The notes under the pieces are model-generated. The model searched no databases and had not been told where the DNA came from. It saw only the letters and a program-made list of their open reading frames with translations. This document shows, piece after piece, positions 1-55,155 of a stretch of 55,155 nt of DNA. Made by a program: the position numbers and the translations under genes. Positions within the stretch are counted from its first letter, which is position 1; each line of letters opens with the position of its first letter. This DNA is from Bacteroidota bacterium (GTDB lineage Bacteria > Bacteroidota > Rhodothermia > Rhodothermales > UBA10348). Where the stretch lies: contig JAJCYQ010000059.1 in NCBI GenBank assembly GCA_029262835.1, positions 1-55,155 of the forward strand, read 5' to 3'.

Positions 1-235
1 TGGGGGGGGGGGCGGGCCCCGCGCGCGCCGCATTGTCCGGTGTTTCATTCAGAAACAGCTCCACTTCCCCAACGCGCTGCTTCAGCCAGGAAGACACCGT
101 GCGCGCCTCCCACGACACAATCGCAAAGAGGCCCACGAGAACGAGCGCCACTGTCATGGACAGAATGGACGCCGCCGTCGAGAACCGCGCCCGGTTCAGC
201 CCGGCCAGACCTTCGCGTATGGTGTAGGGAAGCAT
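1..235 (-). CDS. ftsX: Cell division protein FtsX, N-terminal part (runs off the window)
   Basis: The frame opens at an ATG at 235 and stays open for 78 codons to the window edge, so only the N-terminus is present. A basic start with GLAGLNRAR is followed by one hydrophobic helix (about residues 22-42) and then by WLKQRVGEVELFLNE. This order, a short cytoplasmic stretch, TM1, then a periplasmic segment opening with V-G-E-V-E-x-F-L, is typical of FtsX, the membrane partner of FtsE that controls cell-wall hydrolases at the septum. It follows the M14 peptidase gene by 32 bases on the same strand. The last codons read a run of prolines from the G-rich window start, which may be an assembly edge. 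The family call is from memory of the motif. Confidence 0.72.
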   Translation of the reverse strand, partial: MLPYTIREGLAGLNRARFSTAASILSMTVALVLVGLFAIVSWEARTVSSWLKQRVGEVELFLNETPDNAARAGPAPPP

Positions 236-267
236 GGTGGTCAGCAGACAGTGACAGGAACAGGCAC

Positions 268-3006
268 CTACATGCCCGGCATCAGCATGACCGCATTCTG
301 CACGAGCCGCGCCGGGCCGACCCAGAACATGCGGTACTGCGTATTGTCGGTAAGCAGCACGACGCGCCCTGAGCCCATATTTTGCACCGCCGCAAACGCG
401 TGTCCTGCAATTGTTTGCTGATTTTCCTCGGACGCGTATCCGGACACCAGAAGGCGCGTTGCATCGGGCTCGTACCAGCCCACCGTCTGCAGATTGTCCG
501 AGGGCGCAATGGCCGACGTATTGAATTTCAGCGCGTAGAGCTGCCGACCCACGCCAAACGCCAGCGGATGCGAATCGTCGAGGTGGCCGAGCATGGCCGC
601 GCCCGGAATGCGCTTCAGGCCCGAGGAATCTTCCCGCGCTTCGTAGCGCGTGTAATAGCTGTCCTTGAGCTCAGCATCCTCGGCATCTTTCTTCTTCTCT
701 TTTTTCTTCTTCCACTCATTGGCCGTCTCGGCTTTCACGAGTCCCGAGGAGACCGCCCACGTCGCGGCCGACTCGGTTGCCACCACGGTTCCGCCGCTGC
801 GCACCCAGTCGCCGAGTGCCGCGACCGCCGAGCTGTCAAACATCCCCCCGTACGATCCGCCCGGCAGGAGCAGCACATCGTACTCGGACCAGTCAAGGCG
901 CGAGAGGCTTCCCGAACGGATCCGGTCTACGCCGAACTCCGTCCAGCGGTCAAACAGCAGCCAGAGCTGCCCGGCCGTGTAGGAAGACACGCCGTCATCG
1001 ACCACGAGCGCCACGCGCGGCTCCTTCACCGGCCGCGACGACGAGGAAGCGAGGTCGATTCCCGCATCCATCCGGCCCGTATTGAAGGCCTGGATGGCGA
1101 CGCCCGCGTGATCGGCTATGCGCTGCATGTCCCGGTGGATGTCGGCCGCCTTGTCGCGATTCCGTCCAAGCAGCACAACAAGCGATCCGCGGCCATAGGT
1201 CGTGCCGCCGAAGGCAAAGGTCTTGGTTGCCGAGCGGACATTGTACCCCGCCCGCCAGAGCGCTGCGAGCGCTTTTGGCGCGTGCCGCTGCTCCCAGTCC
1301 ACGACGTAGGCGTATGCGGCCGGGCCGCCCATGACGCCGGAGCGCGGCGAAGGCGCCTCCGAGACGGCTTCCATTTCCGCACGCAGCTCGGACTCCGTCC
1401 AGGCCGCTTCCAGGTTGTAGGCAATGGGTGCCGACCAGGACGACATATCGTACATCACCGAGTCTTCGATCTCCATCTGCCGCGCCATGATGGTTTCAAT
1501 GAAAATGTGCCGGGCCTGATCGGTAGATACCACAAACGTTCCCGCGTCGAAGCGCGCCTGGGCTGGCTCGCCGGTCGCGTAGTCGTGCGCGTCGCGCACG
1601 GTCACGTCCTCTGCGAGCCGCTCCACCCGAACGCCGTGCTCGAGCAGTATGTCAATGACATCATAGAGGTAGCCTTGGCCGCCATCGTCCGGCAGCAGAT
1701 AGGCCGTCGTCGCTGTTTCGCGCGCCTGGGGCGAGTAGAACTCCTGAAAATAATCGAGCAGCGCGCGCCGCTCCCGAACCGCAAGATCAATGGTTGCCAG
1801 CGACGTCTCGTAATGGTCGAAAATACGCTGGCGCAGCGTCAGGACGTACCCGTCGTTTGTCTCGACCGCGCGGCCACCGCGGCTGTGCCCGCCCTGCTCG
1901 GTCAGCATGCCAATGCCACCAAACAGGCTCGGGTAGGACGATCCGTACCCTGGATAGAAGAAATCGAATGCCTCGCGCGTGAAGTAATTCACCTGCGCCT
2001 CGTCGAACGCATCGGCGTTGGCGCGGCCAAACCGGTCCGCCCAGTCATCGTAGGCCGCCGGCAAATTCAGGTTGCGGGGCGGCTGGCCCGGCATGGTGAA
2101 ATAATTCGCGTTGTAGCCCTGTTCGTGGTAGTCGGTGTGCACCTGCGGCAGCCACCGCTGATACATGGCAATCCGGCCCTGCGACTCCGGGTGCACGAGC
2201 CACACCCAGTCCCGGTTCAGGTCGAACCAGTAATGGTTCGTACGACCGCCCGGCCACGGCTCGTCGTGCTCCAGGTCCGACGCATTCGTGCGCAGCACGT
2301 GGCTCTGCGCCGAGCGGTACCAGTTCACGTAGCGGTCCCGCCCGTCCGGGTTCATGGACGGCACGATCAGCACGACCGCGTTGTCCATCCACTCCTGGGT
2401 CCGAGCGTCGGTCGCGCTTGCCAGGCGGTAGGCCACCTGCATGGCCGTCTCCGTGCTCGATGCCTCATTCCCGTGCACGTTGTACGAGAGCCACACGATG
2501 ACCGGATTCTCGGCCTTGATCGCCTCCTTTTCGGCCGCCGGCACCGCCGGATCGGCGAGCTTCAGGTTCGCCAGGCGGATATCGTTCATGCGCGCGTGGT
2601 TGGCCTCGGACGTAATGGCCATCACGTGCAGTGGCCGCCCTTCCCAGGACTGCCCAATCTGGCGCGTTCCAATCCGGGGAGATGCGGCGGTCAGCGCCTC
2701 TATGTAGTCCACGACATGGGCATGCAGCGTGTACGCCTCACCGGCGGCGTATCCGAGGACAGATTCGGGCGACGGGATGCTTTCGTCACGCGGCACATCC
2801 GGGTCGAACTGGAAATACGCGGGCAGCAGACCCGCGTCATGTGCAAGCGGATCGGGCGCGTCCTGCGCCAGAACCGATGCTGGCAGTGCGGCCAGCAGGA
2901 GAAGCGCGGCGGCAAGCAGGAGAAGCGCGGCGGCCAGAAGCGGCGCCACGCCGCGCGACGCGGACTGAAAGGCGGACAGGGAGAAACGGGATCGAAGAGT
3001 CAACAT
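268..3006 (-). CDS. Secreted M14-family zinc carboxypeptidase with C-terminal amidotransferase-like domain
   Basis: A 912-residue protein with a long hydrophobic signal peptide ending near VLA-QDAP (residue 47). The M14 catalytic domain carries the zinc ligands H178 and E181 in VHGNE, the substrate-binding pair N264-R265 in FDLNRD, a distal histidine in TDYHEQG (about H294), and the likely catalytic glutamate in LTEQGG. The C-terminal third, starting at RVALVVDDG and containing LLPGGSYGG, looks like the class-I glutamine-amidotransferase-like fold often attached to such peptidases in Bacteroidota. A lysine/glutamate-rich stretch (KKKKEKKKD) interrupts that domain. The start was placed at 3006 because it begins a clean signal peptide; the frame also extends upstream to 3159. 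The likely job is to trim peptides outside the cell, in line with the protease gene upstream. Confidence 0.88.
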   Translation of the reverse strand: MLTLRSRFSLSAFQSASRGVAPLLAAALLLLAAALLLLAALPASVLAQDAPDPLAHDAGLLPAYFQFDPDVPRDESIPSPESVLGYAAGEAYTLHAHVVDYIEALTAASPRIGTRQIGQSWEGRPLHVMAITSEANHARMNDIRLANLKLADPAVPAAEKEAIKAENPVIVWLSYNVHGNEASSTETAMQVAYRLASATDARTQEWMDNAVVLIVPSMNPDGRDRYVNWYRSAQSHVLRTNASDLEHDEPWPGGRTNHYWFDLNRDWVWLVHPESQGRIAMYQRWLPQVHTDYHEQGYNANYFTMPGQPPRNLNLPAAYDDWADRFGRANADAFDEAQVNYFTREAFDFFYPGYGSSYPSLFGGIGMLTEQGGHSRGGRAVETNDGYVLTLRQRIFDHYETSLATIDLAVRERRALLDYFQEFYSPQARETATTAYLLPDDGGQGYLYDVIDILLEHGVRVERLAEDVTVRDAHDYATGEPAQARFDAGTFVVSTDQARHIFIETIMARQMEIEDSVMYDMSSWSAPIAYNLEAAWTESELRAEMEAVSEAPSPRSGVMGGPAAYAYVVDWEQRHAPKALAALWRAGYNVRSATKTFAFGGTTYGRGSLVVLLGRNRDKAADIHRDMQRIADHAGVAIQAFNTGRMDAGIDLASSSSRPVKEPRVALVVDDGVSSYTAGQLWLLFDRWTEFGVDRIRSGSLSRLDWSEYDVLLLPGGSYGGMFDSSAVAALGDWVRSGGTVVATESAATWAVSSGLVKAETANEWKKKKEKKKDAEDAELKDSYYTRYEAREDSSGLKRIPGAAMLGHLDDSHPLAFGVGRQLYALKFNTSAIAPSDNLQTVGWYEPDATRLLVSGYASEENQQTIAGHAFAAVQNMGSGRVVLLTDNTQYRMFWVGPARLVQNAVMLMPGM

Positions 3007-3104
3007 GGCCAAAAGAGCTTGAAGCGTGGTGAACGGAAATGTGTACGCTGAATATAGTGCCGTCAGGCGCCACCGTGCGCGATCGTTTCCGCGGCCAGAT
3101 GCGC

Positions 3105-4592
3105 TTACCGGGACAAAATGACCGGCTGCACCACGTCCCCGACGCGGACAGCGTACCATCCGGCGGGAAGGTGGGCCGTTTCCAGGATCCGTTCAGCGCG
3201 GGCGCCTCCGCGGCCGGCCGTGGCTCCATGGGCACCCACGGGCTCGGCGGTGAGGACTTCGCGCCCAATTGCATCCAGAAGAACAATGCGCGCGCCGATG
3301 GGCGCGTCAACGTGGATGCGCTCGGCCGCCGGGTTCGGCCAGACCGAGATGAGCGCCTGCCGGGGCTGCGGACTGGCCGCTTCGTCCGGGTTTTCGACGG
3401 ACACGACGCTTGCCAGGTCCACGCCGCGGGCCGCGAACACGTCCCGGATGGTGTCTGAATGGATGCCTTCCCAGAGGGCGAAGTCGGCATCGAGCAGGTG
3501 GGCCAGCGCGCCGCTGAAATCCGTGTCGCGTGCGTGCCGGCGCATGCCTTCAAGCGCCAGTCGGTCGACCACGTCGGCGCCCAGAACGCCGCGCAGGTCC
3601 CAGAGGGCGGCCCCCCAGATCATGCCCCACGTGTACTGCGGCGTGCGGTTGTTGAAGCTGGCCTTGCACTTGCCGTCGCCCTCATGGAAGCGCAGGCAGA
3701 AGCCGTACCTGAGGGTCTGGCTGGGCTCGCCGAACTGGAAATTCCATTCGCTCTGGTCCAGATCCAGCCGGCGGAACTCGTTGTCGTTCGCGGGCCCCTC
3801 ACAGTGCTGGCGGTCGGGGCACGTGACGACCCACTCGGCAAAGCGGGGATCGTTTGTATAGGTCGAGGTGAAGTAGTCGGCGTACCCCTCGCCGAGCGCC
3901 TTGGTCTCCTCGGGGGAGTCGCGGTCGCTTTTCCAGCCGACTTCCCACGCCATGAGGTGGGTGTATTCGTGGTAGAGCACGTCGTCCGAGAGCGCGGCGT
4001 TCAGCATGAAGATGTCACCGACTGCGATTTTCATGGTGCGCTCGGGCGCAATGGCAAACCCGCCGCTGCCGGCAATGTGGGTGGTCACATCGACCTGGAA
4101 ATCGACGTCCACGCCGAGCCTCTCGGCCCAGAACTCGTGCGCAAACCGGTCAATGTGATAGTACACGTTGACCGCGTCAAAGGCCGAGCAGGCGGCAGCG
4201 TCCGTAATACAATCGGCGGTGGTGGGCGCGGCGGCATCGAATCGGAAGTCGGATGTGCCGTTTTTGCCCTGCACGGGCTCACCGCCGGGCTGCAGCACAT
4301 TGCTGGTCACGCGGACGTACTGGCCGTTGAGTGTTGTGGCGCTCCCCGCCAGGCGCTGGAGCGCGACTTCGATGGGGGCGCCTTCCTCCGGGCTGGCGTC
4401 GTACACGAGCGCCTGCTGGGCGGCCGCCCCGCGACTGGCGGGGAGCGCCACAAGGAACGCGACCGAAACCGCGGCTAAAAAAAGGAACGAGCCGCCGGAC
4501 AGCCTGCGCCAGAGCACCGGGAAATGCCCTGCCACGGGAAGAATGGCCCTTGGCACGGGGCGCTGCGGTGGTATGGACGCCGTAGTGCGCAT
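3105..4592 (-). CDS. Secreted HEYTH zinc metalloprotease with type IX sorting domain
   Basis: A 495-residue protein with an N-terminal hydrophobic segment (residues 36-58, ending RGAAAQQ). The gluzincin zinc motif H208-E-Y-T-H212 is followed 23 residues later by the third ligand E235 in LGEGYADYF, the arrangement of thermolysin/fungalysin-like (M4/M36) peptidases. The last 80 or so residues begin ISVWPNPAAERI, then carry VLLDAIGREV and LPAGWYAVRV, which is a type A C-terminal sorting domain, so export through the Por/T9SS machinery is expected. It precedes the M14 gene by 98 bases and probably shares its transcript. The exact peptidase family is uncertain because the middle region resembles neither M4 nor M36 closely. 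Confidence 0.8.
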   Translation of the reverse strand: MRTTASIPPQRPVPRAILPVAGHFPVLWRRLSGGSFLFLAAVSVAFLVALPASRGAAAQQALVYDASPEEGAPIEVALQRLAGSATTLNGQYVRVTSNVLQPGGEPVQGKNGTSDFRFDAAAPTTADCITDAAACSAFDAVNVYYHIDRFAHEFWAERLGVDVDFQVDVTTHIAGSGGFAIAPERTMKIAVGDIFMLNAALSDDVLYHEYTHLMAWEVGWKSDRDSPEETKALGEGYADYFTSTYTNDPRFAEWVVTCPDRQHCEGPANDNEFRRLDLDQSEWNFQFGEPSQTLRYGFCLRFHEGDGKCKASFNNRTPQYTWGMIWGAALWDLRGVLGADVVDRLALEGMRRHARDTDFSGALAHLLDADFALWEGIHSDTIRDVFAARGVDLASVVSVENPDEAASPQPRQALISVWPNPAAERIHVDAPIGARIVLLDAIGREVLTAEPVGAHGATAGRGGARAERILETAHLPAGWYAVRVGDVVQPVILSR

Positions 4593-4600
4593 CTACCGTA

Positions 4601-5089
4601 CTACGAGAGCGTCTCGAAACGGTTCGCTGCGCGGTTCTTGCGCACATTGCCCTCGCGGAATACGCGGCCGTTCATGGCAATGTAGGCTCCCGGCGGCAGG
4701 GCCTGGACGGCCCCGAGCGCAAACCCGATGTTGAACTCGGCATCGGTCCCTTTGAAACGGGCAGGGCTGAGCGAGCCCACGAGCATAACCGTCTTGTCTC
4801 GGCACACGGGCGCCAGCGCCTCGAGCGTCTGGACCATCGTGTCCGTGCCGTGCGTGATCAGCACGAGGCTGTGCGCGCTCGCGCGGACGGCATCTACAAT
4901 CATTTGCCGGTCCTCGTCGGTGATTTCAAGGCTGTCCTTCTGGAAAAGGGGCGTGATTTCGTGCGTAATATCCACCCCCGCCGTCTGCAGGATGTCGAGA
5001 ATCATGGGGTCCCCGATCGTGTACTCCGACTTTGCGTCGAAATACACCTTGTCAATGGTCCCGCCGGTCGTGATGATGTGTAGTGTCAT
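4601..5089 (-). CDS. Short L-asparaginase (N-terminal domain only)
   Basis: A 162-residue protein with both hallmark asparaginase motifs: TTGGTIDK near the N-terminus, holding the first catalytic threonine, and HGTDTM, holding the second Thr-Asp pair. Classical enzymes are about 330 residues; this one stops after the Rossmann-like N-terminal domain and lacks the C-terminal domain, with a proper stop codon and no sign of a frameshift. Single-domain asparaginase-like proteins exist in several phyla. The start at 5089 places TTGGTID seven residues in, as usual. It lies 8 bases upstream of the HEYTH protease gene on the same strand, so co-transcription is likely. Whether it hydrolyses asparagine or another amide is not known. 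Confidence 0.83.
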   Translation of the reverse strand: MTLHIITTGGTIDKVYFDAKSEYTIGDPMILDILQTAGVDITHEITPLFQKDSLEITDEDRQMIVDAVRASAHSLVLITHGTDTMVQTLEALAPVCRDKTVMLVGSLSPARFKGTDAEFNIGFALGAVQALPPGAYIAMNGRVFREGNVRKNRAANRFETLS

Positions 5090-5236
5090 GGCGCCATAAT
5101 ACGAGCTTCTCCTGTGAATAGGAACGGAAGCTTGCGCTGCCATGGACACCGGCAGAACCGCCCGCGCAGGATGCCGTTCACCGGAGCCTACATCCGGTCG
5201 TCGCCCGTGCGCGACGGCCCCTCCAGATAACACACC

Positions 5237-7012
5237 GTGCTCCCGCACTCCAATTCAACATATGGTCGCCTGCTGACCTGGCGCGCTCGCCATGTCACGC
5301 AGTCGCAGCTCGTGCACGTGGCCGCCATCCTGCTGGGACTCGGCGCGGGCCTGGCGGCCGTACTTCTCAAAAACGGCGTCCACCTGGTCCAGGAATACGT
5401 ACATGGCGATCCCCTCGGCCTGTCGTTTGACCTCTTCTTCTTCCTCTTTCCCGTCATTGGCGTCGGGCTCACGGCGCTCCTCTCCCACGTCTCCGGTGGC
5501 CGCCCGGGCGAGGCCATCCCCGTCACGCTGCACGCCATTTCCAGAAAGCGGGGATTCATGGGTGTGCGGTACGTGTATGCGTGGTACGTCTCGAGTTTTG
5601 TGACGGCCGGTCTCGGGGGGTCGGTCGGTCTGGAAGGCCCCGGAGTCGGAACCGGCGCGGCCCTCGGATCGAACGCGGGGCGGCTCTTCCACCTCGATTA
5701 CCGGAACCGGATCCTGCTGCTCGGCTGCGCGGCCGCTGGCGTCCTGGCCGCCGTCTTCAACGCCCCGATTGCCGGCATCATCTTTACGATTGAGATTTTC
5801 AGTCTCGATCTCACGCTCGCATCGCTCGTCCCCCTGCTGCTGGCGTCCATCTCCGGCGCCTTGATGTCGCACTTCCTGAAGGCCAACGAATTTCTGCTGC
5901 ATGTAGATGCCGTCGCGCCTTTCACCATAGGCGATGTGCCGTGGTATCTCCTTCTCGGGGTGATTGCGGCCATCGTTTCGGTCTATTTCACGAAATCATT
6001 CTTCCTGTTCGATGGCCTCTTCGAGCGCCTCTCCTCGGGCATTGCGCGCTGGGCGGCGGGCGGCCTCGCGCTGGGGCTGCTCGTCTGGCTGCTGCCCCCG
6101 CTCTACGGCGAAGGCTTCCAGACGGTCAATTTCCTGCTCAACGGTCAGGAAGCCGACGTTTTCTCCTCTGGATTCTCGGCAGGCGTCGTAGCGCACGGGA
6201 GCCTCTGGCTGCTCGGTGGGCTGCTTTTGATTATGCTGGCAAAGATCGTCGCCGCCAGTCTGACCTTTGGCGCGGGCGGCGTCGGTGGCATTTTCGCGCC
6301 CAGCCTGTTTACCGGCTGCGTGCTCGGATTCGTGTTCGCCAAGGGTCTGGGCCTCATGGGCATTGCCGATATTGACAGCACCAACTTTGCGCTCGTGGGC
6401 ATGGCCGGCCTCATGGCGGGCGTGCTGCATTCGCCCCTCACGGCCATCTTCATGATTGCTGAAATCACGGGTGGATACGAGATCTTTCTGCCCCTCATGA
6501 TGGTCTCGGCCATATCCTTCGCCACGGCGCGCCACCTGCTGCCTTATTCCATCTATACCAAGAAACTGGCGCAGCGCGGCGAGCTCATTACCCACAACAA
6601 GGACCAGGCGGTGCTCTCCCAGCTCTCCATCCGGGAGGTCGTGGAGCAGGATTTCCAGGCCGTTCACGCGACCATGACGGTCGGCGAACTGATTGACATC
6701 ATTGCCGCCTCCCGGCGCAACCTCTTTCCGGTCGTCGACGGAACCGGCTGCCTGATCGGCATATTGACGCTCGATGACGTCCGGCCCGTCATGTTCGATC
6801 CGGCCATGTACAATCTGATTCTGGTCGGCGAGCTCATGGATCCGCCCCCGGCGTCCGTCGACATAGCCGAAAACATGCCTGCCGTCGTGCAGCGTTTCCA
6901 GGAAACCGGCCTTTGGAACATCCCCGTCGTCGAAAATGGCCGGTACGTCGGCTTCGTGAGCAAGTCGAAGCTCTTTTCCATGTACCGCCGGAAACTGCTC
7001 GAATTCAGCTGA
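5237..7012 (+). CDS. ClC-family chloride channel/transporter with CBS pair
   Basis: A 591-residue protein with about ten hydrophobic segments up to residue 430, followed by two CBS domains (about 460-520 and 535-590). ClC signatures are visible: GEAIPVTLHAI corresponds to the GSGIP anion-binding loop, VGLEGPGVGTGAALGS to the GREGP loop with the gating glutamate retained, and GGIFAPSLF to the GxFxP loop. It should move chloride across the inner membrane, as channel or Cl-/H+ exchanger; the sequence does not settle which. The start is a GTG at 5237 with no clear ribosome site, so the N-terminus is provisional. The gene is divergent from the asparaginase and convergent with the acetyltransferase. 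Confidence 0.9.
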   Translation: MLPHSNSTYGRLLTWRARHVTQSQLVHVAAILLGLGAGLAAVLLKNGVHLVQEYVHGDPLGLSFDLFFFLFPVIGVGLTALLSHVSGGRPGEAIPVTLHAISRKRGFMGVRYVYAWYVSSFVTAGLGGSVGLEGPGVGTGAALGSNAGRLFHLDYRNRILLLGCAAAGVLAAVFNAPIAGIIFTIEIFSLDLTLASLVPLLLASISGALMSHFLKANEFLLHVDAVAPFTIGDVPWYLLLGVIAAIVSVYFTKSFFLFDGLFERLSSGIARWAAGGLALGLLVWLLPPLYGEGFQTVNFLLNGQEADVFSSGFSAGVVAHGSLWLLGGLLLIMLAKIVAASLTFGAGGVGGIFAPSLFTGCVLGFVFAKGLGLMGIADIDSTNFALVGMAGLMAGVLHSPLTAIFMIAEITGGYEIFLPLMMVSAISFATARHLLPYSIYTKKLAQRGELITHNKDQAVLSQLSIREVVEQDFQAVHATMTVGELIDIIAASRRNLFPVVDGTGCLIGILTLDDVRPVMFDPAMYNLILVGELMDPPPASVDIAENMPAVVQRFQETGLWNIPVVENGRYVGFVSKSKLFSMYRRKLLEFS

Positions 7013-7037
7013 AAACGGCAGTTGCGGCCTCGGAAAT

Positions 7038-7062
7038 AAATGTAACTTTTATTGTTACATTT
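7038..7062. terminator. AT-rich hairpin between convergent genes
   Basis: AAATGTAAC (7038-7046) and GTTACATTT (7054-7062) form a perfect 9-bp inverted repeat around TTTTATT. It sits between the ends of the ClC and GNAT genes and contains the GNAT stop codon. As a bidirectional terminator it would be weak because the stem is AT-rich. Confidence 0.35.
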
Positions 7063-7747
7063 CAGAAAGGCGCCCAAGTGCGGCTCCCGTGACGCGATAC
7101 GTGGTCCACTCGTCCTGGGCCTCGGCCCCGATCGATTCGTAGAACTCGATGGCGGGTGTATTCCAGTCAAGAACCGCCCACTCAAGGCGCCCACACCGGC
7201 GCTCCACGGCCAACTCGGCGAGCCGCGCGAGCAGCGCCTTGCCATACCCACGCCCCCGGGCCTCTGGCACCACAAAAAGATCTTCAAGCCATATACCCGG
7301 TCGGGCCAGAAACGTCGAGTAGGAATGAAAGAAGAGTGCGAAGCCGACAGGCGTCTCGGCCGGGCTGGGTCTGTCGGCCGCGCCACGCCGGTCGAACGCC
7401 AGCAGTACTTCAGCCGCCGGATGCGCCCCAAACAGCGTCTCCTCCAGCAGCGCCTCGGTCGCCACGCACTCGTGCCGGAGTTTCTCATACTCCGCCAGTC
7501 CCTCAATGAATTCCAGAATCAGCGGCACGTCCGCCCGCTCGGCGAATCGGATGTAGATACAATCGCTTGCAACCTTTCTTGCACTTGAGCGAAAATCATT
7601 CTCTACCCGTTCGAAATCGCCCCTTATGGACGATCCAATCGACCGCTGTTGAATCCAGTCATGATATCCGTAGATATCCCAGGCGGTTCTCATTCCATCC
7701 AGAAAAGTCCGTAGGTTGGCGTTTCTCTTCGCTAACCACTTTTGCAT
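7055..7747 (-). CDS. GNAT-family N-acetyltransferase with unusual N-terminal extension
   Basis: A 230-residue protein. From about residue 64 it is a standard GNAT domain resembling diamine (spermidine/spermine-type) acetyltransferases: YIRFAERADVPLILEFI at the start, LEDLFVVPEARGRGYGKALL as the acetyl-CoA-binding motif A, and WAVLDWNTPAIEFYESIGA as motif B. The first 62 residues (with AWDIYGYHDW and DFERVENDF) are not part of that fold and are encoded by visibly more AT-rich DNA next to the restriction-modification island. There is no ATG between the two parts. This may be a natural two-part protein or a fusion made when the island was inserted. The substrate is unknown. Confidence 0.78.
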   Translation of the reverse strand: MQKWLAKRNANLRTFLDGMRTAWDIYGYHDWIQQRSIGSSIRGDFERVENDFRSSARKVASDCIYIRFAERADVPLILEFIEGLAEYEKLRHECVATEALLEETLFGAHPAAEVLLAFDRRGAADRPSPAETPVGFALFFHSYSTFLARPGIWLEDLFVVPEARGRGYGKALLARLAELAVERRCGRLEWAVLDWNTPAIEFYESIGAEAQDEWTTYRVTGAALGRLSEM

Positions 7748-7774
7748 TACGGAGCCTCCACTATCTTTTTAAAC

Positions 7775-8977
7775 TTACACTGTGCGTGCGCGATTCGACA
7801 CTTCCCGAATAAAGTCCGCGATACTCATCAACCACGATCTTTGATCTGCCCGATAGGTGCCTTGTAAACCTGATGGAACCACCAACTGAAGCGAGTGCGA
7901 GCGCATTTCATCCGTCTGATTTTCACTGATGCCGGGCTCAAGTGTTATGAGATGGCGCTCGTTCAACCGCGCTGCCTCTGATAGGACCTGACGCCACCGG
8001 TCTTTACAGCTGGACTTGACACCCAACATCGTCAATTGATCAACCGGATACTCTTCGTTCAGATACTGATCGATTCCAGGAAACAGAAAATCTGGTTTCG
8101 ACCGGTTTTCAGTCACTGCGCCCCTGCTGAACGACACGTTATGTTCTTCGAACAGGAACGCAAGGTGAAGTTCAAATGCGTGACCAATTCGTGATTTTCT
8201 CCGATTCTGGACACTCAGTGAATATGAAATGAAACCATCGACGTCATCCTCGAAGCCCTCCACCAGACGCTGTCTGACAATATAGGCCTCCAAGGTGCGA
8301 AACAGCATCTCTTCCCGCTCAATCCACTCCAGCAGAGCAGAATCAGGATCATCAAGCGACGATGTCGAAGGAAGTGTCTGTCGGGCGTAATGTGAAAACA
8401 CCCTGGTCGGTGGAAACTGTTCTCCGAATTGATCAAGCAGAAGCCCCAGGTAGTCCTCATCGATCAAGGGTGCTTCAATTCCAATCTCCTCAAGGATGGT
8501 TCTTCCCGCAAGTCCCAAATCCCTTTCCGTCCAGTCTTTCTGTACGGCGAAAGAGTTCAGGTCGCCCGAAAGATCGAAAAGCCAGATCAACTGGTTCTCC
8601 ATGGAACTGCCACTAGGGACAACGATCAACAGCACTGTATTATCAGGCCTTACGCCAATAATAACGAGATCGCCCTCGCTCGCAGCGGAGTACACCTCTG
8701 TTTCAGGCAGATAAAGTCGATATTCTGATCGTTCCGGGTGGTTTTCGCGAGAGTCATACCACGTAACGAAGCCGTCTTCCGATATGACCTTGTCTGTGTC
8801 CGGGTCCAGGTACAGGAACCGACAGGAATATTCCTGTCGGTCACTCCCAAGGATACGTTTAAGCTGTGCTACACCATTGAGTTCGTGTTGATTCGATCGT
8901 TCTCTATCGGTCTCGACCGCGCTGAGTCGCTTGGCAGCCACTCCATTGAAATGCTGGGATAACTTACCTGCTGTCAT
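7775..8977 (-). CDS. EcoRII-like type II restriction endonuclease
   Basis: A 400-residue protein (EcoRII is about 404). The N-terminal half matches the EcoRII effector-binding layout. The C-terminal half carries the nuclease core: KSRIGHAFELHL, then PDFLFPG with D296, Y305, and GVKSSCKDRWRQ with K321, K325 and R327. These line up three residues short of the EcoRII residues D299, Y308, K324, K328 and R330 as I recall them. EcoRII cuts before CCWGG and needs two sites. The gene starts 2 bases after the vsr stop, so it is the last gene of a methyltransferase-vsr-nuclease operon. The region is less GC-rich than its surroundings, which points to transfer. Confidence 0.88.
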   Translation of the reverse strand: MTAGKLSQHFNGVAAKRLSAVETDRERSNQHELNGVAQLKRILGSDRQEYSCRFLYLDPDTDKVISEDGFVTWYDSRENHPERSEYRLYLPETEVYSAASEGDLVIIGVRPDNTVLLIVVPSGSSMENQLIWLFDLSGDLNSFAVQKDWTERDLGLAGRTILEEIGIEAPLIDEDYLGLLLDQFGEQFPPTRVFSHYARQTLPSTSSLDDPDSALLEWIEREEMLFRTLEAYIVRQRLVEGFEDDVDGFISYSLSVQNRRKSRIGHAFELHLAFLFEEHNVSFSRGAVTENRSKPDFLFPGIDQYLNEEYPVDQLTMLGVKSSCKDRWRQVLSEAARLNERHLITLEPGISENQTDEMRSHSLQLVVPSGLQGTYRADQRSWLMSIADFIREVSNRARTV

Positions 8978-8979
8978 CG

Positions 8980-9456
8980 TTAATCAACCGCGTTTTTTTC
9001 TGTGTCTGTGCGAGCAATTTCCAGTGAGTATCTGTCTGATCGCAGCCAATCTGCGACCTTCCGTATTACGTTACAAACTTCCGCCTCCGTTCTGCCACGC
9101 AAGGCACACTCCCACACAACAAGAACGCGCCACCCATAGTCGTGGAGCCGTTGCTCGTTCACGATATCCCGCTGGCGATTGTTAGTCAGTTTCTCGCGCC
9201 AGAACTCTTTCCGGGTTCCGGGCCAGCGGAACAGGTGGCACTCATGTCTATGCCAGAAACATCCGCGAACCTCTACAATGGCCCGGTACCTGCGAAAAAC
9301 CATGTCAGGTGTTCCTGGGAGCCTTTTGTCATGCAGTCGATATCGAAAGCCTAACGCATGCAGGCCCTTCCTAATGACCATTTCCGGGCCTGTATCCACA
9401 GGTCCTATCCGTGACATCAGTCGGCTTCGTTCCTCACTGGTCAGAATGTCAACCAT
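8980..9456 (-). CDS. vsr: Very short patch repair endonuclease Vsr
   Basis: A 158-residue protein that aligns with E. coli Vsr without numbering shifts in the core: LPGTPD with catalytic D51, GCFWHRHEC with H69, EFWREKLTNNRQRD, and GWRVLVVWECAL. Vsr nicks at T:G mismatches that arise when 5-methylcytosine deaminates in CCWGG sites, so it protects the host from the mutational cost of the neighbouring methyltransferase. It begins directly after that gene's stop codon (TGA then ATG), which implies translational coupling. Residues 63-64, Thr-His in the E. coli enzyme, are Val-Arg here; H64 is reported to matter for activity, so the enzyme may be altered. Confidence 0.93.
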   Translation of the reverse strand: MVDILTSEERSRLMSRIGPVDTGPEMVIRKGLHALGFRYRLHDKRLPGTPDMVFRRYRAIVEVRGCFWHRHECHLFRWPGTRKEFWREKLTNNRQRDIVNEQRLHDYGWRVLVVWECALRGRTEAEVCNVIRKVADWLRSDRYSLEIARTDTEKNAVD

Positions 9457-10785
9457 TCATGCTGCTTCGTGTGCTGCCTCTGCAGTCTCACGAAAATCTA
9501 TGGTCAATTGGCGACTGTCCCTGATCTGCTTCACTTCCAGGATATGCGGCTTCATGTAAGAGGCGACCGCCTTCACGACAGGAACGACTACAGCGTTCCC
9601 GAACTGACGATATGCCTGCGTATCCGAGACGGGAATTTCGAAGAGCGGCTGTCTTGGGGCGTCAAACCCCATCAGCCTGGCACACTCCCTGGGCGTAAGC
9701 CTTCGTGGCCTCTTCCCCTTCTGCCTGATCAGGATTTCCGAGCCATCCTTGTAGTATCTCGCTGACAGTGTTCGTGCTACATCGTCTGGGCCATTCAATC
9801 CAAAACCGAACCCATTTCCCCGAGCCTTGTGTTTCGCGGCATAATCCTGCAGGTAAGTCCACAACTTGTCCGACAATGTGTACTTGTCATTAGGCTTGGT
9901 GACATCCGGGGGCGTGTACGGATATTCAGGTTCTTCGCCCTCCATCATACCGTGAAGAATAGTGCCAAGCCTGGGTCCTTCGTCCGGTGCTGGAACTGCC
10001 AGCTGCTTGAAGTCAAAGCCCGTATCCTCATGAAAACCGGCGATAAATACGCGCTCCCTATGCTGTGGAACGAACCCCTTGGCATCAATAACCCGGAAAT
10101 CCCATGAGTATCCCAGGTCGTCCAACGTTTCAGCTATCACCTTGAAGGTCCGGCCTTTGTCATGCCCAACGAGGTTTTTGACGTTTTCCAGTAGAAAGGC
10201 CGACGGGCGATGATGCTCCAGAATACGTGCAACGTCGAAGAAAAGAGTGCCTTGGGTCTTGTCCAGAAATCCGTGTTCTCTACCGAGTGATTTTTTCTTG
10301 GACACACCCGCGATAGAGAATGGTTGGCACGGAAATCCTGCCAGCAACACATCGTGGCCAGGAATCTCGTCCGCTTCGACTTTCGTGATATCTCCAGCCA
10401 CGTCGTGCTGGCACGAAAAATTGGCGGCGTAGGTCTCCCTGGAGTACTTGTTCCATTCGCTTGTGTAGACGCACGCACCTCCCACTGAGTCGAACGCCAT
10501 CCGGAAACCACCAATTCCGGCAAACAGGTCTATGAATGTAAAATCTGCCTTCTTCTGGTTTGCTGTCTGTGTTCTTCCGGCGGCATGCCTGAGCATATCA
10601 ATGACTGGTTTTGGTGGCTTGTTTTCCCCGTTTTCCCATCTGTAAATGGTCTTCAGACTGACCCCAGCCCTGGCGGCCGCTTCCTTTTGGCTCATCTGGG
10701 CTTCCTGGCGCAGTACGGCAAAAGTATTTTGATACGCTGACGCGAACATGTCTCCCACGGGACTGATTTTGACATTTTGTCTCAT
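9457..10785 (-). CDS. dcm: Dcm/M.EcoRII-like DNA cytosine-5 methyltransferase with N-terminal HTH
   Basis: A 442-residue C5 methyltransferase. An XRE-type helix-turn-helix (SQKEAAARAGVSLKTIYRWENG, about residues 30-55) precedes the catalytic domain: FIDLFAGIGGFR (SAM site), FPCQPFS (catalytic cysteine), ENVKNL, QHRERV, and QFGNAVVVPVV (motif X). With the EcoRII-like nuclease and Vsr downstream, CCWGG is the expected target. Enzymes of this type, such as M.SsoII and M.EcoRII, repress their own promoter through the N-terminal domain, and a near-palindrome lies just upstream. The ATG at 10785 is preferred; a TTG at 10812 in the same frame has purine-rich GGAAG motifs upstream and is a real alternative. 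Confidence 0.9.
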   Translation of the reverse strand: MRQNVKISPVGDMFASAYQNTFAVLRQEAQMSQKEAAARAGVSLKTIYRWENGENKPPKPVIDMLRHAAGRTQTANQKKADFTFIDLFAGIGGFRMAFDSVGGACVYTSEWNKYSRETYAANFSCQHDVAGDITKVEADEIPGHDVLLAGFPCQPFSIAGVSKKKSLGREHGFLDKTQGTLFFDVARILEHHRPSAFLLENVKNLVGHDKGRTFKVIAETLDDLGYSWDFRVIDAKGFVPQHRERVFIAGFHEDTGFDFKQLAVPAPDEGPRLGTILHGMMEGEEPEYPYTPPDVTKPNDKYTLSDKLWTYLQDYAAKHKARGNGFGFGLNGPDDVARTLSARYYKDGSEILIRQKGKRPRRLTPRECARLMGFDAPRQPLFEIPVSDTQAYRQFGNAVVVPVVKAVASYMKPHILEVKQIRDSRQLTIDFRETAEAAHEAA

Positions 10786-10834
10786 GATACGTTTCGCTCC
10801 CCACTTGTCCAATGACTTCCGCTTCCAAGATCAC

Positions 10835-10848
10835 TGACACATGTGACA
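10835..10848. promoter_or_regulatory. Possible operator of the methyltransferase operon
   Basis: TGACACATGTGACA is a 14-bp palindrome with one mismatched pair, 50 bases upstream of the preferred methyltransferase start. The methyltransferase has its own HTH domain, so autoregulation here is plausible. No binding data support it. Confidence 0.3.
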
Positions 10849-10882
10849 ACGGAACGTCACTCCCATTCTGAGAAAAAACGTA

Positions 10883-12436
10883 TCACCCCAACCCGGTGCC
10901 GAGTTCTTCCTCCACGACTTTCTGCAGGGCGGAGGTGCGGACGAGTTCGACGCAGGGGCGCATGTCGTCCTGGAACAGGTAGTCGGCTTCGCGGTGGGGC
11001 ACGACGCCGCGGACGAACTGGTGCGCAATTTCGACGCCGCGGCCGGGGCGGAGCGGCGCGCGGTAGTCGAGTGCCTGGGCGGCAGTAAGGAGTTCGATGG
11101 CGAGCACGTGCTCCACGTTTTCGAGCACCTGCCAGAGTTTGATGGCGCCCACGCTGCCCATGGAAACGTGGTCCTCCTGCCCGAGACTCGTCGGAATGGA
11201 GTCGACGCTCGCCGGATGGCAGAGCACCTTGTTCTCAGAGACGAGCGCGGCCGACGTGTACTGCGGAATCATGAACCCCGAGTTGAGACCGGTTTCGCGC
11301 ATGAGCAGGCGCGGCAGCCCATCGTGCCCTTCGAGCAGCAGGTAGGTGCGCCGCTCGGAGATGGAGGCGAGCTCGGCAAGGGCAATGGCCGCATAATCCA
11401 GGACGAGCGCCAGAGGCTGGCCGTGGAAATTGCCGCCGGAGAGCACATCCGGCATGGCATCGCCCCCCGTCGCATCGCCCCCATCAAACACTAATGGATT
11501 GTCCGTCACCGAATTGATTTCCGTCTCGACCACGTTGACAGCGTGGCTGAGCGCATCGCGCGTGGCCCCGTGCACCTGCGGTATGCACCGCAGCGAGTAC
11601 GGATCCTGGACCTTGCCACAGCTTCGGTGCGATTCGAGGATCTCGCTTTCCGAGAGCAACAGCCGGACGTTCTTCGCCACCGTGACCTGACCTGGATGGG
11701 GTCGCACCGCATGGATACGTGCATCGAAGGGGGTCGCGCTGCCCTGCAGGGCCTCGAGGCTCATCGCGCCCAGAATGTCGGCCGTGCGCACCAGCCGCGT
11801 GGCACGGTGCAGGATGACGGCCCCGTAGGCGGCCATGAACTGGGTACCGTTGATGAGCGCGAGCCCGTCCTTGGCCTGCAGCTCGATCGGTTCGAGCCCT
11901 TCTTCTGCAAGCACGTCGGCCGCTGGGCGCTCGCTCCCATCCGGCATGGTGAACGCGCCGTGACCAATCAGCGGCAGCGCCATATGGGCGAGCGGCGCCA
12001 GATCCCCGCTTGCGCCCACCGATCCCCGACTCGGCACCGTGGGCACCAGATCCCGCTCGGCGAACAGCAGTAGCCGGTCGAATGTCGCGCGGCTCACGCC
12101 AGAATAGCCCTGTCCCAAGGCCACAATTTTCAGCTGCAGCATGAGGCTGGCAATCTGGCGCGGGATGGGTGCCCCGACGCCGACGGCGTGACTGAGCAGC
12201 AGATTCCGTTGCAGATCGGCCAAACGGTCATCCGGAACGCGGGTCGAGGCCAGCTTTCCGAAGCCGGTGTTGACGCCATACGTGGCGCCGCCGCGCGCAA
12301 TAACCTTTTCAAGGAGGCGGCGCGAGCGGTCCACCCGCGAGGCACCCGAGCGGAGGGCCGCGAGCGCCGCATGCAGGTCGTCGTAGAGCCTGGCGATCCG
12401 GATGGGCGAATGTCCATGCTTGGTAGGAGGTGTCAT
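10883..12436 (-). CDS. hutH: Histidine ammonia-lyase
   Basis: A 517-residue lyase that removes ammonia from histidine to give trans-urocanate, the first step of histidine breakdown. The A142-S143-G144 triplet in GSVGASGDLAPLAHM forms the MIO cofactor by self-cyclisation. YGVNTGFGKL and a C-terminal VSMGSVGAIK are further family signatures. The length is typical (about 500). The next pathway gene, hutU, lies 1.3 kb upstream on the same strand with an unrelated ATPase gene between them on the other strand, so the two are probably transcribed separately. A 35-bp imperfect palindrome lies just upstream of its start. Confidence 0.95.
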   Translation of the reverse strand: MTPPTKHGHSPIRIARLYDDLHAALAALRSGASRVDRSRRLLEKVIARGGATYGVNTGFGKLASTRVPDDRLADLQRNLLLSHAVGVGAPIPRQIASLMLQLKIVALGQGYSGVSRATFDRLLLFAERDLVPTVPSRGSVGASGDLAPLAHMALPLIGHGAFTMPDGSERPAADVLAEEGLEPIELQAKDGLALINGTQFMAAYGAVILHRATRLVRTADILGAMSLEALQGSATPFDARIHAVRPHPGQVTVAKNVRLLLSESEILESHRSCGKVQDPYSLRCIPQVHGATRDALSHAVNVVETEINSVTDNPLVFDGGDATGGDAMPDVLSGGNFHGQPLALVLDYAAIALAELASISERRTYLLLEGHDGLPRLLMRETGLNSGFMIPQYTSAALVSENKVLCHPASVDSIPTSLGQEDHVSMGSVGAIKLWQVLENVEHVLAIELLTAAQALDYRAPLRPGRGVEIAHQFVRGVVPHREADYLFQDDMRPCVELVRTSALQKVVEEELGTGLG

Positions 12437-12455
12437 CAGGAACCCCGAACTGTGT

Positions 12456-12490
12456 TATGATGTTTTAAAGTCAGACTTTGAATTATCATA
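12456..12490. promoter_or_regulatory. Imperfect palindrome between hutH and the ATPase gene
   Basis: Two 17-nt arms, outer TATGAT/ATCATA and inner AAAGTC/GACTTT, with three mismatches, surround a central A. It lies 20 bases upstream of the hutH start and about 36 upstream of the divergent ATPase start, in an AT-rich island in GC-rich DNA. That is the place for a shared operator, but it does not match the HutC site I know. Confidence 0.35.
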
Positions 12491-12526
12491 ATTATTCTGG
12501 ACGTGTCACAATTGGCAGATCCCGTC

Positions 12527-13687
12527 ATGATACGCCGCATCATGGAAGACGTGCTCGTGCAGAGAGCACGGCATTTTCCGGTAGTCACCATTACGGGCCC
12601 CAGGCAGAGTGGGAAATCCACACTTTGTCGCATGGTATTTCCCGACAAACCCTATGTCAACCTCGAAGCGCCCGACATGCGCGCGTTCGCCGTGGAGGAT
12701 CCACGTCGTTTCCTGTCCCAGTTCCCGAGCGGAGCCATCCTCGACGAATTTCAACGTGCCCCGGACCTGGCATCCTACCTGCAGGTCCTTGTGGACGAAG
12801 ACCCGGAGCACGGTCGATGGATCCTGACCGGATCAGAACACTTATCCGTTACGAACTCGGTGTCGCAGTCGCTCGCTGGTCGGTCAGCCCTGCTCAACCT
12901 CTACCCACTATCCTGGGATGAGGTACTACGGTTCGATGCGGCTCCCGAAACCCTCTCCGCAGCGCTCTTTCGAGGCGCGTACCCGCGTATCCACCATCAC
13001 CAACTGCCGCCAGACGACTGGCTGTCGGCGTATGCCAGCCTCTATGCGGAACGCGATGTCCGTGCATTCGGAAATATTTCCGACCTTACTTCGTTCCAGC
13101 GGTTCATGCAGCTCTCTGCGGGGCGCACAGGGCAACTGCTTAACATGTCGAATCTCGCTTCAGACACGGGCATTTCGCAGCCTACGGCCGCTCGCTGGTT
13201 CTCCATGCTCGAAGCCGGATTTATCGCCTTCCGACTGCCTGCATTCAGCGCCAACATCCGCAAGCGGCTCATACGCATGCCGAAACTCTATTTCCATGAT
13301 GTGGGTCTGGCGGCGCACCTGATCGGTATTCGAGCAGTAGATCACGTGGACACGCATCCACTGCGCGGTGCGCTCTTTGAAAACTGGGTGGTCTCCGAGG
13401 TCGTAAAGCACATCGCCAACCTCGGACTGCGCGCCGACCTGTCCTTTTATCGCGATACGAACGGGGTTGAAGTCGATCTGATTGTGACGCGCGGTACCGA
13501 CCGGCTGCTTCTCGAAGCCAAGTCCGGCATGACGTTTCACAGTGACATGGCCGCCCGCCCCCAGCGCGTGGCAGCCCTGCTCGACGCCCGACTGGCCATC
13601 GTCACGGGCGGCGACACATCCCAGTCCCGCAGCGGCTACGACGTGGTGCCGTGGACCCGCCTGGGTGACTATCTGCGCAGTTGGTGA
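12527..13687 (+). CDS. DUF4143-family AAA ATPase
   Basis: A 386-residue ATPase. Walker A is GPRQSGKS (residues 24-31), Walker B is AILDEFQ, and ILTGSEHL holds the sensor region. The C-terminal half is a DUF4143 domain containing GVEVDLIV and LLLEAKSG, which resembles a PD-(D/E)XK nuclease-like core. Members are common mobile or accessory genes in bacteria and archaea and have no established role. The ATG at 12527 matches the usual family start (M-I-R-R); a GTG at 12503 is in frame upstream. It separates hutH from hutU on the opposite strand, which suggests insertion into an older hut cluster. Confidence 0.85.
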   Translation: MIRRIMEDVLVQRARHFPVVTITGPRQSGKSTLCRMVFPDKPYVNLEAPDMRAFAVEDPRRFLSQFPSGAILDEFQRAPDLASYLQVLVDEDPEHGRWILTGSEHLSVTNSVSQSLAGRSALLNLYPLSWDEVLRFDAAPETLSAALFRGAYPRIHHHQLPPDDWLSAYASLYAERDVRAFGNISDLTSFQRFMQLSAGRTGQLLNMSNLASDTGISQPTAARWFSMLEAGFIAFRLPAFSANIRKRLIRMPKLYFHDVGLAAHLIGIRAVDHVDTHPLRGALFENWVVSEVVKHIANLGLRADLSFYRDTNGVEVDLIVTRGTDRLLLEAKSGMTFHSDMAARPQRVAALLDARLAIVTGGDTSQSRSGYDVVPWTRLGDYLRSW

Positions 13688-13693
13688 TCGCGC

Positions 13694-13739
13694 CTACGCT
13701 ACCATCCATCCACTTTCTACGCTACCGTTCATCCACGCT
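13694..13739. repeat. Twin 23-bp repeat with CTACGCTAC core
   Basis: Two adjacent 23-bp units, each starting CTACGCTAC (13694 and 13717) and sharing CATCCAC downstream. They fill the gap between the convergent ATPase and hutU genes. The same arrangement with the same 23-bp spacing recurs at 19671. Confidence 0.6.
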
Positions 13740-13745
13740 GCGGCG

Positions 13746-15452
13746 TCATAAATCGGTCTTTCCGCTGACCATGGGCAGGTCTACGCCCCGCTCGTTGGCC
13801 GTATCAATGGCCGCTTCGTAGCCCGCATCGGCGTGCCGCATGACCCCCGTCCCGGGATCGGCCGTAAGCACGCGCTCCAGGCGGCGGTCGGCCATGTCGG
13901 TGCCGTCGGCGACGCTCACCATCCCCGCGTGGATCGAGTACCCGATCCCGACACCCCCGCCGTGGTGCAGCGACACCCAGCTCGCCCCGCAGGCCGTATT
14001 CAGAAGCGCATTGAGCAGCGGCCAGTCCGCAATGGCATCCGAGCCATCCATCATGCCTTCTGTTTCCCTGTTGGGAGATGCGACGCTCCCGCTGTCCAGG
14101 TGGTCGCGCCCTATGACAAGCGGTGCCTGGACGCGGCCCGTCTTGACGAGCCAGTTGAATTTGAGCCCCATCTCGGCACGCTCCCCATACTCGAGCCAGC
14201 AGATTCGTGCCGGAAGGCCCTGGAAGGCGACGCGCTCCTGGGCTTTGTGGATCCAGCGGGCGAGGGCCTCTTTCTCGGGGAAGGTTTCAAGCACAGCCTT
14301 GTCGGTCGCGGCAATGTCGGCGGGGCTGCCCGAGAGCGCGGCCCAGCGGAAGGGGCCCGAGCCCCGACAGAACAGCGGCCGGATGAATTCGGGCACGAAG
14401 CCGGGAATATCGAACGCCTCTGTCATGCCGCGGTGATCGGCCACCTGCCCGCGCAGGTTGTTGCCGTAATCGAACGTCGTGGCGCCCGCTTTTTTCATGT
14501 CCAGCATGGCCTGGATGTGCTGCTGCATGCTGTCAAGCACCGCTTCCCGGTAGCCCTCCGCGTCGCTCGCGCGCAGCGCAGCGGCCGACTCCACGTCGTG
14601 CCCGGCCGGAATGTAGCCAACATCCAGATCGTGGGCGCTCGTCTGATCGGTCACGACGTCCGGCCGGATGCCGCGCCGCACGAGTTCGGGCAGCACGTCG
14701 GCAATGTTGCCGACGAGCCCGACAGACACGGCTTCGTTCGCATCGCGCGCGGCAAGGACGCGCTCAAGGGCCTCGTCGAGACTGTCCATGCGCTCGTCGC
14801 AGTAGCGCGTTTCAACGCGCCGGTCAATGCGGGTCGGGTCGACCTCCACCACGAGGCAGGCCGCGCCGTTCATGGTGGCGGCGAGCGGCTGCGCGCCCCC
14901 CATACCACCGAGCCCGGCCGTCACCACGAGCCGCCCCGCAAGCGTGCCGCCAAAATATTTGTTCGCGCACTCGGCGAAGGTCTCGTACGTTCCCTGCAGA
15001 ATGCCCTGCGTGCCAATGTAGATCCACGATCCGGCGGTCATCTGGCCGTACATGGTGAGACCGAGCGCATCGAGCCGCCGAAATTCGCTCATCGTCGCCC
15101 AGCGCGGCACGAGGTGCGCGTTGGCAATTAGTACGCGCGGCGCCTCTTCGTGCGTGCGGAAGACGCCGGCCGGCTGGCCACTCTGGACAAGGAGGGTTTC
15201 GTCGCTTCCCAGCCGGCGCAGTGTGGCCACAATCCGGTGATAGGCCTCCCAGCTCCGGGCCGCCTTGCCCCCGCCGCCGTAGACCACCAGTTTTTCTGGA
15301 TGCTCGGCCACCTCCGGATCCAGATTGTTCATGAGCATGCGAAGGGCCGCCTCCTGGTGCCAGCCCCGGCACGACAGCGAGGTCCCACGCGGGGCGCGGA
15401 TGGGGCCCGAAGGCGGGCCGGTCACGGGGTTTTTCGGCAACTTTGACTCCAT
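13746..15452 (-). CDS. hutU: Urocanate hydratase
   Basis: A 568-residue enzyme that turns urocanate into imidazolone propionate using tightly bound NAD+, the second step of histidine breakdown. Family marks are [43 protein letters not shown] (NAD binding), and [13 protein letters not shown] with the conserved cysteine. The start at 15452 gives M-E-S-K and the usual length (about 555); the frame stays open far upstream but that part is antisense to a secreted protein gene. It is divergent from that gene and convergent with the ATPase. HutI and HutG are not in the window. Confidence 0.95.
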
Positions 15453-15542
15453 TTTCTCATCTTGTATGTGTTCGCGCCGCCTGCGGCGCATTTCGAATAT
15501 CGGAAACCCGCGGGCGCAAAACACTGCTTTCCAATCTCCAGG

Positions 15543-16544
15543 ATGACAAACGGAATGATGATTCGCCCCGTCGCATCCAGCCTCTTCTTCCTGCTCCTTG
15601 TAATGTCGGGCGGGGCGGCTGCGCAGGGCACGCTCACCGTCACGACCGACAAGGCGGCGTACGCCGAGGGGGAAATGATATCGGTGACCGTCCGGATTGA
15701 CAATACGTCGGGCGACTACATGCACCTGCCGGCGTCCACCTCCTGCCAGGCAGAGTTCCGACTGGAGACAGACGGCGAAACCATTCTGGATCTCAGGGGC
15801 CAGCCATGCACGGCAGACGCCATCACCGTGGATTTCCCGCCCGGCTCGTGGCGCGAATGGACCTGGATGCTCGATACGGTGGCCCTCGGCATTCCGGAGA
15901 CGAGTGGCGACCATGAGGTGATCGGGTTCTTCCCGGGGACAGAAATGGCCGATACGACAACAATTTCGGCCGATGCATTCATCGGCGGCCAGGTATCGGT
16001 CATGGTGCTGAGCGGCGTGACCGAGACCGAGCTGGCACCGGTCCGCAGCGCGCTGAACGCGGAAGTGCTTGAGAGCCGCGAGCGGTCGGACGGCCGCACA
16101 GAGACCTGGCTCATTCGCGGCACATCGGTCGACGAAGCCGTGGCAACCTACGCGGGTGACCCTCGATTCGGGTTCTTCGAGCGGCAATTCATCCACCTCT
16201 CCTTCGTAAGCGTCGATACGGAGAATGTGCCCTCGGCGCCGCGCCCGGGTGCCGGCGAGCACGCCGCACTCCGGGTGTATCCAAACCCCTGCAGAGCGCG
16301 TTGCACGGTCGTGGTGGAAGGAGGGGATACCAGGCCGCTCCAGGTGGATGGATTTGACGTAGATGTTTACGACGTGCTGGGCCGCCGCGTACGGACGCTG
16401 ACCCTTTCGGCGGGTGAAGCCGCCTTCGACGCGCAGAGCCGTGGCACAGACGGCCGCTTCGCGCCGCGCCTCGCGCCTGGAATTTACTTTCTCGCCGTTC
16501 GAAGTGGCCGCCCACTCGTCGGACACATGGTCGTCGGGCGCTGA
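15543..16544 (+). CDS. Secreted protein with BsuPI-like and type IX sorting domains
   Basis: A 333-residue protein. A signal peptide (hydrophobic [18 protein letters not shown]) is followed by a beta-rich region with [20 protein letters not shown] and a W-x-W-x-L-D stretch, similar to the BsuPI proteinase-inhibitor-like fold. The C-terminus starts [12 protein letters not shown], then [14 protein letters not shown] and [10 protein letters not shown], a clear T9SS type A sorting domain. So it is probably secreted or surface-attached. An ATG four codons later is an alternative start. It probably forms an operon with the next gene 12 bases downstream. The specific role is unknown. Confidence 0.78.
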
Positions 16545-16556
16545 CGGGGTCATGTC

Positions 16557-17621
16557 ATGCTTCAGGCCGCTCTACTCATAGCGCTTCTCCTTGCCCCCCA
16601 ACAGGTTCTTGCGACCAGCCAGGTATCGGGCACCATCGTAAAGGGCGAGTCCGAGCGGCCCGCACCGGGCATCCAGGTAGAACTCCTGACGCAGTACGGG
16701 ACGGCCGTCTCGTCCGCGGATCCCACGTGGACAGATGCCGATGGCCGCTACCGCATTGAGGGCATCGCGCCCGGCGCGTACCGCCTCCGCTTCACGACCG
16801 GAACGCAGGAGTTCGGATTCCGGCTCATGACCCCTGTGCTGGACATCTCTTCGGAAGATGCGGTCCAGGCCAGGAGCGGTCATGGCAACCCGCACGTTTA
16901 TAACGTATTCCTGTCGGAAAGCACACCGATTTCGGCCTATTGGCTTCCTGGAATAGCCCTTGTTCGGCGGCTCCATGACGGCGAAACGGCGCCTGGCACA
17001 TTCAAAGGCGTCGTACTCGACGCCCACTCGCGTCTGCCCGTCGAAGGCGTACGCATAGCCGTGAGGGAAAAAGATGCGCCACCCTCGCGCGCCGATTCAT
17101 CGGTGACGGACGAAAGCGGAGTGTTTACGGCTCGGCTGACAGGCCGCGTCGCCGCCCGGTTTTCTGCCGAAAAAGAGGGGTATGAACCTTCCGTCTCCGA
17201 GAGTATGGCCTTTTTCGAGCCCTACGCCATGATCGTCAATCTGCGGCCCACGGGGTCCGGGTTGGCTGTCCGAGGGCTGCCCGATGCTCCGACCCAGCCG
17301 GAAAACCTGATTCGCGACGGCTCTGGAAAGGTGCTGTCAAACATCGTCCGATCGCACTTCGGTTCGCCCCTCGCCCGCCTGACCGGCGTCGTCTCGGTTT
17401 CCGGACGCCCGCGTGACGGGGCGCACGTGGCGCTCTTTCGCCCCGGATTCGCATCGCCCTTCCTTTTCATGGACGCCAAAAGCTCGGACGCCGGGCAGTA
17501 CACCATTTCCGGCATTGAGACCGGCCGCTACGACATCCGCATTACGAGCGGCAGCGAGACGTGGGATATTCCGGGCGTCGCGATCACTCCGGGGACGAAC
17601 ACCATGGATTTTTCGTTCTGA
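16557..17621 (+). CDS. Secreted protein with carboxypeptidase-regulatory-like repeats
   Basis: A 354-residue protein with a short signal peptide ending near VLAT-SQV. It contains three beta-sandwich modules of the carboxypeptidase D regulatory type: each begins with a G-T/V-V segment ([39 protein letters not shown]) and contains a turn such as [18 protein letters not shown] or [17 protein letters not shown]. Such domains are structural or binding modules in surface proteins. No catalytic residues or sorting domain are evident. It follows the sorting-domain protein by 12 bases and may act with it. No specific function can be given. Confidence 0.7.
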
Positions 17622-17630
17622 CCCGGCTGG

Positions 17631-17660
17631 TTTTTGAAAGCTCATCCTGTATCGAAGGCA
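17631..17660 (+). repeat. Partial copy of the palindrome-bearing dispersed repeat
   Basis: TTGAAAGCTCATCCTGT at 17634 matches the head segment of the repeats at 22545 and 33229 at 15 of 17 positions and is followed by a similar ATCGAA. It is wedged between two convergent genes. Confidence 0.45.
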
Positions 17661-17661
17661 C

Positions 17662-18309
17662 CTACTCGAACTGCGAACGAAATCGCTCGAAGGCCTGTTC
17701 GAGCGATGCGAGCCGCGATTTCAGGTCGTCGATTTCTTCAGACAGCGAACTACCGGCAGTCGCAGGCCGGGCTGTCTGGGCGCCGGCTTCCTCTTCCAGC
17801 GCCTCAATGTCAATTTCGCCCGCCAGCAGGTGCATGATCCGGGCCTCTTTTTTGCCGGGCTGCAGGGGAAGCTGGACAACGAGCGGCTCCTCGCGGTCGC
17901 GGAGGGCGCGGAGCACATCGGCCGTCGCATCCAGCGAATCAAAATCGGCCGTGCGACCGGTCCGGGACTTGATTTCGCCAATGGTCTGCGGCCCGCGCAG
18001 GAGGAGGACGGCGAGCACCGCGCGCTCTTGTTCGCTGAGCCCCATATTCTCGACCACCGCGTGCCGAAACTTCTCGGTCCGGAGTCCGGCGCCCGATACA
18101 TGGCCAATGAGGCGGCGTTTTTCAAGCTCCTCGATGGCGTATCGAACCTCGGATTCCTGGTAATGGACCACCGGATCGCGGTTCGATTTCTGATTGCAGC
18201 CGTTCGTCAGGCTGTTGAGCGTCATCGGGTAGTACTCTGGCGTCGCGAGTTCCTTCTCGATCAGCACGCCGAGGACGCGGATGGCTTCGGGGGAAAGGGG
18301 TTCGGGCAT
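17662..18309 (-). CDS. yceH: DUF480 / YceH family protein
   Basis: A 215-residue protein of the YceH (UPF0502) family, built from two winged-helix domains. Visible marks are LSPEAIRVLGVLIEKELATPEYYPMT, then LTNGCNQKSNRDPV, and LLLRGPQTIGEIKSRTGR in the second domain. The tail after residue 180 is a short coiled coil (DDLKSRLASLEQAFERF). The role is not established; the fold suggests nucleic acid binding. It is convergent with the carboxypeptidase-regulatory-like gene and divergent from the GH17-like lipoprotein. Confidence 0.9.
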   Translation of the reverse strand: MPEPLSPEAIRVLGVLIEKELATPEYYPMTLNSLTNGCNQKSNRDPVVHYQESEVRYAIEELEKRRLIGHVSGAGLRTEKFRHAVVENMGLSEQERAVLAVLLLRGPQTIGEIKSRTGRTADFDSLDATADVLRALRDREEPLVVQLPLQPGKKEARIMHLLAGEIDIEALEEEAGAQTARPATAGSSLSEEIDDLKSRLASLEQAFERFRSQFE

Positions 18310-18488
18310 GACTCTGTAAAATTGTCGGGCTGCGCTGCGGTCTATCAGCCGGGGTTGAGGGCATATTTGACGACGATCGTCTCTCCCTGTTCTCCGGACT
18401 GGGTTTCGCGGCGCAAGTCGCTCGTTTTGGCCTTGATTGCAAGCCGTCCGTGCGCCACATTGTGGGTTCGAGCATTTTCCCGTGCGCT

Positions 18489-19667
18489 ATGACGACCTGG
18501 ATGGCCCCATTTTCCTCCTGTTTTCCGACCCGATTTCCGGCCCGATTTCCGGCCCGGGCTTCTGCCCAGTTTCATCCCCGACTTTTGTCCATCTGGGCCG
18601 TCGTCCTGCTCCTGGTGGGTGGATGCGACAGCTCGGATCCATCCTCCGGCGCAGGGACGAATGAACCCGGTACGCCGTCCATTTTCCTGTCGGCCGAGCG
18701 CGGGTTTTCGCTCTCTCCACAGGGTTTCCCGACGGATTTCAGTCAGATTGGATCGTTTTTCGATGAGGTGCAGGCGCTCGGGCGCGCCAGCGTCCAGGCG
18801 AACATGCTCTGGCGGGACGATGTCGTGGCTGGCGCGGATGCTGGCCAGGTGCCGGAAGTGGCCCGCGTCGTGGCGGCGCAGGACGTGCTGCGCAACGTCG
18901 CGCTGTCGGTCGTCTTCGGATGGAGAAGCGGCGACGAGGTCCGCCTGGCCGTGCCCGGAAATGCGACCAACGACTGGACGAACACCGAGGCTGTTCAGCG
19001 TTTCGCCAGCATGGCCGCTTCGTTCGCGCGCGACAACGAGGTGGAGTACCTGTTCCTCGGCAATGAGACCGATTTCTACGCCGAGCAGAATCCGGCCGAC
19101 TATGCCCGATGGGTGGCCGCCTACCGGATCATCCGCCAGGAAATCAAGCTCCGAAGCCCCGAAACGCTCGTCGGAACGGTCTTCAATGCCGAGCACATGA
19201 TGGGTACGGGCGTTTTTTCCGGATGGACGACGCCGGTTTTTGATGCATGGTCGCTGCACGATGCATCGACCATCGATATCGTTGGACTTACCATCTACCC
19301 GTACCTGGGCGCGCAGCGGCCAGAAGATGTGCCCTCCGACTACCTGGCGCCTCTGACGGCACGCTTCGGTGGGAAGCCGATCGTAGTCACCGAAACCGGC
19401 TGGCCGGCCGACGGCGCCGGGTTTCCGACGGCGTGGGATACGGGCGAGCAGGAGCAGCTCGACTTTCTGCCGCGGCTTACGGCCATGCTTGCTGGGCAGG
19501 ATGTACGCGCCGTGAACTGGCTCTTCCTCTATCCTCTGACGCGCGGCGCGCCGGACGAAGTGCTGCGCACGTTTGGCAGCGTGAGCGCGCGCCGCGAAGA
19601 CGGCGAAAAGCGCCTCATGTACGATGCCTGGGAGGAATTTGATGTGCTACGGGAAGTGCGCCAGTAG
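18489..19667 (+). CDS. Lipoprotein with GH17/GH53-like glycosidase barrel
   Basis: A 392-residue protein. A long basic N-terminus leads to a hydrophobic segment ending LLLVGGC, a lipobox, so the mature protein is probably lipid-anchored. The rest reads as a TIM barrel with two candidate catalytic glutamates: LFLGNETDFY (acid/base) and VVTETGWPADG (nucleophile), the latter close to the GH17 signature E-[ST]-G-W-P. A beta-glucan or related polysaccharide is a possible substrate. The start at 18489 was chosen over 18450 because it shortens an already long signal region. A 12-bp repeat lies in the pre-lipobox segment. Confidence 0.68.
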   Translation: MTTWMAPFSSCFPTRFPARFPARASAQFHPRLLSIWAVVLLLVGGCDSSDPSSGAGTNEPGTPSIFLSAERGFSLSPQGFPTDFSQIGSFFDEVQALGRASVQANMLWRDDVVAGADAGQVPEVARVVAAQDVLRNVALSVVFGWRSGDEVRLAVPGNATNDWTNTEAVQRFASMAASFARDNEVEYLFLGNETDFYAEQNPADYARWVAAYRIIRQEIKLRSPETLVGTVFNAEHMMGTGVFSGWTTPVFDAWSLHDASTIDIVGLTIYPYLGAQRPEDVPSDYLAPLTARFGGKPIVVTETGWPADGAGFPTAWDTGEQEQLDFLPRLTAMLAGQDVRAVNWLFLYPLTRGAPDEVLRTFGSVSARREDGEKRLMYDAWEEFDVLREVRQ

Positions 19668-19670
19668 CGA

Positions 19671-19716
19671 CTACGCTACCTCTCAACCACCTTCTACGCT
19701 ACTTTTGAACCAAGTC
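19671..19716. repeat. Twin 23-bp repeat with CTACGCTAC core (second locus)
   Basis: CTACGCTAC occurs at 19671 and 19694, exactly 23 bases apart as at 13694/13717. About 33 of 45 bases match the other locus. It also lies between two convergent genes and touches the ald stop codon. Confidence 0.55.
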
Positions 19717-20935
19717 AAATCCCCGACGCAATGAGCAGCTCGATGTCGCGGTGGGCCATGCCGAACATGGAGGCAAGGCTTTTTTTGGTCAGGTGGCGGC
19801 GGTAGACGTAGGCGCCATTGCGCAGACCCACATCGCTCCAGAGTGCTTCGTTGATGGAGCCCGCATCTCCAATTTTGATGAGGTACGGGACGAGCACGTT
19901 GGTCAGGGCGTAGGTTGCCGTCCGCGCGGCGTTTGACGGCATGTTGGGCACACTGTAGTGCACGACGCCGTGCTTCACGAACGTGGGCTCGCTGTGCGTG
20001 GTCGGAAAACTGGTTTCGATGCATCCCCCCTGGTCAATGACGGCGTCAACGATAACGCTGCCGTCGCGCATGGCGGCGACCATGTCTTCGGTCACGACCA
20101 TCGGCGCGCGGGAGCCCGCTGTCATCATGGCGCCAATGACAACATCGGCCGTCGCAACCGCTTGGCGCACATACTGTTCCGTGGCCATGGCCGTCGTTAC
20201 GCCGCGGCCCAGGTAATGCTCGAGCGCGCGCAGGGCACTCAGGTCGTTGTCGAGCACAAGGACATGCGCGCCAAATCCGAGCGCTGTTCGGGCGGCCCAT
20301 TCGCCGACGACGCCCGCGCCGAGAATGACGACGTTCGATGGCGGTACGCCCGATATCCCGCCGAGCATGATGCCCCGCCCGCCTTCGGAGCTCTCCAGAT
20401 ATCGCGCGGCGATCTGGACAGACATCGTACCCATTATTTCGTGCATCATGCGCACAATGGGCAGCGTGCCGTCGGTATCCCGGATGAACTCGAAGCCGAT
20501 CCCGGTAATTCCGAGCTCCATGAGGTGCTTCAGGTAATCGGGAGATGCGACGCCCAGATGCAGGGCGGAGATCAGAATCTGTCTCTCACGCAGGAAGGTG
20601 ACCTCCTCATCGCACGGCGGGCCCACCTTCACGATCAGGTCGCTGCGGGCATAGAGGTCTCCGGGGCTTTCGACGAGCTCGGCGCCAGCGTCAGCGTACT
20701 GGTCGTCAGGGAAGTTGGCGCCGAGCCCGGCCTCCTGGCCAACCAGAACGCGGTGCCCGCCACTTACCAGCGTATGCACGCCGGCGGGCGAAAGAGCGAC
20801 ACGCCGCTCTTCGTTCGAGATCTCACGCGGCACACCGATACACAGGGCATTCTCATGCGTCTGCACCTTCCTGGGTTTTTCCCGGGTGAGTACACCACCC
20901 TCCAGACCGAGTCCCTGCAAAGCCGGAATTTCCAT
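19715..20935 (-). CDS. ald: Alanine dehydrogenase
   Basis: A 406-residue NAD-dependent alanine dehydrogenase, converting L-alanine to pyruvate, ammonia and NADH. Marks are IGVPREISNEERRVALSP at the head of the catalytic domain, the Rossmann loop VVILGAGVVGEWAARTALGFGA with a following VLD, and VPNMPSNAARTATYALTN near the end. The N-terminal extension MEIPALQGLGLEGG is longer than in Bacillus enzymes and resembles the Bacteroidota version. The start at 20935 is the first ATG that gives this extension. The gene stands alone and is convergent with the GH17-like lipoprotein. Confidence 0.92.
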   Translation of the reverse strand: MEIPALQGLGLEGGVLTREKPRKVQTHENALCIGVPREISNEERRVALSPAGVHTLVSGGHRVLVGQEAGLGANFPDDQYADAGAELVESPGDLYARSDLIVKVGPPCDEEVTFLRERQILISALHLGVASPDYLKHLMELGITGIGFEFIRDTDGTLPIVRMMHEIMGTMSVQIAARYLESSEGGRGIMLGGISGVPPSNVVILGAGVVGEWAARTALGFGAHVLVLDNDLSALRALEHYLGRGVTTAMATEQYVRQAVATADVVIGAMMTAGSRAPMVVTEDMVAAMRDGSVIVDAVIDQGGCIETSFPTTHSEPTFVKHGVVHYSVPNMPSNAARTATYALTNVLVPYLIKIGDAGSINEALWSDVGLRNGAYVYRRHLTKKSLASMFGMAHRDIELLIASGI

Positions 20936-21058
20936 GGATGTAGACGCGGAGAAATGGTGCAGACAGCGACCGGCAATATAATGGTCACGTGGGTGCATCT
21001 GCCAGTCCTGTTTACGGGGCGCTTGCGGAGGCGCAGGCTCAGGCCGGGGCGGCGGTGC

Positions 21059-21934
21059 TCAGGCCGGGGCGGCGGCGAGGCGCGAGAGCAGGATGGCTCC
21101 GGCCGCCGCCACGTTGAGCGATTCGACCGCCGATGGGGGGAGATGCGTGGCAGCGTGGGGGCTGGCGCTATCGGCGCCGGGGACGTAGCGGGAAATAGTG
21201 ACGCGCCCCGTCGCGAGCGTGGCGGCGGCCGTAGAAGGGCCGTGCGCTTCGCTGCCGAGGATGAGAACACAGCCGGGGGCGGGCGACCAGGCGCGGGCAT
21301 CTTCCCCGTCCAGATCGGCGACCCAGATGGGTCGGTTTTCTGCTCGGAGCGCCTCCAGCAGCGCATCGGGCGCCAAACTCCGGCACAGCACGACGTCCCA
21401 GACCCCTCCCATCGAAGCGCGAAGCGTCTTCGGATTGAAAAAATCAGCGGTTCCTGTGGGCGTGGTGCCCGCGTCATGCACGGTGCCAACGACAGCGCGC
21501 ACGCCGAACCATGCCGCCGTCCGAATGAGTGTGCCCACGTTTCCTGGGTCCTGGATGCCGTCAAGGACCAGAACGGTATCGTGCGGCGCGAGGCGCCCAG
21601 GCAGCTCCGCCTCATCCACAAGAGGCACGCTTACAACAGCCAGAATACCGGGCGGAGTGGCCACGCCAGCCACGCGAGAGTACGTCTGCGCGTCAATGCG
21701 CTCAGGTTCCGGAGGCCCACCAGATCCGCTCCAGGCAGACGCCGCCGCACGCGCCGCTTCAAGTTCGGGCGGCCACTCGGCCGACGGCCCGAGCAGAATA
21801 TCATGGACGCGCGCCCCGCCCTGAAGCGCCGATTCCAGCGACCGCGCACCCTCGATCACGCACTGCCCGAGCCGGTCGCGGTACTTCTTCTGTCCAAGCG
21901 AGACGATTTCCTTCAGGCGGCGAGCTGTAGGCAT
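21059..21934 (-). CDS. SpoU/TrmH-family RNA 2'-O-methyltransferase
   Basis: A 291-residue SPOUT enzyme. The N-terminal substrate-binding part includes RLKEIVSLGQKKYRDR and CVIEGARSLE. The knotted C-terminal domain has the three SpoU motifs: LDGIQDPGNVGTLIRTA, VLILGSEAHGPS, and SLNVAAAGAILL. These enzymes methylate ribose in rRNA or tRNA; the target cannot be read from the sequence. The start at 21934 removes a proline-rich upstream frame encoded by low-complexity DNA. A 20-bp direct repeat (GCTCAGGCCGGGGCGGCG at 21037 and 21057) spans its stop codon. Confidence 0.9.
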   Translation of the reverse strand: MPTARRLKEIVSLGQKKYRDRLGQCVIEGARSLESALQGGARVHDILLGPSAEWPPELEAARAAASAWSGSGGPPEPERIDAQTYSRVAGVATPPGILAVVSVPLVDEAELPGRLAPHDTVLVLDGIQDPGNVGTLIRTAAWFGVRAVVGTVHDAGTTPTGTADFFNPKTLRASMGGVWDVVLCRSLAPDALLEALRAENRPIWVADLDGEDARAWSPAPGCVLILGSEAHGPSTAAATLATGRVTISRYVPGADSASPHAATHLPPSAVESLNVAAAGAILLSRLAAAPA

Positions 21935-22052
21935 GGGTAGTGGGGGTGGGGGGGGTGCGGGTGCTGAGGGGGGTGCGAGTGCTGGGGAATATACGAGCGC
22001 AACAGCGCCTGTCCCGAGCACGACCAGGTGCTCGGAGTTGTGTGCTCTGGGG

Positions 22053-22357
22053 CATAAGGGCGAAATGTCGTAAGTAATTTACATATAACACTATATAACA
22101 GTGACTTGACAGCAATTTCCTATGTACTGGAATGGCGCGAGCAACCCCGAGCTGGCGCGAGCACCTCCGAGGTGGCGCGAGCGCCCGTGAGCTGTCGCAA
22201 TTCAAGCTCGCGACATTCTGGGCCCGCTCGCGCCAGCTCGAGGGGAGTCGCGCCAGCTCGGCCGGGGACACGCGAGCATACAAACACCCGTAAGACGTTG
22301 CACACCATGGCATATGAGCGATTATAGTGTTTTGAATCGCGACATTTCGTCCTTATG
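22053..22357. repeat. About 305-bp segment with 18-bp terminal inverted repeats
   Basis: CATAAGGGCGAAATGTCG (22053-22070) is inverted at 22340-22357 with one mismatch. Just inside each end is AACACTATA, again inverted (22088 and about 22323-22332). The core contains a perfect 14-bp inverted pair, GAGCTGGCGCGAGC (22149-22162) and GCTCGCGCCAGCTC (22226-22239), plus more copies of the GGCGCGAG core. No transposase is encoded, so a MITE-like element or structured RNA are both possible. Confidence 0.6.
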
Positions 22358-22400
22358 TCGTCAGACAGGTCATATAAGCGTGGCAGGAGTACCTATCCGA

Positions 22401-22434
22401 CTGATATATCTATGATATCTTAATGATATATCAG
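22401..22434. repeat. AT-rich palindrome
   Basis: CTGATATATC (22401-22410) and GATATATCAG (22425-22434) are perfect inverted arms around 14 bases that again contain GATATC. It could be an operator or part of a promoter region; there is no T-tract as for a terminator. Confidence 0.5.
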
Positions 22435-22493
22435 AGTGAGGGCGCCAGGATCATCTAGATTCCCTGCCTCTCCCAATGGGCAGTATCCCCCCA

Positions 22494-22538
22494 GCCACGT
22501 CCTGACTGGCCACGTCTCAGCCGGCCACGTCCCGACTG
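22494..22538. repeat. 15-bp tandem repeat, three copies
   Basis: Units begin GCCACGTC at 22494, 22509 and 22524. It abuts the head of the dispersed repeat at 22545. Confidence 0.6.
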
Positions 22539-22544
22539 GGCGAT

Positions 22545-22722
22545 TGTTGAAAGCTGAGCCTGTCAAAATCGAAACAGGCACACTCGGTTAGTCCGTAGTG
22601 GGCCACACGGGCCAAAGACGCAGGCTCATCTTTCAGACTTTGAAAGATGAGCCTGCTTCCTTGGTGGACGTGTCGGAACCGCATATATCAACTCCTGAGA
22701 TTTTGAAGGCTGAGCCTGCGTC
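22545..22722 (+). repeat. Dispersed palindrome-bearing repeat, copy A
   Basis: The unit has three parts: a head TTGAAAGCTGAGCCTGT at 22547, a perfect palindrome at 22620-22656 (arms GCAGGCTCATCTTTCA and its inverse, loop GACTT), and a tail TTTTGAAGGCTGAGCCTGC at 22701. A second copy in the same internal order but inverted lies at 33229-33400. The arms, head and tail share the core GAAAG-x-TGAGCCTG, so the unit looks like a REP/BIME-type composite. Confidence 0.75.
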
Positions 22723-22782
22723 GGATCGAATGCCAAGGGCCGCCAGGTCAATCGCGTTTCGCCCGTTCAGGAGTCGCCGGAC

Positions 22783-22925
22783 CTACAGAAGTACCCGGAC
22801 CGGCGAAAGCACCCGGACCGGCGGCAGTACCCGGACCGGCGGAAGCGCCCGAACCGGCGGAAGCACCCGGACCGGCGGCAGTACGCAGACGAGCAGAAGC
22901 ACCCGGACTGGCGGGAGCACCCTGG
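22783..22925 (+). repeat. 18-bp tandem repeat upstream of gdhA, about eight copies
   Basis: The unit is close to AAGCACCCGGACCGGCGG, with variants. In one frame it would encode Ser-Thr-Arg-Thr-Gly-Gly repeats joined in frame to gdhA, but the frame upstream is made of repeats and has no protein-like features, so it is treated as non-coding. Confidence 0.7.
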
Positions 22926-23089
22926 ATCTGCTGGATTCAAACGGATTTCCCAAAGTCCTTTCGCCCGGGCGCAGTACCTTTGCCGCCGGATTCGCATCAC
23001 ACCGAATCTGTCCTTCCGATTTACATCATTTTTCCATCACATGCGGTGCTGGAAGCGCTTCCTGCGCGAGCCGTGCCGTCCCCAATATC

Positions 23090-24394
23090 ATGTCGTCAAA
23101 AGACGTTTACAAGCGCTCCGTGTACCGCGAACCGGCTCCCGTCCTGGACCAGGACAACCCCTTCCAGGCCATGGTCGAGCGGTTTGATGTCGCCGCCAGG
23201 ATCCTGGAATTGGACCCGGGTTTCTACGAGTATCTCGTCACGCCGGCCAAGATCCATATCGTCGGCATTCCGGTCGTTATGGATACGGGCAAGATCAAGA
23301 TGTTCGAGGGCTACCGGGTTATCCACAGTGAAATCCTGGGCCCTTCGAAAGGTGGAATTCGGTACGCGCCGGATGTGAATGTGGAGGAAGTCAAGGCGCT
23401 CGCCGCCTGGATGACGTGGAAGTGCGCGGTCGTCGATGTGCCGTTTGGCGGCGCAAAGGGCGGTATTGTCTGCAACCCGCGCGAAATGAGCCCGGGAGAG
23501 CTGGAGCGCCTGACGCGGCGCTACACAGCCAATATGATGGATGTTTTCGGCCCCGAGCGGGACATCCCTGCCCCGGACATGAACACAAACGAGCAGATCA
23601 TGGCGTGGATTCTGGATACCTACTCCATGCACGCTCGACGTACTGAAACTGCCGTGGTGACCGGCAAACCCATCCTGCTCGGCGGATCGGCCGGGCGGCG
23701 CGAAGCCACGGGCCGCGGCGTCATGACCGTGACGCTCGCCGCCATGGAGCGTCTGGGGCTGCGGGCAAGTGAATCGACCGTAGCCGTGCAGGGATTTGGC
23801 AACGTCGGATCGGTGGCCGCCGATCTGCTCGCCAAGCAGGGCTGCCGGATCCTCGCCGTGAGTGACGTATCGGGCGGCTATTACAATGCCAACGGGCTCG
23901 ACATCCAGGCCATGATTGCGTACTCCGCATCCCACGGAAACTCGCTGGAGGGCTACCCCGACGCCGAGCCGATCTCGAATGACGAACTGCTCTCGCTCGA
24001 TGTCGATGTGCTCGCGCCGTGCGCGAAGGAAGACCAGGTCACGCTCAAGAACGCCGATAAAATCCATGCCAAGATTATTTCGGAAGGGGCCAACGGGCCG
24101 ACGACGCCGAAGGCCGATGCCGTGCTCGCCGACCGCGGCGTGCTCGTCATTCCGGATATCCTGGCCAACGCAGGTGGCGTGACGGTATCGTACTTCGAGT
24201 GGGTACAGGACCGGCAGGGCTATTTCTGGACAGAGGACCGGGTGAACCGTCGTCTGGACCGGATGATGCATGCGGCGTTCGACTCGGTGTTCGAGACGGC
24301 GCAGAAGCACGACACGACGCTGCGCATTGGTGCCTACGTGCGCGGTATCAGCAAGGTGGCCGGTGCACTCAAGATTCGCGGCATCTACGCCTGA
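23090..24394 (+). CDS. gdhA: Glu/Leu/Phe/Val family dehydrogenase (glutamate dehydrogenase)
   Basis: A 434-residue dehydrogenase that interconverts glutamate with 2-oxoglutarate and ammonia. Marks are [22 protein letters not shown], the catalytic-lysine loop [14 protein letters not shown], the next catalytic segment [26 protein letters not shown], and the Rossmann loop [17 protein letters not shown]. The length is that of the hexameric bacterial NAD-type enzymes. The ATG at 23090 begins M-S-S-K-D; the frame continues upstream through repeats and was cut there. The enzyme would collect amino groups from the histidine, alanine and peptide breakdown encoded nearby. Amino-acid specificity within the family is not certain. 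Confidence 0.9.
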
Positions 24395-24477
24395 CGTCTG
24401 CGGTAGTCCTGGTCCGGCGTGGGTATTGGTATGCCGTGATTGATTGCCGGGCGCGGAGTTCGGATCTTGCAGGCGTC

Positions 24478-25134
24478 ATGCGCACGGCTTCACATATCAC
24501 GTCCTTACTCGTCGGCCTCATGCTCGTCGGGGCAGGCGTGTCTGTTTCCAGGGCCCAGGCGCCCGTGCTGCCTCCGGCCGAGGAGGCGCTGAGCAGTCAT
24601 CACGATGCGCTGCTCGGAGCACTGATGTCCTGCCTTGACGTGCCGGTTGAGGCCTGGTCGGAAGCCTATGAGAGCGGGCGGCCCGAGATTGCACTGGACT
24701 GGGGTGGTGCGCTACCGTTCATGGAGGCGTCCGTGTCGGCTGAGCTTCTGGCAGTCGGCCTGCAGCTCTCACAGGGCGCCGCAGGCGGACAGCTCCGCAT
24801 TGATGTGGATGAGGGCAGCCTCGTCTATGAGCGGGCGCCTCGACGGGCGGCCGAACCGCTGGAGCGGCGCATCCGCGTCGGACTCCGGTACACGCTCACG
24901 CAACCAGGTGGAGGCGTGCTGGCCTCGGACAGCTGTCTTGAGACCCGCTCGGACCTGCACACTCGCCGCGGGGCCGCATCGCTGGCCGACCCCAGGTGGA
25001 GTGTTACCAACCCGGACATTCCGCAGACGGGGTTCTGGCGGCGCTACCTGCAACCCACCGTGCTCGTGGCTGCGGCAGCGGTGGGAACGTACCTGTTCTT
25101 CAATCTGCGCAGTGATCGCGCAGACGGAGGCTGA
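24478..25134 (+). CDS. Secreted protein of unknown function with C-terminal membrane helix
   Basis: A 218-residue protein I do not recognise. It has a signal peptide (hydrophobic LLVGLMLVGAGVSVSRAQA), a body with two cysteines (SCLD and DSCLE) about 100 residues apart, and a hydrophobic helix near the end (PTVLVAAAAVGTYLFF) followed by RSDRADGG. That suggests an exported protein held in a membrane by its C-terminus. Its stop codon is separated from the next gene's GTG start by one base, so the two are surely translated from one mRNA. No catalytic motif is visible. Confidence 0.7.
   Translation: MRTASHITSLLVGLMLVGAGVSVSRAQAPVLPPAEEALSSHHDALLGALMSCLDVPVEAWSEAYESGRPEIALDWGGALPFMEASVSAELLAVGLQLSQGAAGGQLRIDVDEGSLVYERAPRRAAEPLERRIRVGLRYTLTQPGGGVLASDSCLETRSDLHTRRGAASLADPRWSVTNPDIPQTGFWRRYLQPTVLVAAAAVGTYLFFNLRSDRADGG
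25126..25130 (+). promoter_or_regulatory. Strong ribosome binding site deciding a GTG start
   Basis: GGAGG lies 5 bases upstream of GTG at 25136, inside the last codons of the preceding gene. Strong sites of this kind are rare in this window, so it favours 25136 over the ATG at 25154. Confidence 0.6.
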
Positions 25135-25135
25135 C

Positions 25136-27085
25136 GTGTCCGTGACCTGGTCCATGACCCGCCCTCCGGATGTGACTGTGGCGCGCGCGCGGGCGTTTCG
25201 GCCGCGCTTGTTTTTGGCCGGGCGCATGGCGGCCCTCTTCGTTGGTCTTTTTGCAGGCCTTTTAGTGAGCTTTTTAGTCGGCGCCTGCGCCGTTCCCGTC
25301 CCCCCGTCGGGTGGAGGACCCGACACCACGCCCCCCCGCCTTGTGGAATCATGGCCCCGCCAGGGCGCCACGCTGGTCGACGGACGCACCGTGGAAATAA
25401 CCTTCTCGGAAGCCGTTGACAGGGGGTCCTTTGCGCGCGCGTGGTCCGTGACGCCCGACATGCCCGGTCCGGCAGACATTTCCTGGAACGGCTTTGACCG
25501 CGTCCGGATTTCATTTCCCGAGCCCTTTCGTGCGGCCACAACCTACATATTTACGATAGATACGGCGCTGCGCGACGTCCGGAACGTAGCGCTCATGGCG
25601 CCCATCTCGCTGGCCTTCGCCACCGGACGCGCCCTCGACAAGGGCCGCCTTGCCGGATTCGTGCGCGACCCGGCAACGGGTAATCCTGTGCCGGGCATGG
25701 ACATTCTGCTCTTCGGGGCGGCAGAAGGTTCGGAGGTGGAGGGCGCGCCAGGCGATATCATGAACGAAGCCCTCTACCGGACGCAGACGGGCCCGGATGG
25801 GCGTTTCGACTTCGATTTCCTGGCCGAACGCGCCTATTCGGTTATTGGCCATGGAGACCGCAATCGGAACCGGCAGCTGGACCAGGCCGAGCGCTGGGCG
25901 GTGGCTGCCACGCGGAGCGTCATGGCCGACTCCGCGGGCGCGGTGCTGGCGCGCCCGCTCTGGCCTGTACGCTTTGACACGACAGCGCCGCGCGTAGTGC
26001 GCGTTGAACCCATATCGAACCGCGACCTCGCGCTGCGCGTGAGTGAGCCTGTTCAGTGGATGCCTTCGGGAAAACAGCCGGTCGACCAGAATTTTGTAGA
26101 TGCTGTGCGCGATGAGGGACTGTTTCTCGTCGATTCACTCGGCGCAATGCGGGTGGTTTCGGCGCCCTTTGCCACGCCCGATCCGCTCGTCTGGCAACTG
26201 CGCACGGCCGAGCCGCTCGCGCCCGGCGCCTGGCGCCTCGAGGGCCGCGTGGCACTTACCGATTCCGCGGGCCACCCTGTGGCGGAGGGTGAGTGGCCAT
26301 TCACCATCCGAGGCACCGAGCCTGAAGCATCGCCCGCCCGCGCCGTGCGCATCGAGCCCGAACCGGCTGGCGCGACGGATGACGGATTTCGCCCCCTCTG
26401 GCCGCGCGACAGCCTCGTCGTGGTGTGGAGTGCGCCGCCGGACGAAGGAAGCGCCGAACTGATTGCCCTCGAGGACACATCCGGTAGCCGACTTGTGGCC
26501 GCTTTCCGCGCGCAGACGCCGACCCGGACGCTGGTGTCGCGGCCTCGACGCGCATCGCCTGCGGACCCCTCCCAATCGGACCCCTCCCAATCGGACCCCT
26601 CCCCCATATTTCGCCTTTCTGCCCCTGACACTTCGGTGATGTTCCGCGTGATGGGGCCGGCGGACACCGGTGATATCCTCGGCACGGTCAAGGCGCCGGC
26701 CCCCACCATCATCGAACTCTATGCAGACCGCGCCGCTCGGCAGGGCGGAGCGGCGGGAGGCGGAGCGGCGGGAAGCGGAGCGGCGGGAAGCGGCCCGGCA
26801 GGAGGCCGGTCGGGTGGTGGCGGCTCGGTTGGTGGCGGCTCGGTGGCGCCCGTGGCCTCGGTCCGGGTGCCCAGCGGCACGCATACATTCCGCTTCGGCC
26901 GTCTGCCGGGAGGATTCCAATACCGGTTGCGGGCCTTCGTGGACCTTGACGGCAATGGCGCGTGGACGCCGGGGCGACTTGAGCCCTGGTCGGCTGCCGA
27001 GCCACTCCTATTTGCGCGCGGCACAGATCCCGTCCGTGCGCGTTGGGAATCGGTGCGGGCCGACACGCTCACCTTTTTGGAATAA
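25136..27085 (+). CDS. Lipoprotein with SbsA-type Ig-like domain
   Basis: A 649-residue protein. A hydrophobic stretch ends in LVGAC, a lipobox. Directly after it comes GGGPDTTPPRLVESWPRQGATLVDGRTVEITFSE in pieces typical of the Big_5/SbsA Ig-like domain, which is common in Bacteroidota lipoproteins. Later parts look like repeated beta-sandwich modules (a carboxypeptidase-regulatory-like part near GRLAGFVRDPATGNPVPG). Two repeat expansions stand out: DPSQS three times (26564-26608) and a long Gly/Ala/Ser linker (about 26746-26850). The role is unknown; a surface structural or binding protein is likely. It overlaps nothing but is tightly coupled to its neighbours on both sides. Confidence 0.75.
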   Translation: MSVTWSMTRPPDVTVARARAFRPRLFLAGRMAALFVGLFAGLLVSFLVGACAVPVPPSGGGPDTTPPRLVESWPRQGATLVDGRTVEITFSEAVDRGSFARAWSVTPDMPGPADISWNGFDRVRISFPEPFRAATTYIFTIDTALRDVRNVALMAPISLAFATGRALDKGRLAGFVRDPATGNPVPGMDILLFGAAEGSEVEGAPGDIMNEALYRTQTGPDGRFDFDFLAERAYSVIGHGDRNRNRQLDQAERWAVAATRSVMADSAGAVLARPLWPVRFDTTAPRVVRVEPISNRDLALRVSEPVQWMPSGKQPVDQNFVDAVRDEGLFLVDSLGAMRVVSAPFATPDPLVWQLRTAEPLAPGAWRLEGRVALTDSAGHPVAEGEWPFTIRGTEPEASPARAVRIEPEPAGATDDGFRPLWPRDSLVVVWSAPPDEGSAELIALEDTSGSRLVAAFRAQTPTRTLVSRPRRASPADPSQSDPSQSDPSPIFRLSAPDTSVMFRVMGPADTGDILGTVKAPAPTIIELYADRAARQGGAAGGGAAGSGAAGSGPAGGRSGGGGSVGGGSVAPVASVRVPSGTHTFRFGRLPGGFQYRLRAFVDLDGNGAWTPGRLEPWSAAEPLLFARGTDPVRARWESVRADTLTFLE

Positions 27086-27092
27086 TGCTCCC

Positions 27093-28703
27093 ATGACAGA
27101 CAGCGTCGCTTTCGACCCGGTGCTCGGCGGTGCCGCCATGCGGGATGCCGACCACCACACCAGCCAGGAACTCGGCGTCCCGGTCGCCGCGCTCATGGAG
27201 TGCGCCGGGCGGGCGGCAGCAGCGGTTGTCCGGCAACACACGCCCTCACGCGTAGGGATTCTATGCGGCACGGGCAACAATGGAGGCGATGGACTGGTCG
27301 TGGCGCGCCTTCTGGCCGAGCGCGGAACGTCCGTCGACGTGTACGTGAAAGACGGCAAGCTGACAGGCGAATCGGCCGTGAACCTTGGCCTTGTTGAGCG
27401 GTGGGCCGCTGCGCGCGCCGGCCTTGATGTACGCATCCACAGAGATCCAGATGCCGCCATGGAGCACATGGCGTCCTGCGATGTGCTGGTCGATGCCCTG
27501 CTTGGCACGGGCCTCGAGAGCGATGTGCGTGCGCCGCTTTCCGAACTCATTGACTGGATGAATGCGCACCGCCTGCCCTCGGGCGCCCAGCCTGTGCGTG
27601 TGGCCCTGGACATTCCGTCGGGGCTGTCAGCCAGCACGGGGCAGGTTTTGGGCACGTGCGTCCGCGCGCACGAAACCGTCACGTTCGCGTGCCTCAAGAC
27701 GGGTCACCTGACCGGACGCGGACCTGCTCTCTGCGGACGCGTCCACGTGGCCGACATCGGCATACCCCGATGGGTCCTCAATGAGTGGGTCGATGCGCCG
27801 TTGAGCGGCATCCGTCCCCGCAAGGCGGCCATAGCAGCCCTTCTTGCCCGGCACGGGGGCGATGCCGAGTCGCGCGAACACAAGTATGCCACAGGGCCAA
27901 CCGTCATACTCGGCGGCAGCGCCGCCTACCCCGGCGCCCCCGTTCTTGCGGCCCGCGCCGCCGCCCGTATGGGATCGGGATACGTGATTACGTGGTGCCC
28001 CGAGGACATCCGCGCCCACGTGCTGTCGCAGCACGCTGACATGCCTGTCATGTCCTGGCGGGCATCGGCTCCCGCGCTTTCGGACCTCGGCGCACACGCC
28101 GAGAAGGCGCGCGCCCTCGTTGTCGGCCCCGGTCTCGGACGCGACGCGGCGCTCGTCGAGGCGCTGAAATCCATATTGGAATCGTTCCAGGGCCCCGTCG
28201 TAATCGATGCGGACGCGCTTGTACTGCTCGCCGAGGAGCCCTCCTGGCTCCGGGCGCGCGCCCGGGAAAACTGGATCCTGACGCCACATGGCGGCGAATT
28301 TGCCCGCCTCATGAAGCGAGTGGATGTGGGCGGGCTGGTCAAGAACGCCGAGCCGGCGGACCCGGCCTTCAGCCCGGTTGCGGGCGCCCGCGCGCTGGCC
28401 GAAGCGTACGGCGTCACGGTGCTCCTCAAAGGCTGGCCGACGGTCGTGGCCGCCCCAGGGCGGGCGCCCGCCATCAATCCGACCGGTAATCCCGCCGCTT
28501 CGACGGCCGGTTCGGGCGATGTGCTCGCCGGTATGACGGGTGCCTGCCTGGCGCAGGGCATGGCGCCGTTCGATGCGGCCATGGCGAGTATACATGTAGC
28601 CGGCCGCTGCGCGGACGCCTGGACCGAGTCGCGGGCCGCGCGCAGTATGAATGCGGGCGATATCCTGAACCTCCTCCCGGCCGTACTCGCCGACTACGCC
28701 TGA
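27093..28703 (+). CDS. nnr: Bifunctional NAD(P)H-hydrate epimerase / dehydratase
   Basis: A 536-residue fusion of YjeF_N and YjeF_C domains that repairs damaged, hydrated NAD(P)H. The N-terminal epimerase holds ILCGTGNNGGDGLVVARLL and DALLGTGL. The C-terminal ADP/ATP-dependent dehydratase (about 240-530, ribokinase-like) holds GPGLGRDAALV, VIDADALVLLAEEP, LTPHGGEFARL, and the catalytic glycine-rich loop TAGSGDVLAGMTG. The start at 27093 is 7 bases after the lipoprotein stop. Its stop overlaps the start of the VanZ-like gene (TGATG), so it lies inside an operon. Confidence 0.94.
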   Translation: MTDSVAFDPVLGGAAMRDADHHTSQELGVPVAALMECAGRAAAAVVRQHTPSRVGILCGTGNNGGDGLVVARLLAERGTSVDVYVKDGKLTGESAVNLGLVERWAAARAGLDVRIHRDPDAAMEHMASCDVLVDALLGTGLESDVRAPLSELIDWMNAHRLPSGAQPVRVALDIPSGLSASTGQVLGTCVRAHETVTFACLKTGHLTGRGPALCGRVHVADIGIPRWVLNEWVDAPLSGIRPRKAAIAALLARHGGDAESREHKYATGPTVILGGSAAYPGAPVLAARAAARMGSGYVITWCPEDIRAHVLSQHADMPVMSWRASAPALSDLGAHAEKARALVVGPGLGRDAALVEALKSILESFQGPVVIDADALVLLAEEPSWLRARARENWILTPHGGEFARLMKRVDVGGLVKNAEPADPAFSPVAGARALAEAYGVTVLLKGWPTVVAAPGRAPAINPTGNPAASTAGSGDVLAGMTGACLAQGMAPFDAAMASIHVAGRCADAWTESRAARSMNAGDILNLLPAVLADYA

Positions 28704-29098
28704 TGCCCATCATTTCCCTTCGTGGCCCCCTCTGGCCCGCCGTCCTGTGGAGCATCATCGTGGTCATCCTGCTGACCGTTCCGACCAGTTCGCTGCACTC
28801 CTCCGACATCCTGGAATGGGACAAAGTGGTCCACTTTGGACTCTTTTTCGTCATGACATGGCTCTGGCTCGTGGCGGCCGGGCATCGGGGGCGGGGCGTG
28901 AGTATCCTGATCCTGGTGGCAGCCATCGCATTCGCATTCGCCAGCGAATGGTACCAGCATCTGCTCCCCATCCGGAGTATGGATATCTACGATGCACTCG
29001 CCGACAGCGCCGGTTCAGTGGCGGCCTGGGTCGTCTGGGCGTTTTTTCTGTGGCGGGACCGGAACGCGGACCGGGGGGATTCCCGTAAGAGAACGTAG
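28703..29098 (+). CDS. VanZ-like membrane protein
   Basis: A 131-residue protein with about four membrane helices. WDKVVHFGLFFVMTWLW and ASEWYQHLLPIRSMDIYDALADSAGS fit the VanZ family, with the conserved D-K-x-x-H-F and a D-x-x-D-x-x-A-N/D-x-x-G pattern. VanZ homologues are small membrane proteins, linked to teicoplanin resistance in one plasmid and otherwise of unknown role. It overlaps the nnr stop by one base and ends the run that starts at 24478. Confidence 0.85.
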   Translation: MPIISLRGPLWPAVLWSIIVVILLTVPTSSLHSSDILEWDKVVHFGLFFVMTWLWLVAAGHRGRGVSILILVAAIAFAFASEWYQHLLPIRSMDIYDALADSAGSVAAWVVWAFFLWRDRNADRGDSRKRT

Positions 29099-29185
29099 TC
29101 CGGCAGTCACAGCATCCCGGCAGCAACTTTTTTCCGAGTTGCGTCTCTTACCCATACACGTGTTTCATTTCATCGCTGATTCACG

Positions 29186-29191
29186 TATACT
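29186..29191 (+). promoter_or_regulatory. Possible -10 box of the TonB-family gene
   Basis: TATACT lies 37 bases upstream of the tonB-like ATG in a locally AT-rich gap. No good -35 sits at the expected distance, so this is weak. Confidence 0.25.
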
Positions 29192-29227
29192 TGTGACTTC
29201 CCTTGCAACACGCTTGAACGAAAAACC

Positions 29228-29887
29228 ATGGCACTGCGAAAAACAGACGAAGCAAACATCAAGAGGCGGTATCCGCTCTACGTGGAAATAGGCCTTGTGC
29301 TGACCCTCGCGCTCCTTATTGGAGCGTTCCGTCTCGACATGACGGCCGACGACAGTTTCGAAATCGATATGACGGAACAGGAAGTCGTCCAGATGGAAGA
29401 AATCATCCAGACCGAGCAGATCGAGAAGCCACCGCCGCCACCCCGTCCTCCGGTCCCGGTGGAAGTACCGAACGATGAGGTCCTGGATGACCAGGAGCTC
29501 GATCTCGACGTCTTTCTTGACCTCGATGAACCGGTAGACCTGCCGCCTCCGCCACCACCGGCAGCAGAGGAAGAAGAGCCGGAAGCAGAGATTTTTGTGA
29601 TTGTGGAGGAAATGCCTGAACTGATTGGCGGTCTCGCCGGATTGCAGAAGCGTATCCGCTACCCTGAAATTGCGAAGAAGGCTGGCGTCGAAGGCCGCGT
29701 CTTCCTCCAGTTCGTCGTTGACGAGCAGGGTAACGTGGTCAATCCGGTCGTGACACGCGGCATTGGCGCTGGGTGTGATGAAGAGGCCATTCGTGCCGTT
29801 CAGGAGGCCAAGTTCCAGCCGGGCATGCAGCGTGGCAAGCCGGTGAAGGTCAAGATGTCCCTTCCTATTACGTTCAAGTTGAAGTAG
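29228..29887 (+). CDS. TonB family energy-transducing protein
   Basis: A 219-residue protein of the classical TonB plan. One N-terminal membrane helix (about residues 16-34, VEIGLVLTLALLIGAF) is followed by an acidic, proline-rich periplasmic linker (EKPPPPPRPPVPVEVP; VDLPPPPPP) and a C-terminal TonB domain (about 130-219) with YPEIAKKAGVEGRVFLQFVVDEQGNV and AIRAVQEAKFQPGMQRGKPVKVKM. It should transmit the proton-motive force to outer-membrane receptors. It is monocistronic, closed by a strong terminator. ExbB and ExbD are not in the window. Confidence 0.92.
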   Translation: MALRKTDEANIKRRYPLYVEIGLVLTLALLIGAFRLDMTADDSFEIDMTEQEVVQMEEIIQTEQIEKPPPPPRPPVPVEVPNDEVLDDQELDLDVFLDLDEPVDLPPPPPPAAEEEEPEAEIFVIVEEMPELIGGLAGLQKRIRYPEIAKKAGVEGRVFLQFVVDEQGNVVNPVVTRGIGAGCDEEAIRAVQEAKFQPGMQRGKPVKVKMSLPITFKLK

Positions 29888-29960
29888 GGCCTGGCAGCAC
29901 GCCCTGATACGGGACGTTTTCGCGTTCCATGTCCCTCCGATGAACATGTACCTCCGATGA

Positions 29961-29999
29961 AAAAGGGGGGCGCGCCTGCGGCGCGCCCCCCTTTTTTTT
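29961..29999 (+). terminator. Strong rho-independent terminator after the TonB-family gene
   Basis: A perfect 12-bp GC stem (GGGGGGCGCGCC at 29965, its inverse ending at 29991, loop TGC) is followed by eight T. The stem is also preceded by AAAA. This is the clearest terminator in the window. Confidence 0.9.
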
Positions 30000-30068
30000 G
30001 CTAAATGAGGCTATTTTTTCGTTATCATTCAGCATGCGACCAGCCGCCAACCCCAACAAAAAGCACAC

Positions 30069-30308
30069 GTGGAACAGGATCCGACCTATCCCCGACGAGA
30101 AGACGTGGACCACATCGTGGATTCCATGCTGCGCGACCGCGACTTTCTGCTTGCCCAGGAAATAAAGCTCAAGGTTGACGAACTCAATGATATGCTTCGT
30201 CAGAGCGCCCGGCAGGACCTGAAAGCAGAAATCGAGGTCATGCAGGCCCCGACGAACGGCGGCAAGCGCACGCCACAGATCGAAGTCCGTGTACTGAAGG
30301 AGTTGTAG
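30069..30308 (+). CDS. Small protein of unknown function
   Basis: A 79-residue protein I do not recognise. It starts at GTG (30069); no in-frame ATG precedes it. It is charged and mostly helical (DVDHIVDSMLRDRDFLLAQ, then IKLKVDELNDMLRQSARQ) and ends in a basic segment. No signal peptide or membrane helix is visible, so it is likely cytoplasmic. It lies after the TonB terminator and is convergent with the amidohydrolase gene. The codon pattern fits a real gene, but support is only moderate. Confidence 0.55.
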   Translation: MEQDPTYPRREDVDHIVDSMLRDRDFLLAQEIKLKVDELNDMLRQSARQDLKAEIEVMQAPTNGGKRTPQIEVRVLKEL

Positions 30309-30341
30309 GCGATCTGGCGGCGGCGCCAACACCCGGCGCTG

Positions 30342-31697
30342 CTACCTGATCCGGTGCCCGGCCTGCATGACAAGCCCCACGTCGTGCATGGCACCCATGT
30401 CACTCGCAGGATTCCCGCGCACGGCAATGATATCGGCCGCGAGGCCACGTTGCAGTCGGCCGGCAACGCCGGAAAGCCCAAACGTATCGGCGTTCAGGCT
30501 CGTTGCAGCACGCAGCACATGGAGGGGCTCCATGCCGTACTCCACCATGAGGACCATTTCACGCGCATTCGTGCCGTGGGTATAGACGCCCACATCGCCC
30601 CCCATGCCTATGGCCACACCCGCCTCCATGGCCCAACGCATGGCCTGCTTCTTCACGCGGATGCGCTCCGGCTCGGGCGCGCTCCCCTTCTCCCAGCCGC
30701 CGTATCCCATGATCGATTCCACGGCAGCCAGCGTCGGGTACCAGACCACGCCGCTTTCGGCCATCTGGCGAAAGACCTCCGGCGTCCCGCCATCGCCGTG
30801 CTCAATCGTGTGCACGCCCGCTTCCAAGGCGCGGCGCATGCCCTCGGCCGTCCCCGCATGGGCCACGGTAACGCGTCCGCTCGATGCGGCCGTTTCGACA
30901 ATGAGCCGCAGTTCATTTACTGAAAACGTGGGCATGGCCTCTCCATTCGGCCCCCACCGGTAGTCCGCGTACACCTTGATGAAGTCAGCGCCACCGCCAA
31001 TCTGCTCTCGGACAACGCGGATAAGGTCATCGTGGCCATCAGCAACCTGCGCGCCGAGCGGCACCGTCACGCCCTCCCTAAAACCTTTCGGGCCGTAGCT
31101 GCCGGTGGCCACGATGGCCGGGCCGGCGACGAGCATGCGCGGCCCGGGAATGACGCCCTTTCCGACCGCCTGTTTGAGTCCCACATCGTCATACCCGGCG
31201 CCCTCCGCCCCCAGGTCACGGATCGTGGTCACACCCGCATGGAGGGTTTCTCGCAGATGCACGACGCCGCGCGCCACGCGTTCGGCCCGCGACTCCACAA
31301 GCACCTGGTCGTTCCACGACGTTTCATCGTACGGATGCAGCAGCACGTGCGAATGTCCCTCGATGATGCCCGGCATGAGCGTCATACCCGGAAGGTCCAC
31401 CTGCCTGGCATCCGCATGGCGCTGCATGAGTTCGGCGCGGGGGCCAACGTCAACGATGTGCTCCGCATCTACCAATACAACATAACCCTCATGCATGTCC
31501 TCGCCGTCAAACACGCGGTCTGGTACGAGCAGCACAGTTCCAGTGGCGGCGCTTTGCTGGATGGCGGTCGTCTGCTGGATGGCGGGCTCGCCGCTCGCCG
31601 GCGCCGCGACGAGAGTAGCGCAGACGAAGAGTGCAGACAGGAAGAGTGCGGACAGGAAAAAATGGTTTCTGACCGAAAAGAGGCGACGTAAAATCAT
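30342..31697 (-). CDS. Secreted amidohydrolase-family protein
   Basis: A 451-residue protein with a signal peptide (FFLSALFLSALFVCATLVAAPASG) followed by a metal-dependent hydrolase. LMPGIIEGHSHVLLHP holds the HxH metal ligands, FIKVYADYRW provides the lysine that is often carboxylated, VTVAHAGTAEGMRRALEAGVHTIEHGD gives two histidines, and VAIGMGGDVG the aspartate. This matches the Xaa-Pro dipeptidase/imidazolonepropionase-like branch of the superfamily, widespread as exported enzymes. A peptide substrate is possible. The start at 31697 begins the signal peptide. It is divergent from the cysteine-desulfurase-like gene. Confidence 0.88.
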   Translation of the reverse strand: MILRRLFSVRNHFFLSALFLSALFVCATLVAAPASGEPAIQQTTAIQQSAATGTVLLVPDRVFDGEDMHEGYVVLVDAEHIVDVGPRAELMQRHADARQVDLPGMTLMPGIIEGHSHVLLHPYDETSWNDQVLVESRAERVARGVVHLRETLHAGVTTIRDLGAEGAGYDDVGLKQAVGKGVIPGPRMLVAGPAIVATGSYGPKGFREGVTVPLGAQVADGHDDLIRVVREQIGGGADFIKVYADYRWGPNGEAMPTFSVNELRLIVETAASSGRVTVAHAGTAEGMRRALEAGVHTIEHGDGGTPEVFRQMAESGVVWYPTLAAVESIMGYGGWEKGSAPEPERIRVKKQAMRWAMEAGVAIGMGGDVGVYTHGTNAREMVLMVEYGMEPLHVLRAATSLNADTFGLSGVAGRLQRGLAADIIAVRGNPASDMGAMHDVGLVMQAGHRIR

Positions 31698-31836
31698 GGC
31701 TGGATGCGTGTGGAAGTGATAGGCGCGGCAATAGCGTGCGGTCGTGGGAGACTCGGCGGTTTGCCGTAGTTTAACAACCCTTGAAGCGTATTGAAAAACC
31801 ATCGCAGAAACCAACCGGCGGCCTCCCCGAATCTAC

Positions 31837-33201
31837 ATGACTCCACTCGATAGTGCATCTGTTCGACGTCAGTTTCCTTCCATGGATGTTCGCGATGAGG
31901 GTGTGCGCCGTATCTATATGGACAACCCGGGAGGCACACAGATCTGCCAGCAGGCGGTCGATGCCATGGTGTCCTACCTCCGGCACATGAATGCCAACGA
32001 TGGGGGACCCTTCATGACCTCCCGCCGGACCGACCTTCTCAAGGCCGAGGCGCACAATGCCGCGGCCGATCTGCTCGGCGCCGAGAGCGGCGACGAAGTC
32101 ATTTTCGGCCAGAACATGACGTCGCTGACGTTTTCGCTCTCGCGGAGCCTCGGGCGCGAACTGGATCCGGGCGATGAAATCGTCGTGACGCGAATGGACC
32201 ACGATGCGAATGTGAGTCCGTGGCTCATGCTGGCGGACGACCTCGGCCTCACGGTGCGCTGGATTGATTTCGATCCGGATACGGGCCGCTACGACGAGGC
32301 ATCGATTGAGGAAGCCATCACGGACCGCACGCGGATTGTGGCGGTCAACTATGCGAGCAACGCGCTCGGCACGGTCAATGATGTCAAGGACCTCACGGCT
32401 CGCGCCCACGCCGTCGGCGCCTGGAGCTACGTCGACGCCGTCCAGTTCACGCCGCATCTGCTGACCGATGTCCAGGCCATTGGCTGCGATTTTCTGGCAT
32501 GCTCGGCGTACAAGTTCTTCGGCCCCCACCAGGGCATGGTCTGGGGGCGCCGGGAGCTCCTGGAACGGCTCGTTCCCTACAAGGTGCGGCCAGCGAGCAA
32601 CGAACTGCCGTGGCGCTTCGAGACCGGAACGCTTTCGCACGAGGGCATGGCCGGGACGTTGGGCGCGGTCGAGTATCTGGCTGGACTTGGCGCGGCGGAG
32701 GTTGGCGCGGGGGGGTCGAGCGCGGCGGAGTCAGGGTCCAGCGCGGCGGGGTCGGGGGCGGCGGGCGCGGAGCCGGGCGCGGAGCTGGGCGTGGCGGGCT
32801 CGGGGGCGGCTGCCACCACCCCAAACCCGGAGCGGCGCGCCGCTCTCGTGCGCGCTTTTGAACGCATTGAGGCCTGGGAGGCACCCCTCTGCGAGCGTCT
32901 GCTGGGTGGCCTGGGAAGCATTCGCGGCGTGCACATCCATGGTCCCGGGCCCGAAGGCCGCGTCCCGACAGTTGCCTTCACGTCGGAATCCATGGCGCCG
33001 GCGGAGTTGGCGCGGCGTCTGGCCGAGCACAATATTTTCGTCTGGGATGGCGACTACTACGCGATGGAAGTTGTGAGGCGCCTCGGTCTGGACACGAGCG
33101 GCGGCATGCTGCGCATCGGCCTCGCGCACTACAACACGGCAGCGGAGGTCGACGAATTCCTGGATGTGGTCGAGACGCTTCTCGGCGGCACAGCGGCCTG
33201 A
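31837..33201 (+). CDS. Cysteine desulfurase-like (class V aminotransferase) protein
   Basis: A 454-residue PLP enzyme of the cysteine-desulfurase-like group (as in TIGR01976). IYMDNPGGTQ, then FGQNMTSLTFSLSRSLG, the PLP-contact segment YVDAVQFTPH, and the Schiff-base lysine in CSAYKFFGPHQG are seen. Between about residues 287 and 330 there is a low-complexity Ala/Gly/Ser/Glu insertion made of near-repeats, located between the catalytic core and the C-terminal domain. Whether it acts on cysteine is unknown; no active-site cysteine loop is obvious. Divergent from the amidohydrolase gene, with a 139-base shared upstream region. Confidence 0.85.
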   Translation: MTPLDSASVRRQFPSMDVRDEGVRRIYMDNPGGTQICQQAVDAMVSYLRHMNANDGGPFMTSRRTDLLKAEAHNAAADLLGAESGDEVIFGQNMTSLTFSLSRSLGRELDPGDEIVVTRMDHDANVSPWLMLADDLGLTVRWIDFDPDTGRYDEASIEEAITDRTRIVAVNYASNALGTVNDVKDLTARAHAVGAWSYVDAVQFTPHLLTDVQAIGCDFLACSAYKFFGPHQGMVWGRRELLERLVPYKVRPASNELPWRFETGTLSHEGMAGTLGAVEYLAGLGAAEVGAGGSSAAESGSSAAGSGAAGAEPGAELGVAGSGAAATTPNPERRAALVRAFERIEAWEAPLCERLLGGLGSIRGVHIHGPGPEGRVPTVAFTSESMAPAELARRLAEHNIFVWDGDYYAMEVVRRLGLDTSGGMLRIGLAHYNTAAEVDEFLDVVETLLGGTAA

Positions 33202-33228
33202 CGCTGGCCGGCGCAGGCAGAAGCAAGC

Positions 33229-33400
33229 TGAGCCTTCAAAACCTCGGCTGTTGATATATGCGGTGCAGACACTGCCGCCCAGAAAGCAGGCTCATCTTTC
33301 AAAGTCTGAAAGATCAGCCTGCGTCTTTGGCCCGCGTGGACCACTATGGGCCAGCGCAATATGTCGGTGTTCCGATTTGGACAGGCTCAGGTTTCAAAAA
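33229..33400 (-). repeat. Dispersed palindrome-bearing repeat, copy B
   Basis: Read on the minus strand this has the same order as copy A: head (TTGAAACCTGAGCCTGT, ending near 33381), palindrome 33286-33322 (16-bp arms, loop AAGTC, one arm mismatch), and tail (TTTTGAAGGCTCAGC, about 33234-33248). Even the spacers match, for example GGGCCAAAGACGCAGGCT and CCGCATATATCAAC. Confidence 0.75.
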
Positions 33401-33408
33401 ACCGGGAA

Positions 33409-33532
33409 GGCCGCCGCTAAACGGCCACGCCGACACCCGGGCCGCCGCAAAACGGCCGCGCCGACACCCCGGCCGCCGCAAAACGACCACGCCGACGCCC
33501 AGGCCGCCGCAAAACGACCACGTCGACACCCG
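33409..33532. repeat. 31-bp tandem repeat, four copies
   Basis: Units begin GGCCGCCGC at 33409, 33440, 33471 and 33502, each continuing AAAACG..CACGCCGACACCC with few changes. The period is not a multiple of three. It sits at the head side of the dispersed repeat, as the 15-bp tandem does for copy A. Confidence 0.8.
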
Positions 33533-33542
33533 GGCCCGGACG

Positions 33543-33821
33543 CTACAGGCTGATCACACCGTCAATGGCGCTTGCCTGGCGGTAAAGGTCCACGACGTGG
33601 TCGGCGCTCTCGACCTGGACATGCGTGGTAATACTCTGGTAGGTGCCTTTCGATGAGGCACGAACCTTTATTTCCTGCCCCTCGAAGACTGCCTGCAGGT
33701 CCAATGACCGCTCCTTTGGCGCAATGAACTTGAAGAGGTAGGTCGTAGGCCATTCATTCTGCTCATCGAGCAGCGCGCGGAATCGATCCCACCATGCAGG
33801 ATCGTGCGGTGTGTCGGACAT
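33543..33821 (-). CDS. DUF493 / YbeD-like protein
   Basis: A 92-residue protein that fits the DUF493 family (E. coli YbeD), a small alpha-beta fold: WPTTYLFKFIAPK, then the central VRASSKGTYQSITTHVQVESADHVVDLYRQASAIDGVISL. In some bacteria the relative is encoded near lipoate genes, but not here. The ATG at 33821 is preferred; a TTG four codons earlier is in frame. It is divergent from the DUF2231 gene. The biological role is unknown. Confidence 0.82.
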   Translation of the reverse strand: MSDTPHDPAWWDRFRALLDEQNEWPTTYLFKFIAPKERSLDLQAVFEGQEIKVRASSKGTYQSITTHVQVESADHVVDLYRQASAIDGVISL

Positions 33822-33930
33822 GCTCAGGCTCAACGCTCTCTGTCAACTCTATCTGGAAAGGCACGTATATTGGATGCGCGTAAAAAACCATGACGCGCTT
33901 CCGGGCACGTACACGTCACGATAGACTCCC

Positions 33931-34992
33931 ATGTTTCCACTTCCTGAATGGGCGCCCAATGTGCACCCGCTCATTGTCCACTTCCCCATCGGCATCCTGT
34001 TCACGGCTGCCCTCTTCGATCTCGTTGGTCTGGTGCTCCGCCAGCAGGATTTTCCACGGCGGGCGGCTATGATGCTCTACGCGCTGGGCGGCATTGCCGC
34101 GACGGCTGCGTATTTCACAGGCGAGGCCGCCGCCGATTCGGTGTTCCTGCCGACGGAGGCCAACGCGCTGCTCACCGAACACTCAGACCTCGGCCACTAT
34201 GTATTCTACTTCTTTGGTGGGTACGCCGTTGTCCGGGTCATCACGTTTTTCGCAGGTCTGGAGCGCATGTTTTTGCTGCGTGCGGCGATGGCGGTTCTGG
34301 GGGTTGCCGGGCTCGGGCTGCTGACCTATACGGCCGATCACGGCGCTGAGATGGTATTCCGGTATGGCGTTGGCGTCCAGGCCGTTGACGCCGGACCGGC
34401 CGTCGTGGCGGCACCATCCGATTCCTCACAGGTAGGACCCCAGGTGCTCGACGCTGGTGGCTGGATGTGGAAGCCGACGCGGGCCGCGGCCTGGCGGCAG
34501 CATATGGTCATTGACGGCAACCTGGCCTCGTCCAGCATGCGGGACGGCGGCGAGCAGGACGGCGCCCCCCGCGGCGATGTCCTTGGTCTCACGCCGGGCG
34601 CTGGACCCGTCACCATCTGGTTCGAGCACCCCATGGAAACAGCGCAGATTGACGCTGCACTCAATCTGGACAGTTTCGACGGCAGCGTCATGTTCGTGCA
34701 CAACCTGATCGACGCCCAGAATTATCATTTTACCGTACTTACGGACGGCGAAATGCGCCAGGGAGTAAGCGAGAACAGAGATTTGTACGTAATGGATGCA
34801 AAGCCCTACGACGCCAGTGATTGGCACAGCTACCGCGTCGTATCGGACCGTACCCATTTCCGGGCATATGCGGATGAAGCGCTTGTAACCCACGGACACG
34901 GCGACGCGGCTCCGAGTGGGCACATTGGCCTTCGCCTCAGCGGAGAGGGCACCGTGCTCGTTGATTTCATGCAGGTCGTCCCCGTCCGGTAA
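33931..34992 (+). CDS. DUF2231 membrane protein fused to a LamG/DUF1080-like beta-sandwich
   Basis: A 353-residue protein. The first 150 residues are a DUF2231 membrane domain with four helices, opening WAPNVHPLIVHFPIGIL, whose HPLIVHFP motif is diagnostic; such domains are suspected haem or redox modules. After a linker, residues 165-353 look like a concanavalin-type beta-sandwich similar to 3-keto-disaccharide hydrolase (DUF1080) or LamG domains: VIDGNLASSSM, MFVHNLIDAQNYHFTVLTDGE, WHSYRVVSDRTHFRAYADEALV, GHIGLRLSGEGTVLVDFMQV. The domain is probably periplasmic. The combination is unusual. Confidence 0.75.
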   Translation: MFPLPEWAPNVHPLIVHFPIGILFTAALFDLVGLVLRQQDFPRRAAMMLYALGGIAATAAYFTGEAAADSVFLPTEANALLTEHSDLGHYVFYFFGGYAVVRVITFFAGLERMFLLRAAMAVLGVAGLGLLTYTADHGAEMVFRYGVGVQAVDAGPAVVAAPSDSSQVGPQVLDAGGWMWKPTRAAAWRQHMVIDGNLASSSMRDGGEQDGAPRGDVLGLTPGAGPVTIWFEHPMETAQIDAALNLDSFDGSVMFVHNLIDAQNYHFTVLTDGEMRQGVSENRDLYVMDAKPYDASDWHSYRVVSDRTHFRAYADEALVTHGHGDAAPSGHIGLRLSGEGTVLVDFMQVVPVR

Positions 34993-35075
34993 CATGGCCG
35001 CGCGGAAGCGGCAACATGGCCGCATGCCTGTCAGCTTGGCAGGTAATGCGGTTTGGTATGATGTTCGCACGGGTA

Positions 35076-35096
35076 GGACGCAATAATATTACGTCC
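35076..35096. promoter_or_regulatory. 21-bp palindrome upstream of clpB
   Basis: Arms GGACGCAAT and ATTACGTCC around AAT, with one mismatched pair, end 31 bases before the clpB start. It could be an operator for heat-shock control; it is not a CIRCE element. No well-spaced promoter was found around it. Confidence 0.35.
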
Positions 35097-35127
35097 ACCC
35101 ACTGCCGTAATGGCGGGAGATAGCGAC

Positions 35128-37749
35128 ATGAACTTCCAGAAATTTACTGTCAAGGCCCAGGACCTGGTCCGGGCCGCCACAGAACTGGCCGCCGAGAAGA
35201 ATCACCAGGGCGTCGAGCCTGGCCATCTCATGAAGGCCTTTCTCACTGAAAAAGGAGGCATTGCCCAGGCCATCCTGGACAAACTGGGTACCCCCGCTGC
35301 ACTGATTGGGACGCGTACCGACAAGGCACTCGAATCGTATCCGGTAGTCACCGGGTCGAGCGTGTCGGGTCAGTTCATGGGTAATGACACGAAGCTCGTC
35401 TTCGACCGGGCGCTCGCCGAAGCTGGCGTGCTTGGTGACGAGTTCGTTGCATCGGAGCACCTGTTCATTGCGCTCGCCGAATCCAAAGATGCCATTGGAA
35501 AGGCACTCCGCGAACAGGGCGTCACGAAGGAGGCCATTCTTGGAACGCTCAAAGACATCCGGGGAAGCCAGAAAGTCACCGACCAACACGCCGAAAGCCG
35601 CTACCAGGCGCTTGAGCGCTACACGCGCGACCTGAACGCGCTGGCTGAAGAGGGGAAGGTCGATCCGGTGATTGGCCGCGACGATGAAATCCGGCGGCTG
35701 TTGCAGATCCTTTCGCGTCGCACCAAGAACAACCCAATCCTGATCGGCGAGCCCGGTGTGGGCAAGACCGCCATTGCCGAGGGCCTTGCCATTCGGATTG
35801 TATCGGGCGACGTACCGGAGGGCCTCAAAAACCGGCGCGTACTCGCGCTCGACATGGGCGCGCTCATTGCGGGCGCCAAATACCGCGGCGAGTTCGAGGA
35901 CCGGCTCAAGGCCGTGGTCAAGGAGGTCGTCGAATCGAACGGGGAAATCCTGCTTTTCATTGACGAAATCCACACGCTGGTCGGCGCGGGTGCCGGGGAA
36001 GGCGCCATGGATGCCGCCAATATCCTGAAGCCAGCCCTCGCGCGCGGCGAGCTGCGGGCCATTGGCGCGACGACACTCGACGAGTACAAGAAGTATCTGG
36101 AGAAGGACAAGGCCCTCGAGCGGCGCTTCCAGGTCGTGGTCGTTGACGAGCCGAGCATTGAAGATTCCATTTCCATCCTGCGCGGCATCAAGGAGCGCTA
36201 CGAGGTGCATCACGGCGTGCGCATCACCGACAGCGCGCTCGTCGCGGCGGCCGAGCTGAGCCACCGCTATATATCGGACCGGTTCCTGCCTGACAAGGCC
36301 ATTGACCTGGTCGATGAGGCCGCATCACGCCTGCGGATTGAGATCGATTCCATGCCCGAGGAGCTCGATACGCTCGAGCGCCAGATTCGTCAGCTCGAAA
36401 TTGAGCGGGAGGGAGTCAAGCGCGAGAAGGATCAGGTGAAAATTGACCAGATCAGTGAGCAGCTGGCGAACCTCGACGAACAGAAAACGGAGCTCAAGGC
36501 GAAATGGCAGAAAGAGAAAGAGCTCATTGGTGCCATCCGTGAGGCCAACGAACACATGGATGAACTCCGACTCGAGGCCGATCGCATGGAGCGGGAGGGA
36601 AAGTATGGTGAGGTGGCGGAAATACGGTATGGCCGTATTCCGAAGCTCGAAGAGTTGATTGCCGACAGCAAGAAGGCGCTTAACGCCGCGCAGGAGCATG
36701 GCGCCCTGCTCAAGGAAGAGGTAAGCGCCGAAGATATTGCTGGCATCGTGTCGCGCTGGACCGGCATTCCGGTCTCTCGCATGCTGGAGAGTGAGCGCGT
36801 GAAGCTCCTCAAAATGGAAGAGGAACTGGGCAAGCGCGTTGTCGGACAGAAAGAAGCTGTCGAAGCCGTCTCGAACGCCGTCCGGCGTGGCCGCGCCGGA
36901 CTGCAGGAAGAAACCCGCCCCATCGGATCATTCATTTTCCTGGGCACAACGGGTGTCGGAAAGACCGAGCTGGCCAAGGCGCTCGCCTCCTTCCTCTTCA
37001 ATGACGATGACGCCATGGTGCGCATTGACATGAGTGAGTACCAGGAGCGGCATGCCGTGAGCCGGCTGGTCGGTGCGCCTCCCGGATACGTGGGCTATGA
37101 AGAAGGTGGGCAGCTTACCGAAGCCGTGCGGCGCAAGCCGTATTCGGTCGTACTACTCGACGAAATCGAGAAAGCCCATCCAGAAGTCTTCAATATCCTG
37201 CTGCAGGTGCTCGACGATGGCCGTCTGACGGACAACAAGGGCCGGATCGCCGACTTCAAGAACACCATCATTATCATGACGTCGAACCTGGGCTCCGAGG
37301 TTATTCAGAGCCGGATTGCGGCCGGAGAAGGCCTCTCTGCCGCCCAGGAAGAGTCGCTGTTCGATGAACTGACAGGTGTACTCAAGCAGCGTCTGCGCCC
37401 TGAATTCCTCAACCGGATCGATGAAATCGTGATGTTCCATCCGCTCGGCCGCGACGAGATCCGGCACATCGTGGACATCCAGTTCGAGCACGTGCGCCGC
37501 CTGGCCGCCCGCAGCAATGGACTCAACGTCGAGCTCACGGACGAGGCGCGGGACTACCTGGCACGGGTCGGATTCGATCCGGTCTTCGGCGCGCGGCCCC
37601 TCAAACGCGTCATTCAGCGCGAGATCACGAACAAACTGGCCGAGGAAATCCTGTCAGGGTGGCTCGAGCCAGACGAAACGGTCCGTATTACGCTCGCCGG
37701 CGATGGTCTCAGCTTCGAGACCGTGCCGACTCCAGGCGAGCCAGCGTAA
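35128..37749 (+). CDS. clpB: ATP-dependent chaperone ClpB
   Basis: An 873-residue Hsp100 disaggregase that works with DnaK to pull proteins out of aggregates. It has a Clp-N repeat domain ([18 protein letters not shown] to about 145), nucleotide-binding domain 1 (Walker A GEPGVGKT, Walker [11 protein letters not shown]), the long coiled-coil middle domain (about 400-525), domain 2 ([23 protein letters not shown]) and a C-terminal D2 domain. The start at 35128 has GGGAGA 7 bases upstream and gives M-N-F-Q-K-F-T like other ClpB proteins; an ATG at 35110 is in frame. Its last 41 bases overlap the end of the kinase gene on the other strand. Confidence 0.96.
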
Positions 37750-40369
37750 GGCGCACGTCGGCGGCCGCATCGACCATGTCAGCGCCCAGAAAGGCGTCGA
37801 GGCTCTGCTCGAGTTCGGTTTCGGCTTCATCGAGCCGATCCGTCTCTATAAGCAGCTTCGCGTACTCGTGGCGCGTAGCCGCCAGGTCCGTGTCGGCATT
37901 GCCCCAGGCATCGGACATGATCTGGACCGCGCGGCGGTAGGCCGTAAGAGCCCTGGTTGTTTGCCCCCCGTCGGCCAGAACAGTGGCCAGTTCGCCCTGG
38001 AACATGGCTGCCCAGTCCTCGGCACCAGCCCGCCCGAATACATCGACGGCCTTCGTATACCAGTCGGCCGCCACATCCAGTCGCCCTTTCTCACGCTCGA
38101 GCCGCCCGAGCCACATCAGGTCCATGGCGGTAAAGAAGCTGATGTCGCCGTGCACCGCCTGGTGCACCTCATAGGCCCGCATGAAATGACGCTCGGCCTC
38201 TCCCACATTGCCCTGGGCAAGCAGCGTACGTCCAAGATAGCTGTGCGCGCGGGCCGTCTCGTCGTGCTGGGCGCCATAAATGGCCTGCCGGCGCTCGGCC
38301 GCATCCTGCAGTAGTCCCTGTGCTTCTTCATAGAGGCCCAGATCGTACAGAATGCTTCCCAGGTTGTAAATATTGTCGGCTACCAGCGGGTGGTCTTCGC
38401 CGAGCGTAGACCGCGACATGGAGAGCGATTCCCGGTAGTAGCGCTCGGCCGCCGGAAAATCGCCATTCCGGGCCGACCACGTGCCGAGATTCGAGAGGGT
38501 TTCCGCGATATCCTTGTGGTGTCCGTCGGGAAAGAGCAGGCGACGCTCCGAGAGGGCCTCGTCGAGCAGCACGCGCGCTGTAGAGTCCTCTTCAAGCCGC
38601 ATGTGTGTGACGGCCAGGTCATTCACAATCTGTGCGGCCTCTCGACTTGGATAGCCCTGCAGGCGCCTGGTCATGGCCAGCGCCTCCTCGTAGAGCGCCT
38701 CGGCCCGCTCCCAACTGCTGCGCGTGGACCCCTCATCCAGTACATATCCCAGACGGTACAGCGCGTTCGCCAGGTCGCTGTGATCCTTCTCCGGGCCCAG
38801 CCGCGCCTTCAGCAGACGGATATTTTCTTCAAGCAGCACAGTGGCGCGCTCCATGTCGCCGATCTCGGTCAGGACCGCGCCCACTGTATTGCGGAGCGCC
38901 GCAGCCAGATCCGGCTCCACGCCTTCCCCGCGCTCGAGCGTCCGCGCCCCCTCCTGCACCAATTCGCGCACTGTCATATCCCGCCCCTGAAGGCGCTCGG
39001 GTGCTGCCGCCTCAAACAGGTCCACTATATATGCCGTGACCCGCTCCGCCTTGCGGGCTTCCAGTTCCGTCTGCGCTTTCTGCTCGGCCATGCTGCGTGC
39101 ATTGCGTACCGAGATGACGGTCGTCGTCACGAGCAACAGCAACACAACCGTGCTGAAACCGACGACAATCCGGTTTCGACGCACAAACTTGCCCGTCCGG
39201 TAGAGCGGCGAGTCGGACTGCGCCTTCACGGGGCGTCCCTGGCGGTAATTTTCAATGTCCTGCAGCAGCTCGCTGGCCGATTCGTAGCGCCGGTCCTGCT
39301 CCTTGCGAAGCGCCATGAGAACAATGCGGTCCAGGTCGCCGGAGAGCTGTCTCCGGAGCCGGTCGAGCGATGTGGCGCGAAGCCGGGAGGCCGATTCCGT
39401 GCCGGACCGGGTAACCATGGTCGACGGCCGCTCGGGCTCCTTTTCGAGCACCATCTGCTCGATTTCCCGGCGCGCGGTTGTCTGGAATACGAACGGCTTG
39501 TGCCCGGTGAGCAGTTCGTAGAGCAGTACGCCAAGCTGATAGACATCACTACTTGTCGTGATACTTCCCCCCCGGAGCTGCTCAGGAGAGGCGTACTCGG
39601 GCGTCAGGACCCGGTCCTCCTTTCGCGTCATGGGCAGCGTATACCCGGCCAGATCCGGGTTCAGGAACTTGGCTATGCCAAAGTCGAGCAGCTTTACCTC
39701 CCCTTGCGACGTGACCAGGATGTTCGACGGCTTCAGGTCCCGATGCACAATCAGGTTCTGGTGCGCGTAGTGGACCGCCGAACAGACTTTCCCGAAAATG
39801 ACGAGCCGCTCGTCGAGCGACAGCCGGTGCTCGTCGCAGTATGTATCTATCCGCTCGCCATCCACGAATTCCATGACGAAGTAGGACAGTCCTTCGTCGG
39901 TCGCTCCGCCATCGAGCAGCCGCGCAATGTTCGGATGCGTGAGCGATGCCAGAATCTGCCGCTCCATACGAAAGCGTTTCAGGATCTCATCCGAATCCAT
40001 GCCCCGCTTGATCACTTTCACGGCCACGTAGCGCCGGAACGCTTCGTCATCGCGGACCGCCAGGTACACCTGTCCCATGCCCCCCCGCCCGAGTGGACGG
40101 ATCAGCCGGTAAGGCCCTACTGCCCTCGGCATGTCGCCCTCTTCTATGTCTTTCGCCATGCCCTGCAACACTTTATGCAGGTGATCGGGCGAATCAGACT
40201 CGAGAAATCCCTCCGAGTCGGCGGCCGCATGCAGCAGCCGAATGACATCAGCGAGCAGATCGGCATCATCCCCACAACGCTCCGCCACCCACGCCTCCCG
40301 CCTGTCTGCGGGCACGTCCATGGCCTCGTCAAAAATGACCTCTACTTTCTGCCAGCGCGCTTTGTCCAT
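37709..40369 (-). CDS. PknB-type Ser/Thr protein kinase with membrane helix and TPR repeats
   Basis: An 886-residue kinase. Residues 1-80 are a short leader typical of this group (W-x-x-V-E-x-I-F-D-E-A). The kinase domain (86-345) has the P-loop [10 protein letters not shown]118 in VAVKVIK, H209-R-D211 and D229-F-G. All catalytic residues are present. A membrane helix (about 395-420) follows, then a long TPR array to the end, likely a sensing or scaffold part outside the cytoplasm. Two bases separate its ATG from the sigma-factor stop, so they form an operon. Its 3' end overlaps clpB. Confidence 0.92.
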
Positions 40370-40371
40370 GA

Positions 40372-40953
40372 TCAGGCGTCTTCCTCCGTGAACATCATGT
40401 ACAGCAGTGACTTGGCCTTGATCCAGTCCCGGGTTACGGTCCGCTCCGCGACCTGGAGCGCCTCGGCCGTCTCGATCGTCGTCATATTGGCAAAAAAGCG
40501 GCACTCCACGATGCGCGCGAAACGCGGATTGAGCTCTTCGAGTCGATGGAGTGCGCGGTCCAGGTCCAGAATATCCATCGGACGCGCGTCATCACCGGCA
40601 ATGCGCGATGCATCTATCATAGTCACGTTGTTCCGGACGTCGGACCCACCGCGCTTCTGCGCTCTCCACTTTCTGGCGTAATCGACCAGGATTTGTCGCA
40701 TGGCGCGCGAGGTCACGCCAAAAAAATGCGCCCGGTTCTCCCACTCGTTGTCCGTCCGATCGAACAGTTTCAGGTATGCTTCGTGCACAAGCCCCGTCGG
40801 GTTCATCGTACTTCCAGGATTGCGGAAGTAGAGCTCTCGCTTCGCGGATTCCTTGAGTTCGTCGTAGACTACCTGGAAAAGCTCGTCCACGGCCCCTTCA
40901 TCACCATTCCGGTGAGCGGCCAGAAGCTGCGTGACGACTCCATCCTTGGACAT
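40372..40953 (-). CDS. ECF-type sigma factor (TIGR02999-like)
   Basis: A 193-residue sigma factor. Region 2 contains ELFQVVYDELKESAKRELYFRNPGSTMNPTGLVHEAYLKL in pieces, characteristic of the TIGR02999 group found mostly next to Ser/Thr kinases; region 4 contains RIVECRFFANMTTIETAEALQVAERTVTRDW with the HTH. The start at 40953 gives M-S-K-D and a normal length; the frame upstream is untranslated leader. There is no anti-sigma factor gene nearby, so control through the coupled kinase is the natural guess. Confidence 0.9.
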   Translation of the reverse strand: MSKDGVVTQLLAAHRNGDEGAVDELFQVVYDELKESAKRELYFRNPGSTMNPTGLVHEAYLKLFDRTDNEWENRAHFFGVTSRAMRQILVDYARKWRAQKRGGSDVRNNVTMIDASRIAGDDARPMDILDLDRALHRLEELNPRFARIVECRFFANMTTIETAEALQVAERTVTRDWIKAKSLLYMMFTEEDA

Positions 40954-41106
40954 GGGCACTCGTGCTGTTTCAAACAAAGGGTACGCAATGGCGGGCAAAA
41001 ACGGAACAACAGGTCCACAATTGTCGGGTAGGGGCTGTTTTACAATAACGGATATATATTTTGATGGATGCATCGTATGTCGTTGTTATTACACCACCTG
41101 TGCCTG

Positions 41107-41137
41107 TTGACAACTTCATTTGCAAAACGGTTATTCT
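41107..41137 (+). promoter_or_regulatory. Possible smc promoter
   Basis: TTGACA at 41107-41112 and TATTCT at 41132-41137 are 19 bases apart, in the AT-rich 225-base gap between the sigma-factor gene and smc. The spacing is long for a sigma-70 type promoter. The rest of the gap shows no gene. Confidence 0.3.
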
Positions 41138-41178
41138 GTACCTTAATTGCTTGTTGGTTTCGTAAATCCTGTACGTAA

Positions 41179-44100
41179 ATGTACCTCAGTAAGCTCGAAC
41201 TGCACGGTTTCAAGAGTTTTGCCGACCGGACCGTGGTTGACTTCGCCCCGGGCGTCACGTGCGTCGTCGGCCCGAATGGGTGTGGCAAGTCGAATATTGT
41301 AGATGCCGTACGCTGGGTCATTGGCGAACAGCGCGCGCGCATATTGCGTAGCGACAAGATGGATAACGTGATTTTCAACGGCACGTCGAAGCGCCGGGCG
41401 CTCGGCATGTCGGAGGTCATGCTGACCATTGAGAATACGAGGGGCATTCTCCCGATCGAATACTCGGAGGTGACCATTGGCCGGCGTCTCTTCCGCAGCG
41501 GAGAGTCCGAGTACCTGCTCAACGGCGTGCAGTGCCGACTGAAGGACATCACGGACCTGTTCATGGATACAGGAATGGGTGCTGGTGCCTACTCGGTGAT
41601 CGAACTCAAGATGATCGAAGAGCTGCTCTCGGACAACGCCCAGGACCGGCGCCACCTGTTTGAGGAAGCGGCTGGCATTACCAAATACAAGATTCGCCGG
41701 GGGCAGACGCTCCGGAAGCTCAAAACGACGCAGGTTGACCTGGACCGGGTGCGCGACCTGACCGACGAACTCGACAAACGCGTCAAGAACCTGGAGCGGC
41801 AGGCCCGCAAGACCGCCCGCTACAAGGAATATGAGACGGAACTGCGCGAGCTGGAGTTGTCGCTCGCCACGCTGGAATTCCTCGCGCTCGCCAGCGGCAT
41901 TACCGAGTCGACGGAGGCGCGCACCGTGGCCGAGCAGGACGCCGAGACACTCGGCGCGCGCGTAAGTGCCCAGGAAGCCGACCATCAGGCGCTGCAGAAG
42001 GAATACGTGGACCGCGAAAAGCTGGTCTCCGAGGGGCAGACCCGCCTGAGTCGGCATATCGACCGGCTGCGTGCGGCCGAGTCGGACCTCCGCGTGGGGA
42101 CCGAACGCTTGACCGTCATTGCCCGCGACCTGACCCGCCTCGCGGAGGAAGAAAAATCCAACGCGGCGCGACGCGACCTGCTCGTACGCGTGCTGGAGCG
42201 GAGCCGCCAGGACCAGGAAAGCGCGCAGCCCGCCGCGACGACGGCCGAGGCCGCGCTGACCGATGCGCGGCGCATCCGGGACGAAGCCCAGAACACGCAG
42301 CAGAAACACCAGGCGAAACTGCAGAGCCTCAGGCAGGAGGAGCGCAACGTGCTGGCCGAGCGCGCGGCGCGCGAGCGGCATGTGGACCGCCTCACGACCC
42401 GCGTCGAGGTCATTACGGCCGAGATGGAAGAGCGGCGCGCCGCGCGCGAAGCGCTCGGCGCAGGAACGGACGACATGGAGGCGCAGCTTGCCGCGGCGCG
42501 CGAAGCGGCCACGGCTGCCAGGAAAGCGTTCTTACAGGCCCAGGAGGCCGTGGACAGCCAGGTAGCGGCGCGCCAGGAGGCCGAAGACGTGCTCGCTACG
42601 GCCCGGGCAGCGGCCCGCAGCGCCGAGCGCGCCTATGACGCGGCGGCTGCCGAAGCCGGCCTGCTCCGCGGACTCGTGGAGAGCTTCGATGATCTTGGTG
42701 AATCGGTACGCTTCCTGGCCGAGGACACGGACTGGACCGATGGTGAGCTCGTGACCGTCGCCGACGTACTCGGCTGCGATGCCGAGTGGAAGGCGGCCGT
42801 CGACACAGCACTTGGTGAGCTGGCAGGCTGTATCGTGGTGGCGGGCGACAGGGAGCTCAATGCCGCGGTCGCCAAATTGCGCCGGGACGGCAAAGGCCAG
42901 GCCAGCTTCGTTGTACTGGAACGTCTGGCGGACAACGCTCCGGAAGGCTACAGCGCTCCGGAAGGCTACAGCGCTCCGCGTGGCGCGACCCCGCTCATAC
43001 GCGTCGTGCGCGTGGCCGAGCCGAGGTACGAACCGCTTGCCCGCACATTGCTGCACGACACCTGGCTCGTCGACAGTATAGACGGCGTCCGGGCACCGGC
43101 AGGCGCCCGGATCGTTGCCCGAACCGGCGAATGGACCGGCGGCTCGGGTGTTGTGCATGCCGGCAGCCGGCAGGAGCAGGTATCGGTTGCCGCCTCCCGC
43201 ATGGGCCGCCGCGAACAACTCGCCCACCTCGAGGAGGAGGTGAGCCGGCTCGAGGCCGCGGCTGAAAAAGCGGCCAGCGACGTCCGAAGCGCCGAGGCCA
43301 CGCTCGAAACGTTCGATGTCGGCGCCGCTCGGCGGTCGCTCGAAGCCGCGCGCTCCGAGCACACCGCGGCCGACAAAGCCCTCTCACGCGCCGAATACGA
43401 GAATGAGACCGCCTCGCGGCGCCGCTCCGAAATTGACGAGCGCCTCCGTACGCTCGAGGAGCAGCGCACGGCCACGATCGCCGAGAAGGAAGGCATTGCG
43501 GCATCGCTCACGCAGGTCAGCGTACAGGTTGCCGATATCCAGCAGCGTCGCGCCGACGCCGAGGCCTCGTTCGGCAAGATTGAAGAAGCCAGCCGCGAGG
43601 CCTTCGACTTCTTCAATGAAGCCAACATCACGGCCGTACAGACACGCAACCGGCTCGACAACCTGAAGCGGGACATCCAGAGGAACCAGGACGACCTGAA
43701 TGAGCTCGAGCGGCGCGAGAAGGAGCGGGCGGATGCCATCGTGGCGCTCACAGCGCAGGAGGCCGAAACGAAAGAGCGCTGCGCGGCGCTCGAAAAAGAC
43801 CTCGAGAAACTGCTGGCTGCGCGTAGCGCGATGGAAAAGGAGGTATCGGCCGCCAAGGACGAACTCATGGAGTCGCGCGTCAAGATATCGGACATCGAGG
43901 CGACACTCCGCGGACTCCGGCGCGACCGTGAGGCCGCGCTCAAACTCGTATCGAGCCATGACGTACGCCTTGCGGAGCTTCAGACGCGGCGTGAAGACCT
44001 CTGCCGCACGGCGCTCGAGGATTTCGAAGTGGACCTTGAAGATGAGGATTCGTGGGAGCACGAGGTGCCGGAAGACTTTGACCGGACAGCGGCCCGCGAA

Positions 44101-44751
44101 CGCGTGCATGAACTGAAGGGCAAGATCCGCAACATGGGGCCCGTGAACGCCCTCGCCCTCGAGTCTTTCGAGGAGGAGCAGGAGCGGCTCACGTTCCTGA
44201 CCGAACAACTCGCCGACCTCGAAGGGGCCGAGGAGACGCTGCTCAGGACCATTGGCGAAATCAATACGACGGCGAGCGAGCGTTTCGACGCCACGTTTGG
44301 AGCCATCCAGGAGAACTTCCGCCGCCTGTTTGCCGATCTGTTCGGCGAGGGCGCGTCGGCCGACGTTGTGCTGGCCGACCCCAACGACCCGCTCGAATCA
44401 GAAATCGAGATCTTCGCCAAACCGCGCGGCAAGAGGCCGAGCGTACTCGCGCAGCTCTCGGGCGGCGAGAAAACGCTCACCGCCATCGCCCTGCTGTTCT
44501 CGATCTATCTCGTCAAGCCGAGCCCATTCTGTATTCTGGATGAGGTCGATGCGCCGCTCGACGACGCGAACGTGGGCCGCTTCATGCAGCTCATCCGCAC
44601 ATTCTCCGACACGACGCAGTTCATACTCGTTACCCACAACAAGCGCACCATGGAAGCCGCCGACCGCATGTACGGTATTACCATGCGCGAGCAGGGCGTT
44701 TCGCGCCTTGTGGGGGTCACGTTCGAGGACGGCCTGGATATGGTGGCTTGA
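41179..44751 (+). CDS. smc: Chromosome segregation protein SMC
   Basis: A 1190-residue SMC ATPase, the core of bacterial condensin. The N-terminal head has GPNGCGKSN (Walker A, about residues 31-39). Long coiled coils flank a hinge around residues 520-650 (WTDGELVTVADVLG to RIVARTGEW). The C-terminal head has the signature LSGGEKTLTA and Walker B FCILDEVDAPLDD. Within the hinge, an 18-bp unit is duplicated (42937-42978), giving APEGYS twice, probably in a surface loop. The gene is divergent from the sigma/kinase operon and convergent with hprK. ScpA and ScpB are not in the window. Confidence 0.96.
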   Translation: MYLSKLELHGFKSFADRTVVDFAPGVTCVVGPNGCGKSNIVDAVRWVIGEQRARILRSDKMDNVIFNGTSKRRALGMSEVMLTIENTRGILPIEYSEVTIGRRLFRSGESEYLLNGVQCRLKDITDLFMDTGMGAGAYSVIELKMIEELLSDNAQDRRHLFEEAAGITKYKIRRGQTLRKLKTTQVDLDRVRDLTDELDKRVKNLERQARKTARYKEYETELRELELSLATLEFLALASGITESTEARTVAEQDAETLGARVSAQEADHQALQKEYVDREKLVSEGQTRLSRHIDRLRAAESDLRVGTERLTVIARDLTRLAEEEKSNAARRDLLVRVLERSRQDQESAQPAATTAEAALTDARRIRDEAQNTQQKHQAKLQSLRQEERNVLAERAARERHVDRLTTRVEVITAEMEERRAAREALGAGTDDMEAQLAAAREAATAARKAFLQAQEAVDSQVAARQEAEDVLATARAAARSAERAYDAAAAEAGLLRGLVESFDDLGESVRFLAEDTDWTDGELVTVADVLGCDAEWKAAVDTALGELAGCIVVAGDRELNAAVAKLRRDGKGQASFVVLERLADNAPEGYSAPEGYSAPRGATPLIRVVRVAEPRYEPLARTLLHDTWLVDSIDGVRAPAGARIVARTGEWTGGSGVVHAGSRQEQVSVAASRMGRREQLAHLEEEVSRLEAAAEKAASDVRSAEATLETFDVGAARRSLEAARSEHTAADKALSRAEYENETASRRRSEIDERLRTLEEQRTATIAEKEGIAASLTQVSVQVADIQQRRADAEASFGKIEEASREAFDFFNEANITAVQTRNRLDNLKRDIQRNQDDLNELERREKERADAIVALTAQEAETKERCAALEKDLEKLLAARSAMEKEVSAAKDELMESRVKISDIEATLRGLRRDREAALKLVSSHDVRLAELQTRREDLCRTALEDFEVDLEDEDSWEHEVPEDFDRTAARERVHELKGKIRNMGPVNALALESFEEEQERLTFLTEQLADLEGAEETLLRTIGEINTTASERFDATFGAIQENFRRLFADLFGEGASADVVLADPNDPLESEIEIFAKPRGKRPSVLAQLSGGEKTLTAIALLFSIYLVKPSPFCILDEVDAPLDDANVGRFMQLIRTFSDTTQFILVTHNKRTMEAADRMYGITMREQGVSRLVGVTFEDGLDMVA

Positions 44752-44783
44752 CCAGCGCCTGGACGCAGCCGGCAGCCGCTCGC

Positions 44784-45808
44784 CTATTCGTAGTCGTGCT
44801 CGAAGTACTCGACACCGCGCACCGGAGCTTCATTGGCCACTCCTTTCTCTCGTATCCGCGATGACAGGCGCTCGGCAAACACCTTGGCCGGATCATACCC
44901 GTAGTGGCGCAGGATGTGGTTCATGGCAATGACTTCGCAGAGGACCGTGACGTTCTTGCCCGGCGTCACGGGGAGTTTGACGAGCGGCAAATCGACCCCC
45001 ATGAGCGGGTACTGCTCATCTATCATACCGAGCCGCGTGTACTCCTGGTCCGGATCCCACGGATGCAGATTGACGACGACCTCGACCCGCTTCTGGAAGC
45101 GTATGGCGCGGATCCCAAACATGGCCCGGACATCGACGAGGCCGAGCCCACGGATTTCCATGAAATGCTGGACCAGGTCGGTGCCAGCTCCCATGAGGAT
45201 ATCGTCCTCCTTGCGCGTAACCATGACGACGTCGTCGGCAACAAGGCGGTGACCACGCTCTACAAGGTCAAGGGCGACTTCACTCTTACCAATGCCAGCC
45301 GGGCCAATGATGAGCAGCCCAATACCGTAGACGTCGACGAGCGAGCCGTGAACCGACTGCTGCAGGGCAAACTGATCGGCCAGGAAATCACGCAGCAGGT
45401 ACATGAACTGCGTGGACGGCATGGGCGTCACATAGACCGGCACGCCCGCATTGGTAGCCATGGCAAGCAATTCCTTGTCCATTTCATTCCCTTCCGTGAG
45501 AATGAAACAGGGGACCGGAAAACGAAGCACGTTGTTGAATGCCTTGGCCCGCGCCTCCGCGTCCAGATGATCCAGGAACCGCGTCTCGGTGTTACCCAGC
45601 ACCTGCACGCGCTTGTACGTGAAGAGCTCAAGGTAGCCAGCCAGCGCGAGCCCGGGGCGGTGCAGACTGGCATCGGTAATTACGCGCTCGTCGGCGGCCG
45701 CGCTATTGAGCGGTTTGATGGCGACGCCAACCAGTGTTTCGAGCTGCCGAATGGCGAAATCGACCGTAATCGACTCCTTCTTGAAGGTTTTTGGTTGGCG
45801 ACTCGGCA

Positions 45809-45809
<1 letters not shown>
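44784..45809 (-). CDS. hprK: HPr kinase/phosphorylase
   Basis: A 341-residue protein with the HprK plan: N-terminal domain (LAGYLELFTYKRVQVLGNTE), P-loop GPAGIGKSE with downstream ALDLVERGHRLVADDVV, and the family signature FMEIRGLGLVDV. HprK phosphorylates and dephosphorylates a serine of HPr to tie sugar uptake to metabolism. Many Bacteroidota and proteobacteria have it without a full sugar PTS. Its ATG overlaps the stop of the MoxR gene (TGATG), so both are made from one mRNA. No HPr gene is in the window. Confidence 0.93.
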
Positions 45810-46810
<1,001 letters not shown>

Positions 46811-48022
46811 TCAGATTATCAATGCGTGTATGTCGTCCGTGTCGTGCCCCGAGCGCACGGCATCCAGGTAGGCAGGCAGCGAAAAAGGCCGCCCGGCTAC
46901 GAGCAGCATGCCGCACTCCCCGGTTCCGACCATCCCGTAAATACCCTCGATGCTCATGCGTTCCGCAGTTTCGACGGCGGGCCCGGAAACCTCCGTCCCG
47001 GTGCCCCAGTCGTTGGTCGACGAAGCCAGTGAAATCTTCAGCAGCGCTCCGAACAGCTGCCAGTCCGCTTTCCGAATGGCCACGACCAGTTTCTGCACGT
47101 TCCGGTTCGAGGATACCAGGTGCCGGATGGCCGGTCGAAACCTGCGCGACGCCATGTCCAGCGCCCGTTCCAGATCCCGATGTTCCAGATTTCGAAGCGA
47201 TGTCAGCCCCTCGAACCCTTTCCCGGCCAGCTCTCGCGTAGCACTCGCCGCCAACTCCGCACGGCGCCGCATGGCCGTAACATCGATCATGCTCTGGGGA
47301 GATGCATCGAACAGTGCAAACCCCGGACGCTGGGTGTCGGGAAACTCGACCGCAATATGATCGCCGTTGCGCGCATCGACCAGAATGAACGGAGCCTCCT
47401 CCGCGAGCGCAGCGGCCGCGGTAAAGGCGCGACTGATTTTCGTGCCGAGCGCCGCTTCGAGCAGGCCATGTGCCCTTGTGGCCAGTTTTTCGCTCGCCTG
47501 TTTTCCGGGGTTTTCCAATTTGTCACCGCAGGCAACGAGCGCCAGGGCGAGCGATGCGAAATACGCCACGCCAAGACCCGCGGGAAGCGCTGTCACGAGC
47601 GCCACATCCAGTCCGGTGGTTCCAGTGCCGCTGGCGTCCGACGGCGCGGCCCGGTCCAGGAGTGCCGCCAGGATCGGCGCACGGCGCCGATCTTCCTCTC
47701 GAGAGAGGTCAATGATATCGGACACCGCTTCATACGCAATCCGCGTGCGCCCCAGCGTGTTGGGCCGCAGCGCGACGGCCGTTCCCTGCCGCATGTGCAG
47801 CATGAGCGCAAACCCGTCCACGTAATGTGTGTGGTCGGCTACAATGCCGACGGCCCCGTGCGAAAAGGCAGCCACCGGCAGCGGGCCCTCACCGCCGAGC
47901 CGCTCCACAAGCAGGGCCTTGGCCCGGTCCTCGTACTGGATGGGGCGCAGCGACTCGTTGGCCTGTATCCGGTTGTACGCATACAGGAACGGCTGGACGA
48001 AACTCGGAGTGGGCTTATTCAA
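46811..48022 (-). CDS. Degenerate galactokinase homologue (probable pseudoenzyme)
   Basis: A 403-residue GHMP-kinase-fold protein that tracks galactokinase from end to end. VGIVADHTHYVDGFAL stands where GalK has G-E-H-T-D-Y-N-x-G-F; LPAGLGVAYFASLALAL stands for the phosphate loop P-x-G-x-G-L-S-S-S-A-S; the MDQ motif with the catalytic Asp is absent before FILVDARNGD; AMRRRAELA, then GLTSLRNLE, RHLVSSNRNVQ and TEVSGPAVET follow GalK order; and VGTGECG replaces G-G-G-F-G-G-C. All four functional motifs are changed, so kinase activity is doubtful. The start is a TTG at 48022 with GGAG 6 bases upstream (48029-48032), overlapping fmt by 8 bases; an ATG at 48052 is the alternative. Confidence 0.7.
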   Translation of the reverse strand: MNKPTPSFVQPFLYAYNRIQANESLRPIQYEDRAKALLVERLGGEGPLPVAAFSHGAVGIVADHTHYVDGFALMLHMRQGTAVALRPNTLGRTRIAYEAVSDIIDLSREEDRRRAPILAALLDRAAPSDASGTGTTGLDVALVTALPAGLGVAYFASLALALVACGDKLENPGKQASEKLATRAHGLLEAALGTKISRAFTAAAALAEEAPFILVDARNGDHIAVEFPDTQRPGFALFDASPQSMIDVTAMRRRAELAASATRELAGKGFEGLTSLRNLEHRDLERALDMASRRFRPAIRHLVSSNRNVQKLVVAIRKADWQLFGALLKISLASSTNDWGTGTEVSGPAVETAERMSIEGIYGMVGTGECGMLLVAGRPFSLPAYLDAVRSGHDTDDIHALII

Positions 48023-49001
48023 GACGATCTCCGGTCTGCATGTCCGACCCATTGAGGAACGTCTGCACGGCGAGTCGCCGCCGCCCCGCCTGCTGCAGTT
48101 CGCGCACCTCGACATGTCCGTCGGCGCACGCGACAAAGAGGCGCTCCTCCTGACGCACAACAGTACCCGGGGTATTCGCGCTGTCACCATGCTGGCCCGC
48201 GGCCAGCGGCTCGCCCGGCGCAGGCTCCGAAATGGTCGAGCGGAATAGCGTCAACCGCGTTTGGTTCGGGCCGTGCACCGTCCACGCCCCCGGTACGGGC
48301 GACAGTCCGCGGATGAAATTGTGTACGTCCTGCGCCGACCGCCCCCAGTCAATGCGGCTTTCCGACTTATGGACCTTGGGAGCCGCGCTGGCCAGTTGGT
48401 CGTCCTGGGCCTCGGAATCGGCCCGGCCTTCGAGAATAAGGCGCACCGTGTCCACGACGGTCTCCGCGCCGAGCACCATCATGCGATCGTGGACGTCGCC
48501 CGTTGTCTCGTCCGGACCAATCGGCATGGAACGCCGCAGGATGAGCTGGCCCGTATCGACCTTCTCCTGCAGAAAGAACGTCGTGACCCCGGTTTCCGTC
48601 TCACCCGCCATCACAGCACGGTGAATGGGTGCGGCACCCCGATAGGCTGGCAGGAGTGACCCGTGGAGGTTGAACGCGCCCATACTGGCAAGGCCATACA
48701 CCTCCGGAGGAAGAATGCGAAAGGCCACCACCACGATAATATCGGGTTCGAGCGCCGCTACGTCGCGCGCAAAGGCAGGATCGCGGACCGAATCGGGTTG
48801 CAGGATGTGCTCAATGCCATGATTCAGGGCCGCAGATTTCACGGCACACGGCGAGACGGCCCCACCGCGCCCCCGTGCCTTGTCGGGAGCTGTCACGACA
48901 GCCATCGGGGCGAGGTGGGCTTCGACAAGAGCGTTGAGCGACGCCACGGCAAATTCGGGCGTGCCCATGAACACGATATGGGGCTGCGGGTGAGCGGTCA
49001 T
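48015..49001 (-). CDS. fmt: Methionyl-tRNA formyltransferase
   Basis: A 328-residue enzyme that formylates initiator Met-tRNA. Marks are IVFMGTPEFAVASL at the start, FNLHGSLLPAYRGAAPIHRAVMAGETETGVTTFFL (formyl-folate site with N-x-H and the following D in KVDTG), and a C-terminal tRNA-binding domain (about 205-328) with IDW and FIRGLSPVPGAWT. The start at 49001 was chosen because M-T-A-H leads straight into the first strand. Its end overlaps the next gene by 8 bases. Confidence 0.95.
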   Translation of the reverse strand: MTAHPQPHIVFMGTPEFAVASLNALVEAHLAPMAVVTAPDKARGRGGAVSPCAVKSAALNHGIEHILQPDSVRDPAFARDVAALEPDIIVVVAFRILPPEVYGLASMGAFNLHGSLLPAYRGAAPIHRAVMAGETETGVTTFFLQEKVDTGQLILRRSMPIGPDETTGDVHDRMMVLGAETVVDTVRLILEGRADSEAQDDQLASAAPKVHKSESRIDWGRSAQDVHNFIRGLSPVPGAWTVHGPNQTRLTLFRSTISEPAPGEPLAAGQHGDSANTPGTVVRQEERLFVACADGHVEVRELQQAGRRRLAVQTFLNGSDMQTGDRLE

Positions 49002-49029
49002 GGCAGCACCAAGATACGTATCGCCGTGG

Positions 49030-50355
49030 TCAGTACAACTTGGTCCGCTCATCCCAGACCGGCACCAGCAGCTGATAGTCGCCGAACCCGGTCTCATCCA
49101 CAAAAATGAACTGGCGCCCAATGCGCTCGTAAACCCAGACCTCGTACGGCTCGTAGCCGAAGCTGTAGGGCTTGTGCTGCACATGGTCCGGCTCGCCGAA
49201 ACGGACAAGCACAAAGCCACGATCCGTTTTCCAGCCATCCACGATACTTGCGCTGTACTGCCGATTGGCCGACGCTATCCGGTAGTAGTACTCTTCCATG
49301 CGCTCGTTCCGGCTGGTGCCGGGTGTCGGGTCGCGGCGATCCCAGAACTGATTGAACCGCTCTTGCCGCTCCACACCATTTGGAGCACTCTTGATGAAGT
49401 TCAGGTCGCGCTTCTTGGCAATATACTCGAGCTGCGCAATGGCCTGGTCAATATCGTCAATATGGTCACTGAGACCCGACCAAGCTACCTCTACGCGGCG
49501 GGCAACCGACGCCACCGGGCGCCCATCCAGGCTCTCCACCTCGACCGAGAGGCGATAGGAGCCCACTTCAAGCTCGGCAACGGGCATGGTGACCAGATAC
49601 TGGGTGCGCCCTTCTTCGAGCGTCACAATGTCTTCCTTCGAGTACACGAGTTCATCGGTACTCGAACCGGTCGCTTCGTCGGCGCGGGCGCGTTCAACCT
49701 GCTGCGTGATGACCACGTCGCGGTCCTCGTCAGCATACACCTCGTAAAACACCTGGAAGCCCGCTTCACTCGACTGTACACGCCCACCGACCTTGGGGAC
49801 AATCGTGAAGTCCTCATCGTCAAACGATTCAAGCAGCGTGATGTCGCTGATGGCCACAGGGCCACTCAGATCCCGCACGAATACGTCGTACTCGCGGAAA
49901 TAGGTCTGATTGGAGTTGTCATCCCGCAGGGAGTACTCGAAAATGTAGCGCCCCGGGTTGATCTCGAATGTCTGTGTTGTGACATCGAATTCGGCATCCA
50001 ACTGGGTTTCGGCGTACGTGCCGGCCGTCAATTTCGACTGCCAGATCTTCGACTCGACCAGGTTGCGGATGCGCCCTTCTTCAGACAACTGGGTAACGTC
50101 GAGCTTGACTTCGTACCCGGCCGTAAACCCGTTGACACTGTTGATAAAGCTCAACTTCGAGATCGGAATGCGCGTGTAGGTGTCAATTTTGGACAGCGCC
50201 GGGTTGGCCTCGCTGCGGGCCACCAGCACATCGACCTCAAAATCTTCCTGTGCAGCCGCCTCTGGCACCAGCACGGTAAACGCCAACAGGAGGGCCACCA
50301 TGAAGGCATGCCCCCCGCACCTGGCTTTCCGTATGTATTCGTAACAACAGTTCAT
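49030..50355 (-). CDS. GWxTD domain-containing secreted protein
   Basis: A 441-residue protein with a signal peptide (hydrophobic FMVALLLAFTVLVPEAAAQE). The C-terminal part holds the name-giving D-GWKTDRGFVLVRFGEPDHV, followed by YEPYEVWVY and FVDETGFGDYQL. The middle is beta-rich. GWxTD proteins are common in Bacteroidota and related phyla, usually exported, and have no proven function. Between fmt and ftsY on the same strand, with 28 bases to fmt. Confidence 0.9.
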   Translation of the reverse strand: MNCCYEYIRKARCGGHAFMVALLLAFTVLVPEAAAQEDFEVDVLVARSEANPALSKIDTYTRIPISKLSFINSVNGFTAGYEVKLDVTQLSEEGRIRNLVESKIWQSKLTAGTYAETQLDAEFDVTTQTFEINPGRYIFEYSLRDDNSNQTYFREYDVFVRDLSGPVAISDITLLESFDDEDFTIVPKVGGRVQSSEAGFQVFYEVYADEDRDVVITQQVERARADEATGSSTDELVYSKEDIVTLEEGRTQYLVTMPVAELEVGSYRLSVEVESLDGRPVASVARRVEVAWSGLSDHIDDIDQAIAQLEYIAKKRDLNFIKSAPNGVERQERFNQFWDRRDPTPGTSRNERMEEYYYRIASANRQYSASIVDGWKTDRGFVLVRFGEPDHVQHKPYSFGYEPYEVWVYERIGRQFIFVDETGFGDYQLLVPVWDERTKLY

Positions 50356-50435
50356 GGTACGCGATTTGACTCACCGCAATATCGGTACGGAACGGGGCTG
50401 TGTCCAGTACCCGTGATTGGACCGTCTCATAGCGG

Positions 50436-51413
50436 TTACGAACGGTCAGACCGTCCCTGCGAACCGAATAGTGCCTGCACGAACCGCCGCTGATCAAAAA
50501 TCTGAAGGTCGTCAATACCTTCTCCTACCCCGATGTATTTGACCGGAATGCGGAATTCATTCGAGATGCCAATCACGATGCCTCCTTTGGCCGTCCCATC
50601 AAGCTTGGTGAGCACGAGACCGGTCACATCGACACTCCGCGTGAACTCCTGCGCCTGACGAATGGCATTCTGTCCGGTAGATGCATCGAGTACAAGCAGT
50701 ACCTCGTGCGGACTGCCGGGCAGTTGTCGATCCATGACGCGCTTGACCTTGGAGAGCTCATCCATGAGTCCACCCTTCGTGTGTAGCCTGCCCGCCGTAT
50801 CGACCAGTACCACGTCGCTGCCCCGGCTCATGGCGCTCGCCACCGTATCGAATGCCACCGCGGCCGGATCGGCGCCGTGCCCCTGTTTGATGATAGGAAC
50901 GCCCGAGCGCTCCGCCCAGATGTCGAGCTGCTCCGTCGCAGCCGCCCGGAATGTATCGGCAGCCCCGAGGAGTACGTTCTTTCCGGCGGCCTTGTAGCGG
51001 GCCGCCATTTTCCCGATGGTGGTCGTCTTGCCTACACCGTTTACGCCCACGACCATGATAACGTGGGGTTTGTTGGGCAGCACGGCGTCGAAGGCGACGG
51101 GCCTGTCGGCCGATGCCGAGAGCAGCAACCGGGCAATCTCGTCCTGTACAATGGTGTCAAGCTCCGAAGTCGAGACATACTTGTCCCGGGCCACTCGCGC
51201 CTCAACGGCTCCGATGATATCGACTGTCGTTTTTACACCCACGTCGGAGGTTACCAACGCTTCCTCCAGCTCATCCAGTACCGCATCGTCGACGGTATCT
51301 TTTCCGGCCACGATCCGGGAGAGCTTGCCAAAGAACGACGACCGGGTCTTCTCCAGTCCGGTTTCCAGATTTTCCTGTTGCTTGTCGCGCTTCAGCGCGT
51401 CGAAAAGGCCCAT
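50436..51413 (-). CDS. ftsY: Signal recognition particle receptor FtsY
   Basis: A 325-residue SRP GTPase that docks ribosome-SRP complexes at the membrane. A short N-terminus replaces the long acidic domain of E. coli. The N domain holds ELEEALVTSDVGVKTT, and the G domain the P-loop GVNGVGKTTTIGKMA, the insertion-box region DTFRAAATEQL, DTAGR, TKLDGTAKGG and GVGEGIDDL. It starts one base after the stop of the pgsA-like gene, so they form a pair. Confidence 0.95.
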   Translation of the reverse strand: MGLFDALKRDKQQENLETGLEKTRSSFFGKLSRIVAGKDTVDDAVLDELEEALVTSDVGVKTTVDIIGAVEARVARDKYVSTSELDTIVQDEIARLLLSASADRPVAFDAVLPNKPHVIMVVGVNGVGKTTTIGKMAARYKAAGKNVLLGAADTFRAAATEQLDIWAERSGVPIIKQGHGADPAAVAFDTVASAMSRGSDVVLVDTAGRLHTKGGLMDELSKVKRVMDRQLPGSPHEVLLVLDASTGQNAIRQAQEFTRSVDVTGLVLTKLDGTAKGGIVIGISNEFRIPVKYIGVGEGIDDLQIFDQRRFVQALFGSQGRSDRS

Positions 51414-51414
51414 G

Positions 51415-51996
51415 TCAATTGTCGTTGGAATCGGGTGCGTGTCGCACCAAAAAAGTGAATCGGACGATGTACCGGAAAAGCGACCAAGCCAGCAGGAAGC
51501 TGGTGCCCCAGATACAGAACTGCATAACGGGGGGGTCGGCCTGGAGCAGCGCGGCCAGCACAGTCAGCGAAATACCCGTCACGGCGATCTTGCCGGACAT
51601 CAGACTCATCACAATCTGACCGGTTCGGGCGCGAATAATCACACCGCCTGCAAAAATGATGAAATCCCTCGCCACGATGGCGAAGAAGAACCACTCGGGC
51701 AGGCTCCCGCGCATGGTGAGCGCCATGACGACCATGGCCGCCCCGAGTTTGTCGACAAGCGGATCGAGCACCTTGCCCCAATCGGACACCGTTTGCGACC
51801 AACGGGCCAGTCGACCGTCGAAATAATCGGTGGCGAGCGCCGTCACGACAAGCATCGTAATCCAGACGAGCGATCCATCCACCAGGATGAGGTACGTGAT
51901 GGGCAGGATCAGCACAAGCCGCATCAGCGTCAGGACGTTGGGAATCGTCCAGAACGAGCCCAGGTCAGACCAGGGTGTGCGGCGGGAGTGGGTCAT
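51415..51996 (-). CDS. pgsA: CDP-alcohol phosphatidyltransferase (probable PgsA)
   Basis: A 193-residue membrane enzyme with about five helices and the full catalytic motif D-x2-D-G-x2-A-R-x8-G-x3-D-x3-D, read as DYFDGRLARW, G, then LDPLVD. The opening TIPNVLTLMRLVLILPI is typical of PgsA, which makes phosphatidylglycerol-phosphate from CDP-diacylglycerol. Another alcohol acceptor is possible since substrate specificity is not readable from the motif. It is directly upstream of ftsY. Confidence 0.88.
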   Translation of the reverse strand: MTHSRRTPWSDLGSFWTIPNVLTLMRLVLILPITYLILVDGSLVWITMLVVTALATDYFDGRLARWSQTVSDWGKVLDPLVDKLGAAMVVMALTMRGSLPEWFFFAIVARDFIIFAGGVIIRARTGQIVMSLMSGKIAVTGISLTVLAALLQADPPVMQFCIWGTSFLLAWSLFRYIVRFTFLVRHAPDSNDN

Positions 51997-52070
51997 GTCC
52001 GGTAACAGTAGAAGCGGGTGCGTAGCGGTGCGTCAACGCCCAACCGGCCGGTGCGTTCGCTCTCGCATGG

Positions 52071-53636
52071 TCAATTCCGACGGGCATCCAGGTCAATGGC
52101 AAGAGCAGCCACAGGCGCAACAGTGGCCCTGAGCCTGCCGTCCGCATCGACCCGGACTTCCTCGCACGTGGCGGGGCCTCGCGTGCGCGTGCGCTCGGCC
52201 TGCGGCGGCCCTGCCGCCCGGTTGCAGTACGTACCTTCTGGCAGACCCGTTTCGAACGTGCCCTCGTAAGGCGCTTCCGAGCGGTTGAGGACGACAAACC
52301 CGACATCTCCGCGCCCGTAGGCGACGACGTCCTGGCCGCGCACCTGGACGCGCGTAACGTCTGGCGCACCGCGGACCGCGTTGTGGAAGGCGACCATCCC
52401 GGAAATCGCTGGCCAGCGGTGCTCGCACACCCAGCGCCCCTTGCCACAATCCACATCGTCAGATCCGGGTCTTTCAGACGCACCCGCGCCGCCAGACACA
52501 TGCACCCGCCGCGTGGACTCGTCCGGCTCCATGGGTGGCCCCGTGAAATCGGACTCGAAGGCATAGCTGCTCATGACGCGTGGGCGCCCGTAGGGCCAGG
52601 TCAGCGCGAAGGCCTGGGCCAGGGCATAGAGCCGGCCGTCCTTGTAGGTCAGAATGCCCTCGCCGCCGCCGTGCCCGCGCTGGTTGTCGTGGTTGTCGAC
52701 GAATACGACGGCATTATCTGCGGGCGTATACTCGCGGGATGTCCACATGTGGCCGCCGTCAAGAAGCGCTTCGAGCGGATGCTCGCGGAGCACTTCGCCG
52801 AGCGCTTCGCCGAAAGAAAACTCGGTCAGCGCGCCAGATTCGGGATACGCCTGCACCCATTCGGACTGGCGGCCGCCGGTTTTGACTTCCAGGTAGACGT
52901 AGCCGGGATCGCCCACCCGGCTTATGATGGCATGCAGGTCACCCGGCTGCATGTGTTTGGCCGCATCGACCCGGAATCCGGCTACTCCCAGACTTCGCAG
53001 ATCGCTCAGGTAGCCAATAATACGTTCCTGCACATCGGGTTTCGAGATGGCCAGGTCAGCCAGATCGACGAGCTCGCAGTTCCAGACCTGGTCCATGTCG
53101 TCCCAGTCGTGGATGTTGTCGTCCGCCGTCAGGCCACAATGATTGAAGTCATCATACTCCCAAAGGCCCGGATAGTCGTACGGACCGAATGTGGAGCCTG
53201 CGGTGCCGCGGCCGGTGAACTTGAACTCAGTGTGCTCAAGGTCGGCATCGGCCATATGGTTTATGACCGCGTCCACATAGATGTCAACGCCCACGGCAGC
53301 GCAGCGCCGGGTCATGTCGGCAAACGCCTCGCGGTCCCCACTACGGGTATCAAGCTGGTAACTGACCGGCTGATAGCGCTCCCACCACGGCCGGCCCGGT
53401 ACGATGTGGTTTTCGCTCGGCGGTGACACCTGCACCGCCGCATACCCGGCCGGACCGAGGAACTCTTCGCACTCCGCCGCCACGTCGTCCCATCGCCATT
53501 CGAAGAGGTGCACGATCACGCCTTCTGTCGGCGCCTGGTTGTGTGCGACGGGGGCGGGCGCGCACGCAGCCGCGAAGAGCGACAGCGCCGCAACAAGCGA
53601 CAGCGCCGCGACGACTATCTCCATTCCTGTCTTCAT
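52071..53636 (-). CDS. Lipoprotein alpha-amylase of the animal-like GH13 type
   Basis: A 521-residue alpha-amylase with a lipobox (LFAAAC near residue 25). GVIVHLFEWRWDDVAAECEEFLGPAGYAAVQVSPPSE at the start of the barrel, DAVINHM (region I), GFRVDAAKHM (region II, nucleophile Asp), YLEVKTGG (region III, Glu) and FVDNHDNQRGHG (region IV) match the chloride-dependent animal-type group (GH13_24/32) better than the Bacillus type. It would cut starch or glycogen at the cell surface. Its ATG overlaps the transporter stop (ATGA), so uptake and cleavage are co-expressed. Confidence 0.93.
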   Translation of the reverse strand: MKTGMEIVVAALSLVAALSLFAAACAPAPVAHNQAPTEGVIVHLFEWRWDDVAAECEEFLGPAGYAAVQVSPPSENHIVPGRPWWERYQPVSYQLDTRSGDREAFADMTRRCAAVGVDIYVDAVINHMADADLEHTEFKFTGRGTAGSTFGPYDYPGLWEYDDFNHCGLTADDNIHDWDDMDQVWNCELVDLADLAISKPDVQERIIGYLSDLRSLGVAGFRVDAAKHMQPGDLHAIISRVGDPGYVYLEVKTGGRQSEWVQAYPESGALTEFSFGEALGEVLREHPLEALLDGGHMWTSREYTPADNAVVFVDNHDNQRGHGGGEGILTYKDGRLYALAQAFALTWPYGRPRVMSSYAFESDFTGPPMEPDESTRRVHVSGGAGASERPGSDDVDCGKGRWVCEHRWPAISGMVAFHNAVRGAPDVTRVQVRGQDVVAYGRGDVGFVVLNRSEAPYEGTFETGLPEGTYCNRAAGPPQAERTRTRGPATCEEVRVDADGRLRATVAPVAALAIDLDARRN

Positions 53637-55099
53637 TCTTCCTGAACGAGCATCCATGACACGGCCGAAATAGCCAGGCTGATGCCTGATATGATGAAAA
53701 TGATACTCTTGTTGGGCGCGGCGCTGACCAGTTCGCCGATTCCAAGGCTCGCTACCAGCTGCGGCAGCACGATCGAAAGATTGAAGAGCCCCATATAGAG
53801 CCCCATTTTGCTCTGATCGACCTTGTGGGACATGATGGCAAACGGAAGGCTGACCGTTGCGGCCCACCCGACGCCCACAACTCCCATGAGTATATACAGC
53901 AGCATGGGAGTGGCTGGGGCCAGTAATATACCTCCATAGCCGGCGGCCATGATGGCCATACAGGCCGCGTGTGTTTTCACACGGCCAATACGCTCTGTGA
54001 TGGGTTCGAGCACGAAAGCCGGGAGCAGCGCGCCGACGGCGTTGAGCACCAGGAAGCTGATCGATACCACGCGGCCCATGTCAATGTCGCCAAGCTCCGG
54101 CATGGCCTGCTGCACGTAGGCGAACATGTAAACAAACATGGTCTGCACGCCGAGCCACGTAAACGCGTTGGCGGCGAGCACTTTCTTGAATCCAATATCG
54201 CTCGCTTCGAGTCGCGGTTTGCCAACCGGGCTCCTGAGGAGCGCCTCCGCAATGAGCACAACGGTCAGGAGGCCGAGCGCGCCTTCGATCCAGTACGTTT
54301 CGCGGCTCGCGCCCACGAGGCGCTCGCCCATTGCGAAGACCGAGTAGATGAAAAAGCCCCAGAGCGGACGCGTCGTCCGGACGAGCTCAGCGAACGAAAA
54401 TCCAGGTTTGGCGGCGCCATCCGGGGTCGAAGCGGCCTCGTCGTCGCCGCTCTCGGCCAGCACGCGCGGCTCCTTCACAAATAGTACGGGTACGACCGAG
54501 AACAGGAAGACCAGTCCCGCGCCGAAGTAAATGAGCGTATAGTTGTCCCAGATGGCCCCAATGGCGTACGCCAACACACCGAATGTCCCAGAAACGGTCT
54601 GCATCCAGGTGTACCCCTTCGTCCGGGGCGTACCCTCCGGCGTCACATCGGCTATGATGGACCGTGTCGGGTTGAAACTGATATTGATGGCCAAATCGAG
54701 CGTGAGTGCCACCGCAATGGCAACGCCCAGAATGCCGCCGGCACCCATCGCCGCACTGATGACATCAATGCTCGGGAGCGCCAGCAGCATGAGCGTCGCA
54801 AGCACGCCGCCAATCAGGATGAATGGACGCCGTCGTCCGTTCCAGAACCAGACGTTGTCCGACACAATGCCAATAATGACCTGCCCGAGGATTCCGGCAA
54901 TGGGACCAGCCGCCCAAACGAGGCCGACATCATGGATATCCAGGCCATATTTGGTCGTGAGAATCCAACTCAGCGCCGAGATCTGGACGGACAGGGCAAA
55001 CCCCATGGCCGTCGCTGGCAGGCTGAGCAGCATGTAGAAGCTCTTCGTGAGCCGCTTCTGGATATCAAGCATGGCATGTGGTGACTTTGTGTTCGGCAC
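53633..55099 (-). CDS. MFS transporter, SLC45 / maltose-sucrose type
   Basis: A 488-residue transporter with twelve predicted helices. FALSVQISALSWILTTKYGL and GPIAGILGQVIIGIVSDNVWFWNGRRRPFI are characteristic of the SLC45-like proton-sugar symporters, which include sucrose and maltose carriers. A charged loop in the middle (ESGDDEAASTPDGA) is typical. The start is GTG at 55099 with AGGT 7 bases upstream; an ATG at 55072 is in frame. With the amylase it forms an alpha-glucan utilisation pair. Confidence 0.88.
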   Translation of the reverse strand: MPNTKSPHAMLDIQKRLTKSFYMLLSLPATAMGFALSVQISALSWILTTKYGLDIHDVGLVWAAGPIAGILGQVIIGIVSDNVWFWNGRRRPFILIGGVLATLMLLALPSIDVISAAMGAGGILGVAIAVALTLDLAINISFNPTRSIIADVTPEGTPRTKGYTWMQTVSGTFGVLAYAIGAIWDNYTLIYFGAGLVFLFSVVPVLFVKEPRVLAESGDDEAASTPDGAAKPGFSFAELVRTTRPLWGFFIYSVFAMGERLVGASRETYWIEGALGLLTVVLIAEALLRSPVGKPRLEASDIGFKKVLAANAFTWLGVQTMFVYMFAYVQQAMPELGDIDMGRVVSISFLVLNAVGALLPAFVLEPITERIGRVKTHAACMAIMAAGYGGILLAPATPMLLYILMGVVGVGWAATVSLPFAIMSHKVDQSKMGLYMGLFNLSIVLPQLVASLGIGELVSAAPNKSIIFIISGISLAISAVSWMLVQEE

Positions 55100-55155
55100 A
55101 AGTCGTACCTGTTGCGCCGACTATAGAGCAAGAAATGGGTCTGAGGTGAAAAAAA

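Follow-up and report, generated by a model that had tools for sequence, protein, structure and literature searches.

Yeast offers a textbook example of a galactokinase that became a regulator. Gal3p is described as a galactokinase paralogue that lost its enzymatic activity after duplication and that relieves Gal80p (PMC7556753), and its structure was solved in complex with galactose and ATP (3v2u). MoxR proteins are described as often pairing with a VWA adaptor, the known AAA+/VWA pairs including NorQ-NorD, RavA-ViaA and CbbQ-CbbO (PMC9976466). The locus analyzed here lies on a 55,155-nucleotide contig of a Bacteroidota bacterium of the order Rhodothermales (hereafter the window) and encodes, beside a MoxR ATPase, a galactokinase-like protein that we call GalKL. 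Our results suggest that GalKL, once an enzyme, now has a helper or control function. Open-access literature searches found, by title and start of abstract, nothing on a bacterial inactive galactokinase among the matches listed, and nothing on GalKL for Rhodothermus marinus combined with galactokinase.

Gene context and predicted fold of GalKL

GalKL is encoded by an intact 403-residue reading frame that runs from a TTG start at position 48022 to a TGA stop at 46811-46813, a GGAG stretch recognized by eye ending 6 bases upstream of the TTG. On the minus strand the genes follow each other in the order CDP-alcohol phosphatidyltransferase, FtsY-type GTPase, GWxTD protein, Fmt, GalKL, MoxR and HprK, and the cluster is bounded by a convergent SMC gene:

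51415..51996, minus strand: CDP-alcohol phosphatidyltransferase, PgsA-type (PF01066, 1.1e-29)
50436..51413, minus strand: FtsY-type SRP GTPase (SRP54, 9.5e-78)
49030..50355, minus strand: GWxTD-domain protein, upstream in the same direction (domain match)
48015..49001, minus strand: Fmt, methionyl-tRNA formyltransferase, whose last 8 bases overlap the GalKL start
46811..48022, minus strand: GalKL, predicted galactokinase fold without the catalytic residues (homology and predicted structure)
45809..46810, minus strand: MoxR AAA+ ATPase (AAA_3, 7.2e-65), whose ATG comes right after the GalKL stop with 0 bases between
44784..45809, minus strand: HPr kinase/phosphorylase HprK (TIGR00679, 357.6 bits against a cut-off of 240), whose start shares 1 base with the MoxR stop
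41179..44751, plus strand: SMC, convergent

The names FtsY and PgsA are those that we presume for the SRP GTPase and the phosphatidyltransferase. The original prediction made MoxR and HprK direct neighbors of the galactokinase-like gene, which is right for MoxR, directly downstream, whereas HprK is the gene after MoxR and fmt is the one directly upstream. The genome that contains the window (3.45 Mb in 103 contigs, 97.6% complete) has a single copy of GalKL and no galactokinase above the family cut-off; at E 1e-10 or better, the sole match was on contig 31, to the N-terminal part of a different protein of GHMP type.

Likeness to galactokinase over the whole length of the protein, as first proposed, is far above chance. 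Human GALK1 was matched with an E value of 1.8e-8 over residues 36-368 (phmmer against the PDB), and the GalKL family profile found GALK1 in the PDB at E 1.1e-28. The NCBIfam galactokinase model NF003006 reached E 1.5e-11 on the window protein, yet with 43.9 bits against a cut-off of 443, and TIGR00131 gave 38.1 bits, under its galactokinase cut-off of 226.65. The only Pfam match of the window protein is the galactose-binding signature PF10509, at 18.2 under a gathering score of 23.1, and the Pfam GHMP models match few of 39 GalKL members (C-terminal model in 3, N-terminal model in 1). An AlphaFold2 model of the window protein built with 39 family sequences has a pLDDT of 89.0 and a pTM of 0.88, and its closest PDB structure by Foldseek is human galactokinase (E 5e-23, TM 0.73/0.76). 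In VIA-align the model superposes on GALK1 (1wuu_B) with a Z score of 36.9 and an rmsd of 3.7 over 359 residues, and on the Gal3p complex entry 3v2u with a Z score of 28.5. GalKL of Longimonas halophila, a distant member only 28% identical to the window protein, gave a model of pLDDT 89.3 that matches GALK1 with a Z score of 37.4 and an rmsd of 2.6 over 354 residues. A galactokinase fold is predicted for both of these distant members, and in the window protein it extends over the whole chain of the model.

Residues lost and gained

A scan of genome contigs with two short peptide patterns found at least 40 loci, the contigs of the Rhodothermales family f11 not being among them. We aligned the window protein with those of 38 of the 40 scan loci, the fragments L087 and L088 being omitted, which gave 39 GalKL proteins including some near-copies. 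The comparison set comprises 17 galactokinase-type proteins, all from Rhodothermales genomes and including loci L027 and L029, three GKHTDY-type rows having been dropped from the initial 20. The segments of interest are located as follows:

47822..47839, minus strand: motif 1, ADHTHY, residues 62-67, replacing GEHTDY
47552..47569, minus strand: former ATP loop, VAYFAS, residues 152-157, replacing LSSSAS
47420..47437, minus strand: place of the catalytic Asp (GxMDQ), reading ISRAFT, residues 196-201
47168..47185, minus strand: EHRDLE, residues 280-285, conserved in GalKL
47057..47065, minus strand: DWQ, residues 320-322, W and Q conserved in GalKL
46910..46927, minus strand: motif 3 remnant, GTGECG, residues 366-371, replacing GAGFGG

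The motif replacements described originally, including the missing MDQ, are thus as stated. We assume the roles of individual residues, in sugar contact, in the ATP loop or as catalytic base, from galactokinase structures. The Arg of PGR preceding motif 1, the Asp of GEHTDY, the Ser at 154 and 155 of the LSSSA loop and the catalytic Asp (aligned column 200) are each present in 17/17 galactokinase-type proteins and in 0/39 GalKL proteins, so that none of the three GalK motifs (PGR Arg with GEHTDY, LSSSA loop, GxMDQ catalytic Asp) is found in GalKL. Of two further residues common to all 17, the column-251 Tyr persists in 2 of the 39 and the Arg that precedes motif 3 in 1. Motif 1 is partly retained (H or Q at 64, T65, Y67, G70), and D216, G325 and G363, which are common to galactokinases, occur in 39/39. 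Taken by itself, the reading of GalKL as a non-kinase is one that we hold with high confidence.

These losses bear directly on the Gal3-like sensor suggested in the original prediction, whose old pocket would take up ATP together with galactose or a different sugar before a partner is bound. Such a sensor would fit the fold shared with Gal3p, the partial retention of motif 1 and the detection of the Pfam galactose-binding signature at E 0.01 or better in 17 of the 39 members (best 8.3e-10). Set against this, of the residues corresponding to the sugar contacts Arg survives in 0, Asp in 0 and Tyr in 2 of the 39 proteins, and the ATP-loop serines survive in none, and it is because the sugar and ATP residues are gone besides the catalytic Asp that we consider a Gal3-type sensor very improbable.

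GalKL has also acquired conserved residues of its own. In the place of the GEHTDY Asp, 35 of the 39 proteins carry H66, a near-invariant residue absent from the 17 galactokinase-type proteins. H281 (38/39, 97%), R282 (90%) and Q322 (39/39, 100%) occur in 0/17 of the comparison set, and E280 (90%) and W321 (36/39, 92%) in about 2/17 and 3/17, respectively. It could be proposed from H66, H281 and Q322 that GalKL is still an enzyme, of another kind, with a new active site formed by H66, H281-R282, Q322 and their neighbors and an ATP-independent chemistry. The candidate residues are nonetheless far apart in sequence, at motif 1 and at helix ends, and a binding surface could account for invariant residues just as well; we regard a new enzyme as unlikely.

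For three pairs formed by the window and two close relatives, dN/dS of GalKL is 0.083-0.091, similar to fmt (0.096-0.138), MoxR and HprK being lower (0.02-0.045); with dS of 1.1-1.5 these values are rough. Judged from these sequence comparisons, GalKL is under purifying selection, in agreement with the original statement that the frame is intact and the fold apparently kept under selection. A decaying pseudogene or an assembly error was considered as well, and one gene, L087 3990-5058 in the low-completeness MAG G097, is indeed split over two frames, either as a decaying copy or through an assembly error. The other listed GalKL matches have no internal stop, dN/dS is about 0.09, GalKL occurs in most Rhodothermales families sampled, and the same losses are common to the 38 other aligned members, which contradicts a sequencing error. 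We rejected this explanation as having a negligible chance of being true.

Distribution, linkage and descent

A GalKL profile was built from 25 relatives, window protein included. Scores form two populations, GalKL (near-complete copies from 607 to 221 bits, partial copies from 221 to 121) and galactokinase-type proteins (104 bits at most). The window protein, itself in the profile, scores 533 bits, and with a score far above galactokinases and its linkage to moxR it belongs to the GalKL family. In a profile search of 244 genomes, GalKL was found in 67 of 114 Rhodothermales genomes, a count that takes in partial copies (G004, G044, G087 and G111) and the frame-split copy of G097, as opposed to 0 of 130 other genomes of the class, where the best score was 72 bits. 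The best among 394 genomes drawn evenly from a larger group, our phylum sample, was 100 bits; both values lie in the galactokinase range. So far, GalKL is therefore known from Rhodothermales only. Titles of the 40 pattern-scan loci name members of Rhodothermales or Rhodothermia, or unassigned Bacteroidetes and uncultured bacteria, and named carriers include Salinivenus iranica, Salinivenus lutea and Longimonas halophila. Within the window's family group, 26 of 27 genomes have GalKL; the 27th (G016, 70% complete) has an ordinary galactokinase only. A plasmid search matched 4 records, every one annotated galK. Homology easily mislabels GalKL as galactokinase, and naming the family would mend annotation.

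MoxR lies directly downstream of GalKL on the same strand in 61 of the 67 genomes. Among the other six, G004 and G044 have partial copies and no orthologous MoxR match, GalKL and MoxR are on separate contigs in G046, G087 and G098, and they are 451 kb apart in G094. Counted by locus (57 GalKL loci, less four that duplicate other loci), GalKL adjoins MoxR in 51/53 and, on its other side, Fmt (within 400 bases upstream) in 42/52 evaluable loci, two of the ten loci scored as non-adjacent to Fmt being unsure (L087, measured from its second piece, and L093, with 681 bases). Our genome survey thus bears out that the order fmt-GalKL-moxR-hprK is conserved in much of Rhodothermales. In loci that lack GalKL, Fmt, MoxR and HprK are found closed up (for example L108, L109 and L115) or another gene occupies the gap, coding for an MMPL (L106, L107) or MscS protein (L118), as checked with Pfam for L107 and L118 and read by eye for L106. 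Genes for MMPL-type exporters (L098 7046-9391, L107 10394-12796, L091 11052-13583) and MscS-type channels (L100 10549-11490, L118 10446-11648) are located within or beside the gap between Fmt and GalKL or MoxR in several lineages.

This arrangement raises the alternative that GalKL belongs with Fmt and the upstream genes, or has an unrelated co-transcribed role, its position beside moxR-hprK being operon inheritance only. The overlap of GalKL with fmt in the window and the frequent proximity of Fmt are compatible with this, as are G094 and G098, in which GalKL remains downstream of Fmt while MoxR-HprK is elsewhere. In five loci (L066, L086, L091, L092 and L096), nevertheless, GalKL-MoxR-HprK is retained and no Fmt was detected upstream, and both inserts identified beside GalKL (MMPL in L098, MscS in L100) part Fmt from GalKL, never GalKL from MoxR. 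We consider this alternative, in favor of which the rate correlations given below also count, improbable.

HprK was matched in 92 of the 114 Rhodothermales genomes: in 66 of the 67 with GalKL, the contig of the 67th (G025) ending inside hprK, versus 26 of the 47 without it. The Fisher p value of 3e-10 for this association is inflated by shared ancestry, as 16 of the 21 genomes without either GalKL or HprK come from a single HprK-less family, f3, on which the association largely rests. The f3 genomes (G028-G043, 16 genomes) have kept MoxR and have no HprK, GalKL or intact HPr, an HPr remnant carrying stops being seen in G039. The orthologous f3 MoxR comes after Fmt in G041 and G028, and in G041 genes for an M23 peptidase and an Omp85 protein are next.

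In a tree of 23 GalKL and 25 GHMP proteins, GalKL forms one clade (100/100) with a stem of 2.46 changes per site, and its placement within the galactokinase radiation has 88/96 support, not starred; the tree includes one long row (L083) and drew program warnings of uneven composition. The window's family also contains a second protein of GHMP type, in which the motifs read GKHTDY and GMSSSS (L140, L141 and L142, in G025, G003 and G000, respectively); L140 and L141 sit far from galactokinase in the tree, and the G000 copy was matched in its N-terminal part only. In a quick tree built from MoxR+HprK of 47 chosen loci, GalKL presence requires 8 changes, at least 5 of them forced by starred branches, a count that cannot separate loss from gain and for which L120 and L121, where GalKL is away from MoxR, were set by hand to present. 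From this count and the single GalKL clade, it appears that GalKL was lost on several occasions and that MoxR-HprK remained. MoxR-HprK occurs without GalKL in 26 genomes. Such repeated loss beside a kept MoxR-HprK pair marks GalKL as accessory.

Candidate partners and comparison with known systems

We analyzed rate covariation over 27 loci, with six duplicates or near-duplicates set aside in advance and loci omitted if even one of six near-full genes was missing. With p values for 15 pairs left uncorrected, GalKL covaries with Fmt (partial r 0.41, p 0.001) and PgsA (partial r 0.36, p 0.002), and not significantly with MoxR (partial r 0.19, p 0.08) or HprK (partial r 0.15, p 0.1). Rate covariation thus favors Fmt over MoxR or HprK as partner of GalKL, which speaks for the affiliation with upstream genes discussed above. 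MoxR and HprK covary strongly with each other (partial r 0.69), as a conserved gene pair in its own right.

Neither the window protein nor the 39 GalKL members have a VWA domain among their Pfam matches, and no VWA match was found on the window's contig, which leaves room for GalKL in an adaptor-type role. HPr was found in 89 of the 114 Rhodothermales genomes. In the genome of the window, HPr is encoded next to EI and contains the stretches GLHTRPAS and GKSIIGVM, which we take to be the His15 and Ser46 sites; EIIA-type matches are present and no EIIA-man match was found. This PTS is presumably a regulatory one. One EIIA-type domain (G000 contig 73:1930-2319, L155) lies within a frame of 739 residues and may be joined there to a further domain, and HPr domains occur in open frames of 844-942 residues that are perhaps multidomain PTS fusions (G078, G080-G083, G101-G104). 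Searches of the open-access literature found no paper joining HPr kinase with MoxR, nor HPr kinase with Rhodothermus.

A pseudo-enzyme with a protein partner would be expected to show a kept fold, new conserved residues, both substrate sites lost and an operon position that is stable. We propose that in the ancestor of Rhodothermales, or earlier, a galactokinase paralogue underwent a single loss of its kinase chemistry and may since have been retained as a non-catalytic accessory protein that would work by binding a partner, most likely within the MoxR-HprK module. GalKL could then relay a metabolite or client signal, as an adaptor or an allosteric subunit, either to remodeling by MoxR or to phosphorylation of HPr Ser46 by HprK in the genome-encoded EI-HPr-EIIA system. 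The non-kinase part of this proposal is strong, and the linkage makes joint action with MoxR and HprK plausible, the partnership itself being what we infer. Taken as a whole, the explanation of GalKL as an accessory pseudo-enzyme that acts for the MoxR-HprK module within a regulatory PTS is given an even chance, as rate covariation lent the MoxR/HprK partnership no support. A bolder version, in which the pseudo-galactokinase would be a dedicated MoxR adaptor replacing VWA and the two would jointly remodel or gate HprK in a PTS signaling branch specific to Rhodothermales, is rather doubtful. If the partner is MoxR or HprK, AAA+ remodeling would be linked to HPr-Ser phosphorylation.

Among described systems, GalKL shares with GalK/GALK1 (GHMP kinase superfamily, TIGR00131) a whole-length fold and sequence homology, and differs in having neither catalytic Asp nor ATP loop and in its altered sugar motif. 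The order of MoxR and a putative accessory protein recalls the MoxR/VWA pairs; GalKL, however, has no VWA match and thus falls outside VWA-type adaptors. The genome of the window shares HprK, EI, EIIA and an HPr with His15- and Ser46-type sites with the HprK/HPr regulatory PTS of Gram-negative bacteria, but hprK here lies within a fmt-GalKL-moxR-hprK cluster. Gal3p resembles GalKL in its galactokinase fold and at most in the general sense of such a fold being used for regulation: Gal3p has galactose and ATP in its solved complex and acts on Gal80p, whereas GalKL has neither set of residues and no Gal80 context, and by its sequence does not belong with Gal3-type proteins, if these are defined by galactose and ATP residues retained alongside a lost kinase activity. 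A bacterial order appears to have done a comparable thing independently and more completely, keeping the fold and discarding both substrate sites.
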